This document shows positions 1-64,000 of a stretch of DNA of 64,000 nucleotides, piece after piece. The notes beneath the pieces were generated by a model that was given only the letters and a program-made list of their open reading frames with translations, was not told the DNA's origin and did not search any database. The stretch spans positions 32,812-96,811 of the forward strand of contig PLUL01000014.1 of the NCBI GenBank assembly GCA_003164895.1, written 5' to 3'. The position numbers and the translations under genes are program-made. The number at the start of each line of letters is the position of its first letter. Position 1 is the stretch's first letter. Source of the DNA: Bacteroidota bacterium (GTDB lineage Bacteria > Bacteroidota > Bacteroidia > Palsa-948).

Positions 1-797
1 GTGCGTCCGGTTTCCAGTTTACATTCTATAAGAGAAACATACCTGAAACTTTCAATTACTTTATAATGTGTAATCGCAATCTTGCCATGATTTGCATCGG
101 CAAAGGCAGCCATTTTTTTTCTGTCGCTCAAACTTCTGCCGATATTAATGTTCACTGTTCCTTCTTTTTCTTTCGGCTCGCCCCATACAAGCGCCTGATA
201 TCTTCTTGAAATTTTTCGGTCAAACATTTCTTTTGCCAGTTTAGCAAGCGAAAGTTCATTCTTCGCAACGATCATCAGTCCTGATGTTTCTTTATCCAAG
301 CGATGCACCAATCCTGGTCTCACAGAATTTTGGTCGTCTAATTTTGCTTTTAATGATGCATCTTTTCCATTAAGATAATAGAGTAGGGCATTGACAAGAG
401 TTCCGGTATAATTTCCATGAGCTGGATGAACAACCATTCCGGCTTTTTTATTTACAACAATGAGGTCATCATCTTCATAAACAATATCAATTGGAATATT
501 TTCGGGAAGAATATTTATTTCCTTTCGAGGAAACGCAAGTACAATGGTAAGCACATCTTCACCCTTGACTTTATAGCTGGACTTTACTGCTTTACCATTT
601 GCCAGAACATTTCCGGCTTCAATGGTATATTGTATCCGTGTGCGGGTTGCGTTTGCAATGTGTGTGACAAGAAATTTATCTACACGAACAGGTTCTTGCC
701 CTTTGTCAACAACAAACTTATGATGCTCAAATAATTCCTGACTGCCATCGGCGATGTCTTTTTCTTCTTCAGGATGATTGTCGCTATCGTTGTTCAT
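1..797 (-). CDS. rluD: RluA/RluD-family 23S rRNA pseudouridine synthase, C-terminus cut by window edge
   Basis: Converts uridines to pseudouridine in 23S rRNA; the family members closest in layout (RluD) act on helix 69 of the large subunit. Reading leftward from an ATG at 797, an N-terminal S4-type RNA-binding segment (about residues 38-85, beginning RVDKFL) is followed by the catalytic domain. The family motif HRLDKETSG carries the catalytic Asp at residue 168. The reading frame stays open to base 1, so about 265 residues are present and the last part of the catalytic domain is missing. The first 25 residues are acidic and low-complexity. The family is clear; the exact target (RluD rather than another RluA subtype) is inferred from the S4 domain. 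Confidence 0.88.
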   Translation of the reverse strand, partial: MNNDSDNHPEEEKDIADGSQELFEHHKFVVDKGQEPVRVDKFLVTHIANATRTRIQYTIEAGNVLANGKAVKSSYKVKGEDVLTIVLAFPRKEINILPENIPIDIVYEDDDLIVVNKKAGMVVHPAHGNYTGTLVNALLYYLNGKDASLKAKLDDQNSVRPGLVHRLDKETSGLMIVAKNELSLAKLAKEMFDRKISRRYQALVWGEPKEKEGTVNINIGRSLSDRKKMAAFADANHGKIAITHYKVIESFRYVSLIECKLETGR

Positions 798-810
798 TTT
801 TGTAGAAATT

Positions 811-835
811 AAAAATCCCCTCGTGAGGGGATTTT
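811..835 (-). terminator. Rho-independent terminator after tRNA-Gly
   Basis: Stem AAAATCCCC / GGGGATTTT (bases 812-820 and 827-835) with loop TCGTGA. Read on the minus strand it lies directly after the tRNA and ends in a T-run. It is only 14 bases before the rluD start codon, so it also separates that gene from tRNA transcription. Confidence 0.8.
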
Positions 836-840
836 CGTTG

Positions 841-913
<73 letters not shown>

Positions 914-922
914 AATGGATGG

Positions 923-930
923 CAAAAGTA
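923..930 (-). promoter_or_regulatory. Candidate -7 box for tRNA-Gly
   Basis: The minus strand reads TACTTTTG, matching the Bacteroidota -7 consensus TAnnTTTG, 10 bases before the mature tRNA 5' end. This predicts a start only a few bases before the tRNA. No well-spaced -33 TTG was found, so the call rests on one box. Confidence 0.4.
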
Positions 931-944
931 AAAAAATATTGCAA

Positions 945-973
945 GTTGTAATCATGTCTTTTTCGTACCTTCG
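945..973 (+). promoter_or_regulatory. Candidate promoter of purB
   Basis: TTG at 945-947 and TACCTTCG at 966-973 are separated by 18 bases. This fits the Bacteroidota -33/-7 arrangement (TTG, then TAnnTTTG) with one mismatch. The -7 box ends 25 bases before the purB ATG, giving a leader of roughly 18 bases. Confidence 0.5.
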
Positions 974-997
974 AAATTCATTTTTACATTTATTATT

Positions 998-2347
998 ATG
1001 AATGAAAATCTTACTCCGCTTCTTTCAGTTTCTCCTATAGATGGAAGATACCACGTGCAAACTCAGGAACTGTCGGATTATTTTTCTGAATACGCTTTAA
1101 TTAAATACCGACTTTTTGTAGAAGTGGAATATTTCATCGCTTTGTGCGAAATGCCGTTGCCTCAGCTTAAGAATTTTGGAAAGGCAAATTATGGAAAACT
1201 GAGAAAAGTATATATGGAGTTCTCCCATAAAGATGCCGAGAAAATAAAAAAGACAGAAGCGATAACCAATCATGATGTGAAAGCGGTTGAATATTTTCTA
1301 AAAGAAAAATTTGATTCGCTGAAATTTTCTAAATACAAGGAGTTCATTCATTTCGGACTTACATCTCAGGATATAAACAACACTGCCGTTCCTTTGCTTT
1401 TCAAGGATGCGGTGAATCATGTTTATCTTCCTCTCATACAGAAAATAATTTATGACCTAAGAAGATTGAGCGAAGAATGGAGCGATATTTCCATGCTGGC
1501 GCGAACACACGGACAACCTGCTTCGCCCACCAGATTAGGAAAAGAGATGTTGGTTTTTGTTGAACGATTGGAAATGCAGGAAAAATTATTATTAGTAGTT
1601 CCTTTCTCGGCAAAGTTTGGCGGAGCCACAGGAAATTTCAACGCGCATCATGTGGCTTATTCTGAAATTAACTGGGCAAAGTTTGCCAATAATTTCGTGA
1701 AAGAAAAATTAGGTTTGCATCGTTCGCGATATACAACACAGATTGAACATTACGATAATCTTGCCGCGCAGTTTGATGCCATGAAGCGCATCAACACCAT
1801 TCTGATTGATTTGTCGCGCGACATCTGGCTTTATGTTTCCATGAATTATTTCAAGCAGAAAATAAAAAAAAACGAAGTCGGCTCATCTGCCATGCCGCAT
1901 AAAGTGAATCCTATTGATTTTGAAAATGCCGAAGGAAATCTCGGAATGGCAAATGCAATCTTTGAACATTTATCTGCTAAACTTCCAATTTCACGCCTGC
2001 AAAGAGATTTGACTGATTCTACCGTGCTGAGAAATATCGGTGTGCCGTTTGCACATTCGCTTATTTCATTCAAGTCAATCCTCAAAGGTTTTGAAAAACT
2101 TATTGTGAACAAAGAAGCGATAGACAAAGACCTTGAAAATAATTGGGCGGTAGTGGCAGAAGCCATTCAAACCATTTTACGCAGGGAAGGATATAAAAAT
2201 CCTTATGAAACATTAAAAGAATTTACCCGCACCAATTCCAAATTTAGTAAAAAAGAAATCTCTGTCTTTATTGATTCGTTAAATGTAGATAAGAAAGTAA
2301 AAGAAGAATTGAAAAAGATTACTCCTTTTAATTATACGGGATTGTAA
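998..2347 (+). CDS. purB: Adenylosuccinate lyase
   Basis: Cytosolic enzyme that splits SAICAR to AICAR and adenylosuccinate to AMP, each releasing fumarate; it acts twice in purine synthesis. The 449-residue length is normal. Visible landmarks are HFGLTSQDINNTA (about residues 118-130), THGQPASPT with the conserved His (about 170-177), and the fumarase/lyase signature GSSAMPHKVNP on the flexible catalytic loop (about 295-305). The N-terminus LSVSPIDGRY is typical of the family. The gene stands alone, with its own candidate promoter and a terminator shared with convergent clpC. purA and purC are also in the window but not adjacent. Confidence 0.97.
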   Translation: MNENLTPLLSVSPIDGRYHVQTQELSDYFSEYALIKYRLFVEVEYFIALCEMPLPQLKNFGKANYGKLRKVYMEFSHKDAEKIKKTEAITNHDVKAVEYFLKEKFDSLKFSKYKEFIHFGLTSQDINNTAVPLLFKDAVNHVYLPLIQKIIYDLRRLSEEWSDISMLARTHGQPASPTRLGKEMLVFVERLEMQEKLLLVVPFSAKFGGATGNFNAHHVAYSEINWAKFANNFVKEKLGLHRSRYTTQIEHYDNLAAQFDAMKRINTILIDLSRDIWLYVSMNYFKQKIKKNEVGSSAMPHKVNPIDFENAEGNLGMANAIFEHLSAKLPISRLQRDLTDSTVLRNIGVPFAHSLISFKSILKGFEKLIVNKEAIDKDLENNWAVVAEAIQTILRREGYKNPYETLKEFTRTNSKFSKKEISVFIDSLNVDKKVKEELKKITPFNYTGL

Positions 2348-2350
2348 ACA

Positions 2351-2385
2351 AAAAAGGCAGAAAGATTTCTCCCTCTGCCTTTTTT
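2351..2385. terminator. Bidirectional terminator between purB and clpC
   Basis: An 11-base inverted repeat, AAAAAGGCAGA (2351-2361) with TCTGCCTTTTT (2374-2384), is followed by a T-run on the plus strand and an A-rich arm that becomes a T-run on the minus strand. It lies between two convergent genes and can serve both. Confidence 0.85.
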
Positions 2386-2400
2386 AATTCTACTTAAATA

Positions 2401-4947
2401 TTATTCTTCTTTCTTCTTCGTCTTTTTTTCTTTCGGCTTCACCACTTTTATTGTGGCTTCTTCCGCACCTTTCTCGTAACCAATCTCAATCGTGTCGCCT
2501 TCGGCTGCACCTGCTTTTACAATTTCTTCGGCAAGAGGATCTTCAATGTATTTCTGGATGGCGCGTTTTAATGGACGTGCTCCATACTGAGAATCGAAAC
2601 CTTTATCAACAATAAAATCTTTTGCTGCTTCGGTAACTTTAATCGTGAAGTTAAGTGCGTTCACACGTTTGTAAAGTTTCTCCAGCTCAATGTCAATGAT
2701 CTTGTGAATATCATCTTTGGTGAGTGAATTGAACACCACAACATCATCGATCCTGTTCAGGAATTCAGGAGCAAAAGTTTTCTTCAGCGAATTTTCAATA
2801 ACACCTTTTGCGTGTTCGTCAGAAGAACTTGCTTTTGCAGAAGTAGCAAATCCAACACCTTGTCCGAAATCTTTTAATTGGCGTGTACCGATATTGGAAG
2901 TCATAATTATGATGGCATTTTTGAAGTCAACTTTTCTTCCGAGAGAATCAGTGAGTTGACCGTCATCAAGAACCTGCAACAAAAGATTGAATACATCCGG
3001 ATGCGCTTTTTCTATTTCATCTAACAAAACGATAGAGTAGGGCTTGCGTCTAACTTTTTCTGTTAATTGCCCGCCTTCTTCATAACCAATATAACCGGGA
3101 GGCGCGCCAATTAAACGAGATACAGCAAACTTCTCCATGTATTCGCTCATGTCAATGCGAATCATTGCATCGTCAGTATCAAACAAATATTTTGAAAGTT
3201 CCTTTGCTAACTGTGTTTTCCCAACGCCTGTCGGTCCTAAAAAAATAAATGAGCCGATAGGCTTATTTGGATCTTTTAATCCTGCACGGTTCCGTTGAAT
3301 TGCTTTTACAACTTTTTTAATTGCATCAGATTGTCCGATTACTTTTCCTTGCAGAGCCTCGTTCATATTAACAAGGCGCGTACTTTCAGTTTGAGCAATA
3401 CGTTGTACGGGAACACCTGTCATCATGGCAACCACTTCCGCTACATTTTCTTCTGTAACAACCTGTTTATTATTTTTGGTTTCTTCGTCCCAAGCCTTTT
3501 TCGCCACATCCAATTGTTCTAAAAGCTGGCGTTCAATATCTCGCAAACGTGCAGCTTCTTCAAACTTTTGACTCTTTACAACTTTATTTTTTTCTTCCTT
3601 AATATCTTCCATTTTCTTTTCGATCTCCAAAATAGTTTTTGGAACAACGATATTCGTGATGTGAATCCTAGAACCTGATTCATCCAGCGCATCAATTGCT
3701 TTATCGGGAAGATGCCTGTCAGACATATATCTCACCGTTAGATTTACGCATGCTTTGATGGCATCATCCGTATAAGTTACATTGTGATGATCTTCGTATT
3801 TTGATTTAATGTTGTGAAGAATCTGAATTGTTTCCTCTACAGAAGTTGGATCTACCATCACCCGCTGGAAACGTCTGTCAAGTGCACCATCTTTTTCAAT
3901 ATACTGACGGTACTCATCAAGAGTGGTTGCACCAATACATTGAATTTCTCCGCGTGCGAGCGCAGGTTTGAACATGTTCGAAGCATCCAACGATCCAGAC
4001 GCTCCCCCTGCTCCAATGATAGTATGAATCTCGTCAATAAAAAGAATTACATCAGGAGATTTCTCCAGTTCGTTCATCACCGCTTTTACTCGTTCTTCGA
4101 ACTGCCCCCTATATTTAGTCCCCGCTACCAGTGATGCGAGATCGAGCATCACAACTCGTTTGTTAAAAAGAACCCGCGAAACTTTTCGCTGAGTAATTCG
4201 CAAAGCAAGCCCTTCCACAATGGCGGATTTGCCCACTCCGGGTTCACCTATTAATATTGGATTGTTTTTCTTTCTGCGACTAAGAATTTGCGACACGCGT
4301 TCAATTTCTTTTTCGCGTCCGACAATCGGGTCAAGTTTTCCTTCCTCAGCAGCTTTCGTCAAATCTCTGCCGAAATTATCCAGCACTGGAGTTTTAGAAC
4401 GAGATTCTGCGCCTCCGCTTTTTTTCGGATTATTTCCGTAGGATGCATCATCATCGTCATCTTCTGACTGAGTTGGAAATTCTGCTTTCGGATTAAATAA
4501 ATGGGAGTCTGAGTTCATGGTTTCTAATTTTTCTTTTACTGCTCCATAATCAATATTGAATTTATGAAGCGATTTGGTTGCTAAACTATCGTTGTCTTTT
4601 AATATTGCAAGTAGAAGATGTTCTGTGCCGATGACTGTGCTTTTCAATTCACGAGCTTCAAGATGGGTGAACTTAATTGCTCTTTCGGCTTGTTTTACCA
4701 ATTGTACATTCTGAAGTTTGAATGTGCTTTTCTTGCCGGGAGTGGCAATGGAAATTTCTAATTCTTTTCTCAGGTCAGAAAGATTTACTTCCAGTCCTTT
4801 CAGAATTTTAATAGCAACTCCTGTTCCTTCGCGAATCATTCCAAGTAAAAGATGTTCCGGACCGATGTAGGTATGTCCCAATCGAAGAGCTTCTTCCCGG
4901 CTGAAACTGAGGACATCTTTTACGCGCTGTGAGAATTTTGCTTCCAT
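2401..4947 (-). CDS. clpC: ClpC-type AAA+ unfoldase of the Clp protease
   Basis: Unfolds proteins and feeds them to the ClpP peptidase, using ATP, in the cytoplasm. The 848 residues run: double Clp N-domain (about 1-150), an acidic low-complexity linker (DDDDD near 163-167), first AAA+ module with Walker A GEPGVGKS (234-241) and Walker B LFIDEIH (302-308), a UVR-like coiled-coil middle segment (about 450-485), and second AAA+ module with GPTGVGKT (571-578). The tripeptide VGF in the C-terminal module matches the ClpP-docking loop of ClpC/ClpA, so it is a protease partner rather than a ClpB disaggregase. The tail is Lys/Glu-rich. Start chosen for the standard N-terminus [13 protein letters not shown]. 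Confidence 0.95.
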
Positions 4948-5226
4948 AAATTTTATATTGATACTATTTTCATCTCACAATTGATTTCAGTTGTTTAACG
5001 CTCTTACTATACAATATGTTACAAAATCCTACAATAATCATTCCTAACAATCAAAATATGACACATGCCAAATGTATGTTTCGCTTTGAGACTTCGACAC
5101 AAGAAAATAACTCTATTTTTCAACGTAAAAATGTTCATAATTAAATGATTAGGTGTATATTTAAGGGTACATTAAAAGAGGTATTTTAGAACTCATTTTT
5201 ATTAACTTTTCATAGATAAAACTAAT

Positions 5227-7755
5227 ATGAGCGAAGACAAAATTATTCCGGTAAATATTGAAGATGAAATGAAAGCCGCTTACATTGACTATTCAATGTC
5301 AGTGATTGTATCTCGCGCGCTGCCAGATGTGCGTGACGGACTCAAGCCAGTGCATCGCAGAGTTCTTTATGGCATGCAAGACCTTGGTGTGTTTTCTAAC
5401 CGTCCTTATAAAAAGAGTGCGAGGATTGTGGGAGAAGTCCTCGGAAAATATCATCCTCATGGAGATTCTTCAGTATATGACACTATGGTGAGAATGGCTC
5501 AGCCATGGTCTTTGCGTTATCCTTTAGTTGACGGACAAGGAAACTATGGTTCTGTGGATGGCGATCCACCGGCTGCGATGCGTTACACTGAAGCACGCAT
5601 GAAAAAAATTGCTGAAGAAATGCTTGCCGATATTGAAAAAGATACAGTTGATTTTCGTCCGAACTTTGATGATTCTCTAACGGAACCAACGGTTCTTCCA
5701 ACAAGAATTCCTAACCTTTTAATTAATGGTTCATCAGGAATTGCTGTCGGAATGGCAACGAACATGCCTCCGCATAACCTTTCAGAAGTAGTTGACGCAA
5801 CAATCGCATACATTGATAATCGTGACATTGATGTGGCAGGTTTGATGCACCATGTGAAAGCGCCTGATTTTCCTACTGCAGGAATCATCTATGGATTTGA
5901 AGGAGTGAAAGAAGCATTTGAAACAGGAAGAGGACGAATTGTCATGCGTGCAAAGTATGATATTGAAGAATTAAAAGGAAGAGAACGGATTATTGTTTCT
6001 GAAATTCCATATCTCGTTAATAAAGCGAAGTTGATTGCGGACACAGCTAATTATATTTCAGATAAAAAAATTGAAGGCATCTCAGATATCCGCGATGAAT
6101 CGGACAGAGATGGAATGCGCATTGTATATGAATTGAAGAAAGATGCCATTGCGAAAGTAGTAGTGAATAATCTTTTCAAGCATACTGAACTTCAAACAAG
6201 TTTCAGCGTAAATAATGTAGCGCTGATAAACGGCAGACCGCAACTTCTAAATCTGAAACATCTCATAGCAAGTTTTGTTGATTTCAGGCACGAAGTAATT
6301 GTGCGCAGAACAAAATTTGAATTGGCAGAAGCAGAAAAGCGCGCACATATATTAGAAGGATATCTCATCGCGATTGACCATCTGGATGAAGTCATTAAAC
6401 TTATCCGTGCATCCAAAACCCCCGATGAAGCTAAAACAGGATTGATCGAGCGATTTAAATTCAGCGAGGAACAGGCAAAAGCAATTCTTGAACTTCGTCT
6501 TCGTGTTCTTACTGGACTTGAGCGCGATAAAATTCGTGCTGAGTATGACGACTTAATGAAAATGATTGCATTCTTGAAAGATGTTTTGGGCGATGAAGTT
6601 CTTCGCTATGAAATAATAAAGAATGAATTAAATGAAGTAAAAGAAAAATATGGTGACGAACGCAGAACAGAAGTGGTGTATGCCGCCGATGAAATGAATA
6701 TGGAATCTCTCATCCCTGATGAAAATGTGGTGATTACCATTTCACACATGGGTTACATTAAGAGGACAAACCTGAAAGAATATCGCACACAGAGTAGGGG
6801 AGGCAAAGGTTCGAAAGGAAGTGCTACGCGCGATGAAGATTTTCTCGAACACATGTTCGTTGCCAGCACACATAATTATTTATTGTTCTTTACTCAAAAA
6901 GGAAGATGTTTTTGGCTACGAGCTTATGAAATTCCAGAAGGAACTAAAACAACAAAAGGAAGAGCAATTCAAAACATAATACAGATTCCAACAGATGATA
7001 AAGTAAAAGCATTCATCAATGTGAAGAATCTTACGGATGAAGAATATTTAAAAAATCATTTTGTGGTGATGTGTACCAAGCAAGGAACGATTAAGAAAAC
7101 TACGCTTGAACAATATTCACGTCCTCGTGCAAATGGAATACATGCCATCTCCATTGATGAAGAAGCAAAAGATGAATTGATAGAAGCAAAACTTACAGAC
7201 GGAAAATCTGAAATAATGATTGCGCTTAAATCCGGAAAAGCATGTCGGTTCCCTGAAACAAAAGTAAGACCGATGGGAAGAACTGCCGGAGGTGTGCGCG
7301 GAATACGTTTAGACGAAGAAATAAAAGGCGATGAAGCAATAGGAATGATCTGCGTGAATAGTCCGGAGCAAACCGTACTGGTTGTTTCTGAAAAGGGATA
7401 TGGAAAGCGTACGCCAATAGATGAATACAGAATTACAAATCGCGGAGGAAAAGGTGTGCGCACGGTTAAGGTTACAGAAAAAACCGGAAAGCTCATCGCC
7501 ATTCGTGATGTAACAGACAAAGATGATTTGATGATTATAACTTCGAGCGGAATTACAATTCGTATGCCTGTATCCGGTTTGCGCGAGATGGGAAGAAATA
7601 CACAGGGAGTTCGTGTGATCAATCTAAGCGAAGGAGATGAAATTGCTGCCGTAGCAAAAGTGGATGTGCAGGCACCGGAAGATAATGTAGATGATTTATC
7701 AGGAAGCGCAGAGCCAATCTTAGATCCCAATCCAACTCCCGAAATTCCAGAATAA
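5227..7755 (+). CDS. gyrA: DNA gyrase subunit A
   Basis: Breakage-reunion subunit of gyrase, which with GyrB puts negative supercoils into DNA. The 842 residues include the active-site Tyr at 120 in AAMRYTE. The quinolone-determining region reads [10 protein letters not shown], with Ser81 and Asp85 at the places of E. coli Ser83 and Asp87, so neither common resistance change is present. The C-terminal beta-pinwheel carries GyrA-box-like motifs SRGGKG and NRGGKG, each lacking the full QRRGGKG. The last 30 residues are acidic and proline-rich. GyrA rather than ParC is favoured by the pinwheel and length. The gene is divergent from clpC and ends at a strong terminator. Confidence 0.93.
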
Positions 7756-7770
7756 GTTGAATATTTGATG

Positions 7771-7807
7771 AACCTTTCTAAAGCATAAAAGCTTTAGAAA
7801 GGTTTTT
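7771..7807. terminator. Terminator downstream of gyrA, shared with the convergent TPR gene
   Basis: A perfect 14-base stem (7771-7784 with 7791-7804) around loop ATAAAA is followed by TTTTT. It lies 16 bases after the gyrA stop codon. Its first arm begins AACC, so the T-run favours the plus strand. Confidence 0.88.
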
Positions 7808-7828
7808 CAAAAAATCAATACACGAAGG

Positions 7829-9028
7829 TTATTTATATTGATTTGCTTTCTCCGTATCACCAATTCTGGCATAAGACTGACGTAAACGTTGTTTAACAGC
7901 AGCGTCAGGTTTTAATTTGAAATACTGCTCAAAAGGAACAATGGCTTTTTTATAATAATCATCACTTTTTTTATCATACTCTTTTGCTTTTGCCGTTTCT
8001 TTAGGAGGTAACGCATTGGATTTTTTAGTCCACTCAGTACCTTGATTAAAATACATGTTTCCTAAATTAAATAAAGCATCTTCATATTTTGGATTCAGTT
8101 CTATTGCTTTCTGATATTCCTTTTCTGCCTTTTCAATTTCATTTGATTGTTCATAAAGATTAGCTAATGCTGCATGTAAAACATCGCTGTTGGGGCTTAT
8201 TTCAATTGCAGTTTCCAATTTTTGTTTAGCCAAATCACTTTTTTTCTGCTTTAACAAAATATCAATTTGCATAGTAATCAAATCCATATTATCGTCAAAA
8301 AGTGTTAAACCTTTATCAATGTAGGATAGCGCAGCAACCGTATCTTTTTGCGAAAGAGATAATTTCACCATCGTGGTATAGATAGCAGGCATTTTAAAAT
8401 GAATGTCAATTAATTTATTTCCCTGCTCTTTCGCTTTATTCATATCGTTGGCAGCATAGTAAGCACGGAATTGAATGAACATTAAATTTGCTTCGGTAAT
8501 ATTGCCGCGTTTCATTGACTCATCAAAATCATAAGGTAGTGCAGATTTTAAAATATCGCAAGCGGCAGAAATCTTTTCAAATTGTTTATCAGGAAAATAA
8601 ATCCTATCTATTTTATTCATGAGAGAAGAGGCACATATTGCCAACGGTCCCTTTGCATCGGGTTTATAAACGTTGTCTTTATCCAATTGCAAACATTTTA
8701 CAAAACTTTCAACCGCTTTCTCTTTTGCCTCCAAATCTAACTGGTAAACTTTTCTGTTTGTATCTTGAAAAATGGCTTGGTATATTTGTCCTCTGTACAA
8801 CCAAATTTTAGGAAGACTTTTGGTTTTATCGTCTAACACCGCTGCATCGGCATTCAACTTGGCTTTGTCATATTTCTTTTCGCCAAGATACATATAGGCA
8901 TTCTGAACCTGCATGGATTGAGCAAATGCCCCAATTAAAAAGGAAGAATTAAAAATTAAAAAGGAAAGACACGCAATTGCCCTTTTTAATTTTGCCTTTT
9001 TAATTTTAAATTGATTTTTTGTTTTCAT
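7829..9028 (-). CDS. Exported TPR-repeat protein, paralogue of the 12008 gene
   Basis: Function unknown. The 399 residues begin with a Lys-rich segment and a hydrophobic signal peptide ending near AFAQ (about residue 37). Helical TPR-like units follow; the clearest is EIEKAEKEYQKAIELNPKYEDALFN in meaning, a canonical TPR near residues 295-320, plus a last unit ending RQSYARIGDTEKA. It is a paralogue of the 440-residue protein at 12008: both have a YRGQIY motif after about 80 residues, a VYxPDA motif, and a closing RQxYAR motif. It lies 14 bases downstream of the M16 protease on the same strand, so the two are probably co-transcribed. A periplasmic scaffold or protease partner is possible but inferred only from position. 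Confidence 0.72.
   Translation of the reverse strand: MKTKNQFKIKKAKLKRAIACLSFLIFNSSFLIGAFAQSMQVQNAYMYLGEKKYDKAKLNADAAVLDDKTKSLPKIWLYRGQIYQAIFQDTNRKVYQLDLEAKEKAVESFVKCLQLDKDNVYKPDAKGPLAICASSLMNKIDRIYFPDKQFEKISAACDILKSALPYDFDESMKRGNITEANLMFIQFRAYYAANDMNKAKEQGNKLIDIHFKMPAIYTTMVKLSLSQKDTVAALSYIDKGLTLFDDNMDLITMQIDILLKQKKSDLAKQKLETAIEISPNSDVLHAALANLYEQSNEIEKAEKEYQKAIELNPKYEDALFNLGNMYFNQGTEWTKKSNALPPKETAKAKEYDKKSDDYYKKAIVPFEQYFKLKPDAAVKQRLRQSYARIGDTEKANQYK
8931..9013. repeat. Foldback repeat forming the 5' end and signal peptide of the TPR gene
   Basis: AATTAAAAAGG occurs at 8933-8943 and 8954-8964, and its complement CCTTTTTAATT at 8981-8991 and 8995-9005. This makes a paired inverted repeat. It is wholly inside the coding sequence and encodes most of the Lys-rich start and hydrophobic core of the signal peptide. 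Confidence 0.7.
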
Positions 9029-9042
9029 AGTTATTAAAAGAT

Positions 9043-11871
9043 TTAGTCAAGACTTATTTTTTTGAGTTTAATGTTTTCCATATTGTATTTTTTCAACTGT
9101 GCTTCAATGGCAATTTTATCTCCAACTATCACCGTGTTTATTTTATTCTCCATTATGCTTTTTTTGATTTGAGCATTCACTTCATCCTTTGTCATTTTTT
9201 TCAAAATCTCATTCTGCTTAACGGTGTAATCATTGTCTAAATTGAAATTATTTATGTTGGATAGGAAACGCATTTTCTGTAAAGCCGATTCATATTTAAT
9301 CGCTTCCTGATTCAGAAAAGAATTTTTTGTAAACTCTAATTCCTTATCCGTGATGCCATTCGCATTATAGGATTTCAGTTCTTTGCTTATCTCGGCAAGT
9401 GCAAGAGCCGTAGAAGGTCTTTTTACGGAAGAAAAAATTTCAAATTCCCCTTTATAATTGTCTCCTCTGAATCCTGAATAAATTCCGTAAGTAAATCCTT
9501 TTTGTTCACGAAGATTCATAAAGAGTCGTCCGCTGGCGCCACCACCTAACGCAAAGTTGGCAATCTTGTTTTTAAAGAAATCACCATAAGCATCAAATTT
9601 AAGAGATGTATATCCCATATTGATTACCGAAGACGGCGCTCCGTTAATATCATAAATAAAAAACTGTTCTGTTTGCTGAGGTTGTGGAGCAGGCGGAGCA
9701 GGCATGGTTACTTTTTTAGGAGTCCACTGATTTAAGAATTCTATCTTTTGTTTTGCTTCCTGCTCAGTCAAATCACCTACAATGGTAACTTTTGCAAGAG
9801 AAGGGCTGAAATATTTTCCGTAATAATCTTTCACATCCTGCAACGTAATTTTGTCAACCGATTTTACAGAAGATGGAAGTCCGAAAACATTTTCGCCATA
9901 TAAAACATAATCAAAAAGTTTTCCTGCCACTGCATTGGGCTCATGTTCCTGTTGCTTGATGCTCGCTTTCATTTCTTTTTTAATGCGTTTAAAATCTTCT
10001 TCTTTAAATGCCGGAGTAAACATTTTTTCTTCCAGAATTTTAAGTGTGGCATCTAAATTTCTTTTCAATGCAGTAACTTCAATAGTGGTATTTGTTTTAG
10101 TTGAATTGATAGTAATATCGCTTCCTAATTTATCCAACGCAGCTTCTATTTCTTCAGAAGAATGACTTTTAGTGCTTTCATTCAGCATATCTGCTGAAAT
10201 TGCAGCAAGACCAATCTTTTTAATATCCTGATGCACCATATCTCCGCCGTCAATTTCAATGCTGATATGAACTACCGGTGTTTCCTGATAAATAGTACCG
10301 ATAGATTTAATTCCATTGGTTAGTTCAAAGCGATAGATATTAGGAACTTTTGCAATCGCAGGTGGGCCCGGCGTTGGTCTGACTGTTCTGTCAAAATTAT
10401 CAGGTGCCGGACTGTATGTTAATCCTTTGTATTCAGGATTTGGAGCAAATACCTGACCTGCATAAGGATTTATACTTTTTGCAGAATCTTTTGGGTCAAG
10501 AATAGGGTAGGTGTTCAACACCGCTGCGCCTGAACCATTAATATATTTATTGAACACACGAATAATATCTTCTTTGGTAACTTTGTTATAACGGTCTATT
10601 TCTTCCTGGATAGAGTAGGGTTTACCAAGCAATCTTTCCCATTCTGAAATGATGATAGATTTAGAAAACACGGCATCCATTTTGCCATATATCTCACTTT
10701 CTTTTTTTGCTTTTGAACGGGCGAGGGCTTCATCCGTAATTCCTGTCTTTTCAAATTCATCCAAGGTAGCTTTCACTTCTTTATCTAATTCTTTAAATAA
10801 ATTTTCAAAATTAAAATCATCGGGTGGATATGCAATTACATAAATCTGAAATTCTCCTGTCAGTTCCTGATTAGCATGTTGCGCCATTGCCTGAACAGCT
10901 TTTTCGTTCTTTACAAAGTTTTTGTAAAGCGGTGAGTTCTTTCCTGAACCAAGCATATCTGCAATTAAATCCAACGCTGCTTCGTCTCTATGATATTGCG
11001 GAACGGTGGGATATACTCTTAAGTTAAGCGGAAGATATACTTTGTCTCTATACGACCCATATTTATCCTGAGGAATAACTACCTGAGCAACTTTTAGTTT
11101 TTTCACTTCGGGGCAGGACTTTAATGTGCTGTAATATTTATCTATCCACTTTAATGTTTGTTCTTTATTAAAATCTCCGGATACTGTGAGAATCGCATTG
11201 TTAGGTCCGTACCATCTTAAAAAGAAATTTTTCAGGTCTTCAGTTTTCGCGGCATTCAGATCATCTACATAACCAATCACGGGCCAGCTATACGGATGCC
11301 CATTAGGATAAAGTATTTTATTTATTTCTTCTTCAAAACCAAGCGCGTAAGGTTGATTCTCTACGTTTTGTGATTTTTCATTCTTAACAGCGTCCCGTTG
11401 ATTGTCAAACTTTTTCTGAGTAAGCGAATCCAATAAAAATCCCATTCTGTCGGCTTCCATCCATAAAGACATTTCTAAAAAGTTGGATGGAGTAGTTTCA
11501 AAATAAGTTGTTTTATCCCTTTCAGTGAATGCGTTCATGTTTCCACCGGCATTTTCAATAACTTTAAAATGTTCGTCATCTGCCAGATGCTTTGAACCTT
11601 TAAACATCATGTGCTCATAAAAATGTGCGAAACCCGATCTTCCAATATCTTCTCTGTCAGAACCCACTTTGTAAGTAACCGCAACATTCACCACCGGATC
11701 AGAATGATCTTCATGAAGCAAAATAGTTAATCCATTTGGAAGTTTATACTTTTCGTATGCAATTCCAATTTTCCCTGCTTCAGGAATAGATTTTTCCACG
11801 AATTGCGGCTGAGCCATCAACGTGATGAAAATGCAATGAAGCGATAATGTTAATGCAATAATTTTTTTCAT
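9043..11871 (-). CDS. M16-family zinc metalloprotease, two-module form
   Basis: Predicted periplasmic or surface endopeptidase of the pitrilysin/insulinase family. The 942 residues start with a signal peptide (MKKIIALTLS, cleavage near MAQ at about 21). The first module has the inverted zinc motif HFYEH (83-87) and the expected third ligand Glu near 165 in VKNEKSQN. The second module (from about residue 510) lacks a zinc motif but keeps the family's Arg/Tyr substrate-binding region, as in active/inactive module pairs of the M16B type. It is followed 14 bases later by a TPR protein, and divergently faces a paralogue of that protein. Substrate unknown. Confidence 0.9.
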   Translation of the reverse strand: MKKIIALTLSLHCIFITLMAQPQFVEKSIPEAGKIGIAYEKYKLPNGLTILLHEDHSDPVVNVAVTYKVGSDREDIGRSGFAHFYEHMMFKGSKHLADDEHFKVIENAGGNMNAFTERDKTTYFETTPSNFLEMSLWMEADRMGFLLDSLTQKKFDNQRDAVKNEKSQNVENQPYALGFEEEINKILYPNGHPYSWPVIGYVDDLNAAKTEDLKNFFLRWYGPNNAILTVSGDFNKEQTLKWIDKYYSTLKSCPEVKKLKVAQVVIPQDKYGSYRDKVYLPLNLRVYPTVPQYHRDEAALDLIADMLGSGKNSPLYKNFVKNEKAVQAMAQHANQELTGEFQIYVIAYPPDDFNFENLFKELDKEVKATLDEFEKTGITDEALARSKAKKESEIYGKMDAVFSKSIIISEWERLLGKPYSIQEEIDRYNKVTKEDIIRVFNKYINGSGAAVLNTYPILDPKDSAKSINPYAGQVFAPNPEYKGLTYSPAPDNFDRTVRPTPGPPAIAKVPNIYRFELTNGIKSIGTIYQETPVVHISIEIDGGDMVHQDIKKIGLAAISADMLNESTKSHSSEEIEAALDKLGSDITINSTKTNTTIEVTALKRNLDATLKILEEKMFTPAFKEEDFKRIKKEMKASIKQQEHEPNAVAGKLFDYVLYGENVFGLPSSVKSVDKITLQDVKDYYGKYFSPSLAKVTIVGDLTEQEAKQKIEFLNQWTPKKVTMPAPPAPQPQQTEQFFIYDINGAPSSVINMGYTSLKFDAYGDFFKNKIANFALGGGASGRLFMNLREQKGFTYGIYSGFRGDNYKGEFEIFSSVKRPSTALALAEISKELKSYNANGITDKELEFTKNSFLNQEAIKYESALQKMRFLSNINNFNLDNDYTVKQNEILKKMTKDEVNAQIKKSIMENKINTVIVGDKIAIEAQLKKYNMENIKLKKISLD

Positions 11872-12007
11872 GATATATTGAAGTGTTTGTTACTGTGTTT
11901 TTTGACGAAGCGAATGTAATATTTTTGGTTGCTCACGCGTTTATCAGATAGCTTTTTTTTATGTCGCTAAGTATAAATTAATCTGATACTTTTACACCTC
12001 AAATTTT

Positions 12008-13330
12008 ATGTATATGAAGAATATTTTTTCTCTTTCGATATTTCTTTTTTTGCAAGGAATAGGCGTGTGCTGCTTTTCGCAAAACTCTAACCTTAACAAG
12101 GCAATAAGTCTGTTAGAGGATTATGAAAAATACAATGAACTTAAATCGCTTCCCAATGCAAAGACAAGGATTGACAGTGCAACCGTAAATCCGGCAACAT
12201 CGGATAAATACAAAACATGGTTTTACAGAGGGCAAATTTACCTTGCCTTATTTGAGCAATCAATAAAAAATGAAATGACAAAAATTCAGGAAACAGATGT
12301 AAATAAAAAAATAATTGCTGCTTATTTTAACATTTCGATGGCAGATGCGGAAGAAGCACTGAAAGGTTTTCAAAAGGAATTAACGCTCGATGATAAAAAA
12401 GTGTATACACCCGATGCAACTTCCCGAATTAAAACTCTTGCCGGATATTATGGAACCAAAGCATTGGCTTTGCTGATAAATAAAAATTATGCCGATGCCA
12501 TTACGTACTACGAAACATCGTGCGACCTTAAATTAAAAACAACAGGCATAAACGATACCGCAGCAATATATAATCTGGCAGTTGCCACCCGAAAAAATAA
12601 GAACTATAAAAAAGCCGAAGATTATTATACTAAACTTATTGAACTGAAATACGAAAATCCCGAAAAGTGGTATCTCGAAATGATTTGGATGAATTCTGAA
12701 AGCGGAGATATGGATGCTACGGCAAACGCAATAACCAAAGCGCGTGCTGCCATGCCTGATAGTTACCCGATACTTGTAGAAGAAATAAATCTCTATAGCA
12801 AAAGCATTGATAAAGAAGAAAACAGGGCAAAAAGCGCAGAGCTTTCTCAAAAAGCAATAACTGATTTGAATACCGGCATAACTAAAAACCCAAAGGAAGC
12901 GCAGTTGCATTTGGTGTTGGCAGGAATTTACAGCAAACTGGCTTTTCCGAGAGATAAAAACAATAATGCGCTTGCAAAACCCGAAAACTTTAACGAGTTG
13001 GTTTTAAAAGCCGAAGATGAATACAAAAAGGCATTGGAACTGAAACCGGATTTTCAAAACAATTATACGTTAGGAATTTATTACAATAATTGGTGTGCCG
13101 ATATTGTAAACCAATTAGATAACATAAAAGATATTAAAAAGAAGAAAGCCGAAGAAAAGAGTGCGGATGATCTTTTGCAAAAGGCAATACCGTTATTAGA
13201 AAAGGCGCACGAGTTAGACCCAAAGGATAAAGACACCATGCGAACCCTGCGACAATTATATGCCCGCACAGGACAAGGCGAAAGCGAGAAATACAAAAAA
13301 TTGGATGCCGAGTTTAAAGGAGTGAAGTAG
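12008..13330 (+). CDS. Exported TPR-repeat protein, paralogue of the 7829 gene
   Basis: Function unknown. The 440 residues start with a signal peptide ending near CFSQ (about residue 24); the second Met (12014) is an equally good start. The rest is mainly alpha-helical with TPR-like units, for example YTKLIELKYENPEKWYLEM near residue 205 and a C-terminal unit LLEKAHELDPKDKDTMRTL. Shared motifs with the 399-residue protein (FYRGQIYLALF, VYTPDA, RQLYARTGQ) show a duplication. The copies lie on either side of the M16 protease, and this one is divergent from it. Confidence 0.72.
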   Translation: MYMKNIFSLSIFLFLQGIGVCCFSQNSNLNKAISLLEDYEKYNELKSLPNAKTRIDSATVNPATSDKYKTWFYRGQIYLALFEQSIKNEMTKIQETDVNKKIIAAYFNISMADAEEALKGFQKELTLDDKKVYTPDATSRIKTLAGYYGTKALALLINKNYADAITYYETSCDLKLKTTGINDTAAIYNLAVATRKNKNYKKAEDYYTKLIELKYENPEKWYLEMIWMNSESGDMDATANAITKARAAMPDSYPILVEEINLYSKSIDKEENRAKSAELSQKAITDLNTGITKNPKEAQLHLVLAGIYSKLAFPRDKNNNALAKPENFNELVLKAEDEYKKALELKPDFQNNYTLGIYYNNWCADIVNQLDNIKDIKKKKAEEKSADDLLQKAIPLLEKAHELDPKDKDTMRTLRQLYARTGQGESEKYKKLDAEFKGVK

Positions 13331-13453
13331 TTCATCCTCAATTGTAAGCCAAGAATTACTGCGATTGGGAGAAGTTTTATCATTTCAACTCCGCAATATC
13401 AATGGCCATTTTCCGTTTTCACAAAACAAAAAACCGTTATTTATCAGCAAACT

Positions 13454-14170
13454 GTGCATTCAATACTTGTTTCGATTGCAGTTTTTATGTCACTAACATT
13501 GACTGCGATATGTCAAACTGATAGCAAAGAAACTTGGTCAATGGAGTTAGGTGCAAGCAAGAATATTTTATACAATAATTTCACAGGCGTTAATCTAAGA
13601 TTTGTATCGCCAAAATTTCAAATAACAGGCGAAGATCCTTATTGGACTGAGGAAGAAGAAAAACATCCAAAAAGGTTCAAGAAATTCCGTTTTAATATTG
13701 AATTAATGTATGCTCCGGCATTTAATGTAAATGATGAAAACGGTAATAATTTCATCAGAATAAATACTCCCGGATTAAGAATTCAAAATATACTTGTAAG
13801 CAGAATTCATAAAGATACCTTGCCAATTTATTATGTGAGTAATTCAACGCAATTGAAAGAATATGCTGTTTCGGGAAACATTCAGTACAGGGTTTTAGAA
13901 TACAATAGAGTAAGTGTGCAGATAACCGGAGGGTTAAAATTCTTCTTTTTAACAAGCCCTGATTATGGGTTAGTTAATACCAAACAAGTTTATTATTTGA
14001 ACATCGGGCTTTTAAGCCAGTTAAATCTTGGATGGATTTCGCCATTTATGGATATTGGGATTGACAGAATTTATACCATTGGAGCAGAAGTTAAATTCAA
14101 TGCGATTTTCAGAAACGCAAAAAGGCGGTATAAGCTAAATCTTCAGAATTCAAACAAGGCAGAAGGGTAG
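13454..14170 (+). CDS. Hypothetical exported protein, probable small outer-membrane barrel
   Basis: Not recognised. The chosen start is a GTG that gives 238 residues with a hydrophobic signal peptide ending near TAICQ (about residue 21); an ATG at 13487 would give too short a signal. The mature part has alternating polar/aromatic strands such as FRFNIELMYAPAF and YRVLEYNRVSVQITGGLKFFF, a pattern seen in 8-12-strand outer-membrane barrels. It follows the 12008 gene by 123 bases on the same strand. A small hairpin TAGAAC-TTTT-GTTCTA overlaps its stop codon. Confidence 0.55.
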   Translation: MHSILVSIAVFMSLTLTAICQTDSKETWSMELGASKNILYNNFTGVNLRFVSPKFQITGEDPYWTEEEEKHPKRFKKFRFNIELMYAPAFNVNDENGNNFIRINTPGLRIQNILVSRIHKDTLPIYYVSNSTQLKEYAVSGNIQYRVLEYNRVSVQITGGLKFFFLTSPDYGLVNTKQVYYLNIGLLSQLNLGWISPFMDIGIDRIYTIGAEVKFNAIFRNAKRRYKLNLQNSNKAEG

Positions 14171-14403
14171 AACTTTTGTTCTATATAATAATCTTATGTT
14201 AAATTATATAATTCTTAAATTTCAACTATTTTGATAGAAGAAGATATAATTTCATTAATTTTACAATTTAATATAATGTAAGTTATAGAACAAATATGAT
14301 TTAATATAAACATTTAATAAATCAAATAAACACTTAAAATCCAGTTAAATATACAAATTATAGAAATTATAACAATTCCTTAGTTTACTGCCTACCTCCA
14401 AAA
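14171..14403. other. AT-rich non-coding spacer before the 21-bp array
   Basis: This stretch holds no convincing gene. It is very AT-rich, with many ATATAA/AATATA runs and imperfect repeats of TTATAGAA and TTTAATATAA. It grades into the phased array that starts at 14404, so some of it may be a decayed extension of that array. Confidence 0.5.
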
Positions 14404-14676
14404 AATTACAATTTTTACTTTTTCAATTCAAATAGTTACTTTCCTGATTATGATAAGTGTTTTCTGAATTATGAAAACAACTATCCTACTTACAATAGTT
14501 ACTTTCGTAATTCAAATAAGTGTTTTCCTGATTACAATAACAACTATCCCAATTCAAATAGTTATTATCGTAATTACAATAGTTGTTTTCCTAATTACAA
14601 TATGTACTATTCCAATTACAATATGCCATATCGTAATTACAATATGCCATATCCTAATTACGATAAGTACTATTTC
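14404..14676. repeat. Tandem array 1: 13 units of exactly 21 bp
   Basis: Units begin at 14404 and recur every 21 bases to 14676 with no insertion or deletion. The first half (AATTACAA or a variant) is most conserved and the second half varies. Units 2-4 and 5-7 form a 63-base higher-order repeat, and units 11 and 12 differ at one base. The core ACAATAGTTACT is the reverse complement of the core of array 2 at 32111. A plus-strand frame stays open through it and would encode hydrophobic heptads (I-T-I-V-x-x-x). Third codon positions are the least variable in that frame, which argues against coding. It lies past the stop of the 14812 gene. Confidence 0.9.
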
Positions 14677-14705
14677 CGTTAAAATTCGTGAAATTTTAAA
14701 AATAC

Positions 14706-14737
14706 AAACAGGAATCCCGATTGGAATTCCTGTTTTT
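14706..14737. terminator. Terminator-like hairpin between array 1 and the FnIII-like gene
   Basis: AAACAGGAAT (14706-14715) pairs with ATTCCTGTTT (14726-14735) around a 10-base loop, and a run of five T ends at 14737. On the plus strand it would stop transcription leaving the array. On the minus strand it is about 75 bases past the 14812 gene stop and has a weaker T-run. Confidence 0.6.
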
Positions 14738-14811
14738 GGTAAAATTAAGGAGTTATTGAAAATTAACCTTTCAACTTGCTAACTTTCCAATTTTTAAACT
14801 TATTATCTTAT

Positions 14812-15462
14812 TTACAGCACATATATTGCCGGTGCAGTAATCCATACTTGCTCGCCGCCATTTTTTTCACTCAAAACAATTCTGCCACGGTAGAACATTC
14901 TGGTACCGGGCGCTTTTCCATGTGTATATGTTGAGCGACTGCCTGGCGTTGTTTTTATAGTGGTAAAAGTGGTTCCATCGGCACTTTCCTGTACTTCGTA
15001 TGTTGCTGCTAATCCTTGACCGGCTGCTTTAAAAGTAATATCAAGCACACCTGCCTGCGTATCATCGTTTACAACTTCAAAATCTTTTTTCACTCTAACC
15101 GCTTGAGCCCGTGTGGTCAATCCGCACTCGGTTACTACCTGAGTTGCGGTAACTTCATCGGGTGCCAAATTTGCTGCTGCCTGCACGAGCAATACAAAAC
15201 TGCGCACATCGGTTATCACCGTTGCCAGAATGGTATTTCGAGCATCCGCAGTTCCGGCAGTGCGTGTTTTCACAGCGGCTTCTGCCGCAAGGGCTTTGGT
15301 TACATTGCCCTGCGCAGTGGTTAATGTGTTAGCCGCAATTGTAACGTGCGTATTGCCGGGAGCTTTGCCTAATGCGGTATAAAACGTGGTTACATCGGTT
15401 AAAAGCTGCGACACATTTTCTTCAAAATAAAAAATTGCCGCTACGTGTTTTTTCTTAATCAT
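14812..15462 (-). CDS. Small non-exported protein with helical N-terminus and FnIII-like C-terminus
   Basis: Function unknown. No signal peptide is visible. Residues about 1-130 look helical and Ala/Thr-rich (TIAANTLTTAQGNVTKALAA; TILATVITDVRSFVLLVQAA). Residues about 140-216 show a beta-sandwich pattern like fibronectin type III: YEVQESADGTTF, then a Tyr-Arg strand MFYRGRIVLSE and the end VWITAPAIYVL. The protein at 32387 has the same two-part plan. It begins 12 bases after the XRE-like gene stop, so the two form an operon. Array 1 lies just downstream. Base composition is richer in G+C than nearby genes, hinting at recent acquisition. Cytoplasmic localisation is inferred. Confidence 0.6.
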   Translation of the reverse strand: MIKKKHVAAIFYFEENVSQLLTDVTTFYTALGKAPGNTHVTIAANTLTTAQGNVTKALAAEAAVKTRTAGTADARNTILATVITDVRSFVLLVQAAANLAPDEVTATQVVTECGLTTRAQAVRVKKDFEVVNDDTQAGVLDITFKAAGQGLAATYEVQESADGTTFTTIKTTPGSRSTYTHGKAPGTRMFYRGRIVLSEKNGGEQVWITAPAIYVL

Positions 15463-15474
15463 AATAATTAGTGT

Positions 15475-15840
15475 TTAATTGTGGTTGAACTTATGTTGAA
15501 TGAATAATTTTTGAATGTCTGCTTTATGTTTTATCACATTTTTATTAGTGGGAACTTTATCTGGGAAAAAGCTGCAATGTTTTCCCATTCTTTTTTCTAC
15601 CTTTAAAAAAAACTGTTCTGTGGTAATGCCAAAATATGCGCACATTCGGCAAATGCTTTGCGCGTGTAGTTTGCGTTTGTTGCTTTCCACCAAAGAAAAA
15701 TTAATGCCTGTTTCACGCTGGCATGTTTTTAACGAAACATGCGATGCAATTCTTATTTTTTTTACCACCGTGCCCATAACATTTGCATAATGAGCGTTGC
15801 ATTGTTTTTTTTGTTCCGAAAGTGTTGTGTTGTGTTTCAT
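15475..15840 (-). CDS. XRE-like helix-turn-helix protein
   Basis: Likely DNA-binding regulator. The 121 residues contain a helix-turn-helix pattern at about 22-78: VVKKIRIASHVSLKTCQRE, then INFSLVESNKRKLHAQSICRM in meaning, then YFGITTEQFF, which matches the XRE/Cro layout where the last helix precedes a 'G-[IV]-[TP]-x-x-x-[FL]F' ending. The usual Gln and Ser contacts are partly replaced, so recognition may be unusual. It is the first gene of a two-gene unit with the FnIII-like protein. Two CGAA-type dyads lie 22-65 bases before its ATG and are candidate autoregulatory sites. Confidence 0.65.
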   Translation of the reverse strand: MKHNTTLSEQKKQCNAHYANVMGTVVKKIRIASHVSLKTCQRETGINFSLVESNKRKLHAQSICRMCAYFGITTEQFFLKVEKRMGKHCSFFPDKVPTNKNVIKHKADIQKLFIQHKFNHN

Positions 15841-15861
15841 GAATGTTTGTTTAATGGTTTA

Positions 15862-15905
15862 GCGAATTTCGTACAAAAACACTCCTCACCCCGTTACGAA
15901 TTCGT
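15862..15905. promoter_or_regulatory. Pair of CGAA-type dyads upstream of the XRE-like gene
   Basis: CGAATTTCG (15863-15871) and ACGAATTCGT (15896-15905) are both self-complementary around CGAA/TTCG. Their centres are about 33-34 bases apart, close to three helical turns, and they sit directly upstream of the regulator start at 15840. This is the usual place for an autoregulatory operator; binding is inferred. Confidence 0.4.
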
Positions 15906-15926
15906 GGTTATTTTTTACTAAAATGT

Positions 15927-16000
15927 GATTACACAGACCTGACTGCCGTCAGGCAAGTTTATAAAATGATTCCACCGATTTGCCATTTATCGGTGTAATC
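15927..16000. repeat. Small foldback repeat with GATTACAC ends
   Basis: GATTACAC (15927-15934) and its complement GTGTAATC (15993-16000) bound a 74-base element. Inside is a hairpin CCTGAC-TGCC-GTCAGG (15938-15953), which resembles the CCTGCC...GGCAGG hairpin after purA at 31168. The element looks like a non-autonomous dispersed repeat. The rest of the 15841-16126 gap holds the dyads above and a TAACTTTG box at 16068-16075 before the next gene. Confidence 0.55.
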
Positions 16001-16126
16001 TCATTTGTTTATAATAAATCGGTGATATCTTTTACCACCTCTCCCCTGCCATTAGGTTACAATTATGTAACTTTGTTGCTTATTATAAGGTATAAGGAGA
16101 TAATTACAATACAAAAATAAATTGCA

Positions 16127-19100
16127 GTGAAAAAACTTTGTACGATTGTTTTAGTTGTTTTCTCCACAATGGTATTAATTACTATTCCAAGTGATGCTCA
16201 AAATTTTAATTGGGCAAAACAAATGGGGGGAAATATTCCTGTTTCATCTACCGGCAGTGGTCGTTCTGTAGCAGTAGATGCATTAGGGAATGTATATACA
16301 ACGGGGAGCTTTATTGGAATTATTGATTTCGATCCAGGTGTTGGTGTTTTTAACCTTACTTCTCAAGTTGGAGATATATTTATTTGTAAGCAGGATTCTT
16401 CCGGCAATTTGATTTGGGCAAAACAAATTAGCGGTACAGCACAAAATACAAGTACTTCCATAACTGTGGATGTTTCAGGAAATGTTTATACAACCGGTAA
16501 TTTTCAGGGAACAACGGATTTTGATCCGGGCAGCGGAACATACAATCTTACTTCTTATGGTAATACTGATATATTTATCAGTAAGTTGGATGCCTCCGGA
16601 AATTTCGTTTGGGCAAAACAGATGGGTGGTGCTTCGGCAGATGTGAGTAATTCTATAGCCGTAGATGCTTCAGGAAATATATATACAACAGGAAGTTTTC
16701 AGGATACTGCTGACTTTGACCCTGGTATTGGAACTTATTACACCCATGCGCTCGGAGGAAGCGACATCTTTGTCAGTAAGTTAAATTCTTCCGGCAATTT
16801 TGTTTGGGCGAAACAAATGGGTGGCACATATGTTATCCCACCTCCATCTAGTGGTACTATTCCATCATATGCCGTTGGCAATTCTATAGCTGTCGATGCT
16901 TCAGGAAATGTTTATACAACTGGTAAGTTTACATGGAAAGTAGATTTTAATCCAAACGGTGCGCCTAGTGATACCTTCTATCTTTTTACTGGCACACAAA
17001 ATAATCTTGCTTTTATAAGTAAGCTAGATTCATTCGGTAATTTTGTTTTTGCGAAACAAATTGGCAATTATGGTGATCTTTATACTGGTAATTCTATAGC
17101 AGTAGATGCTGTAGGAAATTCATATACTGGATATTTTGGTGGTGGTCCAGTAGATGCGGACTTTATTAGAAAGTTAAATGCTTTAGGAGATTCTATTTGG
17201 ACAAAACAAATAAATTACAATTCACAGTATTCCACATACTCTATAGCAATGGATGTTTCCCACAATCATCTATATACTACAGGAAATTTTAAAGGAACAG
17301 TAGATTTTGATCCGGGTCCGGGAATTTTCAATCTTACTTCTTTCGGCAATAATGATGATATCTTCATTAGCAAATTAGATACTTCTGGCAACTTTGTTTG
17401 GGCAAAACAAATGGGTGGGACTTACCAAGATGTTCCCAATTCTATAGCTGTAAATTCATATGGAAATGTATCGACTACAGGGTATTTTCAAGGAACTGCA
17501 GATTTTGATCCTGGAAGTGGAACCTATAATTTAACTTCAGGTTCTTACCGTCAGGATATTTTTGTTAGTAAGTTAGATTCATTGGGTAATTTCGTCTGGG
17601 CAGCACAAATGAAAAATCATAATGATGCAAATCCTGTCCCCTTGGGTGTTGGCAAATCTGTTACCGTAGATTCATTTGGGAATGTTTATTCTACCGGATA
17701 TTTTAATGATACGATAGATTTTGAACCGGGCATCGGAACTTATTATCTTAATTCATTTGGAGGTAATGACATTTTTGTCAGTAAACTTGATGCTTCTGGT
17801 AATTTTATTTGGGCTAAACAAATGGGGGGCAGTTCGAGAGATTTAGCTAATTCCATAGCGATTGATGCGCATGGAAATGTTTATACAACTGGAACTTTTC
17901 AGGGAACAGCAGATTTTGATCCGAGCAGTGGGAGTTTTAATCTCACTTCAAATGGAAGCGATGATATTTTCGTATGCAAACTTGATGCTTTGGGTAATTT
18001 TTTATGGGCAAAACAAATGGGCGGTACTTTATCAGATGTAGGTACTTCTATTGCTTTAGACACTTCCGGCAATGCATATATAACAGGAAATTTTCAGGGA
18101 ACTGCTAATTTTGATCCGAGCAGTAGCAACTTTACTCTAACCTCAACTGGAAATAATGACATCTTCATTACCAAATTAGATGCTTCTGGAAATTTTGTGT
18201 GGGCAAAAAAAATTGGAGGATATGGAAATGATGTAAGCAATTCAATTGCATTAGATAAATTTGGGAATACATATTCAACAGGTAGTTTTTGGGGAACAGT
18301 AGATTTTGATCCAGGCATCGGAACCTATAATCTTATTGCAACAGGTTATGCTGATCCAATGGGCACTCAGAGGGATAGCACAGATATTTTCATTAGCAAA
18401 TTGGATTCTTCAGGCAATTTTGTATGGGCTATAAAAATAAATGGGTACAATTGGTTTGATCAGGCATATTCAATTACTACAGATGCCATAGGCAATGCGT
18501 ATATTACAGGGATAGAATGGAGTTACACAAGTAGCGCTGACATATTTCCTGCTACTGTTGTAAGTAAGATAGATGCTTTGGGTAATGTTAAGTGGGCTAA
18601 ACAAGGTGGGCTGCAGTTTTATCCTAACGCTGAAACCTTCTACTCAATAGTAGTAGATACTTCCATGAATGTGTTTACAGCCGGTAATAGCAATAGTAAT
18701 GTTGTCGTCAATAAATATGACTCTACAGGCAATCTTGTTTGGGTAAAACAAGTGGGTGGTACTGCAAGTGATATTGGATATTCTATTGCAATAGATCCTT
18801 GTGGTGACCTATTTACAACCGGAAGTTTTCAAGGAACAACCAATTTTAACCCTAGTGGAACATTCAATCTAACCACTGCTTCAGGAGCAACTGAAATTTT
18901 TGTAACCAAATGGGGCAATTCTTCTAATTGTCAAAATGCTACAAGTGTTTCCCAAGTTTCCACTCAAACGGATATGACTGTTTATCCCAATCCCACCAGC
19001 GGAGCGTTTCACATACAAGTAGCCAATAGCCAACAGCTATTAGCTAATAGCCAGATAGAAATTTATAATGTGCTGGGGGAAAAAGTGTATTCATCGCACC

Positions 19101-19237
19101 TCACCCCCGCCCCCTCTCCTTCAGGAGAGGGATGGGGAGAGGTTGTCAATATGAGCGCAGCACCCAACGGTATTTATTTTCTGCAACTAAAAACTAACGA
19201 TGGCATTGCATCAAAAAAAATAGTGATAAATCATTAG
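16127..19237 (+). CDS. Large secreted SBBP-type beta-propeller-repeat protein with type IX sorting domain
   Basis: Predicted cell-surface or released protein of unknown ligand. The 1036 residues start at a GTG with signal peptide MKKLCTIVLVVF (cleavage near SDAQ, about 25). About 14 repeats of roughly 50-70 residues follow, each with GN[VI]YTTG, a calcium-loop-like DFDPG, and [FV]VWAKQMGG, the SBBP pattern. A linker leads to a C-terminal type A sorting domain: VYPNPTSGAF, IEIYNVLGEKVY, and the end GIYFLQLKTNDGIASKKIVINH in meaning (GIYF...KKIVI). Two foldback DNA elements are translated in frame inside that domain. Export by the type IX system is inferred; porQ and porD are in the window. A paralogue-like protein lies at 34847. 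Confidence 0.88.
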   Translation: MKKLCTIVLVVFSTMVLITIPSDAQNFNWAKQMGGNIPVSSTGSGRSVAVDALGNVYTTGSFIGIIDFDPGVGVFNLTSQVGDIFICKQDSSGNLIWAKQISGTAQNTSTSITVDVSGNVYTTGNFQGTTDFDPGSGTYNLTSYGNTDIFISKLDASGNFVWAKQMGGASADVSNSIAVDASGNIYTTGSFQDTADFDPGIGTYYTHALGGSDIFVSKLNSSGNFVWAKQMGGTYVIPPPSSGTIPSYAVGNSIAVDASGNVYTTGKFTWKVDFNPNGAPSDTFYLFTGTQNNLAFISKLDSFGNFVFAKQIGNYGDLYTGNSIAVDAVGNSYTGYFGGGPVDADFIRKLNALGDSIWTKQINYNSQYSTYSIAMDVSHNHLYTTGNFKGTVDFDPGPGIFNLTSFGNNDDIFISKLDTSGNFVWAKQMGGTYQDVPNSIAVNSYGNVSTTGYFQGTADFDPGSGTYNLTSGSYRQDIFVSKLDSLGNFVWAAQMKNHNDANPVPLGVGKSVTVDSFGNVYSTGYFNDTIDFEPGIGTYYLNSFGGNDIFVSKLDASGNFIWAKQMGGSSRDLANSIAIDAHGNVYTTGTFQGTADFDPSSGSFNLTSNGSDDIFVCKLDALGNFLWAKQMGGTLSDVGTSIALDTSGNAYITGNFQGTANFDPSSSNFTLTSTGNNDIFITKLDASGNFVWAKKIGGYGNDVSNSIALDKFGNTYSTGSFWGTVDFDPGIGTYNLIATGYADPMGTQRDSTDIFISKLDSSGNFVWAIKINGYNWFDQAYSITTDAIGNAYITGIEWSYTSSADIFPATVVSKIDALGNVKWAKQGGLQFYPNAETFYSIVVDTSMNVFTAGNSNSNVVVNKYDSTGNLVWVKQVGGTASDIGYSIAIDPCGDLFTTGSFQGTTNFNPSGTFNLTTASGATEIFVTKWGNSSNCQNATSVSQVSTQTDMTVYPNPTSGAFHIQVANSQQLLANSQIEIYNVLGEKVYSSHLTPAPSPSGEGWGEVVNMSAAPNGIYFLQLKTNDGIASKKIVINH
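19021..19055. repeat. In-frame palindromic insert in the sorting domain (first)
   Basis: The stretch AGCCAATAGCCAACAGC is followed by the palindrome GCTATTAGCTAATAGC, encoding ANSQQLLANSQ. The equivalent part of the 785-residue paralogue's sorting domain has no such sequence pattern, so this looks like a translated foldback insert. Confidence 0.6.
19098..19143. repeat. In-frame REP-like foldback in the sorting domain (second)
   Basis: CCCTCTCCT (19112-19120) pairs with AGGAGAGGG (19123-19131), and outer arms ACCTC and GAGGT pair at 19098 and 19139. It encodes LTPAPSPSGEGWGEV in the middle of the sorting domain without breaking the frame. The same C-rich/G-rich hairpin type occurs in aroB (56500) and in the histone-purA gap (29764). 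Confidence 0.8.
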
Positions 19238-19285
19238 CCAGTTCCCCATACGGCTAAGTTGCACTTTGTGCGTGAGTAAAACTTA

Positions 19286-19804
19286 ATGGAAACTCCATTA
19301 GAACATATTTTAACAAGTTCTTATAAAGCCGATATGATTGCTTATTTGGATGCACATCCAAAAGATTTTGAGGAGGCAATTAATTTGGCTATTTCAAATA
19401 AACAACCTTATGCCTGGCGGGCAGCTTGGTTACTTTGGAGTTGCATGGCAGTAAACGATGCGCGAATAAAAGGATACATAAAAAAAATAATTGACAGCAT
19501 TACCGCCAAAAATGACGGGCATCAGAGGGAATTACTAAAGATACTTTTGGAAATGGAAATTAAAGAAGAGTACGAAGGTTTATTATTTAATTTATGTGTG
19601 TCTGTTTGGGAAACAATAAATAAAAAGCCATCGGTGCGGTTAACTGCATTTAAAATGTTGGTTAAAATTGCAAAAAAACATCCTGAACTATCGCACGAAA
19701 TAATTTTCCTAACTCAAAATCATTATTTGGATTCATTGTCTCCTGCTGTAAAGAAAGCAGTTTCCAAAATGAAAAAAGAGTTTACTTTGCAGATGAATAA
19801 TTAA
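19286..19804 (+). CDS. Hypothetical HEAT-like helical protein
   Basis: Not recognised beyond fold. The 172 residues lack a signal peptide and read as paired amphipathic helices resembling HEAT or ARM repeats: AWRAAWLLWSCMAVNDARI near residue 45, ELLKILLEMEI near 80, and VRLTAFKMLVKIAKKHPEL near 115. Such short helical-repeat proteins usually bind other proteins. It begins 48 bases after the secreted repeat protein and ends 9 bases before the next gene, which is probably co-transcribed. Confidence 0.6.
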   Translation: METPLEHILTSSYKADMIAYLDAHPKDFEEAINLAISNKQPYAWRAAWLLWSCMAVNDARIKGYIKKIIDSITAKNDGHQRELLKILLEMEIKEEYEGLLFNLCVSVWETINKKPSVRLTAFKMLVKIAKKHPELSHEIIFLTQNHYLDSLSPAVKKAVSKMKKEFTLQMNN

Positions 19805-19813
19805 AAATAAATT

Positions 19814-20167
19814 ATGGAAACAAAAACTACAAACACTATACCGGCAGATTATTCTATCGGCAGCTTCACAACAAAAACTGCATTGCCATTATTTGACATG
19901 CTTGCAAGTTCAATGGATTTTAATTTCCCTGCCGATAATGCTGCGTTAAAATCTCTTTGCGAAAAAGCCATCAGCTACTTGGATGAGAACAAACTGAGCG
20001 ATACTTCCTTTTACAAGCAACTTACTTTAAAGATCAAAAACTTCGACATCTTAGAAAACAACACGGAGTTTCCCACAATGAAGGAAGATAATTTCATTCA
20101 TATAAAAAAATTACTTGCCGTCCATTCCTCATGGATAGCAAGTAAACTTGGAATTATGATTGAGTAA
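19814..20167 (+). CDS. Hypothetical protein, 117 aa
   Basis: Not recognised. No signal peptide or membrane segment. The middle is helical (LFDMLASSMDF; LKSLCEKAISYLDENKL) and the last third contains two further helices (MKEDNFIHIKKLLAVHSSWIA). The spacing of 9 bases after the HEAT-like gene and an A-rich leader ahead of its ATG suggest that the pair is one transcription unit. Confidence 0.5.
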   Translation: METKTTNTIPADYSIGSFTTKTALPLFDMLASSMDFNFPADNAALKSLCEKAISYLDENKLSDTSFYKQLTLKIKNFDILENNTEFPTMKEDNFIHIKKLLAVHSSWIASKLGIMIE

Positions 20168-20176
20168 GGAAAATTA

Positions 20177-20446
20177 CTAAGCAGCTTTCTTCTTTTTCTT
20201 TGGAGCAATGGCACTTATTGGTTTGCCATCTTTGTAAGCGCCAAGAACCACCACTAATTTGGTTCTGCGGTAATCGTTAATTGCAGCCACCATTTCGTCA
20301 TAGGTTGCCTTGTGTATCTTCACTCCGCTGCCGGGGTCGGTTGCACGGTTACGCACTTCCAGATAATATCCATCTTTAAAAACAACGGGTTTGGTAGGTG
20401 GTCTGCCTCTTTTATGCTTTCCGCCTTTAAGGTTATTTAATTTCAT
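20177..20446 (-). CDS. Small basic protein with AT-hook-like motif
   Basis: Possibly DNA-binding. The start chosen is the ATG at 20446, giving 89 residues beginning MKLNNLKGGKHKRGRPPTKP; an upstream ATG at 20485 would add 13 residues that do not look like the protein. KRGRPPTKP near residues 12-20 matches the GRP core of an AT-hook, which binds the minor groove of AT-rich DNA. A compact alpha/beta middle follows (GYYLEVRN; TYDEMVAAINDYRR) and the tail is poly-Lys (KKKKKAA). The AT-rich 21-bp arrays nearby are conceivable targets, but nothing in the sequence shows this. Confidence 0.6.
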   Translation of the reverse strand: MKLNNLKGGKHKRGRPPTKPVVFKDGYYLEVRNRATDPGSGVKIHKATYDEMVAAINDYRRTKLVVVLGAYKDGKPISAIAPKKKKKAA

Positions 20447-20522
20447 TTTTCTGATTAAGTTTCCGTAAAGATAACTAAAAAACAATGCGGATAGAAAATA
20501 AGATATGAAAGTTTTACTACTG

Positions 20523-20607
20523 CTGTCATTTCGACTAAAAGGAGAAATCTAATAAAAGTGTGTAGAAATAATATTAGGAGATTCCTCGTTTACACTCGGA
20601 ATGACAG
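20523..20607. repeat. MITE-like dispersed repeat, copy 1
   Basis: An 85-base element with inverted ends CTGTCATT and AATGACAG. Internal blocks GGAGAAATCT, GTGTGTAGAAA, AATATTA and GAGATTCCTC occur in the same order, on the opposite strand, in copy 2 at 52805. It ends 2 bases before the stop codon of the 158-residue gene. Confidence 0.85.
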
Positions 20608-20609
20608 TT

Positions 20610-21086
20610 TTATTTTATCTCTTCCAACTCTTTTAGATAATCGGTTTGTAAATCTTCGTGCAAAAAAGATATTGCCGAATTAATTCTTTTCGTCTGTGTG
20701 TTGAATAAATTTTCAAGCCGTGCGCTTTTATGAATCGGGATCTTAGAGTTTTTTATTTGTCGGCAGAAATAAATAAGAAGCTCGGCAGTAACTGCTTTAT
20801 CGCCCATGTATTTGCAATATTTATTTATTATCCGCAAGGTTGTGCGCAACCCTTTTCTAATTGGATATAAATTAGTAAGTTCTTTAATTTCTAAAAAGCG
20901 GTTATCTATTTCCGATTTTATCTCTGCAATAAATACATCTCTGTCCCTCGACTGAAATAATAAATATCCTAAATACTCTTTGTTGTCTTTTTTATATTTC
21001 GCCAATTGAAGGCATAACTCCAGCAGTTGCTTGGGTGGCAATTCTTTTAATTCTTCTTTTACTTCTTGCAATGAGGAAATATTCAT
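20610..21086 (-). CDS. Hypothetical helical protein, 158 aa
   Basis: Not recognised. The 158 residues are almost all helical and charged, with no signal peptide: LQEVKEELKELPPKQLLEL at the start, a Cys/Tyr-containing middle (RIINKYCKYMGDK; LLIYFCRQIKNSKIPIH) and a final helix ending LKELEEIK. It starts 13 bases after the VF530 gene, so the two are likely one operon. The dispersed repeat at 20523 abuts its stop codon. Confidence 0.55.
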   Translation of the reverse strand: MNISSLQEVKEELKELPPKQLLELCLQLAKYKKDNKEYLGYLLFQSRDRDVFIAEIKSEIDNRFLEIKELTNLYPIRKGLRTTLRIINKYCKYMGDKAVTAELLIYFCRQIKNSKIPIHKSARLENLFNTQTKRINSAISFLHEDLQTDYLKELEEIK

Positions 21087-21099
21087 AAAGTAAATATAC

Positions 21100-21321
21100 T
21101 CAGCTCTTCTCTATCATTTCCAGATATAAATGTTCTACCTTTTTTCTTGCCCATGGAGTCTTTCGTAAAAAAGTTAAACTTGATTTTATACTTGGATTCT
21201 CTTTAAAACAATTAATGTTTATTCTCAATGCCAATTCTTTCCATCCGTAACGAGCAAACAAATCCTCAACAATTTTTTGTAATGTTATTCCGTGTAAAGG
21301 ATTATTTATTTGTTCTGGCAT
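21100..21321 (-). CDS. VF530-family small DNA-binding protein (DUF2132)
   Basis: Small protein of the VF530 family, whose founding member from Vibrio fischeri has a fold suited to DNA binding; its cell role is not known. The 73 residues carry the family hallmarks in order: [15 protein letters not shown], then [34 protein letters not shown] in part, and [10 protein letters not shown]. Full length, no signal peptide. It heads a minus-strand pair with the 158-residue gene and has an 18-base perfect palindrome 15 bases upstream of its ATG. Confidence 0.9.
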
Positions 21322-21336
21322 TTCTAATTATTAATA

Positions 21337-21354
21337 TATATAGTGCACTATATA
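21337..21354. promoter_or_regulatory. 18-base perfect palindrome upstream of the VF530 gene
   Basis: TATATAGTGCACTATATA is fully self-complementary. It lies in the 88-base gap between the divergent VF530 and dienelactone-hydrolase genes, 15 bases from the VF530 start. It is a good operator candidate; no binding protein can be named from sequence. Confidence 0.5.
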
Positions 21355-21381
21355 AAGTAAACTTTGCTTTGCAGAAATACC

Positions 21382-21389
21382 TATTTTTG
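21382..21389 (+). promoter_or_regulatory. Candidate -7 box of the dienelactone-hydrolase gene
   Basis: TATTTTTG matches TAnnTTTG and ends 21 bases before the ATG at 21410. TTG triplets upstream are only 10-15 bases away, closer than usual for a -33 element. Confidence 0.35.
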
Positions 21390-21409
21390 TAAACTCGATT
21401 TATAAATTT

Positions 21410-22231
21410 ATGAAAGTTATTCAAATTATAGCAAGTGTATTTTTACTTTTCTTAGCTGCCTGCAACGGAAATAAATCCAATACAAACATGTCTTCAGAAA
21501 AAGTTTCAATCAAAGAAGAAAACATCACCTACACCGGTGATAGCGTAACCATGAAAGGATTTGTAGCTTACAACTCTGCGTCTGAATTAAAACGACCTGT
21601 GGTTTTAATAGTTCACGAATGGTGGGGAATGAATGATTATTCCAAAAGCAGAGCAAAACAATTAGCCGATCTTGGTTATCTTGCCATGGCAATTGATCTT
21701 TATGGAGATGGAAAAACTGCTGAGGATCCTGAATCTGCAGGAAAATTAGCTGGAGCTTTTTATAAAAATCCGGTAATGGCAAAAACTCGATTTGATGCTG
21801 CACTTGCAAAAATCAAAACATACTCTGTTGCCGATACAAATAACATTGCCGCCATTGGATATTGTTTTGGCGGTGGAATGGTTTTAAATTTTGCACGTCA
21901 AGGTGAGAAACTAAGAGGTGTGGTAAGTTTTCACGGAAGTTTGCTTGGAGTTCCTTTGGATCAAAATTTATTAAAAGCAGATGTGTTGGTTTGTCATGGT
22001 GCCGATGATAAATTTGTTAAACCCGAAGAAGTAGCCGAATTCAGAAAAGAGATGGATGCCATTAATGCGTCTTATACATTTAAATCGTATGCAGGAGCTA
22101 CGCATGCATTCTCAAATCCAAACGCAACTGATAAAGGCAAAAAATATAACATGCCTATTGCATATAATGCCGCGGCTGATACCGCATCTTTTAATGAAAT
22201 GAAATTATTTTTCAATAAAATATTCAAATAG
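21410..22231 (+). CDS. Dienelactone-hydrolase-family lipoprotein
   Basis: Predicted alpha/beta hydrolase anchored to a membrane. The 273 residues start with a lipoprotein signal, lipobox LAAC (Cys18). The catalytic set of the dienelactone-hydrolase family is visible: nucleophile Cys152 in GYCFGG, acid Asp about 199-200 in HGADDKFV, and His232 in ATHAFSNP. VHEWWGMNDY near residue 69 is the usual oxyanion-side motif. The Cys nucleophile and GxCxGG motif mark this family rather than general esterases. Substrate unknown, since many members act on lactones or esters other than dienelactone. Stands alone after a candidate promoter. Confidence 0.88.
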   Translation: MKVIQIIASVFLLFLAACNGNKSNTNMSSEKVSIKEENITYTGDSVTMKGFVAYNSASELKRPVVLIVHEWWGMNDYSKSRAKQLADLGYLAMAIDLYGDGKTAEDPESAGKLAGAFYKNPVMAKTRFDAALAKIKTYSVADTNNIAAIGYCFGGGMVLNFARQGEKLRGVVSFHGSLLGVPLDQNLLKADVLVCHGADDKFVKPEEVAEFRKEMDAINASYTFKSYAGATHAFSNPNATDKGKKYNMPIAYNAAADTASFNEMKLFFNKIFK

Positions 22232-22335
22232 ATAGAAAGGGCAATGTTGGGTTTCAACCAAGTGGTGTTAATATCTATGAATAAAAAAACGTAACCTTTT
22301 TAAGTACTATTTCGTCTAACTACAAAATTTGATTT

Positions 22336-22560
22336 ATGACAGATGAAATAACATCAGATTCCTTATATAAACAAAGAAGTTCCTCTTTTTATTCTTTCCT
22401 TTCTGATAATTACGAACAAAGCAAATTCTTTTTACCAAAGAATCAACCTGCTAATGATATGCTTAATAAGGATGAAATGAAAAAATTGCTTGAACTGATA
22501 GAAGAAAAAGATTTCTATGAAATAAACAGCATCATTCGCAAGCGCTATTCTGTTAAATAG
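22336..22560 (+). CDS. Hypothetical protein, 74 aa
   Basis: Not recognised. Small acidic, helical protein without signal peptide, rich in Ser and Phe near the start (SSSFYSFLSDNYEQSKFF), followed by helix MKKLLELIEEKDFYEINS and a basic end (IIRKRYSVK). It has its own ATG. Its stop lies 12 bases from the convergent cupin gene. Confidence 0.45.
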   Translation: MTDEITSDSLYKQRSSSFYSFLSDNYEQSKFFLPKNQPANDMLNKDEMKKLLELIEEKDFYEINSIIRKRYSVK

Positions 22561-22572
22561 TTCTCCTCTACC

Positions 22573-22920
22573 CTATTTCTTATCCGGATTCAAAAAATCC
22601 CCATCCACAATAAATAATTTAACTCCCTTTTCAGAACTTGTTCTGTGAGAACTCAATTTATCTGAAACCTGATACGACATTCCTTTGGATAATTTTATAA
22701 TCATGCCGCCAGCAAGTTCTGTATCCATTTCTCCTGCGATACAATAAATTACATGCCCTTTTTCGCACCAGTGGTCCGCTTTGTAGTTTTTAGAATACTC
22801 AACTACTCGTATTCTGAGTTCTTCAAATTGTACTGTTTTCCAAAAAGCAGTTCCGGTTTCGCCTTTGTGTTCTGTTGCGGGAATGTTTTCCCAATCGGTA
22901 GTTTGAAATGGAATTTTCAT
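22573..22920 (-). CDS. DHCW-motif cupin-fold protein
   Basis: Small cupin of unknown reaction; the family is named for its Asp-His-Cys-Trp motif. The ATG at 22920 gives 115 residues starting MKIPFQTTDWENIPATEH, the family's normal N-terminus; an ATG at 22959 would add 13 hydrophobic residues not seen in the family. DHWCEKGHVIYCIAGEMD (about 48-65) carries the motif, with residues in place for a metal site typical of cupins. LSKGMSYQVSD is the second cupin half. It is divergent from the peptide transporter, with about 100 bases between starts. Confidence 0.88.
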   Translation of the reverse strand: MKIPFQTTDWENIPATEHKGETGTAFWKTVQFEELRIRVVEYSKNYKADHWCEKGHVIYCIAGEMDTELAGGMIIKLSKGMSYQVSDKLSSHRTSSEKGVKLFIVDGDFLNPDKK

Positions 22921-22991
22921 TTGGAGTGATTTGAATACAAACATACTGAATAGAATCAATCATTCTCAAAATCACGATGCAGGTATTTTTC

Positions 22992-22999
22992 TATCTTCG
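22992..22999 (+). promoter_or_regulatory. Candidate -7 box of the peptide transporter
   Basis: TATCTTCG fits TAnnTTyG and ends 22 bases before the ATG at 23021. No clear -33 TTG at the usual distance. Confidence 0.35.
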
Positions 23000-23020
23000 C
23001 CAAAATTAAAATCCAACAAC

Positions 23021-24790
23021 ATGACTGAGATAAAACAAGGACATCCCAAAGGACTTTATCTTTTATTCGCCACAGAAATGTGGGAACGTTTTTCCTACTA
23101 CGGAATGCGAGCCATTTTTATATTGTTCATGACGAAAGCATTGTTCATGAGTGCTGCGGATGCATCCAATGTTTATGGCAGTTACACAGGTCTGGTTTAT
23201 CTCACTCCACTTCTTGGCGGATACATCAGCGATCGTTTCTGGGGAAATCGCAGAAGCATTCTTGTTGGAGGTTTGTTAATGGCAATAGGACAATTTTTAA
23301 TGTTCTTCAGTGGAAGTATTGTTACGGATGGTGCTCAGAGCGCATCTGCTATTTCCATGATGTGGATTGGTTTAACATTCCTGATCATTGGTAACGGTTT
23401 TTTTAAGCCGAATATTTCAACGATGGTGGGACAACTTTATCCTAAAGGAGATCACCGCATTGATGGAGCATTCACAATTTTTTATATGGGAATAAACCTC
23501 GGAGCTTTTTTTTCTCCTCTGGTTTGTGGTACTTTAGCCCAGCCGGATCATGGAACAATTCATGATTTCAGATGGGGATTTCTTGCCGCTGCTATTGGAA
23601 TGGTAATAAGCACGATTTCTTTTGAATTGCTGAAGAATAAGCATTTGCGTTCTCCTGAAGGCAATCCTCTTGGAATGCCAAAAATGAAAATGGATTTAAA
23701 AACATACGGAGTTATTTTAGGTTCAATTGCTTTTGTTTTTGGTCTTCTTAATTACAAGAAAATTATTGGATTGTTTGCAGGTTCAGATACTTTGTTGGAT
23801 GTACATAACTTTGCAAATAGGTTAGCATCATTTGATATTGTTTTCTTTTTAATCCTTGCGGCATTACTTGTTATGGCACTCATTATTTTTACAGATAAAT
23901 CACTAAGCAAGGACGAAAAACAACGAGTTTCAGTAATTTTTATACTTATTTTATTTGTGATTTTTTTCTGGGCATGTTTTGAGCAGGCGGGAGCTTCTCT
24001 CACGCTTTTTGCCGATGCCCAAGTGAAAAGAGATATTGCAATCCACATACCGGGTTATCTTATTCTTGTTGCTTCTTTAGCATTAGAATACTTTCTAGTT
24101 AAAGCATTTGGTTGGTTCTTCGATTGGAAAAAGAATCTGCAAATAATTATTCAAGTAATTATCGGAGCCGGACTAATTGTTTTATTCTATTTAGGATATA
24201 TCACTGATTATGCAAAAAATGAATTTCCTGCTTCTTGGTTTCAATCAATAAATCCTTTGGGAATAATTATTCTTGCTCCATTTTTTACAATGTTCTGGAA
24301 TTCGCTAAGTAAGCGAAACATGGAACCATCTTCGCCTTTAAAAATGGCTTTTGGATTGTTATTAGTTGCGCTTGGATATGTTGTTATCGCATTTGCGGTA
24401 CATGGAGTTGATTCTCAAACCAAAATCACCATGTGGTACTTATGGGCATTATACGTTATCCATACATTGGGTGAATTGTGTTTATCTCCAATTGGATTAA
24501 GTATGGTTGCAAAACTTTCTCCTATAAAATTTTCTTCCTTATTGATGGGAACATGGTTTATGGCAAATGCAATAGCGAATAAATTAGCAGGCATACTTTC
24601 GGCATTAATTCCTCCCGGTGCCGGTGAAGCGCCTGCTGCTGCCGGCACACCAATTCCTTCTTTTATTGGAATTGAAATTAATAATTTATTTATTTTCTTC
24701 TGCGTATTTATAGGACTCAGTGGCGTAGCAGCATTTGTATTATTTGGAATGTACCGTTGGTTAGAAAAGAGAATGCACGGAGTTCATTAA
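23021..24790 (+). CDS. Proton-dependent oligopeptide transporter (POT/PTR family)
   Basis: Inner-membrane proton symporter that takes up di- and tripeptides. The ATG at 23021 gives 589 residues starting MTEIKQGHPKGLYLLF; this fits the family, where the first helix holds the motif ExxERFxYYG, seen here as EMWERFSYYG (about 19-28). GYISDRFWGNRRSI near residue 67 is the second POT signature, and GMGINLGAFFSP-like text (FYMGINLGAFFSPL, about 160) is the third. About 14 hydrophobic helices are visible, as in the bacterial YdgR/DtpT type. The 30-residue extension that an upstream ATG (22931) would add is not typical. Confidence 0.93.
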   Translation: MTEIKQGHPKGLYLLFATEMWERFSYYGMRAIFILFMTKALFMSAADASNVYGSYTGLVYLTPLLGGYISDRFWGNRRSILVGGLLMAIGQFLMFFSGSIVTDGAQSASAISMMWIGLTFLIIGNGFFKPNISTMVGQLYPKGDHRIDGAFTIFYMGINLGAFFSPLVCGTLAQPDHGTIHDFRWGFLAAAIGMVISTISFELLKNKHLRSPEGNPLGMPKMKMDLKTYGVILGSIAFVFGLLNYKKIIGLFAGSDTLLDVHNFANRLASFDIVFFLILAALLVMALIIFTDKSLSKDEKQRVSVIFILILFVIFFWACFEQAGASLTLFADAQVKRDIAIHIPGYLILVASLALEYFLVKAFGWFFDWKKNLQIIIQVIIGAGLIVLFYLGYITDYAKNEFPASWFQSINPLGIIILAPFFTMFWNSLSKRNMEPSSPLKMAFGLLLVALGYVVIAFAVHGVDSQTKITMWYLWALYVIHTLGELCLSPIGLSMVAKLSPIKFSSLLMGTWFMANAIANKLAGILSALIPPGAGEAPAAAGTPIPSFIGIEINNLFIFFCVFIGLSGVAAFVLFGMYRWLEKRMHGVH

Positions 24791-24811
24791 AAAAATTAGG
24801 ACAGAAAAAAC

Positions 24812-25735
24812 TTACTGAGTACTGCTCTGTAAAATCTTATTGTACTTGGTGGTATTACCCGGATCTAATTGGTTAAGAAGGTCAACCATTTTTTGTTTAT
24901 CCGCAGGTAGTTCTAATTGCGATAACAGAAGGACAAGTTCATCGGCTTTAGCCAGAAAAAAAATCTGCATATTAAATGAACCCGGCAAAGCATCAAAAAC
25001 TTTTTTCGCCAAGTCCAACGATTGCATCACAACGGCTCTGCCTCCGGTTAAATCTTCGCTCATCACATCAAAACCAAGTCGGTGATATCTGTAACTACAT
25101 TCTCTCAATGGCTGAAAAGTGCTATTCAAAATATTTTCAACAAGCCAGTAACGATTGCGTGTGTCTTCAAATGATTTCCATCCTTTCTCAGCGGCATTTT
25201 GAGCATCTGTAACAATCTGCTGTGCTTTTTGAAAATATGGAGTTCCTCCATACAAAGAAAAACTGTCATAATCCAATCCAATCATGTAGTAGGCATAAAA
25301 TGCAAGCATGGAAGTAAGATTGTTGTATGAATTTGCGATGTATTCAACCGGTTGAGAAGGTGTATAATTGAATGCAAAATTCTTATCGTTGTAATTAAAT
25401 AAAAGCGAATTGTAAGAAGATTTGTAAATCGGTCTTCGTGATTGAATTTCCATAGTTGCAACAAACTGGTCGGTGGCTGGTCTGCTAGTAACCGTTATTA
25501 CCATACTGCATTCAATCCTTTCATCCTGAGAAAACACATCGCTCGTCCACTTTTTTGTGTTCATGAATTCATTTAATGTCTGTTGAAGTGTTTGCAATAC
25601 TTGTTTATCTGAAGATTGCTGAAGTGCCGGAGCAATCACTTGAACCGAACAATTTAATTCCTGTGCATTAATGAATAATGAAAATAAAAAGCAAAATAAA
25701 AAAATAATAACAGTTATATTTTTAAAATTCCTCAT
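24812..25735 (-). CDS. porD: DUF4835 protein, PorD of the type IX secretion locus
   Basis: Conserved exported Bacteroidota protein; in annotation systems this family is linked to the type IX secretion system as PorD. The 307 residues start with a signal peptide (NITVIIFLFCFLFSLFINAQ, cleavage after about residue 24), then ELNCSVQVIAP, typical of the mature start, and continue as a mixed helical/beta protein (FNYTPSQPVEYIANSYNNL, YAYYMIGLDYDSFS). The ATG overlaps the coaBC stop codon by the ATGA arrangement, so the two are translationally coupled. The order bamD-rpoZ-coaBC-porD is common in the phylum; there recN often follows, but here recN is at 41762. Confidence 0.85.
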   Translation of the reverse strand: MRNFKNITVIIFLFCFLFSLFINAQELNCSVQVIAPALQQSSDKQVLQTLQQTLNEFMNTKKWTSDVFSQDERIECSMVITVTSRPATDQFVATMEIQSRRPIYKSSYNSLLFNYNDKNFAFNYTPSQPVEYIANSYNNLTSMLAFYAYYMIGLDYDSFSLYGGTPYFQKAQQIVTDAQNAAEKGWKSFEDTRNRYWLVENILNSTFQPLRECSYRYHRLGFDVMSEDLTGGRAVVMQSLDLAKKVFDALPGSFNMQIFFLAKADELVLLLSQLELPADKQKMVDLLNQLDPGNTTKYNKILQSSTQ

Positions 25736-26925
25736 TTTATCTTTTTAATTATTTCAGATACAATTTCTTTTGCTGCTTCCGTTTTGCTCATCAATTCAAA
25801 GCGCTTTACATTTTTCTTATCAATAATAGTAATTTTATTTGTATCAAATCCGAAACCACTTTTTGTATCTTTCAAAGAATTGAGAACGATTAGATCAAGG
25901 TTTTTATTGTGCAATTTCTTTTTTGCATTTTGAAGTTCATTTTCTGTCTCCAGTGCAAAGCCAACGAGAATGCTTCCTTTCTTTCTTTTGCCGAGTTCTA
26001 AAAGAATATCTTTTGTAGGAACAATTTTAATTTCAGTTAATCCTTGTTCCTTTTTAATTTTTAACTTTTCATTTTTAATTGGTTTAAAATCTGCAACGGC
26101 AGCCGTCATTACCGTAATATCAGAATGATTGGAATGTTTCAAACACTGTTCGTACATTTCATCTGAAGAAATGACATCAATTCTTTTAATAGAAGTATTT
26201 TTTAAGGAAAGTGAATTCGGTCCGCAGATAAGTGTAACATCCACACCTTGGCTTGCTAACTCTTCGGCAACAGCAAATCCCATTTTTCCGGAAGAATGAT
26301 TTCCGATGAAACGAACCGGGTCAATTGCTTCGTAAGTTGGACCTGCGGTTACTAATGCTTTTTTACCGTTTAGCGGAGACTTTTTTTTTATATAGTCGGA
26401 AAGAAAATTAACAATTGTTTCAGGTTCTGCCATTCTTCCTTCGCCAATTAATCCACTGGCAAGTTCTCCGTTATCAGGAGGAATAATAATATTTCCGAAC
26501 GATTTTATTTTTCCTAAATTCTCTTTTGTCGCCGAATGCTGAAACATATCCAAATCCATTGCCGGTGCAACTAAAACTTTGCATTTCGCAGAAAGATAAA
26601 CCGCAAGTAAAAGATTATCGCAAATACCATTTGCCATTTTTGCAATTGTATCCGCAGTGGCAGGAGCAATCAAAATATAATCAGCCCACAAAGCAAGTTC
26701 AACATGATTGTTCCACTCGCCTTGAATGCCGGATGTAAATTCTGAATAAACAGGATTTTTTGAAAGAGTGGAAAGTGTAAGCGGTGTAATAAATTCTTTT
26801 GCCGCAGGAGTCATCACTATTTTAACATTGGCACCGGCTTTTACAAATAATCGGGTAAGAAAAGCACTTTTGTATGCAGCAATGCTGCCCGTAATTCCAA
26901 GTAGAATATTTTTTCCTGTAAGCAT
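25732..26925 (-). CDS. coaBC: Phosphopantothenoylcysteine decarboxylase / phosphopantothenate-cysteine ligase
   Basis: Bifunctional enzyme of coenzyme A synthesis: couples 4'-phosphopantothenate to Cys (CoaB half) and decarboxylates the product using FMN (CoaC half). The 397 residues show the flavoprotein half first: GITGSIAAYKS (10-20), active-site His74 in NNHVELALW, APAMDLDM (120-127), ELASGLIGEGRM (154-165). The ligase half follows from about residue 185: TAGPTYEAIDPVRFI and NHSSGKMGFA. The decarboxylase positions taken as Asn125 and Cys158 in E. coli are Asp124 and Ser157 here. The gene lies between rpoZ and porD in one operon. Confidence 0.94.
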   Translation of the reverse strand: MLTGKNILLGITGSIAAYKSAFLTRLFVKAGANVKIVMTPAAKEFITPLTLSTLSKNPVYSEFTSGIQGEWNNHVELALWADYILIAPATADTIAKMANGICDNLLLAVYLSAKCKVLVAPAMDLDMFQHSATKENLGKIKSFGNIIIPPDNGELASGLIGEGRMAEPETIVNFLSDYIKKKSPLNGKKALVTAGPTYEAIDPVRFIGNHSSGKMGFAVAEELASQGVDVTLICGPNSLSLKNTSIKRIDVISSDEMYEQCLKHSNHSDITVMTAAVADFKPIKNEKLKIKKEQGLTEIKIVPTKDILLELGKRKKGSILVGFALETENELQNAKKKLHNKNLDLIVLNSLKDTKSGFGFDTNKITIIDKKNVKRFELMSKTEAAKEIVSEIIKKIK

Positions 26926-26944
26926 GGTTCGGTTTATAGTTTAT

Positions 26945-26985
26945 GGTTTACAGTTTACAGTTAAGACAACCGGAAACTGTAAACC
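26945..26985. repeat. 12-base inverted repeat between rpoZ and coaBC
   Basis: GGTTTACAGTTT (26945-26956) and AAACTGTAAACC (26974-26985) are perfect complements with a 17-base loop. Neighbouring bases hold more GTTTA/TAAAC copies. It has no T-run, so it is more likely a dispersed foldback repeat than a terminator, although it could shape the operon mRNA. Confidence 0.6.
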
Positions 26986-27003
26986 GTAGACGGTAAACCA
27001 GTT

Positions 27004-27336
27004 TTAGAAACTCTTCGACCCTTTCGCAGGATTTCTGAAATAAATTTTATCCTCCATGAATTCCTGAATAGCTATAGCATGTGGTTTTGGCTGACGCTCA
27101 TAAAATTTTGAAACTTCAATTTGCTCGCGGTTTTCAAAAATCTCTTCGAGATTATCAGTGTGCGAAGCAAACTCAGCCAATTTATTTGTGAGTTCTTCTT
27201 TCACTTCCTGATTAATTTGGTTGGCGCGTTTTGCCACAACTACAGTAGATTCATACAGGTTTCCTGTTTTTGCTTCATACTCTCTGAGGTCACGTGTAAC
27301 GGTGTTTGTCTCTGCTGTTGATTTTTTGTAATCCAT
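27004..27336 (-). CDS. rpoZ: RNA polymerase omega/Rpb6-like subunit
   Basis: Small subunit that helps assemble RNA polymerase. The 110 residues are the Bacteroidota form, longer than the gammaproteobacterial one. YESTVVVAKRANQINQEVKEEL (in part: STVVVAKRANQI, about 30-41) matches the omega/Rpb6 core where the AKRAxQI helix contacts the beta' subunit. The C-terminus (QEFMEDKIYFRNPAKG) is the phylum-specific tail. Location between bamD and coaBC is the conserved setting and supports the call. Confidence 0.8.
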   Translation of the reverse strand: MDYKKSTAETNTVTRDLREYEAKTGNLYESTVVVAKRANQINQEVKEELTNKLAEFASHTDNLEEIFENREQIEVSKFYERQPKPHAIAIQEFMEDKIYFRNPAKGSKSF

Positions 27337-27344
27337 GGTTTTAT

Positions 27345-28160
27345 TTATTGTTTGTTTATTGTTTCAAGTTGTTTTTTTGAAGAAAAATAAATTCCTTCAG
27401 CTTCTTTATTGTATTTGCTCGTGTCGGGATAATAGCTTACAAACTTATTGTACGCTTCAATAGTGGCTTTGAATCTTTCAGCTTTTTTCTTTTCCACACT
27501 TTTTTCCGCATAGCTGAAATGCGATTTTACAATCATAAACATTGCTTCTTCCCTATATTTTGAATCAGGGAAATCTTTCAACACATTTTCAAATGAAACC
27601 ACAGCAGCTTTATAATCTAAAAGAAAATAATATTGCTTTGCAATTTCAAATGCTTTCATTTCAAGTTTTGCCCTGAGTTTTGCAATCAACTCATTACATT
27701 GAGTTATTTTTTCGCTATTGGGATATTTATTAATAAACGACTGTAATTCTTTAATTGCAGTTTTTGTATCTGTCGGATCTAAACTATATCTTGGCGACTC
27801 CTCATAAAAACAATAAGCATACATATAAGCACATTCTTCCGTGTGAACGCTTGCAGGAAAAGTTTTTACATAATTATTAAAATGATAACCCGCCAGTAAA
27901 TAATCGCCCGATAAATAAGTTGCATACGCATAATAATACATAATTTTTTCTGCCTTATCGGTTCCTCGGTAAACGCTAACTAATTCTTCAAGCAATGCAA
28001 GTGCCTTTGAATATTCTTTTTTATTATAATAAGCAATAGCTGCATCATACTTTTTTGTGTAATCACTGCTCTTCAGCAATTTGTTATAATCACTGCACGA
28101 AGACAGAATTATTATTGCAAAAAGCAAAAGAAAACCTATTGAGTTTCTGACTTTTTTCAC
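27345..28160 (-). CDS. bamD: Outer-membrane assembly lipoprotein BamD
   Basis: Lipoprotein of the Bam complex that inserts beta-barrels into the outer membrane. The GTG at 28160 gives 271 residues starting MKKVRNSIGFLLLFAII with lipobox LSSC; a TTG at 28181 could extend it by 7 residues but overlaps a TATATTTG promoter-like box (28179-28186, minus strand). TPR-like helical repeats follow: YDAAIAYYNKKEYSKALALL, SGDYLLAGYHFNNYVKTFP, and a C-terminal pair. This is the usual BamD layout of about 250-280 residues. First gene of bamD-rpoZ-coaBC-porD. Confidence 0.93.
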   Translation of the reverse strand: MKKVRNSIGFLLLFAIIILSSCSDYNKLLKSSDYTKKYDAAIAYYNKKEYSKALALLEELVSVYRGTDKAEKIMYYYAYATYLSGDYLLAGYHFNNYVKTFPASVHTEECAYMYAYCFYEESPRYSLDPTDTKTAIKELQSFINKYPNSEKITQCNELIAKLRAKLEMKAFEIAKQYYFLLDYKAAVVSFENVLKDFPDSKYREEAMFMIVKSHFSYAEKSVEKKKAERFKATIEAYNKFVSYYPDTSKYNKEAEGIYFSSKKQLETINKQ

Positions 28161-28284
28161 CTTTCTTAAAATGGGTCGCAAATATAGTGATTTATTGTGA
28201 ATTGTTAATTTGTTCGCAATTTTTCAAAAATTCTTACATTTACTTTCAATTTCTGTAATAATTTTGACTTTTAATAACTTACTT

Positions 28285-29532
28285 ATGAGAGATTTATTTG
28301 ATAAAATAAAAGAAAACCGAGGTCAACTTGGTCAATATGCAAAAGTGGCGCATGGGTATTTTGCTTTCCCTAAACTGGAAGGAGAGATTGGCAGCCACAT
28401 GATTTTCAGAGGGAAAAAACAACTTGTGTGGAGTTTGAATAATTATTTGGGGCTTGCTAACCATCCTGAAGTAAGGAAAGCGGATAAAGATGCTGCAGAA
28501 AAATATGGACTTGCACTTCCCATGGGTGCACGCATGATGTCGGGCAATTCAAATTTTCACGAACAATTCGAAAGCGAACTTGCTGCTTATGTTAAAAAGC
28601 CAGATGCAATTCTTGTAAATTTTGGTTATCAGGCAATGGTATCTGCCATTGATTGTTTGGTTGACAGACGCGATGTAATTGTATATGATGCTGAAGCTCA
28701 CGCCTGCATTGTTGACGGAGTACGTTTGCACATAGGGAAAAGATTTGCTTATCTGCACAACGATATTCAGAGTCTGGAAAAACAATTGGAGCATGCTAAA
28801 AAAATCGTGGAAGTAACAGGTGGAGGAATTCTTGTCATCACTGAAGGAGTTTTTGGAATGCGTGGCGACCAGGGAAAACTGAAAGAGATCGTTGCACTGA
28901 AAAAGAAATACACATTCCGCTTGTTTGTGGATGATGCACATGGAGTCGGCATCATGGGAAAAAATGGCGGTGGTACCGGTGAAGAACAGGGATGTCAGGA
29001 TGGAATCGATATTTATTTCGGAACTTTTGCAAAAGCATTTGCTATGATCGGAGGATTCATTGCAAGTGATGAAGATATTGTTGAATTCCTTCGCTATAAC
29101 ATGCGTTCGCAGATATATGCCAAGTCAATGCCCATGCCGCTTGTGATCGGAGGATTGAAGCGACTGGAACTTATGCGTAATCATCCTGAATACAGAGAAA
29201 AATTACTAACTATTACGACTGTTCTTCAAAGCGGACTTAAAAAAGCAGGATTCGATATTGGAGATACCAACACCTGCGTAACTCCTGTTTACATGAAAGG
29301 AAGTATTCCTGAAGCAACAAATATTGTTTTTGATCTTAGGGAAAACTATAGCATTTTCTGTTCGATAGTTGTGTATCCTATTATTCCAAAAGGAATGATG
29401 ATATTGAGACTTATTCCAACGGCAGCACACAGTTTGGAAGATGTAAATTATACGCTTGAATGTTTTTCGAAGATTAAAATTAAACTTGAGAAAGGAGAAT
29501 ATCAAACAGAAAAAGTTGCAGCATTTAACTAA
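28285..29532 (+). CDS. PLP-dependent alpha-oxoamine synthase, serine palmitoyltransferase-like
   Basis: Joins an amino acid to an acyl-CoA with loss of CO2. In Bacteroidota this subgroup includes the serine palmitoyltransferase that starts sphingolipid synthesis; glycine C-acetyltransferase is the main alternative. The ATG at 28285 gives 415 residues beginning MRDLFDKIKENRGQLG; an upstream TTG adds 25 unlikely residues. Family landmarks: NNYLGLANHPEV, the substrate stretch GARMMSGNSNFHEQFE, FVDDAHGVGIMG with the Asp and His that hold PLP, and GTFAKAFAMIGGF with the Schiff-base Lys. Divergent from bamD by about 120 bases. Confidence 0.88.
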   Translation: MRDLFDKIKENRGQLGQYAKVAHGYFAFPKLEGEIGSHMIFRGKKQLVWSLNNYLGLANHPEVRKADKDAAEKYGLALPMGARMMSGNSNFHEQFESELAAYVKKPDAILVNFGYQAMVSAIDCLVDRRDVIVYDAEAHACIVDGVRLHIGKRFAYLHNDIQSLEKQLEHAKKIVEVTGGGILVITEGVFGMRGDQGKLKEIVALKKKYTFRLFVDDAHGVGIMGKNGGGTGEEQGCQDGIDIYFGTFAKAFAMIGGFIASDEDIVEFLRYNMRSQIYAKSMPMPLVIGGLKRLELMRNHPEYREKLLTITTVLQSGLKKAGFDIGDTNTCVTPVYMKGSIPEATNIVFDLRENYSIFCSIVVYPIIPKGMMILRLIPTAAHSLEDVNYTLECFSKIKIKLEKGEYQTEKVAAFN

Positions 29533-29573
29533 ATAAAAACAAACAATACACTTAACTACTAACCCTAAACACT

Positions 29574-29756
29574 ATGGAAAAGTACGAAGCTCTCAAAACA
29601 ATCATCGCTGGAATGGAAGCCGATGTTCAAAAATTCTACAACGGTAACAATGCAGCCGGAACCCGCGTTCGCAAACATCTGCAAGATTTGAAACGCGCTT
29701 GTCAAGACATGCGTGATCAGGTACAAGAGATCCGCGGCTCTCGCAAAGAAGCGTAA
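29574..29756 (+). CDS. Histone H1-like (Hc1-type) DNA-binding protein
   Basis: Small nucleoid protein of the Hc1 type first known from Chlamydia and widespread in Bacteroidota. The 60 residues begin MEKYEALKTIIAGMEADVQKF, the family's N-terminal helix pair, then NAAGTRVRKHLQDLKR, a conserved turn and helix with basic residues, and a short basic tail (GSRKEA). It lacks the long Lys/Ala tail of chlamydial Hc1, as is normal for this phylum. A large foldback follows 8 bases after the stop codon. Confidence 0.93.
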   Translation: MEKYEALKTIIAGMEADVQKFYNGNNAAGTRVRKHLQDLKRACQDMRDQVQEIRGSRKEA

Positions 29757-29763
29757 GGAATAC

Positions 29764-29875
29764 AAAGCCCATCCCCTGCCCTTCCCGTTAGGAAGGGAGA
29801 AATAATGCATCTTACTTTTTAGTGAGTAAGTTTATATTAAGTCCTCCCTAACGGGGAGGATTTAGGTGGGGCTTT
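29764..29875. repeat. Inverted pair of REP-like hairpins between the histone gene and purA
   Basis: Outer arms AAAGCCC (29764-29770) and GGGCTTT (29869-29875) enclose two hairpins: CCCTTCC/GGAAGGG (29779-29797) and TCCTCC/GGAGGA (29842-29860). Each hairpin is of the C-rich/G-rich type found in aroB and in the 1036-residue protein. The head-to-head pairing recalls enterobacterial BIMEs. The final GGGGCTTTT could also end transcription of the histone gene. Confidence 0.8.
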
Positions 29876-29888
29876 TAATTTTTTCAAT

Positions 29889-31166
29889 ATGAAAGCAGAT
29901 GTTCTATTAGGATTACAGTGGGGTGACGAAGGCAAAGGAAAAATTGTCGATGTGATTGCTCCCAAGTATGATGTGGTTGCCCGATTTCAGGGTGGACCCA
30001 ATGCAGGTCACACGCTTGAGTTCAACGGGCTGAAGCATGTGCTGCATATTATTCCATCGGGAATATTTCACGAACACATTGCTAATATCGTTGGCAACGG
30101 AGTGGTGATAGATCCCATCGTTTTCAAAGAAGAAATTGATGCGCTCGAAAAACTCGGAGTGAATTGCATCAAACATCTTTTCATTTCTAAACGGGCGCAT
30201 TTAATTTTGCCCACCCATCGTCTGCTTGATGCTGCCAGCGAATCATCTAAAGGAAAAGAAAAGATCGGCTCTACGTTGCGTGGAATTGGTCCTGCTTATA
30301 TGGACAAGACCGGACGAAATGGTTTGCGCATTGGAGATGTGTTTCAATCCGACTTCAAAAAGAAATATGACTTTCTTGTTTCCAAACACAAACAACTTCT
30401 CGAACTGTATGATTATAAATTTGAATTGAAAGAACTCGAGGATAAATGGTTTGCAGGAATCGAGACCATACTCAAGTTTCAGGCAATTGATTCGGAGATC
30501 TATGTGAACGATGCGCTCAACAATAATAAAACGGTTCTGGCAGAAGGCGCGCAAGGTTCTCTGCTCGATATTGATTTCGGCTCCTACCCTTTCGTTACTT
30601 CGTCCAATACTATTTGTGCAGGAGCATGTACCGGTCTCGGACTTCCTCCAACAAAAATTGGCGAGGTGATGGGAATATTCAAAGCGTATTGCACGCGCGT
30701 GGGCAGCGGTCCATTCCCAACTGAACTTAACGATGCAACAGGCGAAGGAATCCGCAAAGCAGGAAATGAATTTGGTTCCACCACCGGAAGACCCAGACGC
30801 TGCGGATGGATGGATATTCCCGCGCTGCGATATGCGGTGATGGTGAACGGAGTTTCTAAACTTATCATGATGAAAGCCGATGTGCTTTCGCATCTCGACA
30901 CGATAAAGATCTGCACACATTATATGTATGAAGGCAAGAAAATAAATTCTCTGCCTTACGATGTTGCCAACGCTTCTTTAACTCCTGTGTATATAGATTT
31001 CCCCGGATGGAAAACCGATTTGCGAAAAGTTACCGCAGATAACCTGCCTGCGGCTTTAGAAAATTATATTCAGTTTATTGAAAAGGAAGTGAATGTGCCG
31101 GTAAGTATTATTTCGGTGGGACCGGATAGAACGCAAACACTGGAACGCGCCGGGATAATGGTGTAA
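29889..31166 (+). CDS. purA: Adenylosuccinate synthetase
   Basis: Makes adenylosuccinate from IMP, Asp and GTP, the first step from IMP to AMP. The 425 residues show the phosphate-binding loop GDEGKGK (12-18) with catalytic Asp13, PNAGHT with catalytic His near residue 41, GNGVVIDP, the IMP-binding Arg region STLRGIGPAYMDK, and GSTTGRPRRCGW. The length is normal. purB, which completes the step, is 29 kb away. The gene lies directly after the REP pair and ends at a CCTGCC hairpin. Confidence 0.97.
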   Translation: MKADVLLGLQWGDEGKGKIVDVIAPKYDVVARFQGGPNAGHTLEFNGLKHVLHIIPSGIFHEHIANIVGNGVVIDPIVFKEEIDALEKLGVNCIKHLFISKRAHLILPTHRLLDAASESSKGKEKIGSTLRGIGPAYMDKTGRNGLRIGDVFQSDFKKKYDFLVSKHKQLLELYDYKFELKELEDKWFAGIETILKFQAIDSEIYVNDALNNNKTVLAEGAQGSLLDIDFGSYPFVTSSNTICAGACTGLGLPPTKIGEVMGIFKAYCTRVGSGPFPTELNDATGEGIRKAGNEFGSTTGRPRRCGWMDIPALRYAVMVNGVSKLIMMKADVLSHLDTIKICTHYMYEGKKINSLPYDVANASLTPVYIDFPGWKTDLRKVTADNLPAALENYIQFIEKEVNVPVSIISVGPDRTQTLERAGIMV

Positions 31167-31167
31167 G

Positions 31168-31186
31168 CCTGCCTGCCGTAGGCAGG
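31168..31186. repeat. CCTGCC...GGCAGG hairpin after purA
   Basis: CCTGCC (31168-31173) pairs with GGCAGG (31181-31186) around TGCCGTA, starting one base after the purA stop. It resembles the hairpin inside the 15927 element and lacks a T-run. The remaining bases to 31291 hold no gene but contain further G+C-rich repeat-like sequence, including TGGCGCGCATCC (complement strand), which runs into the next gene. Confidence 0.6.
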
Positions 31187-31291
31187 ACCTCTCTCCCATT
31201 TTATTTGTAATCTCTATACTCTCGGCTCGCGTCCCGCTATGGCAGGATGCGAAGTTGTATGTCGTCTCAAACGACTGACCATTTGCACTCC

Positions 31292-32083
31292 TCACGGATG
31301 CGCGCCAGTTGATAATGAATGTTTTTTTAACTTAAACACAAAACCAAGTCGAATACCTAATTGAATAGATGGAAGGTAACCGCTTACTATTTGTTTACTT
31401 TCAGGATAAAAATTATTAGTTGGTCCTATCGAATTATATCTAAAAGAAGTAATATCACATTCCTGATATTTGTATCGATACCCCATACCAGTATAAATAT
31501 CTAATAGGAATAAATCAGATAACAGTTTTTCATAACCAAATAATAATTCAAATGAATAAACTTGTTGTCTCTCATTTACAGTGGCAGTATATTGATGCTC
31601 ATAGGTACTAGCAGAAGTAAAGTTATCAGGAAGAATTGGAGTATAATCAAGACCATTATTAACCCACTGTAAAGAACGGTCTTTACAGGTAATGTCTCGA
31701 TAAAAAAAAGTCGGATTAATATAAACACCTGACTTAAAATAAAATCGAAAACCTACCTGAAGTGCGAAACCGGAACCTTGTGAAACTCCATTTACATTTC
31801 GTATTCCATTTATATAAGCACCTTCTGCTTCTATTTCAAAATGTTTTAGAAAATGATACTCTAATTCACCACCAAATTCGCATTTTGAAAACATCAACAA
31901 TGGATTTACTTTAAGTACCAATCTGTTTATTGTATCTCCATCATATCTAAAACGATATTTGTGCAATTCATGTTGTTTATTAATATTGGATTGTATTTTT
32001 TCATAATTAATATTATCCGTCTTTTGTGCAAAAACAATTTTCGCAATAAATACAAACAAAATGATTACGAGAATATTTTTCAT
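31292..32083 (-). CDS. Hypothetical outer-membrane beta-barrel protein
   Basis: Not recognised. The 263 residues start with signal peptide MKNILVIILFVFIAKIVFAQ. The mature part alternates hydrophobic/polar strands typical of an outer-membrane barrel (FGGELEYHFLKHFEIEAEGAY; FALQVGFRFYFKSGVYINP; the last SIQLGIRLGFVFKL). Barrels of this size often have 10-12 strands. After the expected terminal aromatic strand there is an extra tail HSLSTGAHP, encoded by the start of a G+C-rich repeat, so the original C-terminus may have been replaced. Array 2 begins 28 bases upstream of its start codon. Confidence 0.6.
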   Translation of the reverse strand: MKNILVIILFVFIAKIVFAQKTDNINYEKIQSNINKQHELHKYRFRYDGDTINRLVLKVNPLLMFSKCEFGGELEYHFLKHFEIEAEGAYINGIRNVNGVSQGSGFALQVGFRFYFKSGVYINPTFFYRDITCKDRSLQWVNNGLDYTPILPDNFTSASTYEHQYTATVNERQQVYSFELLFGYEKLLSDLFLLDIYTGMGYRYKYQECDITSFRYNSIGPTNNFYPESKQIVSGYLPSIQLGIRLGFVFKLKKHSLSTGAHP

Positions 32084-32110
32084 GATAACAAATATACTTC
32101 TTTCACTTGT

Positions 32111-32362
32111 AACAATTGTGGCTTAACAATCCACAACAGATAATAGCGAGGTAACTATTGTGCCTACGCTGCTATCTATTGTGGAATCGTTATTGTCTGC
32201 TGCCAATTCGCTGCTAACTATTGTGCCTTCGTTAGCATCAATTGCCGATTCGCGATTAACCATTGTTCATTCGTCAGTAACTACTGTGCATTCGTTACTG
32301 ACTATTGTTACTTCGTTAGCATCAATTGTTGATTCGTTACGAAGTATTGTTACTGTGCAAAT
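32111..32362. repeat. Tandem array 2: about 12 units of 21 bp
   Basis: Units starting at 32111 recur every 21 bases to 32362 without indels; the first two and last are degenerate. The core AGTAACTATTGT is the reverse complement of the core of array 1. Units 6-7 (32216-32257) are repeated by units 10-11 (32300-32341), an 84-base higher-order period. A plus-strand frame is open through most of it and would encode S-L-L-T-I-V-x heptads; the minus-strand frames have repeated TAG/TAA stops. It fills the gap between the 31292 gene start and the 32387 gene stop. Confidence 0.88.
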
Positions 32363-32386
32363 GGCAATTTTCACTAAAAATACAGA

Positions 32387-33067
32387 TTATGATGGAATTA
32401 ATTCAGAAATTGAATCGCTCCAGTGAAAATCATCGGCATTTGCACTCACCGTTGGATATACGCTTTTTCCTATGGGTGGTGTAAAATCATATTGAAAATA
32501 CACTCTTACATCCTGTGGCAGATTATTAATAATAACCGTTGATTTATGGGTGCTTTTTACCTGAATCCAAATATTTTGATCCTTGCTCCACCTCCAGTGA
32601 TATACCGAACCTACTCCTGTAACAGGCGCTTGCAATGTTGCGCTGCCAGAATCGGTAGTCAATACATTAAATTTATGCTGCTGCGGATTTCCGTGTGTAG
32701 CAGGTTTCAATCCAAAGCGTCCAAGTATGGTGGTTATCTTATCCAAATTGCCCGGGAATTTTTGGTTGTTGGTGCTGTCAATAAATCCAACAATCAGATC
32801 GGTGCTGTGCAACAGTGTGCTTACATCGGCATTCAGTTTTGAAGTAAGCGAAGTGGATGTCGAGTTTTGCATGTTTAAAATATCGCCATTCACATCGGCT
32901 ATTTGTCCGTTGTAAATTGCCGAACCAATTGGTGATGATCCTCCAGGTACATCGGGGTCTATGCCCAATTGCTTTTGTAAACTTGTGCAGAACGGAGTAA
33001 GGAGTTCGGGTGTGTTGTCGTGGTAATCGCGCAGTGCTCTTATCCACGGAATAGAATTTGTGCTCAT
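32387..33067 (-). CDS. Small non-exported protein with helical N-terminus and FnIII-like C-terminus (second copy of plan)
   Basis: Function unknown. The 226 residues lack a signal peptide. The N-terminal 130 residues are helical (SIPWIRALRDYHDNTPELL; LTSKLNADVSTLLHSTDLI) with GGSSPIGSAIYNG between. From about residue 135 a fibronectin-III-like pattern appears: YHWRWSKDQNIWIQV, STVIINNL, VRVYFQYDF. The plan matches the 14812 protein, although direct identity is low. As with that gene, a 21-bp array lies just downstream of its stop (24 bases). No regulator gene is adjacent. Confidence 0.58.
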   Translation of the reverse strand: MSTNSIPWIRALRDYHDNTPELLTPFCTSLQKQLGIDPDVPGGSSPIGSAIYNGQIADVNGDILNMQNSTSTSLTSKLNADVSTLLHSTDLIVGFIDSTNNQKFPGNLDKITTILGRFGLKPATHGNPQQHKFNVLTTDSGSATLQAPVTGVGSVYHWRWSKDQNIWIQVKSTHKSTVIINNLPQDVRVYFQYDFTPPIGKSVYPTVSANADDFHWSDSISELIPS

Positions 33068-33212
33068 GGTTTTTGTTTTTAAAGAGTTATTGTTTGTGAA
33101 CCTTTTATTGGATACAAAGGTATATGTTCGTGAAAACTAAAACATGAGCAACATCAAGTTTTGCATTTTTTTATCGGGAAGGGGAATGAGCGCGGAAGGA
33201 GAGAATGGAAGA

Positions 33213-33431
33213 TTAAATACCTGTATGACATATTCCTGCGGTTTTGACACCGCCATGAATAGTTTTATCATGATCACTTGACTGACTTTGCGCAAAACTT
33301 TTGCTATCAGTTTTATCGCCTTGCCAATGTGGATGACCTGAATCACAGCAGGCATAGTACCTTTTTTCCTGACAGGAGTTTATAGTTATTGCTACAGCAA
33401 TTACACAAATAAAAGCGATTATGTTTTTCAT
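33213..33431 (-). CDS. Small hypothetical lipoprotein
   Basis: Not recognised. The 72 residues start with a lipoprotein signal MKNIIAFICVIAVAITINSC (Cys20 in INSC). The short mature part is rich in His, Cys and Ser (YYACCDSGHPHW; HDKTIHGGVKTAGICHTG), with four cysteines that could form disulfides or bind metal. It stands between the FnIII-like gene and the VWA gene on the same strand, with a 145-base gap to the former. The true lipobox favours this frame over an overlapping one. Confidence 0.55.
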   Translation of the reverse strand: MKNIIAFICVIAVAITINSCQEKRYYACCDSGHPHWQGDKTDSKSFAQSQSSDHDKTIHGGVKTAGICHTGI

Positions 33432-33466
33432 GATATTCTATTTTATCAACTCTACAAATGTACTGA

Positions 33467-34801
33467 TTATTTTTTCGATTGCATCTTCAGGGTTTCAATC
33501 AGCTTGGCATTGGCATCGTCCTCGTTTTGTATGTTCAGGTAAAAACCATTTCCTTTATTTGCCAGTTGCATAATAAGCTGCTTGCCAATACGGTTCTTGC
33601 CAAATGCCAGCACCGAAAACTCAATTTGCTCACCTGCTTTCTTCTCAATTAATTTCATCAGCTCCTCTTCGGTATCTGCCAGCCCGTTAAAGCCTCCATC
33701 GGTAGAGAGGATAATCTGGTTCACGCCTTGCTTCTTAAAATTCTTTTCGGCAATGTCATACGCGGCTTTAATTGCTTTTCCGCCCGATGTTCTTCCTCCG
33801 CATTTCAACTGCTGTATCACCGCAATTATTTTTTCCCTGTCGCTGCCCGATACTCCCGCCAGTTTTACCTGCGCATCGTTGGCGTAGGTAATGATGGTCA
33901 GCTTGTCTTCTGGGCGCAGCAGGTTGGTTAACTGTATCATTGCTTTTTGCAAGAGCGGCATTCTGTCCGCCACATTCATGCTCGATGAAACATCAATTAA
34001 AAACACAATGTTGTTCTCTTTAAAGCCGGAAAGAGAAAAATCGGGATGCTCTTCGGTTTTAACAACCGCTATTTCTTTCTTCACATTTATGATAGTGTCT
34101 TTAAACAACTGAAGTGATTTTTCTTTCGGAGCAAGCGGAGACAAGTCAATCACAACTTTATTGTTCTTAGGATTAAAATTCTTTAACAACGATTTGCTTT
34201 TATATCCTGCATGTTCGGCATACAGAAAACAAAAACCAATGCTTGCTCTTTGCTTGTACGTTCCGTTGTTATCAGTTTGATGTTGCGTGTAGCTTTCGCC
34301 TTTTTCAATTTCGATAAGTGAATTGGCAAGAGGTTGTTTGGTTACAGAATCCCGCACCAGAATTTCCATATCAAACTCAAGCGGTGCATGCGGCTTTGTA
34401 AACGAAGGACAAGCAGCGCTTGCGTATTCATCAAAGTTCAGCACCTCGCCTTTAAAAGTTATATCAACCGCAGTTTGCGATGCGCTGTGATTAACAGGGA
34501 TTGAGACATTGAACTTTCCTTTCACCTTCGGATTATAAATAATTGCAATGATGCCCGTCTCTCCCGGATTCAAAGCACTGGAAGGAAAACTCACCTCAAA
34601 CTGCTGCGGATAATGCTGCTTAAGGAGAAATAATCGTTGACTAGAGATGTTTTTTACTTCAATGGTATCAATGGTGCTTATCCAGTTCTCTACTTTGCCA
34701 TAATTAAATTCCGTCCTGCTGAACTGCAATCCATCGTGATTGGTCTGCCCAAACAAGCTAACGTTAATGAACAATAACAAAGCGAAAAATAATTTATTCA
34801 T
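33467..34801 (-). CDS. Exported von Willebrand factor A-domain protein
   Basis: Predicted surface or periplasmic adhesion-type or complex-assembly protein. The 444 residues start with signal peptide MNKLFFALLLFINVSLFGQ. Residues about 25-125 form an immunoglobulin-like DUF1573/ASH-type domain (EFNYGKVENWISTIDTIEVKN in part: IDTIEVKNIS). A carboxypeptidase-regulatory-like sandwich follows (about 140-220). The VWA domain (about 263-440) has a full metal site: DVSSS (270-274), Thr338 in GGRTSGG, and Asp368 in STDGG. It is divergent from the secreted repeat protein at 34847, with 45 bases between starts. Confidence 0.85.
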   Translation of the reverse strand: MNKLFFALLLFINVSLFGQTNHDGLQFSRTEFNYGKVENWISTIDTIEVKNISSQRLFLLKQHYPQQFEVSFPSSALNPGETGIIAIIYNPKVKGKFNVSIPVNHSASQTAVDITFKGEVLNFDEYASAACPSFTKPHAPLEFDMEILVRDSVTKQPLANSLIEIEKGESYTQHQTDNNGTYKQRASIGFCFLYAEHAGYKSKSLLKNFNPKNNKVVIDLSPLAPKEKSLQLFKDTIINVKKEIAVVKTEEHPDFSLSGFKENNIVFLIDVSSSMNVADRMPLLQKAMIQLTNLLRPEDKLTIITYANDAQVKLAGVSGSDREKIIAVIQQLKCGGRTSGGKAIKAAYDIAEKNFKKQGVNQIILSTDGGFNGLADTEEELMKLIEKKAGEQIEFSVLAFGKNRIGKQLIMQLANKGNGFYLNIQNEDDANAKLIETLKMQSKK

Positions 34802-34816
34802 TTTATAAATATAGTT

Positions 34817-34824
34817 TACTTTTG
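34817..34824 (+). promoter_or_regulatory. Candidate -7 box of the 785-aa secreted protein
   Basis: TACTTTTG matches TAnnTTTG and ends 23 bases before the ATG at 34847, within the short gap shared with the divergent VWA gene. Confidence 0.4.
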
Positions 34825-34846
34825 CAACACAAAAATCAAAAACCCC

Positions 34847-37204
34847 ATGAATAAAATTATACGCGTAGCGTCCATTTTAGTTATCTCAACACTTTTTATT
34901 TCTAATCAACTATCTGCTCAAACATGTGCATGGGCAAAAAAAGCAGGCGGCGTTGATGAAGATTGGGGTACATCTGTTGCTACCGATCATTCGGGTAACG
35001 TTTATTATCTCGGTAATTTTTATTCTCAAACTATTGTAATTGGAACTACCACACTCCACAACCAACCCTATATTGCTTCTCAATATGGTGCTGAAATGTT
35101 TCTTGCTAAATATGATTCATGCGGAAATTTTAAATGGGCAAAAGCTGCCGGAGGAAATTCCCATGTTTATTCGGTCGCTAAAACCGTGGGTGAAAAAATT
35201 GTTACGGATAACTTAGGAAATGTGTATGTAGCTGGATACACTAATTGCGACACCACTATTTTTGGAACACTGAAATTAATAGACAAAGTGGCAAATGCAA
35301 TTGGCTTTGTTGCAAAATACGATGTGAATGGAAACGCTATTTGGGTTCAAGAGGCAAGCGGACAAGATGGGAATGTAAATGGTTTAGCTGTTGCATTGGA
35401 CCCAACAAACAATGTGTATGTAACAGGAACTTTTGCATCTACCTATATTAAAATAGGCACTGATAGTGTAAGAAATAAATATCCAACATACAACAGTGTG
35501 TTCATTGCAAAATTTGATAACAACGGAAATATTCAATGGGTAAGAAATGGCGGTGGTAATAATGGTGATTCTTTTGGTTACGGAATAGGCACCGATGCTT
35601 CCGGTAATGTGTATGTTGGCGGTACGTTCGGATCCGACTCTATTCGATTTGGAACCAACGTTCTTCCGCTTAACGGGTACTATGATATTTTTGTTGTTAA
35701 ATATAATACCAGTGGAACATTCCAATGGTTGAAAGGTGCAGGAAGTACCGATGATGATGAAGCTTTCGGATTGGCTTCGGATGCAAGCGGCAATGTTTAT
35801 ATAACAGGATACATCGGGGTTAATTCAACTGTTTCTTTTGGAACTCATTCTATCACCAACACAACCAATTCGCTTAATCCATTCATTGCAAAATATAATT
35901 CTGCAGGTGCTGATCAATGGGCAAGAGTTTGCCAGGTAGATAATTTTAGTTACAGTCAAGGAAATGAGATAAAATTAGATGCAGCAGGAAATCCTTATAT
36001 TATCGGTTACTACAGTTCAGATTCAATAAAAATCGGAGCGGTTACACTTTACAACAATTCTATAGCTACTTATGGAGGCGGAGATACGTTAAGAGATATT
36101 TTTGTAGCAAAATATAAATCAAACGGAAATTTATCATGGGCAAGAACCGCAGGAGGAAAAAGTAATGACTATGGTAATGGCATAGCAACAGGATCTAACA
36201 ACAGCGTTTACATTACCGGAGAATTTCTTTCTGATTCTATTTCATTCGCAGGAATCCTTCTTGCCCGAACTAATTTAAGTATTGCCGGAGATGGAGATGC
36301 ATTTATTGCCAATAACATTTCCACCAATCCAATAGTTCCAAATATTTGTATGGTAACGGTTGATACTGTTCTTGCTCAGAATAATATTATTGTTTGGGAT
36401 AAAACTCCTTATGTAAATCTTGCCGATAGTTTTATCGTTTACAGAGAAATATCTACAAACAATTATCAACCAATCGGAGCAGTTCCATATAGCGCAATGA
36501 GTACGTTTACCGATACCGTGCGTCATAAATATTCTAACACCGGAGATCCCAATGCCGGAACTTACCGTTACAAGATTTCTCTGCGCGATACTAGCGGAAA
36601 CTACTCGATGCTCAGTCCCTATCACAATACCATTTACATCACTAACAGCAACGGAACTTTTTCATGGCCACAACTATACACAATAGAGAACGGTGCGAAT
36701 CCTGTTACAAATTATGCCCTTATGCGTGATGATAACAGTACTGGCAACTGGCACATGATTAACAGTATTGCAGGCACTCAGCAATCTGTTACCGATCCTA
36801 ACTATTCAGGATTTACTGCGAATGGTGCGTGGCGTGTACAAACTATTTGGAACATCAATTGCATACCTTCTATTATTAATAATGATCCTCAGATTATGAC
36901 CATCAGTCTAAACTCCTCCCGCTCCAATGTTTACAGAGTAAATGGAAATGGAATTCAGGAATTCGGAAATACTTTGCAAGTTGACCTCTTCCCAAATCCT
37001 TCCACTGGAATTTTTTCAATGGAAGTGGGCAATAATTTAAATCAATATAAAATAGAAATCTGCAATGTACTTGGAGAGAAAGTGTATTCTGCAACCACGA
37101 ATAATCATTCAACAATTATCCATCTTGATTCGCCAAGCGGAGTTTATTTCCTGACCATTAAATCTGAGAATGGAACCGCAGTAAAAAAAATCATTAAGGA
37201 ATAA
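34847..37204 (+). CDS. Secreted SBBP-repeat protein with type IX sorting domain
   Basis: Predicted surface protein of unknown ligand, built like the 1036-residue protein. The 785 residues start with a signal peptide ending near LSAQ (about residue 25). About seven repeats with GNVYV[TA]G and [FI]QW[VL]KxxGG motifs reach to residue 490. A fibronectin-III-like stretch follows (about 500-690; SFIVYREISTNNYQPI, YRYKISLRDTSGNYSML). The C-terminus is a type A sorting domain: LFPNPSTGIFSM, IEICNVLGEKVYS, GVYFLTI and KKIIKE. The domain here is uninterrupted, a useful reference for the insertions in the paralogue. Confidence 0.88.
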   Translation: MNKIIRVASILVISTLFISNQLSAQTCAWAKKAGGVDEDWGTSVATDHSGNVYYLGNFYSQTIVIGTTTLHNQPYIASQYGAEMFLAKYDSCGNFKWAKAAGGNSHVYSVAKTVGEKIVTDNLGNVYVAGYTNCDTTIFGTLKLIDKVANAIGFVAKYDVNGNAIWVQEASGQDGNVNGLAVALDPTNNVYVTGTFASTYIKIGTDSVRNKYPTYNSVFIAKFDNNGNIQWVRNGGGNNGDSFGYGIGTDASGNVYVGGTFGSDSIRFGTNVLPLNGYYDIFVVKYNTSGTFQWLKGAGSTDDDEAFGLASDASGNVYITGYIGVNSTVSFGTHSITNTTNSLNPFIAKYNSAGADQWARVCQVDNFSYSQGNEIKLDAAGNPYIIGYYSSDSIKIGAVTLYNNSIATYGGGDTLRDIFVAKYKSNGNLSWARTAGGKSNDYGNGIATGSNNSVYITGEFLSDSISFAGILLARTNLSIAGDGDAFIANNISTNPIVPNICMVTVDTVLAQNNIIVWDKTPYVNLADSFIVYREISTNNYQPIGAVPYSAMSTFTDTVRHKYSNTGDPNAGTYRYKISLRDTSGNYSMLSPYHNTIYITNSNGTFSWPQLYTIENGANPVTNYALMRDDNSTGNWHMINSIAGTQQSVTDPNYSGFTANGAWRVQTIWNINCIPSIINNDPQIMTISLNSSRSNVYRVNGNGIQEFGNTLQVDLFPNPSTGIFSMEVGNNLNQYKIEICNVLGEKVYSATTNNHSTIIHLDSPSGVYFLTIKSENGTAVKKIIKE

Positions 37205-37219
37205 TCGGAAAATATTCTC

Positions 37220-37600
37220 TTAATTATTCTGCGCACCATTATCAATCCAGAATTTAATTCTGCAAATATCTTCCTGCGAAACCATGGCAGCACCACGTGG
37301 CATAGCTTTAAATCCTTGCAGGTGTGCAATAGTTCCAAGTAGTTTGTGATTGTCGGCATATTTCTTCACGCGATCGTATCCTTCCAAATCCACCCAACCT
37401 TTTTTTATCGAATTGCTATGGCAACGAATGCAGTTTTTCAGCATGATGGTTGAAATGGTTTTTGAATAAGTAATGCTGTCATTAGTCCAGCCCATATTAC
37501 CGCATTGAATATCATTTGCACTTTCTTTTTTCTTGCAGGAATAAAATAACAGAAACAAAAAAGAAATAAAAAACAGAATATGAATAGTTCGTAGTTGCAT
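37220..37600 (-). CDS. Small c-type-haem lipoprotein
   Basis: Probable haem-bearing lipoprotein, partner unknown. The 126 residues start with a lipoprotein signal (FFISFLFLLFYSC, Cys22). One CxxCH haem motif is seen, CIRCH, near residue 58. The region IKKGWVDLEGYDRVKKYADN and the end AMPRGAAMVSQEDICRIKFWIDNGAQ match the pattern of the 219-residue protein on the other strand (AMP/MPP, then S.D...I..WI..GA.N), as in planctomycete-type cytochrome c modules. The two face away from each other with 64 bases between starts, so they are probably a duplicated pair under shared control. Confidence 0.75.
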   Translation of the reverse strand: MQLRTIHILFFISFLFLLFYSCKKKESANDIQCGNMGWTNDSITYSKTISTIMLKNCIRCHSNSIKKGWVDLEGYDRVKKYADNHKLLGTIAHLQGFKAMPRGAAMVSQEDICRIKFWIDNGAQNN

Positions 37601-37664
37601 CGTTAAGATAAAATTAGTTAAAATTCAATAAATGGTTTGTTTGAAAATACTATCTTAGAGTAAT

Positions 37665-38324
37665 ATGAAAAGTAAATTGAAAATTTTAATGAGAAGAGTT
37701 GCGTCTATATTTATGTTTTGTCTGTTGATACTGCTCACAACTTGTACAAAGAACGTTTATAATCCTGATGTGTGTTTTCATGAAAATGTGCTGCCAATTT
37801 TTATTTCTAATTGCACCATGAACGGTTGCCACAATTCCACCGAATTCAAAGGTGGATTCGATCTCACAAATTACGATGGCATCATGCAAGGAATAAAAGC
37901 AAAGCATCCTTTGATGAGTGAACTTTATAATTCAATCAGAGGAAATAATCCTTCCATGCCTCCGCGTTCAAATACTCCATTAAGCAGTCATGATATTACC
38001 TATATAAAACTATGGATTGAAATGGGAGCGCCCAATAGTTCAAATTGCAATGCTTGCGATACTTCAAATTACAGCTATAGCAATAGAATTAACCCAATCT
38101 TTCAAAACTGGTGTGTAGGTTGCCATAATGCAAACTATTCCAGCCAAGGAATAAACTTATCTGATTATGCCGGAGCTTCTAATCCAATTGTAATAAACAG
38201 AATTGTAGGAAGTATTGAGCATTCGCCCGGATATTTTGCAATGCCACAAAGCGGAAGTCAGTTATCGCAATGTGATATTAATGCAATTGTGAAATGGATA
38301 AACAATGGTCATCCGAATAATTAA
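37665..38324 (+). CDS. Two-module c-type-haem lipoprotein
   Basis: Probable electron-transfer or sensing lipoprotein. The 219 residues have a lipoprotein signal (FCLLILLTTC). Two modules are seen: CTMNGCH near residue 51 (spacing CxxxxCH) and CVGCH near residue 147 (standard CxxCH). Each is followed by the module ending (MPPRSNTPLSSHDITYIKLWIE; MPQSGSQLSQCDINAIVKWIN, each in part). The CxxxxCH form is uncommon and may need a special haem lyase or bind no haem. The stop overlaps the convergent 38321 gene by 4 bases. Confidence 0.75.
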   Translation: MKSKLKILMRRVASIFMFCLLILLTTCTKNVYNPDVCFHENVLPIFISNCTMNGCHNSTEFKGGFDLTNYDGIMQGIKAKHPLMSELYNSIRGNNPSMPPRSNTPLSSHDITYIKLWIEMGAPNSSNCNACDTSNYSYSNRINPIFQNWCVGCHNANYSSQGINLSDYAGASNPIVINRIVGSIEHSPGYFAMPQSGSQLSQCDINAIVKWINNGHPNN

Positions 38325-38923
38325 AAAGTATATCCAATACTTGCTCCACCCCAAGGAAAGATTCTATTTCCAAAAGAAACAACATTCGAAAAGAATTCAT
38401 AGCGAGAATTCACAACACGTGTGTTATCTACTGTAATTTCCCCTACTCTATTCATAAATGCCAGCAGCGGAGCAAAAGTAACTCGAAAGAAAATTCCGCC
38501 TTGTTGTCTTTGAAAACGATATCCAAGTTTTGGAGTAAAGTATAAATAATAATTTTTTTCAATTCCACTTTTCCCTGCGTAATCAACTCCATTAATAACT
38601 TTATCCATCAGAAAATTTAATCCTAAACCTAATTCCAAGTGATGATTTTTCTTTTCAAGTAAAAAGTTATATGAAACTTGTCCGCCATAATAAAAATCAC
38701 TGATTCCAATACTCGGCATAATTGTCACCCCAACTGAAAAGGAAGATTTTATTTGCTTTTTTATTCGATAAAGCCGATCATAAGAAATGGAATTCAACAA
38801 TCCCTGACCGAACGCTTCAATATAAATAGTATTTCTTTTTGGCAAATGTTTAACCGAATCCGATTGCGAAAAAGATAAAAACGGAATTAAACATAATCCA
38901 ATACAGCAAATTTTTATTCTCAT
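38321..38923 (-). CDS. Hypothetical outer-membrane protein, 200 aa
   Basis: Not recognised. Signal peptide MRIKICCIGLCLIPFLSFSQ, then alternating strands typical of a small outer-membrane barrel: FSVGVTIMPSIGISDFYYGG, HHLELGLGLNFLMDK, YLYFTPKLGYRFQ, and a last strand IFPWGGASIGYTF ending in Phe, the usual C-terminal signal for Bam insertion. An internal YIEAFGQGLLNSISYDRLYR resembles the first strand of this type. It lies 9 bases after the DUF62 gene and is likely in its operon. Confidence 0.6.
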   Translation of the reverse strand: MRIKICCIGLCLIPFLSFSQSDSVKHLPKRNTIYIEAFGQGLLNSISYDRLYRIKKQIKSSFSVGVTIMPSIGISDFYYGGQVSYNFLLEKKNHHLELGLGLNFLMDKVINGVDYAGKSGIEKNYYLYFTPKLGYRFQRQQGGIFFRVTFAPLLAFMNRVGEITVDNTRVVNSRYEFFSNVVSFGNRIFPWGGASIGYTF

Positions 38924-38932
38924 TTGGATTAT

Positions 38933-39718
38933 TTATTCGGGTTCAATTACTCTGATTACCACTGGACTTCCAACGGTAAGACTATATAATTTTGAAATAC
39001 TATCCTGCACTTGAGCAATTTCAAGATAACCGGCTGAATTAAAAAGTGCCAGAATATTTCCTCCGGCAGATTCATTGTAGCGTTGCGATATTTCACTTAT
39101 TTCTTCTCCGGCAAACTCAATAGTAAAACTTCTTCCTTTTACTGAATCGGTAAATAATTTTTTTGAAATATTTACAACTGCATTTCCATAGGAGTCAACA
39201 TACATCACTGTGCCGTGCAAAGTATTGTTTGTGAAAACAGGATTCACCGTATCCACTTTTCTAAAACCGTTTTGCTGCATGCCCAGCACTTCTGGAGTGC
39301 CTCCTCGTGCCAAATGACAAGCAGCTTTCACAAAAATATTTTTCAGCGGGAAGATGAGCAAATCGGTTTCTTGCCTGATGTTTGTAAGATCGTATATTTT
39401 ATCTGGGACTTTTTCAAACAGCAAAGAGAAGATTCCATTGTCAGTGCCAATGAAATAATGTCCGTCACAATAAATTGCCAAATGATTTTGGTTGGCAGAA
39501 ATTTCAGCATTCACTCCGAGAATATGCACTGTTTCTTTCGGGAAATTCTGGTAGGAATGTCTGAGTACATACGCGGCATGGCGAATATCAAATGCCGGAA
39601 CGGAATGAGAAATATCCACAATCGTTACTTCGGGCATCTGACTAAGGATGGTTCCTTTGAGAGCGCCCACGTAATAATCGTGCAAGCCCAGATCGGTTGT
39701 TAGAGTAATTATCGCCAC
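38933..39718 (-). CDS. SAM hydrolase of the DUF62 (chlorinase/fluorinase-like) family
   Basis: Family members hydrolyse S-adenosylmethionine to adenosine and Met using water; only a few are halogenases. The GTG start gives 261 residues beginning MAIITLTTDLGLHDYYVGALKG (TTDLG is the family start, Asp at residue 9). DISHSVPAFDIRHAAY (about 34-49) is the second signature. VDSYGNAVVNI near 175 carries the Asp/Asn that hold SAM. The tail CFNSAGYLEIAQ-like end is seen as LFNSAGYLEIA. A halogenase is unlikely because the family's hydrolase lineage predominates in this phylum; this is inference. Confidence 0.88.
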   Translation of the reverse strand: MAIITLTTDLGLHDYYVGALKGTILSQMPEVTIVDISHSVPAFDIRHAAYVLRHSYQNFPKETVHILGVNAEISANQNHLAIYCDGHYFIGTDNGIFSLLFEKVPDKIYDLTNIRQETDLLIFPLKNIFVKAACHLARGGTPEVLGMQQNGFRKVDTVNPVFTNNTLHGTVMYVDSYGNAVVNISKKLFTDSVKGRSFTIEFAGEEISEISQRYNESAGGNILALFNSAGYLEIAQVQDSISKLYSLTVGSPVVIRVIEPE

Positions 39719-39840
39719 AGAAAAATAATTTTCAGTTTGTTGACTATTTGTTCAAAAGCCAAAATGTTTTTTGCGTTAATTTGCTTTGCAAAAGTAAACA
39801 CAATTAACGATTCACCATTCATAAATTAAAAATCTCCACT

Positions 39841-40794
39841 TTGAACGAACTATTAATCCGCATTGAATCCGAAAATCCCATAGAGTTTTATGGGATAAAC
39901 GACCGCAACCTCTACCTCATCAAAAAAAACTTTCCTAAACTTAAAATTGTCGCACGCGGTGACACGTTGAAAGTTTTGGGAGAACAGGAAGAACTGGATG
40001 TCTTTGAAAAAAGAATTCTGGCGCTTCAAAATTATTTTTCATCCAATGGCAGATTATCCGAAGATGTAATCGAGCAGATATTAACGGGCAATGATTCTCA
40101 CCTGAATGCGTCATTCGATTCAAAAGATGTAATTGTTTTTGGCAACAACGGAATTATTGTCAAAGCAAGAACTGCTAATCAGAAAAAAATGGTGGAGAGC
40201 GCCAAACAGAATGACGTCATCTTTGCGATTGGTCCTGCCGGAACAGGAAAAACTTATACGGCTGTTGCGATGGCGGTTCGCGCTCTGAAAAATAAAGAAG
40301 TGCGAAGAATTATTTTGTGCCGCCCGGCTGTTGAAGCAGGAGAAAGTTTGGGATTTCTCCCCGGTGATATGAAAGAAAAATTAGACCCGTATCTTCAACC
40401 TTTGTACGATGCGCTTTACGATATGATTCCTGCGGAAAAAATGCAATATTATGTTGAGAACCGGGTTTTGGAAATTGCTCCGCTCGCTTTCATGCGCGGC
40501 AGGACGCTGGATCATGCGTATGTGATTCTTGACGAAGCGCAGAACGCAACGGCAGGACAACTAAAAATGTTTTTAACGAGAATGGGCACAACAGCAAAAT
40601 TCATTATCACAGGCGATCTCACTCAAATTGACCTTCCGAGAAATCATCCTTCCGGATTAAAAACTGCGGCACAAATTCTTGCAGGAATTCCGGGAATTGA
40701 TTTTATTTATCTGGATGGAAGCGATGTGGTTCGCCATAAAATTGTAAGAAGCGTCATCGATGCTTATGCTAAACTTACAGAAAACGAAAAATAA
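39841..40794 (+). CDS. PhoH-family P-loop ATPase
   Basis: Cytosolic ATPase, thought to act in RNA metabolism. A TTG start is used because the family N-terminus (here [18 protein letters not shown]) begins exactly there and no ATG is available. The 317 residues hold an N-terminal KH-like/PhoH-N region (1-110), Walker A GPAGTGKT (131-138), Walker [11 protein letters not shown] near 235, and GDLTQIDLP near 260, all standard. It overlaps no neighbour; purC starts 13 bases after its stop and is probably co-transcribed. Confidence 0.92.
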
Positions 40795-40807
40795 TTTTTT
40801 ATTTATT

Positions 40808-41752
40808 ATGCAAGCAATTACTTCAACCAATTTTAAATTTCCAAAACAAAAAAGTTTTTACAAAGGAAAAGTCCGCGATGTGTACAACATCAACGATGAA
40901 CTTTTAGTTATGGTGGTATCGGATAGAATTTCCGCATTTGATGTTGTTCTGCCGAAAGGAATTCCATACAAAGGTCAAGTGCTGAATCAAATTGCATCCA
41001 GTTTTTTAAAAGCAACTTCTGATATTGTTCCAAACTGGGTGATAGATTCTCCCGATCCGATGGTTACGGTGGGAAGAATGTGCGAGCCGTTCAAAGTGGA
41101 AATGGTGATTCGTGGTTACCTGAGCGGACACGCATGGAGAACTTATAAATCCGGAAAACGTGAATTGTGCGGAGTGAAATTATCGGAAGGAATGAAAGAG
41201 AACGATAAATTTCCTACACCAATCATCACGCCTACCACCAAAGCCAGTGTTGGTCACGATGAAGATATTTCCCGCGAAGATATTCTGAAACAGGGAATTA
41301 TTTCCAAGCAAGATTACGAGCAACTGGAAAAATATACCCGCGCAATTTTTAAACGCGGAACCGAACTTGCTGATAAAATGGGTTTGATTTTGGTGGACAC
41401 AAAATATGAATTCGGAAAACACGATGGAAAAATTTATCTCATAGATGAAATTCACACTCCCGATTCTTCCAGATATTTTTATAAAGAAGGATATATTGAG
41501 CGTCAGAAAAAAGGTGAACCGCAAAAACAGCTCTCAAAAGAATTTGTTCGCGAGTGGCTGATGGCAAATGGTTTTCAGGGAAAAGACGGACAAAAAATTC
41601 CTGAAATGACGGATGAAGTGGTGAAACAGATTTCCGACCGCTATATTGAACTCTACGAAAATATATTAGGAGAAAAATTTAAGCGTGCGGATGCTACTAA
41701 TGTTTTGACAAGAGTGGAAGCGAATATTAATTCTTTTCTAAAAAAGAATTGA
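40808..41752 (+). CDS. purC: SAICAR synthetase
   Basis: Joins Asp to CAIR with ATP in purine synthesis, giving the substrate for PurB. The ATG at 40808 gives 314 residues starting [20 protein letters not shown]; upstream in-frame codons would overlap phoH. The ATP-binding start [20 protein letters not shown] (about 42-52), RGYLSGHAW, and DTKYEFG with [10 protein letters not shown] are family landmarks. Length is of the longer type found in Bacteroidota and yeast, rather than the 240-residue type. Ends 9 bases from the convergent recN stop. Confidence 0.95.
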
Positions 41753-41761
41753 ATTTGAAAA

Positions 41762-43417
41762 TTACAATTTCAACAACTCCTTAGCATTCTTCATAGAAGC
41801 ATCGGTTGGTTTGCCTGCGCTTAGCATAGTGGCAATTTCTTTCACGCGTTCATCTTTGCTTAGCAATTTAATATGTGTAACCGTTTTGCTTTTGCTTTCT
41901 TCTTTGTAAACCGTGAAATGAGAATTTCCTTTGCTTGCAATTTGCGGAAGATGCGTGATCGCCACCACCTGTATCGAGCCAGCCATTTCGCTTATCATTC
42001 TTCCCACTTGCTCCGCCACTCCACCGCTCACTCCTGTATCAATCTCGTCAAAAATAATTGTTGGCAGCGCGGTGTTCTTCGCAATGAGTGATTTGATGCT
42101 GAGCATCAGCCGCGAAAGTTCTCCGCCCGATGCCACTTTACTTATCTCTTTCAGGTCGCTGCCTTTATTTGCCGAGAACAGGAATTTAAGTTTGTCTATT
42201 CCCTGCTCTGTGAGCATTTCCAAAAGAATATGTTCCACTCTGAATTGCGCATTCGGCATGGCAAGCGATGTCAACAGCGCGCTTATTTCTTTTTCAAGTT
42301 TCGGTAAACATTTTTTTCTATCGGCAGATATTTTTTTTGCCAAAAGAAAAAGTTTTTGTCGTTGCATTTCGGCTCCCTGCTGAAGCGCGTTAATTTCCTT
42401 TTCAAGAGAAGAAATATCGTTCAGTCGCGCATCTACTTTTAATTTCACTTCCAGCAATGCTTCCACCGAATTCACCTGATGTTTTTTTTGAAGACGATAT
42501 ATCAGATCAATTCGTTCGGAAAGTTTTTCAGCACGTTTAGGATCATAATTTGTTTTCTCTCCTGCCGATTCAATCTCATCCGTTATATCTTTCAGCTCGA
42601 TGAAGGAACTATTTATCCTGCTGAGCAACTCAGCATATACCGGATTAAACGAGGCAATGCCTGAAAGAAGAGCTTTTATTTCTGCAAGCGATGAAAGTAA
42701 ATTCACTTCTCCTCCATTCAGCGAATCCGCACATTTTGAAAGCACAGATTTTATTTCTTCCGAATTATTCAGCACTTTTAATTCATTTTCAATTTCTTCC
42801 TGCTCGCCCTCAACCAGATTTGCTTCTTCAAACTCATTGAACTGAAACTGCCAGTAATCCGCATCCAGCTTTGATTGTTTTTCTTTTTCAATCAGTTCAT
42901 TCAAAGTCCGTTCAAGTTCTTTGTATTTTTTAAAATCGGTTTTATATTTCACAACATGCTCTGTTGTCTTTGCAAATGCATCTACCACCGACAATTGATA
43001 TCCAGCTTCGTTCAGCGTTAAGGTTTCGTGCTGAGAATGAATATCTATCAGTTCAAGAGATAATTCTCTTAGCTGCGAAAGAGTAACCGGTGTATCGTTG
43101 ATAAATGCGCGCGATTTTCCTTCGGGAGAAACTTCCCTGCGAATAACAGTTTGGTCAGAATAATCGAGTTCATTCACAGAAAAAAAATCTTTAAGCGAAT
43201 AATTCTTTATATCAAAAGTTCCTTCTACTATACATTTCTTTTCCTTATCCTGAAGAACCGCACTATCGGCTCGGTTACCGGCAATCAATGACAAAGCCCC
43301 AAGAAGAATTGATTTTCCCGCACCGGTTTCTCCCGTGATAATTGAAAGTCCTTTCGGGAAATCAATTTCTATCTTTTCAATCAGCGCATAATTTTGTATG
43401 GAAAGGTGACGAAGCAT
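41762..43417 (-). CDS. recN: DNA repair protein RecN
   Basis: SMC-like ATPase that gathers and holds DNA ends during double-strand break repair. The 551 residues have Walker A GETGAGKS (29-36), two coiled-coil arms (about 150-370, rich in Glu, Lys and Leu) and, in the C-terminal half, the ABC signature SGGELSRLML and Walker B IIFDEIDTGVSGG. Length is normal. It usually follows porD in this phylum but stands here beside purC, so the cluster has been rearranged. Confidence 0.95.
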   Translation of the reverse strand: MLRHLSIQNYALIEKIEIDFPKGLSIITGETGAGKSILLGALSLIAGNRADSAVLQDKEKKCIVEGTFDIKNYSLKDFFSVNELDYSDQTVIRREVSPEGKSRAFINDTPVTLSQLRELSLELIDIHSQHETLTLNEAGYQLSVVDAFAKTTEHVVKYKTDFKKYKELERTLNELIEKEKQSKLDADYWQFQFNEFEEANLVEGEQEEIENELKVLNNSEEIKSVLSKCADSLNGGEVNLLSSLAEIKALLSGIASFNPVYAELLSRINSSFIELKDITDEIESAGEKTNYDPKRAEKLSERIDLIYRLQKKHQVNSVEALLEVKLKVDARLNDISSLEKEINALQQGAEMQRQKLFLLAKKISADRKKCLPKLEKEISALLTSLAMPNAQFRVEHILLEMLTEQGIDKLKFLFSANKGSDLKEISKVASGGELSRLMLSIKSLIAKNTALPTIIFDEIDTGVSGGVAEQVGRMISEMAGSIQVVAITHLPQIASKGNSHFTVYKEESKSKTVTHIKLLSKDERVKEIATMLSAGKPTDASMKNAKELLKL

Positions 43418-43434
43418 GAATGAAGTTTATTCCT

Positions 43435-43442
43435 CAAATTTA
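43435..43442 (-). promoter_or_regulatory. Candidate -7 box of recN
   Basis: The minus strand reads TAAATTTG, matching TAnnTTTG, and its near end is 18 bases from the recN start codon. Confidence 0.35.
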
Positions 43443-43589
43443 TAAATATTAATTCGATTCGTCTTTTGAATACAAGATAAGTTTTGTTGATAATCGTTTC
43501 TCTGAAATTCAGCATGGAGGTAATTTTAATCCTTATTATTGTCACAGATTAAACCTAATCTGATTTAACTCGTCCAAGATTCAAATTTC

Positions 43590-44141
43590 GTGTCAGAAGA
43601 ATTAAGTGATAAAGAACTGCTGGAGCGTTTCCGCAATCCGGATACGAAAAATTATTCTTTTAATTTGCTCATCCGGAAATATCAGAAAAAAGTTTACTGG
43701 CATGTAAGAAGGATGGTGATCAGCCATGATGATGCCAATGATGTTACGCAGGAAACATTTGTTAAAGTGTGGAAGCATCTGGATCGTTTTAAAGAAGAAG
43801 CTCAATTATACACATGGATCTACCGCATAGCCACAAACGAATCAATTTCTTTTCTCAGAAAAAAAAGAACCAAGTTTTTTCTTCCATTGATTGATGTAGA
43901 AAATAGCTTGTCAAATTCATTGAAAGACGATCGTTTTTTCAGTTCAGATGAAATTGAACTAAAACTTCAACAAGCAATACTTAAATTACCTGAAAAACAA
44001 CGAATTGTATTCAATTTAAGATACTACGATGAAATGAAGTATGAAGATATGTCAGAAATGCTTGGAACTTCTGAAGGCGCATTGAAAGCTTCTTATCATC
44101 ATGCCGCAAAAAAGGTGGAAGAATATTTAAAGAACAATTAA
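43590..44141 (+). CDS. ECF-type RNA polymerase sigma factor
   Basis: Alternative sigma factor that directs RNA polymerase to a stress- or envelope-linked gene set. A GTG start gives 183 residues beginning MSEELSDKELLERF. Region 2 lies at about 22-90 (RKYQKKVYWHVRRM; DDANDVTQETFVKVWKHL; YTWIYRIATNESI) and region 4 at about 125-180 (LPEKQRIVFNLRYYDEMKYEDMSEML in part; the helix-turn-helix ends EGALKASYHHAAKKV). No large C-terminal extension is present. The next gene starts 33 bases on and looks like its membrane partner. Confidence 0.93.
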   Translation: MSEELSDKELLERFRNPDTKNYSFNLLIRKYQKKVYWHVRRMVISHDDANDVTQETFVKVWKHLDRFKEEAQLYTWIYRIATNESISFLRKKRTKFFLPLIDVENSLSNSLKDDRFFSSDEIELKLQQAILKLPEKQRIVFNLRYYDEMKYEDMSEMLGTSEGALKASYHHAAKKVEEYLKNN

Positions 44142-44174
44142 ACTTTTTAATTCACTTTGCATCAAACATTCAGT

Positions 44175-44648
44175 ATGGAAACAAAAAATAACATAGAGCA
44201 ATTTGATGAAGATAAGTTCCTCTCGTCAATTCCAAAGAAAAATAATTTTTCTGTTCCTGCGGATTATTTTGATTTCCTGCCAGAACAAATAATGAATAAG
44301 GTTCAGAAGAAGAAGAAGAAGAAGAAGGAAATATATTTTTTATTTCGACCTGTCATTGCAATTCCCTCGCTTGCAGTTCTATCGGGAATAATCGTTCTGT
44401 TATTTTTCTTTTATAATAAGGAAACAAATTCCGCTAACAATATTCTTCTTTCGGAAAATGAAGTGCAAAATGTAATTAACAATCCTGAATTATATAATAT
44501 AGACGAAGCATCCATTACTGAAGAATATCTCGCTGCAAACATTTCCAATGAATCTGTGAATGAAGAATCTACTACTTCTGAGGAAGAAATTAAATCCTAT
44601 TTAGAAGAAAACAGCGATGTTGCAACCATGACGAAAGAAAACGAATAA
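44175..44648 (+). CDS. Single-pass membrane protein, putative anti-sigma factor
   Basis: Likely holds the upstream sigma factor at the membrane. The ATG at 44175 gives 157 residues; an upstream TTG would add only 6. The N-terminal 55 residues are cytosolic and end in seven consecutive Lys encoded by AAG. One membrane helix follows (PVIAIPSLAVLSGIIVLLFF, about 66-85), with an acidic C-terminal tail outside. No zinc-binding HxxxCxxC motif is seen, so it is not of the zinc anti-sigma type; assignment rests on position and topology. The next gene encodes a Spy-like exported protein. Confidence 0.65.
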   Translation: METKNNIEQFDEDKFLSSIPKKNNFSVPADYFDFLPEQIMNKVQKKKKKKKEIYFLFRPVIAIPSLAVLSGIIVLLFFFYNKETNSANNILLSENEVQNVINNPELYNIDEASITEEYLAANISNESVNEESTTSEEEIKSYLEENSDVATMTKENE

Positions 44649-44689
44649 ACTATTCACAATAAAAAATATAAACATTAAACTTAAATAAA

Positions 44690-45202
44690 ATGAAAAAAAT
44701 CCTCCTCATTTTTTCGGTCGCGATGTATTCAATTGGATTTGCACAGCAAAATCCTCCATCACCACCCGATCATCCAAGAAAAGAAAAAGTGGAAGCAATG
44801 AAAATTGCTTTCATCACACAAAAGCTGGACATCACTCCTTCCGAAGCTGAAAAATTTTGGCCTGTGTATAATGAATATCAGAAAAAAAAAGACGAACTTC
44901 GAAAAAACAGGCATGAAGAAATAAAAAGTTCTAAAGGGAATTTAGATTCGCTGTCCGATAAACAGATTGAAACTTTTGTAGATGGAGAAATGGCATTCAG
45001 ACAAAAAAATCTGGATTTGGATAAAGAATATCACAGCAAATTCAAATCCGTTCTTCCGATAAGAAAAGTAGCAAAGTTATATCGTGCTGAAGATATGTTT
45101 GCACGTCATTTACTCGAACAGATCTCTGAAAGAAAAAAGGAAGGTCATGGCGACCATAAAAAAGGAATGCCTCCTCCACCCGATTCGCCGGATAATCACT
45201 AA
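44690..45202 (+). CDS. Exported Spy/CpxP-like helical protein
   Basis: Possible periplasmic sensor or chaperone. The 170 residues start with signal peptide MKKILLIFSVAMYSIGFAQ. The mature protein has two helical blocks with LTxxQ-like pattern: KIAFITQKLDITPSEAEKFW and LDSLSDKQIETFVDGE, followed by YHSKFKSVLPIRKVAKLYRAE, an arrangement seen in Spy, CpxP and the periplasmic partners of ECF systems. The end is rich in His, Asp and Pro (GDHKKGMPPPPDSPDNH), which may bind metals. It follows the putative anti-sigma gene by 41 bases. Confidence 0.65.
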   Translation: MKKILLIFSVAMYSIGFAQQNPPSPPDHPRKEKVEAMKIAFITQKLDITPSEAEKFWPVYNEYQKKKDELRKNRHEEIKSSKGNLDSLSDKQIETFVDGEMAFRQKNLDLDKEYHSKFKSVLPIRKVAKLYRAEDMFARHLLEQISERKKEGHGDHKKGMPPPPDSPDNH

Positions 45203-45244
45203 TGGTTTTGGCAAGATTATTCACATAAACGTGATAAAAAAACT

Positions 45245-45568
45245 ATGAAAAAAATAATTTTCACTTTCACCCTGTTATTTATTGCCACTGCTGCGTTCTG
45301 CCAGAAAAATGACAGTACATATTGTGACATAACTTGCAATGACAACGTTTTTAAAAAACAGTCCTTCGATATCGCCATTGATTATGGTTCAGGTTATCAA
45401 GCCTTACCCAATTTACCTTTCATAAAAGATCATACGCAATTACTTAATTTTATGGCAAAAAATGGTTGGCGTTTGGTAAGCGCATATGCAGAAACAGTGG
45501 GCGGAACAATGAATGGAGATGGTCATGTTCAGACAAGTTTAACACACTTTATAATGGAAAAAAAATGA
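45245..45568 (+). CDS. Hypothetical exported protein, 107 aa
   Basis: Not recognised. Signal peptide MKKIIFTFTLLFIATAAFCQ, then a short mature protein with two cysteines near the start (STYCDITCNDN) and an alpha/beta end (LLNFMAKNGWRLVSAYAET; VQTSLTHFIMEKK). The block 'MAKNGW.L' followed by 'TH.I..K' recalls the DUF4177-type fold in which a small domain binds its ligand at a Trp. It follows the Spy-like gene by 42 bases and may belong to the same unit. Confidence 0.5.
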   Translation: MKKIIFTFTLLFIATAAFCQKNDSTYCDITCNDNVFKKQSFDIAIDYGSGYQALPNLPFIKDHTQLLNFMAKNGWRLVSAYAETVGGTMNGDGHVQTSLTHFIMEKK

Positions 45569-45602
45569 ATACAAAGTAACTATACCGATAGAATAAAATT
45601 TC

Positions 45603-45610
45603 TACATTTG
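45603..45610 (+). promoter_or_regulatory. Candidate -7 box of the 60-aa membrane protein
   Basis: TACATTTG matches TAnnTTTG and ends 26 bases before the ATG at 45636. No -33 TTG at the usual distance. Confidence 0.35.
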
Positions 45611-45635
45611 CTTATCAAACAATAAAACTCAGATT

Positions 45636-45818
45636 ATGGAAATTGTAACATCAGCACAGACACTTGGATTTTTCATCTGGTTATTTTTTATTACTGCCGG
45701 AACTTTCACTCTGATGTTCATCATTTCCATGATTCCATTCTGGATCACCATGGCAACCATCAAAAGAATTAATCCAAGATGGGCTGATAAGATCTCTGAA
45801 TTTATTCTTGAGTTCTGA
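45636..45818 (+). CDS. Small membrane protein, 60 aa
   Basis: Not recognised. Residues about 8-48 are hydrophobic and can form one long or two short membrane helices (LGFFIWLFFITAGTFTLMF; ISMIPFWITMATI), then a short basic-acidic end (KRINPRWADKISEF). It has its own promoter-like box and ATG; an opposite-strand frame over the same bases has no such features. Its stop is one base from the convergent lpxB stop. Confidence 0.5.
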   Translation: MEIVTSAQTLGFFIWLFFITAGTFTLMFIISMIPFWITMATIKRINPRWADKISEFILEF

Positions 45819-45819
45819 T

Positions 45820-46938
45820 TCAACGCAGATACTTCATCATCAGTTCTGCAGTCTTTTTTGAAGCGCCAAATCCTCCGAGTTTCTTTTTCAATTCTTCCAG
45901 TTCACCGATCATTTTATCTCGGTAAATTTTATCTTTCAGAAGTTTGTTTAATTCAACTTTGAGATTCTTTTTGTTGAATTCATTCTGAATTAACTCCTTC
46001 ACCACTTCTTTTTTCATAATGAGATTCACAAGAGAAATATATTCCACATTCACAATGCGTTTGGCAATCTGAAATGAGATAGCTCCACCTTTGTAACAAA
46101 CCACTTCAGGGATTTCAAATAAAGCTGTTTCAAGTGTTGCAGTTCCTGAAGTAACAAGCGCAGCCGTTGATTGTTCCAATAAATCATACGTTTTACCAAA
46201 TAATATCTTAACGTCATTCTTGCCCATCAATTCCGAATAAAAATTTTTATCGTGCATAGAAATTCCTGCGCAAACAAATTGATAATCCGGAAAATCAGAA
46301 CTTATCTCCGCCATCACAGGAAGCATCTTTTCTATTTCCTGCTTTCTGCTTCCGGGTAAAATGGCAAGGATTGGTTTTTCATTCAGATTATTCTTTCTTA
46401 TAAACTCCTGAAATGAATCTTTTGTCTTTTGCCGCTGCTCCAGCGCATCGAGCAAAGGGTGCCCGACAAAATCAATTTCATAATCGAACTTTTTGTAAAA
46501 ATCTTTTTCAAAAGGGAGAATGGCGAACATGCGGTCAACATATTTTTTAATGTGATGCACACGCGATTGTTTCCACGCCCATATCTGCGGAGAAATGTAA
46601 TAGAAAACCTTCAGTCCATTTTTTTTTGCAAACTCAGCGATGCGAAGATTGAATCCCGGATAATCAACAAGGATAAGCACATCGGGTTTGAAATTCAAAA
46701 TATCTTTTTTGCAGAACTCAATGTTTTTAAGAATGGTGCGCAGGTTCATCACCACTTCGGTAAATCCCATGAAGGCAAGTTCTTTGTAATGCTTCACCAA
46801 CTCCGCTCCCTGCTCTTTCATCATATCTCCGCCCCAGCAGCGAAACTGAGCAGAAGAATCCAATAGCTTTAACTCACGCATTAAATTGGATGCATGTAAA
46901 TCACCGGATGCTTCGCCTGCTATTATGTAGAATTTCAT
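45820..46938 (-). CDS. lpxB: Lipid-A-disaccharide synthase
   Basis: Joins UDP-diacyl-GlcN and lipid X to make the lipid A disaccharide, at the inner membrane. The 372 residues show GEASGDLHASNL (about 6-17), GFTEVV near 57, IDYPGFN-type text as LVDYPGFNLRIA near 90, ISPQIWAWK near 115, LPGSRKQEIE near 195 and ALVTSGTATLETAL near 255. Length is normal. Surrounding minus-strand genes (46947, 47537, surE) are closely spaced and probably one unit; surE-lpxB proximity is common in this phylum. Confidence 0.95.
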   Translation of the reverse strand: MKFYIIAGEASGDLHASNLMRELKLLDSSAQFRCWGGDMMKEQGAELVKHYKELAFMGFTEVVMNLRTILKNIEFCKKDILNFKPDVLILVDYPGFNLRIAEFAKKNGLKVFYYISPQIWAWKQSRVHHIKKYVDRMFAILPFEKDFYKKFDYEIDFVGHPLLDALEQRQKTKDSFQEFIRKNNLNEKPILAILPGSRKQEIEKMLPVMAEISSDFPDYQFVCAGISMHDKNFYSELMGKNDVKILFGKTYDLLEQSTAALVTSGTATLETALFEIPEVVCYKGGAISFQIAKRIVNVEYISLVNLIMKKEVVKELIQNEFNKKNLKVELNKLLKDKIYRDKMIGELEELKKKLGGFGASKKTAELMMKYLR

Positions 46939-46946
46939 TTACTATT

Positions 46947-47540
46947 TTAAAAACTAAATTTTAATCCCAGTTTAATTACTTTGCATTGCTGGTCATAATC
47001 CATAGTTAATCCATTAAAGTGTATTTTATTTTTTACACTTCCTGTTTCAGGATAACCAGCATCACGGTTATAGATTTTGATAGCTTTAATAAAATGTTTT
47101 TTGGCGATACGACCAGTTAACCAAACTAATCCTAACGAACCAAATCCAGCAATACCTGTTATCCCAAGTAAGTTGTTCTGTTGAGTTGTAAGTTTGAAGC
47201 TCCCTCCATACACACCAAGCGCATCGCATATGCCAATATTAACTATAGCAGAAACAATCATCAAACCTTTAACATCATAAATTAGAAAACTATTCATGAG
47301 TTTTCTATATGCTTTTTTATTTCCTTTTAAGAATGGTTTTATTTGAAAATCAATATAATCATCATTAAAAACATAAGGACATATAGCTGAATCTATCCTA
47401 TGCGTATTAAACATATTAACACTCTTGCAGTAAGGCAAAATAATTTTATGATTCTTACTTTTTAAAGAATCATTCTGAGATTTCACAACAGAAGATAAAC
47501 CGAATAAAAGGAAAAATAATATTATAGAATAAAACTTCAT
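46947..47540 (-). CDS. Hypothetical exported membrane-associated protein, 197 aa
   Basis: Not recognised. Signal peptide MKFYSIILFFLLFGLSSVVKSQ, a polar stretch with two cysteines (LPYCKSVNMF; SAICPYVFNDD), then two hydrophobic segments (GLMIVSAIVNIGICDALGVYG, about 100-120; LLGITGIAGFGSLGLVWLTG, about 130-150). The end returns to polar sequence and a last strand CKVIKLGLKFSF. Its start overlaps the upstream gene stop by 4 bases, so the two are coupled. Confidence 0.5.
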   Translation of the reverse strand: MKFYSIILFFLLFGLSSVVKSQNDSLKSKNHKIILPYCKSVNMFNTHRIDSAICPYVFNDDYIDFQIKPFLKGNKKAYRKLMNSFLIYDVKGLMIVSAIVNIGICDALGVYGGSFKLTTQQNNLLGITGIAGFGSLGLVWLTGRIAKKHFIKAIKIYNRDAGYPETGSVKNKIHFNGLTMDYDQQCKVIKLGLKFSF

Positions 47541-47845
47541 CTCATATATTTTTGATACATCATATAACCTCCATAAACAAACGTTGCAAGCAACACTCCT
47601 CGTGCGCTGTGATTACGGTTTGTCCAGATGAAAATAAAGAACACAAGCAAATTTGTAATAACACACAAACTAATTACAGGAAGTAAAATGCCATAGCCAA
47701 GAAGAATGTCGTTAAAGAATTTGCTAAACGTGAGGTGAGAATATTTCACCAGATAAAAACCAAAAAGAGAAATCATCGGAGCAATCAATCCTATAATTGC
47801 ACCAAGCGTCATTGAGTCGAATCTTTTTTTGAAAGTGTAATTCAT
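47537..47845 (-). CDS. Hypothetical membrane protein, 102 aa
   Basis: Not recognised. Three hydrophobic segments are seen: LGAIIGLIAPMISLFGFYLV (about 14-33), ILLGYGILLPVISLCVITNLLVFFIFI in part (about 48-74) and LLATFVYGGYMMY near the end. The short loop WTNRNHSARG is on the polar side. No signal peptide is needed. It begins 4 bases after surE and its stop overlaps the next gene, so it belongs to the surE-lpxB unit; a role in lipid or envelope traffic is only a guess. Confidence 0.5.
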   Translation of the reverse strand: MNYTFKKRFDSMTLGAIIGLIAPMISLFGFYLVKYSHLTFSKFFNDILLGYGILLPVISLCVITNLLVFFIFIWTNRNHSARGVLLATFVYGGYMMYQKYMR

Positions 47846-47849
47846 AGTA

Positions 47850-48629
47850 TTATTTCATTTTCCATTTCCACTTTTCCAAAGCAGGCAAAGCAGAATATCC
47901 GGTCATATCGAATTGCACAGGCACCACAGAAACAAAATTATTCTTCACCGCCCAAACATCCGTTTCTTTTTTTCCTTCGTCGTAGTTCACAAATTTTCCT
48001 GTGAGCCAGTAATACGGATTTCCACCGGGATCTTTTCTTTCGTCAAACTTCTCTATCCATGTTGCACGCGCCTGTCGGCAAACTCTTATTCCTTTTATTT
48101 CCGAAAGATGTAAGCGCGGAATATTTACATTCAGGCAAATATCCTTCGGCAATCCGTGGTCTAAAACTTGTCTGGCAATTGTTTTAGCAAAATGTTTTGA
48201 AGCGGTGAAATCCGCATCAATGGAATCATTCAGCAGAGAAAAACCAACGGAAGGAATTCCTTCTATCGCTCCTTCCACTGCGGCAGACATCGTACCCGAA
48301 TAAATCACATTGATGGAAATATTGGAACCGTGATTAATTCCCGAAACAATCAGGTCAGGTTTCTTCTTCAGGATTTTATTCACAGCCATCTTCACGCAAT
48401 CCACCGGAGTTCCGGTAATGCTGTACTCCTGCACATCATGAAATTTAGTTTTATGAATTCTCAGGGTAGAATTTATCGTAATGGCATGCCCAACACCCGA
48501 TTGCGGTTTATCAGGTGCAACCACGATCACTTCGCCGATTTCTTTCATCGCGTCAACAAGAGATGCAATTCCTGGAGAGGAAATACCGTCATCGTTGGTT
48601 ACAAGTATCAATGGCTTTTTTGAAGACAT
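47850..48629 (-). CDS. surE: 5'/3'-nucleotidase SurE
   Basis: Metal-dependent phosphatase that removes phosphate from nucleoside monophosphates and related substrates. The 259 residues start with the metal site LVTNDDGISSPGI (Asp13, Asp14). QSGVGHAITI (about 43-52), GTPVDCV near 75, and SGINHGSNISINVIYSGTV-like text, seen here as SGINHGSNISINVIYSGTM, complete the active site (Asn about 96). Length and motifs are standard. The next genes, two membrane proteins and lpxB, follow on the same strand. Confidence 0.95.
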   Translation of the reverse strand: MSSKKPLILVTNDDGISSPGIASLVDAMKEIGEVIVVAPDKPQSGVGHAITINSTLRIHKTKFHDVQEYSITGTPVDCVKMAVNKILKKKPDLIVSGINHGSNISINVIYSGTMSAAVEGAIEGIPSVGFSLLNDSIDADFTASKHFAKTIARQVLDHGLPKDICLNVNIPRLHLSEIKGIRVCRQARATWIEKFDERKDPGGNPYYWLTGKFVNYDEGKKETDVWAVKNNFVSVVPVQFDMTGYSALPALEKWKWKMK

Positions 48630-48641
48630 AAAGTAGTACGA

Positions 48642-50888
48642 TTAAAAAGTATAATTGACAGTAAAATAAATTCCTCTGCCACGCGATGCATAACCCTGTA
48701 TCTCGGAATAAGAAGTGTTGAAAATATTTTCTACTCTTACCAGTGCTGAAGTGTTTGCATCGAATTTTACACCGCCAATAAAATCAACCAGCGTGTACGC
48801 AGCAACCGAAGTTGTTCCGAGCGCACCATAAGGACCAAGCGAGTAATCATAATAAACATCGTTTCTCGCAGAAACATATCTCAGCACCGCTTTGCAAAAA
48901 ACTTTTTTCACGGGATAATAAGTAAGAGAAACATTTGCCATCACCGGTCTGCGCGTTAAACCGGTTGCAGTTACATTATTTGTCAGGAATTTTCCGTTGG
49001 AATAAAGCTGAACATGATTGCCCTGCGTTTTCACCGTGTCAATATTTGCGGATGTGAAGTCTTCTTTTCCATTCACATAGCTAAAATTAGCAGCAAGCAA
49101 TAATTTCTTACTCAACTGACTGTGAATGTTCATTTCTATTCCTTCCGAAGTAAGCGTGCCGAGATTCAAATACGTGCTTCCATGATAACTATTAAAATTC
49201 AAAGAATCAATAGCTGTGTTTTTATCCCACAGATAAACGTATTCAATAATATTATTCACTACTGTTTTAAAATATCCTAATCGAATCCATGAATTTTCAC
49301 TCAGCTTTTGATACACGCCAAACTCCATTGTCTTGGATTCTTCAGGGCGAAGATTCACATTTCCTAATGTAATATTTGAAACAGGAGCGCCATTCATATC
49401 CGGTGCATGAAGCTGATACAACGAAGGCGCATTATATCCGGTAGATAAATTTGCATACACGGAAGTAGTGGATGAAACTTTCACCATCGGATTTATCTGA
49501 TACGTTGCACTTGGTCCGAATGTATTATTCTGATTAAGCCGTCCTCCGAAAGAAATTGAAAATGCTTTTAACTTTTCAGAAAACTCTGCACCATTCAAAT
49601 CAAAAAGACCAAAAGCACTGTTTGTGCGAGAAACAAGATGAAGTGAATCAAGATTGCTCGAATAAATATATCCCTGAGAATAAGAATAGGTTTGCTGATT
49701 CATGAACTGATCGGAATTTCCTCCGCCAAAAATTATGCTGTAATATTTTTTCCTGAATTGAAATTGAATTTCATCCGTATAAGTTTGTCCGGTATAAATT
49801 CCTTTGTAATACGAATGATTATAATTTCCCAGCAAATCAATGATGGATGAATCATCAATGGCAGTTCGGGTCATAGAAGAATAACCACCATTAAATGAAA
49901 CCGAAAAAGAACTGTCTATCTTATAAGTTGCTCCGTACGAAATTAATTTGCGGTTGAAATCAAGCGTGTATGCGTTATCGGGCTGGAACGAGCCTTTATC
50001 AATATCCGAGTGAGTATTTATCATATTCATTCCCAAATGCACATTCCATTTATCATCCTGATAACCAATCTTTCCACCGTAATCAAAACGGTTCATGCTT
50101 TTTTTATTGAACATTGGATGTTTGGTGGTAGAAGTATCAATCGCACCTGCAATGCCGTTCACATTCATGTTCAGTAAATTCATGTCGGCATAAAATCCCT
50201 GCTTGCAAGTATAATTCAGTCCCACTTTTTCTGTAACCAAAGAAGTTTCTTTTCCAAATGAACCTCCGGTGCCACTTGCATTGATGTTCAATCCTTCTTT
50301 TTGTTTGCCTGAAGTAATGATGTTCACCACTCCGCCAATGGCAGATGAACCGTACAACGTGCTGTGCGAACCGCGAACAACTTCGATGTGATCAATATCC
50401 GAAAGCGAAAGTTCTGAAAGATCAATAGCAGCATTTGGAGTTGACGGATCAGAAATCGGAACTCCATCAATCATCACCACCGACTGATTGCTGTTTGCTC
50501 CGCGAATAAATAAACCTTGATTGGCTCCAAATGTTTGCTGCGTGCCAACAATATAAATTCCTTCGTATTGCGAAAGAACTTCCGCCACCGAATTTGCTCC
50601 TGAATTCTTTATTTCCTCTTTTGAAATATAAGAAACGCTTCTGCCGATATCATCTAATTTCTTTTCGGTGCGCGATGCCGTTACTATTACTTCATTCAAA
50701 TGTTTTGCCGATGAAGTGTCTGCTTCGCTTTCACTTCGTACTTCTTCCTTCGCAACTCGTCCTTTGTTGGATGTTGTGTCAGGTTTGCTTTGCTGTCTCC
50801 AAACGGATTTGTCTCTCATTCTCAGTTGAGAGAAGGATTGAGTGGCAAATAAAACTAAAGTTAGCTGAATGAGTAATGTTTTTTTCAT
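48642..50888 (-). CDS. TonB-dependent outer-membrane receptor, BtuB-like
   Basis: Probably imports cobalamin or a corrinoid across the outer membrane, because a cobalamin riboswitch precedes it. The ATG at 50888 gives 748 residues starting with signal peptide MKKTLLIQLTLVLFATQSFS; an upstream ATG (50987) would add 33 unsuited residues. A TonB-box-like EVIVTA near residue 62 leads to the plug domain (VSYISKEEIKNSGANSVAEVL; IRGANSNQSVVMIDGVPI; HIEVVRGSHSTLYGSSAIGG, each in part). The barrel has a normal end, IYFTVNYTF. Length is typical of BtuB-type rather than the longer SusC type. Confidence 0.9.
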   Translation of the reverse strand: MKKTLLIQLTLVLFATQSFSQLRMRDKSVWRQQSKPDTTSNKGRVAKEEVRSESEADTSSAKHLNEVIVTASRTEKKLDDIGRSVSYISKEEIKNSGANSVAEVLSQYEGIYIVGTQQTFGANQGLFIRGANSNQSVVMIDGVPISDPSTPNAAIDLSELSLSDIDHIEVVRGSHSTLYGSSAIGGVVNIITSGKQKEGLNINASGTGGSFGKETSLVTEKVGLNYTCKQGFYADMNLLNMNVNGIAGAIDTSTTKHPMFNKKSMNRFDYGGKIGYQDDKWNVHLGMNMINTHSDIDKGSFQPDNAYTLDFNRKLISYGATYKIDSSFSVSFNGGYSSMTRTAIDDSSIIDLLGNYNHSYYKGIYTGQTYTDEIQFQFRKKYYSIIFGGGNSDQFMNQQTYSYSQGYIYSSNLDSLHLVSRTNSAFGLFDLNGAEFSEKLKAFSISFGGRLNQNNTFGPSATYQINPMVKVSSTTSVYANLSTGYNAPSLYQLHAPDMNGAPVSNITLGNVNLRPEESKTMEFGVYQKLSENSWIRLGYFKTVVNNIIEYVYLWDKNTAIDSLNFNSYHGSTYLNLGTLTSEGIEMNIHSQLSKKLLLAANFSYVNGKEDFTSANIDTVKTQGNHVQLYSNGKFLTNNVTATGLTRRPVMANVSLTYYPVKKVFCKAVLRYVSARNDVYYDYSLGPYGALGTTSVAAYTLVDFIGGVKFDANTSALVRVENIFNTSYSEIQGYASRGRGIYFTVNYTF

Positions 50889-51159
50889 CAAAGTAAGATG
50901 TGATTTTTGTTCCGGCAAAGATAGGAGATTTTGCAAGGACGATAAAATTGCAACTGTTTTACCGATGTTGTTTTTTGTTTTGAACATAGCGTTTTGTTTT
51001 TGCTTTGCATTTCATCTGTTCCACGCAGAAGAAAAGCTTTATTATTTTTTTATTGCGTTAAGGGAATTAAAAAAAGAAAAGAGTAAAAGAAACGAGGAAT
51101 TTATTTCCTGTTCTCATTCTTGTTTTCTTCCCGAAACACTGAATGTTGCCGATGTGGAA
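50889..51159 (-). other. Leader between the cobalamin riboswitch and the receptor start
   Basis: About 270 bases of 5' leader with no gene of its own. It holds T- and A-rich tracts and no strong hairpin followed by T. Since no clear terminator is visible, control may act on translation, though the start codon is far from the aptamer. Confidence 0.5.
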
Positions 51160-51345
51160 TCGGCAGTTTTGCACCGGCAGGTCTTCTGGCTTGTCCTTCT
51201 TTTAACACCTTCCCGTTCCAGTTGGAACAGTGGTTAATTTGTTAAAAGCTTTTCAACGGACTTACAGCAGCGGGAACTGCCCCTGATTTTAACAGGGTTC
51301 CCTTTTAATCCTGACGTTTGCAGTCAGGAAACCAATGCAGGGCGA
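51160..51345 (-). promoter_or_regulatory. Cobalamin (B12) riboswitch
   Basis: On the minus strand the aptamer shows the conserved blocks in order: GGGAACCCTG, AATCAGGGGCAGTTCCCGC in part, CTGTAAGTCC, GGGAAGG and the B12 box GCCAGAAGACCTGCC (plus-strand bases 51176-51190). A hairpin, CTGACTGCAAACGTCAG, lies just before the core. The element lies upstream of a TonB receptor on the same strand, the classical B12-repressed target. A TACTTTCG box (51343-51350) may be its promoter. Confidence 0.93.
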
Positions 51346-51477
51346 AAGTATTATTAATGAAGAATTGTACATAAACTATTTCTTAAATTTTATTAACCGC
51401 AATTTAAATAATGAATAGAAACTACTCTTTAAGTAGAAGTTAAAAGTAAAATTAAGTAACTATATATCTATTTACAC

Positions 51478-51930
51478 CTACATTTTTTTAAACTTCGTGT
51501 AATATTCTTTGCCATTATAATTTATTTTAAGCCACATTTGCTTGTCGGTTAAACGCTGTATTTCCCAATCTAAAGAAGAAAATGTAACAAAAGGAGTTTT
51601 TCCAAGATTTGAACTTGGATTGCCATAAATCGTTAAATCTTTCTTATTGTCTGTAAAGTTCCATACTCCATTAATAGAACCACCAGTGGAACAGCCCAAA
51701 GCCACATATTGTCTTTCATCTCCACTGCTAGGTCCAAACATGTAATAATCACAGGAAAGCTGAGTGGTAGAATCAACACCATTTACAGTAAATGATTCCA
51801 CCTGCCATTCTCCTCTTACTCTTTTTTGTTTGGATAAAAAACTAATCAAAGGTCCATCAGGATATTTTTTGCAAGTACTGAAAACACCTGCAAGCGATAT
51901 AAACAGCAATAAGATTTTTATGTTTCCCAT
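51478..51930 (-). CDS. Lipocalin-like lipoprotein
   Basis: Predicted outer-membrane lipoprotein of the lipocalin-like type common in this phylum. The 150 residues have a lipoprotein signal, FSTC (Cys20), followed by KKYPDGP, which is a usual mature start here. One lipocalin-type motif, RGEWQVESFTVNG (about 38-50), leads to alternating strands (GVWNFTDNKKDLTIYG; FSSLDWEIQRLTDKQMWLKI) and a short C-terminal strand YYTKFKKM. Ligand unknown. Not linked to the B12 receptor, since the riboswitch region separates them. Confidence 0.65.
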   Translation of the reverse strand: MGNIKILLLFISLAGVFSTCKKYPDGPLISFLSKQKRVRGEWQVESFTVNGVDSTTQLSCDYYMFGPSSGDERQYVALGCSTGGSINGVWNFTDNKKDLTIYGNPSSNLGKTPFVTFSSLDWEIQRLTDKQMWLKINYNGKEYYTKFKKM

Positions 51931-51999
51931 TAATTAATGCTTCTTTGACTCTCAAAAATACTTTAAATATTTCTAACAATGATTGAGCAGAAGCCATTC

Positions 52000-52773
52000 T
52001 CAAATCAACCCCGTTCCCAATCCTATCGCGAGAAGAATTATCATAACCGTTACCGTAAGTTGAACAAAGTTAAGAGTAACTTTTTTTATCAGCTTGCTTC
52101 CAAGATATGCGCCTGTAAATGCCGAAGCAATGGCAGTGATGAGTACGACTAAGTTATCCTGAATATTTATGATTGACAATCGGCTGAAATAAACCGAAAG
52201 CCGCGTGAGGTCAACCGCACAGGCAATGAGAATACCGGTGGCGATAAAACCTTCTTTCGAAAGTCCGCAGCGGATAAGGAACATGCTTCGCAAGGCACCC
52301 TGATTACCGGAAAGCCCTCCGAAGAAACCGCTGATGATACCTCCGGCAAATAATTTATTCTCGCTGAATTGAATTTTGCTAAGCGCAGGAATGGATTCAA
52401 ACAACGCAAACACAATCATTAAAATTGAAATAATTAATTTGACAGTGGTAATTGAAAATGTTCTGTCGTGAATGGTGTAACTGTAAAGTGAAGTATCTCC
52501 CGACAGATACAGCAAAAGTTTTGCTCCTGCAAATGCTCCCACTACTGCCATGGCACCGAACCTCAACCCTACTCTCCAATTTATATTCTTTCCCACCAAT
52601 GCTATTTTAAAAAAGTTGTTTAGCAAATGAACAATGCCAGTGAGTGCGATTGCAATTTCGACAGGAAAGAAAATAACCAGAACAGGCGTGAGAATAGTTC
52701 CAAGCCCAAAGCCCGAAAAAAAAGTAAGCAGCGAGGCAACTAAGGCAACTGCGGCAATTACAAAAAGTTCCAT
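52000..52773 (-). CDS. TSUP-family permease (TauE/SafE type)
   Basis: Inner-membrane exporter of the family that carries sulfite, sulfoacetate or related organic anions. The 257 residues form about 7-8 helices, two of which carry the family repeat: LTFFSGFGLGTILTPVL (about 17-33) and ISGFFGGLSGNQGALRS (about 149-165), the latter with the GxxGGxxG motif. No partner gene for sulfur metabolism is adjacent, so the substrate cannot be named. A dispersed repeat lies just upstream of the start. Confidence 0.85.
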   Translation of the reverse strand: MELFVIAAVALVASLLTFFSGFGLGTILTPVLVIFFPVEIAIALTGIVHLLNNFFKIALVGKNINWRVGLRFGAMAVVGAFAGAKLLLYLSGDTSLYSYTIHDRTFSITTVKLIISILMIVFALFESIPALSKIQFSENKLFAGGIISGFFGGLSGNQGALRSMFLIRCGLSKEGFIATGILIACAVDLTRLSVYFSRLSIINIQDNLVVLITAIASAFTGAYLGSKLIKKVTLNFVQLTVTVMIILLAIGLGTGLI

Positions 52774-52804
52774 TCTATTTTAATAAGGATTTATACAAAA
52801 TTAA

Positions 52805-52901
52805 CTGTCATTCCCAATTCCGCTTCTTAGCGGGATGAGGAATCTCTTAATATTGTTTCTACACACCATCAGGAGATTTCTCCCTTCGGTCGAAATGACA
52901 A
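52805..52901. repeat. MITE-like dispersed repeat, copy 2
   Basis: A 97-base element with inverted ends CTGTCATT and AATGACA. On the minus strand it carries GGAGAAATCT, GTGTGTAGAAA, AATATTA and GAGATTCCTC in the order of copy 1 (20523), plus an extra CCCGCTAAGAAGCGG hairpin near its end. It lies upstream of the TSUP gene, between it and the cytochrome-like gene. Confidence 0.85.
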
Positions 52902-52935
52902 CATATATGTAGTTTTTTATTCTGAATAATAATAT

Positions 52936-53412
52936 TTATTTTAATTTAAACTCCTGATTAGTTACAGGTGGTGCGGTGGGAATAGATACCACATTGAATT
53001 CAAAGTTCACCGAGCGATGGCAACTGTTGCAGGTATTGGTAAGCGACTGAAAACTATTTTTAAACGCAGGTAAATTCTTTTGCTGAACAGCAGCCAGCAC
53101 GCTGTCAATACTGCCGTCAATCATCGGCAAATCACCGGTTTCTTTGCGGTCTGTTTCGAAATCTTTTGCCGTTTGAAAATTTTCTTTTATCTCTTTAATC
53201 TCATAGTCCGCCAGTTTCCAGTTCTCGTTTATGCCTGCAAACCAAAGCTTGGCATGATGCATCTGTATCACGCTCATTATTTCGCCAAGCCCCGGTTTAT
53301 AAGGTTGAACGGTTGAAGTAATAGCAGTTGTTGTTGCCGATGGTTGAGTGGTGGTCTGCTGCGTGCAGCTCCAGAGCAATACAATTAAAACAAATACAGA
53401 TAGTGTTTTCAT
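52936..53412 (-). CDS. Exported lipoprotein with a single CxxCH haem motif
   Basis: Probable monohaem lipoprotein. The 158 residues have lipobox LLWSC (Cys16). The N-terminus is Thr/Gln-rich linker, then helices (YKPGLGEIMSVIQMHHAKLW in part; IKENFQTAKDFETDRKE) as in four-helix cytochrome c' folds, and CNSCH near residue 131, close to the C-terminus, the usual place in that fold. A final short tail follows (VVSIPTAPPVTN). Cytochrome c' like but unproven, as the sequence is not typical for the family. Confidence 0.7.
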   Translation of the reverse strand: MKTLSVFVLIVLLWSCTQQTTTQPSATTTAITSTVQPYKPGLGEIMSVIQMHHAKLWFAGINENWKLADYEIKEIKENFQTAKDFETDRKETGDLPMIDGSIDSVLAAVQQKNLPAFKNSFQSLTNTCNSCHRSVNFEFNVVSIPTAPPVTNQEFKLK

Positions 53413-53495
53413 TTTTTGTAAATCTAAAAAGCAAATATATAGCTTATCTAATAGTAAAGGAGAAGAGACAGGGACGATGGCTTAGTAAGTATTTA

Positions 53496-54716
53496 TTATT
53501 TTTTTCTTCTCTGCCTTTCTTTCAAAATCAAACTCAGCTCCCTGCCTGTTTGCCCTTTCACAGCAGTGTTTTCCTGCGCGCGCCTGATGAGGTAAGGAAG
53601 CACCTCGCGCACAGGTCCGTAAGGAACATATTTTGAAACATGGTATCCTGTCGCAGCAAGATTATAACTGATATGATCGCTCATGCCGAGCAACTGAGAA
53701 AAATAAATATGCGGATGATCTGCCGGAATATTATTCTCCTTCATCTCCTGCACCACTACCATCGAACTGGTTTCGTTGTGAGTGGCAGCGCAAAACGCAA
53801 TGCGGTCGAGGTGTCTCAAGCAAAAACGCAATCCGCTGTCGTAATACGAATCGGTCATTTCTTTGCTTTTATGTATCGGAGAAAGATAGTTCATGCTCTG
53901 CGCGCGTTCTCTTTCTTTTTCCATGTAAGCGCCGCGAACTAATTTTGCGCCCAGCAAATAATTACCTCTTTGTGCGCGCACAAAACATTCAATTAAATAT
54001 TCCAATCTGTCTCTGCGGTACATCTGAAAAGTATTATAAACGATTGGCTTCTCGCGATTGTACAAGGTCATCATTTCATTCACCAATCCATCCACTGCCT
54101 GCTGCGTCCACGATTCTTCTGCATCAATAAAAATCGGAACATTGGCATCGTGAGCCGCTTTGCAAATACGATTGAATCGTTCATATACACGATCAAATTC
54201 TTTTTTCTCAAACTCGGTAAGAAATTGCGACTGAAGATGAGTAACGGGAGCTGCCACCCTTCCTAATTCATCCTTCATGCCTCCATTGCTTACTTTTTCT
54301 AAAAGCCCAAAGCGAGCCAATCCCGAAGGTTTAAAAACAGCAAAGCCGATATTTTTATTTTCGGATGCTTCTTTAATAATGGAAATAATCTCATCCATGC
54401 AGTGATCAAAATCGGCTTCATCGTGTTTTCCTTCGGCAGAATAATCTAAAATGGATTTAATATTTTGTTTGGCAAGTTCATTCATCTTCTCTCTGGATTC
54501 AAGCACAGTTTCTCCCCCGCAAAATTGTTTGAAGATGGTAGGTTTGATGAGCCACTTAATAGGAATATGAAGTATAACGGCTATGTAAGTAAGCCATTTG
54601 CCAATCAAAACAATGATGGGATTGGAAATAATTCTGAAAAGCCAATAAGATTGGCGAAGATTACTATCGCTCTTTGAAGCAAAAGCGATTTCTGTATTAT
54701 CAAAAGATACCGGCAT
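53496..54716 (-). CDS. Proline dehydrogenase
   Basis: FAD enzyme that oxidises Pro to pyrroline-5-carboxylate. The 406 residues correspond to the stand-alone single-domain form. Flavin/substrate landmarks are VKPSGLARF-type text as FKPSGLARFGLL (about 139-150), VPIFIDAEESWTQQAV near 210, TFQMYRRDRLEYL near 245 with substrate Arg, VRGAYMEKERERA near 275 with conserved Lys/Glu, and the C-terminal YVPYG near 370 followed by PYLIRRAQEN. The second enzyme, P5C dehydrogenase, is not nearby. Divergent from the aromatic cluster by about 80 bases. Confidence 0.92.
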   Translation of the reverse strand: MPVSFDNTEIAFASKSDSNLRQSYWLFRIISNPIIVLIGKWLTYIAVILHIPIKWLIKPTIFKQFCGGETVLESREKMNELAKQNIKSILDYSAEGKHDEADFDHCMDEIISIIKEASENKNIGFAVFKPSGLARFGLLEKVSNGGMKDELGRVAAPVTHLQSQFLTEFEKKEFDRVYERFNRICKAAHDANVPIFIDAEESWTQQAVDGLVNEMMTLYNREKPIVYNTFQMYRRDRLEYLIECFVRAQRGNYLLGAKLVRGAYMEKERERAQSMNYLSPIHKSKEMTDSYYDSGLRFCLRHLDRIAFCAATHNETSSMVVVQEMKENNIPADHPHIYFSQLLGMSDHISYNLAATGYHVSKYVPYGPVREVLPYLIRRAQENTAVKGQTGRELSLILKERQRRKK

Positions 54717-54797
54717 GAATTGGATGCGAATATAATTTTTTTGAAGAAAGGTTTACGGAATAATTATGAATAGGTAGATTTGCAAAGTAATAGCGAA

Positions 54798-55907
54798 ATG
54801 AGTATGAGCCAGACAATCACACAACCAAAAACCGTTTCTATTCTTGGAATGGAAATTACCGGTCCGCTAATTATTGCCGGACCTTGCAGTGCCGAAACAG
54901 AAGAACAAGTTCTTAGCACGGCAAAGCAAATTGCTTCGCTCAGGAAAGCACATATCTTCCGCGCGGGAATATGGAAGCCGAGAACTCGTCCCGGTAGTTT
55001 TGAAGGAGCCGGAAGCGTGGGTCTTGAATGGTTGAAGAAAGTAAAAGCGGAAACAGGTTTACTTACTACGGTTGAAATTGCAAATGTAAAGCACGTTTCC
55101 GAAGCGTTAATATATGGAGTTGATGTTCTTTGGATTGGCGCACGCACCACCGTAAATCCTTTCAGTATGCAGGAGATCGCAGAATCATTGCAGGGAGTAA
55201 ATATCCCTGTGTTGGTAAAGAATCCCATCAATGCCGATCTGGATCTATGGATTGGCGCGATTGAGCGATTACAAAAAGCAGGCATCACAAAACTCGCTGC
55301 AGTTCACCGCGGATTTTCTTCCTACGATAAATCTCAGTACAGAAACAAACCCATGTGGGAAATTCCCATTGAACTGAAACGCAGAATGCCAAACATTCCA
55401 ATAATATGCGACCCAAGTCATATATCAGGAAATAAAGATTTGCTTTTAAGCATTTCACAAACCGCAATGGATCTGGATTATCAGGGACTGATGATCGAAA
55501 CGCATTGTAATCCTTCATCTGCTCTCAGTGATGCAAAACAGCAGATCACTCCTGCTGAACTTGGAAAACTTCTTTCCCAAATTATTATCCGAACATCTTC
55601 AACAGAAGACAAAATATTTCTGAGCACGTTGGAAGATTTGCGCGACAAGATTGATGAACTGGACAACAACTTGATAACCATGCTCGGAACAAGAATGGAA
55701 ATGGCGCGCGCCATAGGTGCATGTAAAAAACAAAATGGAGTTACCATTCTGCAAAACAGCCGATGGAACGAAATTGTTCAAGAAAGAACAAAACAAGGAA
55801 TGAAAAAACAACTCACTGCCGATTTCATGATGAAACTTTTTGAAATAATCCATCAGGAATCCATTCACCATCAAAAGCAAGTGATGCAAGACGGAAAAGA
55901 AAAGTAA
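54798..55907 (+). CDS. DAHP synthase fused to chorismate mutase
   Basis: Bifunctional enzyme: makes 3-deoxy-D-arabino-heptulosonate-7-phosphate from PEP and erythrose 4-phosphate, and converts chorismate to prephenate. The ATG at 54798 (or 54804) gives 369 residues; an upstream TTG would add 6. The type Iβ synthase half (about 1-260) has IAGPCSAET, RAGIWKPRTRPGSFEG, and DPSHISGNKD. The mutase half (about 275-360) is type II: LRDKIDELDNNLITML with catalytic Arg/Lys, then AIGACKKQNG. Fusion links the entry and branch points, so feedback control of both is likely. First gene of a run with aroB and aroA. Confidence 0.92.
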   Translation: MSMSQTITQPKTVSILGMEITGPLIIAGPCSAETEEQVLSTAKQIASLRKAHIFRAGIWKPRTRPGSFEGAGSVGLEWLKKVKAETGLLTTVEIANVKHVSEALIYGVDVLWIGARTTVNPFSMQEIAESLQGVNIPVLVKNPINADLDLWIGAIERLQKAGITKLAAVHRGFSSYDKSQYRNKPMWEIPIELKRRMPNIPIICDPSHISGNKDLLLSISQTAMDLDYQGLMIETHCNPSSALSDAKQQITPAELGKLLSQIIIRTSSTEDKIFLSTLEDLRDKIDELDNNLITMLGTRMEMARAIGACKKQNGVTILQNSRWNEIVQERTKQGMKKQLTADFMMKLFEIIHQESIHHQKQVMQDGKEK

Positions 55908-55918
55908 ATTTACTTTCA

Positions 55919-57010
55919 ATGAAATCAATCAGCACCACGCAATATAAAATCTTTATTGGCAATGATTCTTTTGTGGAACTAAAGAATTTTATTTCAGAAG
56001 GAAAGTATTCGTCCATTTTCATTCTTGTTGATGAGAACAGCAAGAAACATTGTTTAAAAAAACTATCTATCGGCAATTATAAACCATCAATCATTCAAAT
56101 CAAAAGTGGAGAGAAGTACAAAAACATAAATACTTGCCAAAAGATTTGGTTGGAACTTTCAAAACAAAATGCTGACAGGAAATCCCTATTAATTAATCTT
56201 GACGGTGGCGTGATCACTGACATGGGTGGATTTGCAGCTTCCACTTATAAGCGCGGCATTGATTTCATCAACATCCCCACTACTCTGCTTTCACAAGTGG
56301 ATGCCTCCATTGGTGGAAAAACAGGGATCGATTTCATTGGATATAAAAACCAGATCGGCACGTTTGCTTTTCCAAAAGCAGTTTTCATTATTCCCGCCTT
56401 TTTAAATACGCTCAGCAAACGAGATTTCTTTTCGGGATTTGCTGAAATGATAAAACATGGATTGATTGCGGATAAAAAATATTGGCAGAAACTCAAGACC
56501 ACAACCCCTTCCCTTCTCCTTAAGGAGAAGGGAGTGAGGGATGAGGTTTTATCTGGAATTATTTCCCATTCCATCGAAATAAAAAACGAAATCGTTTTAA
56601 AAGATCCTTATGAAAATGGTTTTAGAAAAGCGCTCAACTTTGGTCACACCATCGGTCATGCAATAGAATCGGCTTCATTAAAAACAAAAAAGCCATTGCT
56701 GCACGGAGAAGCGATTGCCATCGGAATGATCTGCGAATCTTATTTATCGCGCAAATGTTGTGGACTGTCAAGCAATGAAATGGATGAAATTATTTCTTTC
56801 ATCATTTCTATCCTTAATCCTACACCAATAAATTACAAAGTAAAAAATCTTGTTGCAATGATGAAGCAAGACAAAAAGAATCGTGAGTCTGAAATTAATT
56901 TCACGCTTCTTCGTTCAATCGGCAAAGCAGAAATAAATAATTCCTGTAGCGAAGAATTGATTGAAGAATCCATTCACTATTTCATTGAATCAGTAAAAGC
57001 GGATAAATAG
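55919..57010 (+). CDS. aroB: 3-Dehydroquinate synthase with in-frame repeat insert
   Basis: Second enzyme of the shikimate pathway; uses NAD and a metal ion. The 363 residues have the NAD-binding LDGGVITDMGGFAASTYKRGI in part (about 98-110), PTTLLSQVDASIGGKTGIDF in part (about 120-139), KHGLIADKKYW with the metal-side residues (about 178-188), and FGHTIGHAIESA near 240. Between about residues 190 and 205 there is a stretch TTTPSLLLKEKGVRDE encoded by a REP-like palindrome at 56500. This length is absent from the usual family spacing. The gene begins 11 bases after the DAHP synthase stop. Confidence 0.93.
   Translation: MKSISTTQYKIFIGNDSFVELKNFISEGKYSSIFILVDENSKKHCLKKLSIGNYKPSIIQIKSGEKYKNINTCQKIWLELSKQNADRKSLLINLDGGVITDMGGFAASTYKRGIDFINIPTTLLSQVDASIGGKTGIDFIGYKNQIGTFAFPKAVFIIPAFLNTLSKRDFFSGFAEMIKHGLIADKKYWQKLKTTTPSLLLKEKGVRDEVLSGIISHSIEIKNEIVLKDPYENGFRKALNFGHTIGHAIESASLKTKKPLLHGEAIAIGMICESYLSRKCCGLSSNEMDEIISFIISILNPTPINYKVKNLVAMMKQDKKNRESEINFTLLRSIGKAEINNSCSEELIEESIHYFIESVKADK
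56500..56548. repeat. REP-like foldback inside aroB
   Basis: Its centre (56511-56532) is a 22-base perfect palindrome built on CCCTTCTCCTT and its complement, with C-rich left and G-rich right arms. It is translated as TTTPSLLLKEKGVRDEV without breaking the frame. It is the same hairpin type as at 19098 and 29764. Confidence 0.85.
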
Positions 57011-57020
57011 ATTTGATTCG

Positions 57021-57028
57021 TACATTTG
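57021..57028 (+). promoter_or_regulatory. Candidate -7 box of aroA
   Basis: TACATTTG matches TAnnTTTG and ends 28 bases before the ATG at 57056. It would let aroA be transcribed apart from aroB. The nearest TTG is too close to act as the -33 element. Confidence 0.35.
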
Positions 57029-57055
57029 CATCTTGATGAGTATCTTGTAAAGATT

Positions 57056-58345
57056 ATGGTTTACAGAATTTCCAAGCCCGATAAAAAAATTAAGGGAACT
57101 GTTTATCTCAGCGCTTCCAAAAGCGAAAGCAACCGTGTTTTGCTTGTTCAGGCGTTGAGTACGCAGCGATTCCGCACCACCAATCTTGCAGATGCTCAAG
57201 ACACACAAATTCTTGCCGAAATTTTAAAAAACGAAACTTCGGCAGAACAAAATAATGCGTTAAATAAATTAAATATAGAAGTAAGTTATTACACAGGCGC
57301 AGGCGCAACCACGATGCGTTTTCTTACCGCATTTTTTGCTTCACGACCCGGTAAACGAATTCTTTCTGGCTCTCCCAGAATGAACGAACGCCCCGTGAAG
57401 CCGATGGTGGATACGCTGAATAAACTTGGCGCTAAAATTTTATTCCCCGAAAAAAAAGGTTATCCTCCTCTTTGGATTGCGGGGCATGAAATGGAAGGTG
57501 GAGAAATTGATATTGATGCAAGCGTGAGCAGTCAGTTTATCACTGCGTTGCTGCTTGTTGCACCCACATTGAAAAAAGGATTGAAGATGCAATTGAACGG
57601 ACGAGTTGTTTCGCGTTCGTATATAATGATGACTCTGAAAGTGCTCGAACATTTCGGAATAAAATATAAATGGGAAAATAATATTATCAGCATTGACCAC
57701 CAGGAATATCAAGGATGGGATTATCATATTGAAGCGGACTGGAGTTCGGCTTCGTACTGGTATGAAATGGTGGCGCTTTCGGATGAAGCTGAGTTAAGAA
57801 TAAAAGGACTCCGAAGAAAATCCATTCAGGGAGATTCGGTGGTGGCAGATCTGTATCGATTTTTTGGCGTGAATACAGAATATCAGGAGGATGGAATTAT
57901 TCTTACAAAAACAAATTACCGCCCGGATAATTTCGGATTTGATTTTTCTGATTATCCCGATATTGCTCAAACTGCAGCAGTAACTGCCGCCGCACTTAAA
58001 ATCCCGATGCAGCTTAACGGATTGCACACACTCCGCATAAAAGAAACCGACAGAATTCAGGCACTGCAAAATGAACTTAAAAAGATTGGAGTTAATGCAA
58101 ATGTAAGCGAAGAGGCAAGCATTGAAATAAATTTTGCAGAAGGCAAAGCTGAAAATGAAAATAAAATTGATTCAGATATTGAATTTGAAACCTACAGCGA
58201 TCACCGCATGGCAATGGCTTTTGCTCCGCTTGCGCTTATCTATCCCGAAATAAGAATTAAAGACCCATCGGTAATAAAAAAATCCTATCCCGATTATTGG
58301 AGCGACATGAAAGCATTGGGTTTTGAGATAAAAGAAGAAGAATAA
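57056..58345 (+). CDS. aroA: EPSP synthase (3-phosphoshikimate 1-carboxyvinyltransferase)
   Basis: Adds enolpyruvyl from PEP to shikimate 3-phosphate. The ATG at 57056 gives 429 residues starting MVYRISKPDKKIKGTVYL; an upstream TTG would add 10. Family landmarks: SKSESNRVLLVQAL (about 23-36), GAGATTMRFLTAF with a divergent second Gly (about 87-99; canonical GNAGTAMR), RPVKPMVDTLNKLGA (near 119), RIKETDRIQAL (near 330) and DHRMAMAFAPLAL (near 390). The altered GAGATTMR loop is near where glyphosate-type inhibitors bind, but whether it alters sensitivity cannot be judged from sequence alone. Confidence 0.93.
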   Translation: MVYRISKPDKKIKGTVYLSASKSESNRVLLVQALSTQRFRTTNLADAQDTQILAEILKNETSAEQNNALNKLNIEVSYYTGAGATTMRFLTAFFASRPGKRILSGSPRMNERPVKPMVDTLNKLGAKILFPEKKGYPPLWIAGHEMEGGEIDIDASVSSQFITALLLVAPTLKKGLKMQLNGRVVSRSYIMMTLKVLEHFGIKYKWENNIISIDHQEYQGWDYHIEADWSSASYWYEMVALSDEAELRIKGLRRKSIQGDSVVADLYRFFGVNTEYQEDGIILTKTNYRPDNFGFDFSDYPDIAQTAAVTAAALKIPMQLNGLHTLRIKETDRIQALQNELKKIGVNANVSEEASIEINFAEGKAENENKIDSDIEFETYSDHRMAMAFAPLALIYPEIRIKDPSVIKKSYPDYWSDMKALGFEIKEEE

Positions 58346-58348
58346 GAT

Positions 58349-59041
58349 TTACCTGATTTTTCCTTGAACAAGTTTCTCTGCAAATACTAATTGCTCATCA
58401 AGATTAAGATGGGAGTTATCGAGCACCACAGCATCATCGGCTTTTCGCAAAGGGTTATGTTCGCGGTGAGTGTCTTCGTGGTCGCGCATCTCTAAGTTTT
58501 TTTTTACTTCATCTAAAGAAACATTCATACTCTTTTCTTTCAATTCCTTCCATCTTCGTTTAGCGCGAATATCGGGGTCGGCTGTCATAAATAGCTTCAG
58601 TTCTGCATCTGGGAAAACATTAGTGCCAATGTCCCGTCCATCCATTACAATTCCCTTTTCTTTTCCAAACGCCTGCTGCAACGCAACCACAATTTCTCGC
58701 ACTCCTTTAATTGTGCTAATCGGGCTTACAAGTTCCGAAACATCCATGCCGCGAATTTCTTTCTCCACATTTGTTCCATTCAAATAAATTTCTGAATTAT
58801 TAGTAACTGTATTTACATTAAAAGAAAGATGAATATTTCTCATTGCTTTCAAAACTTCGGCTTCAGAAAATTTTCCATCAACAATAATTTTATTTTTCAT
58901 ACAATAAAGCGTTACCGCTCTGTACATGGCGCCGGAATCAATATAAATGTACCCGAGTTTTTTGGCAAGAGATTTTGCAATGGTGCTTTTGCCGCAGGAG
59001 GAATAGCCATCAATGGCAATGGTGATTCGCTTCGTTGTCAT
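58349..59041 (-). CDS. cmk: Cytidylate kinase
   Basis: Phosphorylates CMP and dCMP with ATP. The 230 residues start with the P-loop GYSSCGKST (12-20), then SGAMYRAVTLY (about 37-47), MDGRDIGTNVFPDA (about 138-151) and RAKRRWKEL near 160, which are the CMP-binding and lid parts. Length is normal. The start overlaps the porQ stop by 4 bases (ATGA), so translation is coupled. The porQ-cmk pairing is common in this phylum. Confidence 0.95.
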   Translation of the reverse strand: MTTKRITIAIDGYSSCGKSTIAKSLAKKLGYIYIDSGAMYRAVTLYCMKNKIIVDGKFSEAEVLKAMRNIHLSFNVNTVTNNSEIYLNGTNVEKEIRGMDVSELVSPISTIKGVREIVVALQQAFGKEKGIVMDGRDIGTNVFPDAELKLFMTADPDIRAKRRWKELKEKSMNVSLDEVKKNLEMRDHEDTHREHNPLRKADDAVVLDNSHLNLDEQLVFAEKLVQGKIR

Positions 59042-60132
59042 TGTTTACGAATGCTGTCATCCTGAATTACAGGTTCGGTTTTTTTCTTGGAATGAAACTC
59101 CCCAAAGTTTGTGCTGATGGTAAAATGATTTGGACCGCCTACTACCGAATATCTTGCATAGGCATAGCTGAGATTGAATTTAGATATTTTCAACCCGAAG
59201 CCAAAAGAAAATCCGGCAATACCGGCTCCAGTATTTGGCAATTTCAATTCCTGCCTGCGTTCATAATTATACCCAACTCTAAGATGAAAATTTTTAGATA
59301 AAAGAATTTCGATGCTAGAAACATCATGTCGGGCGAGCTTATCTACGAAAATGGCGCCTTTCTTTTTTACAATTACAGCTCCAGTGATAGGATCCGTAGT
59401 TTGCATACTCGGATCGGTGTAAGTCAAATCCCATTTTTCAAGATGTGTTAAATTTTCACTGAAACGTAAAGGAGCGTGTCGAAGTTTAAAGGAATATCCC
59501 CATTGAATTTCAAACGGCAACGGCTCATGAATATCTCCATAAGTTTTCCATTGTGTACCAAAGTTTTTTATGACAAGTGCAGTTGAGAAAAGATGCTTGG
59601 TATTATTATAAACGCAGCCAATATCAATCGCATTGCCGAAGGTTGTAAAAGTTGAGAGCTTAGAATAAATAGTTTTCAAAGTTCCACCAACAGAAAATGA
59701 GGAATCAATATTTCTTCCATAAGAAAGATTCAGGCAATATTCTCCGGGAGTAAACTGACCGGTAATTACGCCATCAACATTTGCCGCAGTAAAATTTCCA
59801 TAATCCAAATACTGCATTCCGGCGCTGAAACTTCCAATGTTTTTGTAAGTGCGTGAATAAGCTGCATATCCATAATGAATTCCGGCTAAATAATTAATGT
59901 AGCTCATGGTAAGATCGTTGTGCATGCTGCTATCGAGCAAAGCCGGATTCTGGAATGCAAGATTTAAGTCATTGTCTTTGACCGAAATTAATGTCCCGCC
60001 AAGAGCTGCCACCCGAGCCGGATTAGTAACATCTAAAAAATCATAAGTGCCTTTACCGCCTATTTGAGCTGATGATAAAAAATAAACAGATGAAAAAAGT
60101 AAGAATAGGGAAGTGAGAAATATTTTTTTCAT
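59038..60132 (-). CDS. porQ: Type IX secretion system protein PorQ
   Basis: Outer-membrane barrel of the FadL type that, with PorU, PorV and PorZ, forms the attachment complex of the type IX system. The ATG at 60132 gives 364 residues with signal peptide MKKIFLTSLFLLFSSVYFLSS; an upstream ATG would add 19 polar residues before it. The mature N-terminus is family-like: GGKGTYDFLDVTNPARVAALGG. NPALLDSSMHNDLTMSYINY in part (about 60-75) and strand-rich remainder (VGGTLKTIYSKLSTF; FGFGLKISKFNLSYAYARYS) match PorQ/PorV. Translationally coupled to cmk. Confidence 0.9.
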   Translation of the reverse strand: MKKIFLTSLFLLFSSVYFLSSAQIGGKGTYDFLDVTNPARVAALGGTLISVKDNDLNLAFQNPALLDSSMHNDLTMSYINYLAGIHYGYAAYSRTYKNIGSFSAGMQYLDYGNFTAANVDGVITGQFTPGEYCLNLSYGRNIDSSFSVGGTLKTIYSKLSTFTTFGNAIDIGCVYNNTKHLFSTALVIKNFGTQWKTYGDIHEPLPFEIQWGYSFKLRHAPLRFSENLTHLEKWDLTYTDPSMQTTDPITGAVIVKKKGAIFVDKLARHDVSSIEILLSKNFHLRVGYNYERRQELKLPNTGAGIAGFSFGFGLKISKFNLSYAYARYSVVGGPNHFTISTNFGEFHSKKKTEPVIQDDSIRKQ

Positions 60133-60188
60133 TAAGCCAAGATACAGATTTCTGCCATTCTCAACGCAAGGCAATAAAAAATATTGCA

Positions 60189-60929
60189 TTATGATTTTTT
60201 CCTCCTGAATTCAGAACAAATCACCGCAGTTGCAATTGCCGCATTGAGCGATTCAGCTTCTGATGAGAAGTTAGGAATTGAAATTTTTTGCGAAACAAGT
60301 TTCAATAAGTTTTCTGAAATTCCTTTAGATTCGTTTCCTATCAGAATAATCCCGCAAGAAGATAATTTCTCGGAATAAATATTGCCACCATCAATAGTAG
60401 CTCCATAAATTGCTATGGATTTTTTAAATTCTGATAAAGTAGTTTCAAGATTGCAAGAATAAACATTTACGCGAGCAATAGATCCCATGGTTGCCTGAAC
60501 CACTTTCGGATTAAATAAATCAACACAGCTTTCGGAACAAATAATATTTTTTATACCGAACCAATCGGCAATCCGAATAATTGTTCCAAGGTTTCCCGGA
60601 TCGCGAATGTCGTCAAGCGCAAGAAAAAGTTCCTGCTTTAAAGATTCCATGTTCAATTTTGTGACAGGAATTTCCAATACTGAAAGAACTTGATTGGGAG
60701 TAGTTAATGCAGAAATCTGAATCAATTCTTTTTCGCTGATTTCTCTGACTTTGAATTTTGAATTTTCAACTTTAAACTCCTTAGTCGCAAAAATTTCTTT
60801 TACAAGAAATTTTGATTTTAAAAGTTCATTCACCACTTTGGGTCCTTCAGCAATAAATAATTGTTTTTCTTCACGATTTTTTTTTTGATGAAGAAGTTTT
60901 ACCTGTTTTATTTCGGCTTTTGAAATCAA
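60189..60929 (-). CDS. TrmH/SpoU-family RNA 2'-O-methyltransferase
   Basis: Methylates the ribose 2'-OH of a tRNA or rRNA; the target is not known from sequence. A TTG start is used because the family start (ISKAEIKQVKLLHQKKNRE) begins there and no ATG is near. The 246 residues have an N-terminal substrate-binding part (about 10-90) and the knotted SPOUT domain with motif 1 DDIRDPGNLGTIIRIADWFG in part (about 117-135), motif 2 LIGNESKGISENLL near 195, and motif 3 ISIPNFSSEAESLNAAIAT in part near 215. The gene abuts porQ on the same strand, 56 bases upstream of its ATG. Confidence 0.9.
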   Translation of the reverse strand: MISKAEIKQVKLLHQKKNREEKQLFIAEGPKVVNELLKSKFLVKEIFATKEFKVENSKFKVREISEKELIQISALTTPNQVLSVLEIPVTKLNMESLKQELFLALDDIRDPGNLGTIIRIADWFGIKNIICSESCVDLFNPKVVQATMGSIARVNVYSCNLETTLSEFKKSIAIYGATIDGGNIYSEKLSSCGIILIGNESKGISENLLKLVSQKISIPNFSSEAESLNAAIATAVICSEFRRKKS

Positions 60930-60997
60930 TTTGGCTGAATGTTTGTTTAGTCCTTATTAGTAATTTCGCTCCACTTTTTATTTGTTAGGCAAAAGTA

Positions 60998-63445
60998 ATG
61001 AAGAAAGCATTCTCAACTCCAATAGTTTACTGTTTAATGTTTGTTGCTTATTGCTTTATATTTCCCGCTTGCAATCCAACCAAAAAACTCACTGAAGGAG
61101 AACTGTTATTAAAAAAAAATGTAGTGATTGACAAATCAAGCGGAATTGGCAAAAGCGAAATCGAAACCTACATCAAGCAAAAGCCGAATAAGAAAATGCT
61201 TTTCTGGAGACTCTCCCTGAATATTTACAACAGTGTGAATCAGGAAAAGATGGAAATAAAAAAAGAAAAGCGTGATGTATGGATTGATTCCGTAAATGCA
61301 AAATATATTAGAAAAATAAATTTAGTAAATACAAAACGCATAGCAGAAGGAAAACAACCTAAAAAAATTGTTCTCAAGAGTAAAGAAAGACTCACCAGAC
61401 GCGAATGGCTACTAAGTATTGGTGAACCTCCGGTAATTTACGACTCACTTCTCGTAGAAAAATCAGTGAAACAAATAAAACTTTTCGTTACCAATAAAGG
61501 GTTTTTCAATTGTGTTGTAAGGGATTCAGTACAAATAAAAAATAAAAAAGCTGCAGTTTACTATATCGTTAATCCGCGAAAACCATATCGTATACGAAAT
61601 CTTAGCTACGAAATAAAAGATGACCAACTTCATCGTTTTGTTCTTGCCGAAGCGTCAAACACACACATTAAACATGAAAAAAATTATGATCTGGATTTAT
61701 TGGAAAAGGAACGCGACCTCATTACAACTCTGCTCCGTAACGAAGGATATTTTTTCTTTTCAAAAGATTATATTTATTTTCACGTGGACAGCTCCCTTGG
61801 AACTCACGAAGTGGATATTACGCTTGGAATAAAAAATCCAATAGTAAAAGTTTCCGGAAGCAAAGATTCTGTCTCTGAGGGATTACACAAGCAATATTAT
61901 CTCGGTAACATTTTTGTTCACACAGATTTTGATCCCAAACTGAAACTTGTTCCAACCGACACCTTGCTTTTAAATAATTACTACATGGTGAGTACTGGAA
62001 AACTTCGCTACAAACCAAAATTATTAACAGGTGCAATTTTTCTCACTAAAGGCGACCTCTATCAGCAGGCAAATTATGAACTTACGCACAAAAGATTATC
62101 AGAACTAAAAATGTTCCGATCGGTTCAATTACAATTTATAGATATTGGGCATGAACAACTTGAGTGTCATATTTATCTATCAAATTTGCCGAAACAATCC
62201 ATTTCCGTTGAACCAGATTTCATAAACACATCTGAAACTTACGGTGCCGGTGGCAATATCACCTATCAGAATAAAAATATTTTTAAAGGAGGTGAAATAT
62301 TTGAGGTAAAATTTAAAGGCGCTTTAGAGGTACAGAAACAAATAAACGGAAGTAGCACGGCAGGATCTATTAATCCGTTTAACACGCGCGAATTAGGCGG
62401 GCAGATAAATCTTTCTGTTCCACGATTTCTAACCCCATTCGGAATTCAAGGAAGAAAAAGCAACAACGCAAAAACAAATTTTACTAGCAGTTATAATTAT
62501 CAATATCGTCCGGATTATGAACGATCTATTTCAAACATTGCTTACGGATATTCATGGAATGAAACAGCAACCAAAAAACATCTTATTAATCCAATTGATT
62601 TAAGTTTCGTGAATGATTCCATAACCAATCCTGCTTTGCGCACTACCATTTATAGCGGCAATGATCTGTTTTTAAAAAATCTTTATAAACCACACTTCAC
62701 TATTGGCACACGTTATTCATTTCTCTTCACTAATCAGAATATTAAGAAGCAACAAAATTTTTCTTACTTTAAATTCGGATTTGAGGGCGCAGGTAATGCA
62801 ATGCGAGGAATTTTCAACTTAGATCCAACAATTCATCCAAATGCAAACAACAGCTACCTTCTCGATGGTATTCCTTTTTCTCAATTTATCCGCGCTGATT
62901 TTGATTACCGTTATTATCAAATTCTGACTTCAACCGATAAAATGGTTTACCGTATTGTGTGCGGATATGGAGATCCTTTTCAAAACGGAAACCTCAAAGT
63001 ACTTCCGCTCGAACAAAGTTTTTTTGCAGGAGGTCCTAACGACATACGCGCCTGGCAGGCGCGAACACTTGGTCCCGGTGGTTACCAAAACAATACTTCT
63101 GTCTCCAGTACTGATAAAATTGGCGACGTAAAAATTGAAGGGAATATCGAATACAGATTCCATATAATAAAAATGCTGAACGCTGCACTTTTTCTGGATG
63201 CAGGAAATGTTTGGCTTCAAAAACCTGACAACACCAATTATCCCGCTGGAGATTTTCAATTAAATTTTCTAAACCAACTTGCTGTAGGCGGAGGATTAGG
63301 GTTGCGTTTTGATTTTAATTTCTTCATCATAAGATTAGATGGCGCTGTTAAACTTAGGGATCCTGCTCTACCAGAAGGGTGGACATATAATAGACATTTA
63401 ATACCAAATGGTGTTCTGAATTTTGGAATTGGATATCCGTTTTAA
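60998..63445 (+). CDS. TamA/BamA-family outer-membrane lipoprotein
   Basis: Predicted outer-membrane insertase or translocation protein of the Omp85 superfamily. The 815 residues begin with a lipoprotein signal, FPAC (Cys25), unusual for Omp85 but usual for the TamL group of Bacteroidota, which pairs with TamB. POTRA-like domains fill about 30-400 (VEKSVKQIKLFVTNKGFFNCVV in part; LITTLLRNEGYFFFSKDYIYF in part), then the surface-antigen barrel (about 420-815) with GGPNDIRAWQARTLGPG near residue 680, matching the Omp85 lid-lock motif region, and a C-terminal FGIGYPF. tamB is not adjacent. Confidence 0.88.
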   Translation: MKKAFSTPIVYCLMFVAYCFIFPACNPTKKLTEGELLLKKNVVIDKSSGIGKSEIETYIKQKPNKKMLFWRLSLNIYNSVNQEKMEIKKEKRDVWIDSVNAKYIRKINLVNTKRIAEGKQPKKIVLKSKERLTRREWLLSIGEPPVIYDSLLVEKSVKQIKLFVTNKGFFNCVVRDSVQIKNKKAAVYYIVNPRKPYRIRNLSYEIKDDQLHRFVLAEASNTHIKHEKNYDLDLLEKERDLITTLLRNEGYFFFSKDYIYFHVDSSLGTHEVDITLGIKNPIVKVSGSKDSVSEGLHKQYYLGNIFVHTDFDPKLKLVPTDTLLLNNYYMVSTGKLRYKPKLLTGAIFLTKGDLYQQANYELTHKRLSELKMFRSVQLQFIDIGHEQLECHIYLSNLPKQSISVEPDFINTSETYGAGGNITYQNKNIFKGGEIFEVKFKGALEVQKQINGSSTAGSINPFNTRELGGQINLSVPRFLTPFGIQGRKSNNAKTNFTSSYNYQYRPDYERSISNIAYGYSWNETATKKHLINPIDLSFVNDSITNPALRTTIYSGNDLFLKNLYKPHFTIGTRYSFLFTNQNIKKQQNFSYFKFGFEGAGNAMRGIFNLDPTIHPNANNSYLLDGIPFSQFIRADFDYRYYQILTSTDKMVYRIVCGYGDPFQNGNLKVLPLEQSFFAGGPNDIRAWQARTLGPGGYQNNTSVSSTDKIGDVKIEGNIEYRFHIIKMLNAALFLDAGNVWLQKPDNTNYPAGDFQLNFLNQLAVGGGLGLRFDFNFFIIRLDGAVKLRDPALPEGWTYNRHLIPNGVLNFGIGYPF

Positions 63446-63469
63446 AATAAAAATTTATATTTGAAAAAT

Positions 63470-64000
63470 ATGACTACAAAGAAATTTTCTTGGAGATATT
63501 TTTTAGAACCAAGATCACTTCCGTGGATTATCGGTATCATTTCAGTTGTTGTCGGAATACAAAAAATAATTGAAGGCGATGGATTCATCAACAACTTCAT
63601 CGTATTCAAAACTTCTTTTTTTCATTTAATACATTACATTGATTTATATCCGCAATATCCAAAGGAATATGATGATATGTTTTTGTACAGTCCGACTTTT
63701 GCTTTATTGATGGCACCCATTGCCTATTTTCCAATCTGGTTAGAATTATTATTATGGAGCGGATTAAATGGAATGGCGGTTTATTTTGCTATTAAAATGC
63801 TTCCCTTTGATGATGAAAAAAAAAGAATATGGGTGGTTTGGATTTTATTTTTGGAATTAATCACCTCCATGCAAAACGTGCAGACCGCTCCCATGGTGAG
63901 TGCATTCATTGTGTTGGCATTTGTATTTTTCGAAAGAAAAAATGTTTTTGCAGCGGCATTTTTTATTTTGCTGGCATGTTGCATTAAAATTTTTGCAATA
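63470..64000 (+). CDS. GT87-type membrane glycosyltransferase, C-terminus cut by window edge
   Basis: Not certain. An ATG at 63470 opens a frame that stays open to the end (177 codons). It has a short basic start MTTKKFSWRYFLEP, a first helix (WIIGIISVVVGIQKII), a polar loop with YPQYPKEYDDMFLYSPTFALLMAPIAYFP in part (the P-x-YSPxFAxLMAPl motif of DUF2029/GT87), and at least three further helices (LELLLWSGLNGMAVYFAI; IWVVWILFLELIT; VNVFAAAFFILLACCIKI in part). DUF2029 mannosyltransferases of the family use polyprenyl sugar donors. The rest lies beyond the window. Confidence 0.7.
   Translation, partial: MTTKKFSWRYFLEPRSLPWIIGIISVVVGIQKIIEGDGFINNFIVFKTSFFHLIHYIDLYPQYPKEYDDMFLYSPTFALLMAPIAYFPIWLELLLWSGLNGMAVYFAIKMLPFDDEKKRIWVVWILFLELITSMQNVQTAPMVSAFIVLAFVFFERKNVFAAAFFILLACCIKIFAI

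Follow-up and report, generated by a model that had tools for sequence, protein, structure and literature searches.

Some described systems resemble, in one respect or another, the tandem array considered here. Plasmid replication iterons are tandem sites of ∼17–22 bp that share a face of the helix and adjoin a gene, and the excisionase Xis forms micro-filaments. In the literature searched, the nearest described case is that of the TAACTGA heptamer arrays, which occur in Beggiatoaceae, Cyanobacteria and some Bacteroidetes, being intergenic and located near start codons (PMC4679880). As to anatomy, the best precedent is ParR on the type II plasmid centromere parC: ParR of plasmid pSK41 binds 20-bp repeats, with parC placed upstream of the operon, and the repeat families of parC differ between plasmids, each ParR binding only its cognate parC (PMC9426499), while the DNA wraps round a superhelix of ParR (PMC5016525).

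The sequence under study, hereafter the window, is the whole stretch of 64,000 nucleotides that was analysed. Array 1, at positions 14404..14676 with no strand assigned, comprises 13 tandem units of 21 bp with the dyad-symmetric consensus AATTACAATAAGTACTATCCT, a copy number to be read with the caveat that the window comes from a draft genome in 80 contigs and repeats may be misassembled. The exact period without a single indel, as well as the near identity of units 11 and 12 (20 of 21 positions in common), agree with the original prediction. Identity at a lag of 21 is 0.65, whereas 5,000 shuffles of the stretch averaged 0.32 and never exceeded 0.42; unit columns 2, 3, 7, 15 and 17, counted from 0, are invariant, and the dyad of the consensus is significant against column permutations (p=0.002). 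The reported repetition of units 2–4 as units 5–7 is evident from 48 of 63 common positions, but it is not a single duplication: any three-unit block agrees at 42–49 of 63 positions with the block three units further on, so that a 63-bp register spans the whole of array 1. Growth in steps of one and three units, which had been deduced from this repetition, is plausible, with the correction that the 63-bp register is array-wide. Between the array and the gene end, reading of the sequence evidences an inverted repeat, AAACAGGAAT...ATTCCTGTTT, at 14706..14735 (no strand assigned), whose letters are similar to units of sister arrays of the same genome (contigs C37 and C59). Array 2 (32147..32356, again with no strand assigned) has 10 units of 21 bp, is unlike array 1 in sequence and has a non-significant dyad (p=0.22, column permutations). 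An Rfam scan of the window yielded no match to the arrays, only a tRNA and an ordinary cobalamin riboswitch (51159-51351, minus strand). Also, array 1 does not have the make-up of a CRISPR, all its units being divergent and unique spacers being absent, and no cas gene was seen among the neighbour genes of the array loci.

When set against the known systems, the arrays share with parC direct repeats in tandem, spaced by roughly two helical turns, and the position upstream of a gene, as well as a family-specific repeat sequence; a cognate DNA-binding protein is predicted for the arrays and a solenoid is proposed. Unlike parC, the arrays are chromosomal and occur many times per genome, their neighbour is a protein with a helical and an Fn3 domain, and the candidate binder is of the HTH_17 type with a coiled coil, rather than a ribbon-helix-helix protein as ParR. 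Among the features expected of a parC-type locus, tandem direct repeats are found in the arrays, and an adjacent gene for a candidate binder is present in Sphingobacterium only. No ParM motor NTPase gene figured among the 25 commonest families listed in a Pfam scan of 109 neighbours; as this motor gene was sought beside the arrays and not found, we do not file the array as a partition locus. Iterons are alike in being gene-adjacent tandem sites that face the same way on the helix, but the arrays have no plasmid context, and no gene for a Rep initiator was found among the neighbours scanned. The TAACTGA arrays are also intergenic and tandem, occur in Bacteroidetes too and have a 7-bp unit that divides 21; however, the unit of the present arrays is 21 bp with no 7-bp sub-period (in 56 arrays neither lag 7 nor lag 14 is enriched), its sequence is not conserved and the distance to the gene is larger. 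In the case of Xis, the likeness is that an HTH_17-type protein may form a filament on repeated sites, whereas the match of the Sphingobacterium protein to HTH_17/Xis is weak and neither an integrase nor an attachment site was seen.

The 21-bp period recurs throughout the genome of origin. Apart from array 2, arrays of equal period are found on contigs C7, C37, C59, C12, C35, C39 and C20; a lag scan of a 413-kb sample of this genome, covering periods 13–40, returned 14 regions at period 21 and no other period except the harmonics 14, 28 and 35, and TRF on the genome's sample assigned period 21, 42 or 63 to 8 of 9 non-coding arrays of at least 55 bp. A period-21 signal at L098 3381-3620 falls within the ORF of an Asn/Ser-rich secreted protein, and is thus coding and unrelated. 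A genome of the same genus bears an array with units such as AATTCAAATTGTTACTTCCTG. The search for the array at DNA level in 60 relatives gave a clear match at just one same-genus locus, because the array sequence turns over. Indeed, the unit sequence is locus-specific, differing at each locus, and the half-unit ATTACAA, formerly regarded as the conserved element, does not persist: what loci have in common is limited to the period and, in many cases, the dyad symmetry.

A distinct scenario holds for length. Over 105 loci the best period is 21 in 76, a 63-bp multiple in 5, 22 in 5, 20 in 3 and 20.5 in 1. The occurrence of periods 20 and 22 rules out a codon-based cause and, together with 20.5, ties the unit to the helix, in agreement with the suggestion that 21 bp represents two helical turns presenting equal faces. 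Copy number is steady as well, with a median of 14 units (interquartile 12–16). In neutral bacterial DNA indels amount to roughly a tenth of substitutions, and thus the finding of 13 phase shifts against ∼5,370 differences between neighbouring units (56 arrays, 17.1 kb) points to selection on length, an effect exaggerated by the choice of arrays by their period, which lowers the indel count. The period is kept across species and phyla, so that the selection on spacing put forward in the original prediction is upheld, and recurrence in relatives, which it had named as support for a function, was found: six of six orthologous Sphingobacterium loci hold ∼15 units of 21 bp despite a changed sequence.

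The key to the array is the adjoining gene family, which the original prediction did not contain. Members of one protein family adjoin both window arrays as well as the same-genus array; this family is undescribed and consists of proteins of ∼200 aa with a helical domain and an Fn3 domain. In the window these are P0001 (216 aa; 14812..15462, minus strand), with a helical N-terminal and an Fn3-like C-terminal domain, which is included in alignments A1, A2 and A4 and is recovered by the model of A4 (65 family members) at E=1e-26, and P0002 (226 aa; 32387..33067, minus strand), the second family gene, which adjoins array 2. Both window arrays are located 3' of their family gene, array 1 at ∼135 bp and array 2 at ∼30 bp. 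Profile searches find the family widely, with at least 20 copies in some genomes, and its hosts belong to Bacteroidota, Ignavibacteria, Verrucomicrobiota and Acidobacteriota. The AlphaFold model of a relative, L101 (pLDDT 96), has four helices and then a seven-strand Fn3 domain, Foldseek on the family model returned Fn3 domains (E 7.5e-6), and fn3 (PF00041) is matched by 25 of the 65 members, Pfam detecting the Fn3 part only; the C-terminal half of the family is thus modelled as an Fn3 fold. No NCBIfam model matches the three members tested, nor L101. No viral contig was found encoding the family, and a prophage origin was rejected on the grounds of this absence and of PHROG and viral fold matches that cover the Fn3 domain only. 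Directly upstream of the P0001 gene lies an ORF of 121 aa (15475..15840, minus strand) which is helix-turn-helix-like by eye and is a candidate array binder; no Pfam family passes for it, and it has few relatives overall and no close relatives beside other arrays.

The association between arrays and genes was quantified on loci fetched by protein homology alone, in which arrays were then sought by TRF and autocorrelation. Over 76 loci (443 kb), 63 arrays lie within 1 kb of a family gene, against 3 at other places (binomial p=5e-19); 58 of the gene-adjacent arrays are 5' and 5 are 3' of the gene, at a median distance of 228 bp. In the sample of the genome of origin an array is present at 7 of 7 intact family genes, and the family is abundant in 10 of 12 genomes rich in the period pattern, compared to 19 of 137. 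Two arrays of this genome have no Fn3-family gene and lie instead 70–90 bp from genes for other small proteins. One of the latter belongs to family C (L100:721-1230), which is unrelated to the Fn3 family and has relatives of ∼240–290 aa in three other genomes, and 21-bp arrays occupy the usual 5' place at 6 of 7 of its loci, which constitutes an independent replication of the arrangement of array and small-protein gene. Family B (L093:2248-2622, 90 bp from its array) has just two copies, both in this genome. Conserved neighbour genes are found only in Sphingobacterium, plus a collagen-like gene in Verrucomicrobiota, the remaining neighbours being unrelated.

In six Sphingobacterium species a fixed order is kept, namely a coiled-coil/HTH gene, an array of 14–16 units, the Fn3 gene and a DUF5675 gene. 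The match of the HTH part of the first protein to HTH_17 does not reach the curated cut-off, yet it recurs consistently in distant relatives, and in the AlphaFold model of this protein the long helix is confident and the HTH part reaches pLDDT 51–74 only. The arrays fall into three motif classes, TACTG-N4-CAGTA, TTGTACAA and AAACT-N6-AGTTT, the last one accompanying a third HTH type. Locus L165, from S. paucimobilis, is informative, as its coiled-coil part is 77% identical to that of L171 from S. faecale and its HTH part 52%, and it carries TTGTACAA, as in L166 from S. pedocola, in place of TACTG-N4-CAGTA, with an Fn3 protein that is 82–84% identical to the TACTG group and 74% to L166. This pattern indicates that the motif follows the DNA-recognition part, and not the rest of the HTH protein or the Fn3 gene, a covariation that involves about eight loci in three classes and in which HTH divergence partly follows phylogeny. 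In one Sphingobacterium genome (L218 and L224, about 943-2303), the HTH gene and the array occur twice, in a duplicated block of 1.36 kb (97.7% identity) which stops at the array end and leaves the Fn3 gene outside; divergence within this block is several-fold higher in the array units than in the HTH gene, with no indel. Joint duplication and covariation suggest that the coiled-coil/HTH_17 protein is likely the binder in Sphingobacterium, as predicted from these sequence comparisons. A linked HTH gene of this kind was not found beside arrays outside the genus, and a search with the Sphingobacterium HTH in 395 genomes of the class gave no match, the genus being apparently absent from that sample. 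Two further observations concern these loci. A long conserved inverted repeat, TTAGCGCGAATTAGCGC...GCGCTAATACGCGCTAA, with arms ∼35–45 bp apart, is found in the interval between array and Fn3 gene (L163, L171, L172 and L173, about 2680-2770). Broken copies of the HTH gene occur at L232-L235, three of the four adjoining intact arrays of 15–16 units with other motif variants.

We consider it rather probable that the arrays are non-coding rows of about 14 cognate protein sites, phased by two turns, which nucleate a filament or solenoid and form a cassette with a small-protein gene. The some 14 copies of the site, set two helical turns apart, would all lie on one face of the DNA; a dimer would bind each palindromic site as double-stranded DNA, and adjacent dimers would contact each other via the coiled coil, thus assembling into a filament or solenoid that covers ∼300 bp. 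Site sequence and binder would change together, giving each locus its own specificity under a retained geometry, and the complex borne by the array would probably control or mark the adjacent gene, as suggested by the usual array place 100–400 bp 5' of it. The same account may extend to the window's array. What weighs against it is that both window arrays lie on the 3' and not the 5' side of their gene, that array 2 and about half of the arrays have no significant dyad, that some arrays (C37, C59) are without a family gene close by, and that the linked HTH gene was found beside arrays of Sphingobacterium only.

The consensus dyad is significant (p<0.05 against column permutations) in 24 of 45 arrays (Fisher 4e-23), and non-significant in about half. 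These palindromes bear on the alternative that the array acts as RNA, which we regard as unlikely; here the transcribed array would be a leader or a small RNA, each unit forming a hairpin, and would either be a ligand of the small protein or regulate the mRNA of that protein. The mostly 5' location would suit such a role, and the fold of array RNA is more stable than that of arrays with permuted columns (mean z −3.4), but palindromes raise stability anyway and this measure does not separate the two readings. Compensatory changes are what a hairpin would require, and no excess of covariation is present in 43 arrays (permutation test, p=0.26); in the clearest motif, TACTG-N4-CAGTA, there are almost none: 286 pairs are intact, 75 have changed on one side only, 2 carry compensatory changes and 2 are double-broken. 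Palindromic consensuses without compensation have the look of sites for a dimeric protein on double-stranded DNA, and not of hairpins. Furthermore, a hairpin loop would not fit into TTGTACAA sites, and arrays are found 3' of genes too. An RNA role is worth checking in one case only, a Pyrinomonadaceae array (L140 2488-2763, TTGCA..TGCAA), with a fold z of −13 versus permuted arrays.

Slightly less likely still is an ordinary minisatellite, in which slippage and unit duplication generate the array, whole-unit copying holds the period and proximity to the gene is historical. Stepwise growth is in fact visible in the 42- and 63-bp higher-order registers and in near-identical neighbouring units, and 15 of 336 sites differ between two array copies of a single genome. 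A neutral origin is nevertheless contradicted by a single period shared by four phyla with unrelated sequences, by the near absence of indels in spite of ∼35% unit divergence, by the adjacency to two unrelated gene families, and by the narrow range of copy number along with the conserved dyads. Intrinsic curvature or flexibility from phased A/T tracts is very improbable: the unit equals two helical turns and many arrays are AT-rich, but the period is kept in GC-rich arrays, and in 56 arrays the autocorrelation of identity and of A/T steps is negative at 10–11 bp and no 10.5-bp A/T phasing is detected, which contradicts this reading. A coding role, in which the 7 codons of each 21-bp unit would specify one heptad of a repeat peptide, has hardly any chance of being correct, since, even if open frames exist (such as 14471-14782, 103 aa, or the frame from 14404) and the L216 array reads in frame into its gene, it is contradicted by related arrays with periods of 20, 20.5 and 22, by stops in several frames, by frame, strand and peptide all being unconserved, and by third codon positions varying least in the ATG ORF 14471-14782 (13 minority letters versus 29 and 24 in column tallies), as originally noted and in support of the absence of a protein function claimed on that basis.

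Taken as non-coding rows of protein sites, the arrays may, tentatively, represent an undescribed class of chromosomal element in at least four phyla, made of ∼14 palindromic sites at exactly two turns, the sequence of which would be free as long as the cognate protein changes with it; each array would hold its own address, and orphan proteins (the helical-Fn3 family and at least one further family) would work together with the nucleoprotein filament. In the open-access literature searched, we found no account of 21-bp arrays linked to the Fn3 family. A geometry that is kept while the sequence is not is hard to spot by ordinary alignment, and the arrangement may therefore have escaped notice. 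In Bacteroidota, a common family of orphan genes seems to come with a DNA array of its own, specific to each locus, which offers a first handle on the role of these proteins. Also, natural pairs of DNA-binding protein and site with swapped specificity are at hand, and the cultivable Sphingobacterium species make bench tests possible.

Some arrays have other neighbours. Sister arrays of array 1 with related units, at L088 13223-13683 (C37) and L091 19072-19350 (C59), have no family gene nearby and are adjoined by genes for secreted proteins. At L070 1435-1689 and L075 1256-1642, 21-bp arrays lie beside helical-looking orphan proteins (121 aa with a Pro-rich tail, and 235 aa, respectively), which are perhaps additional array-tied families.
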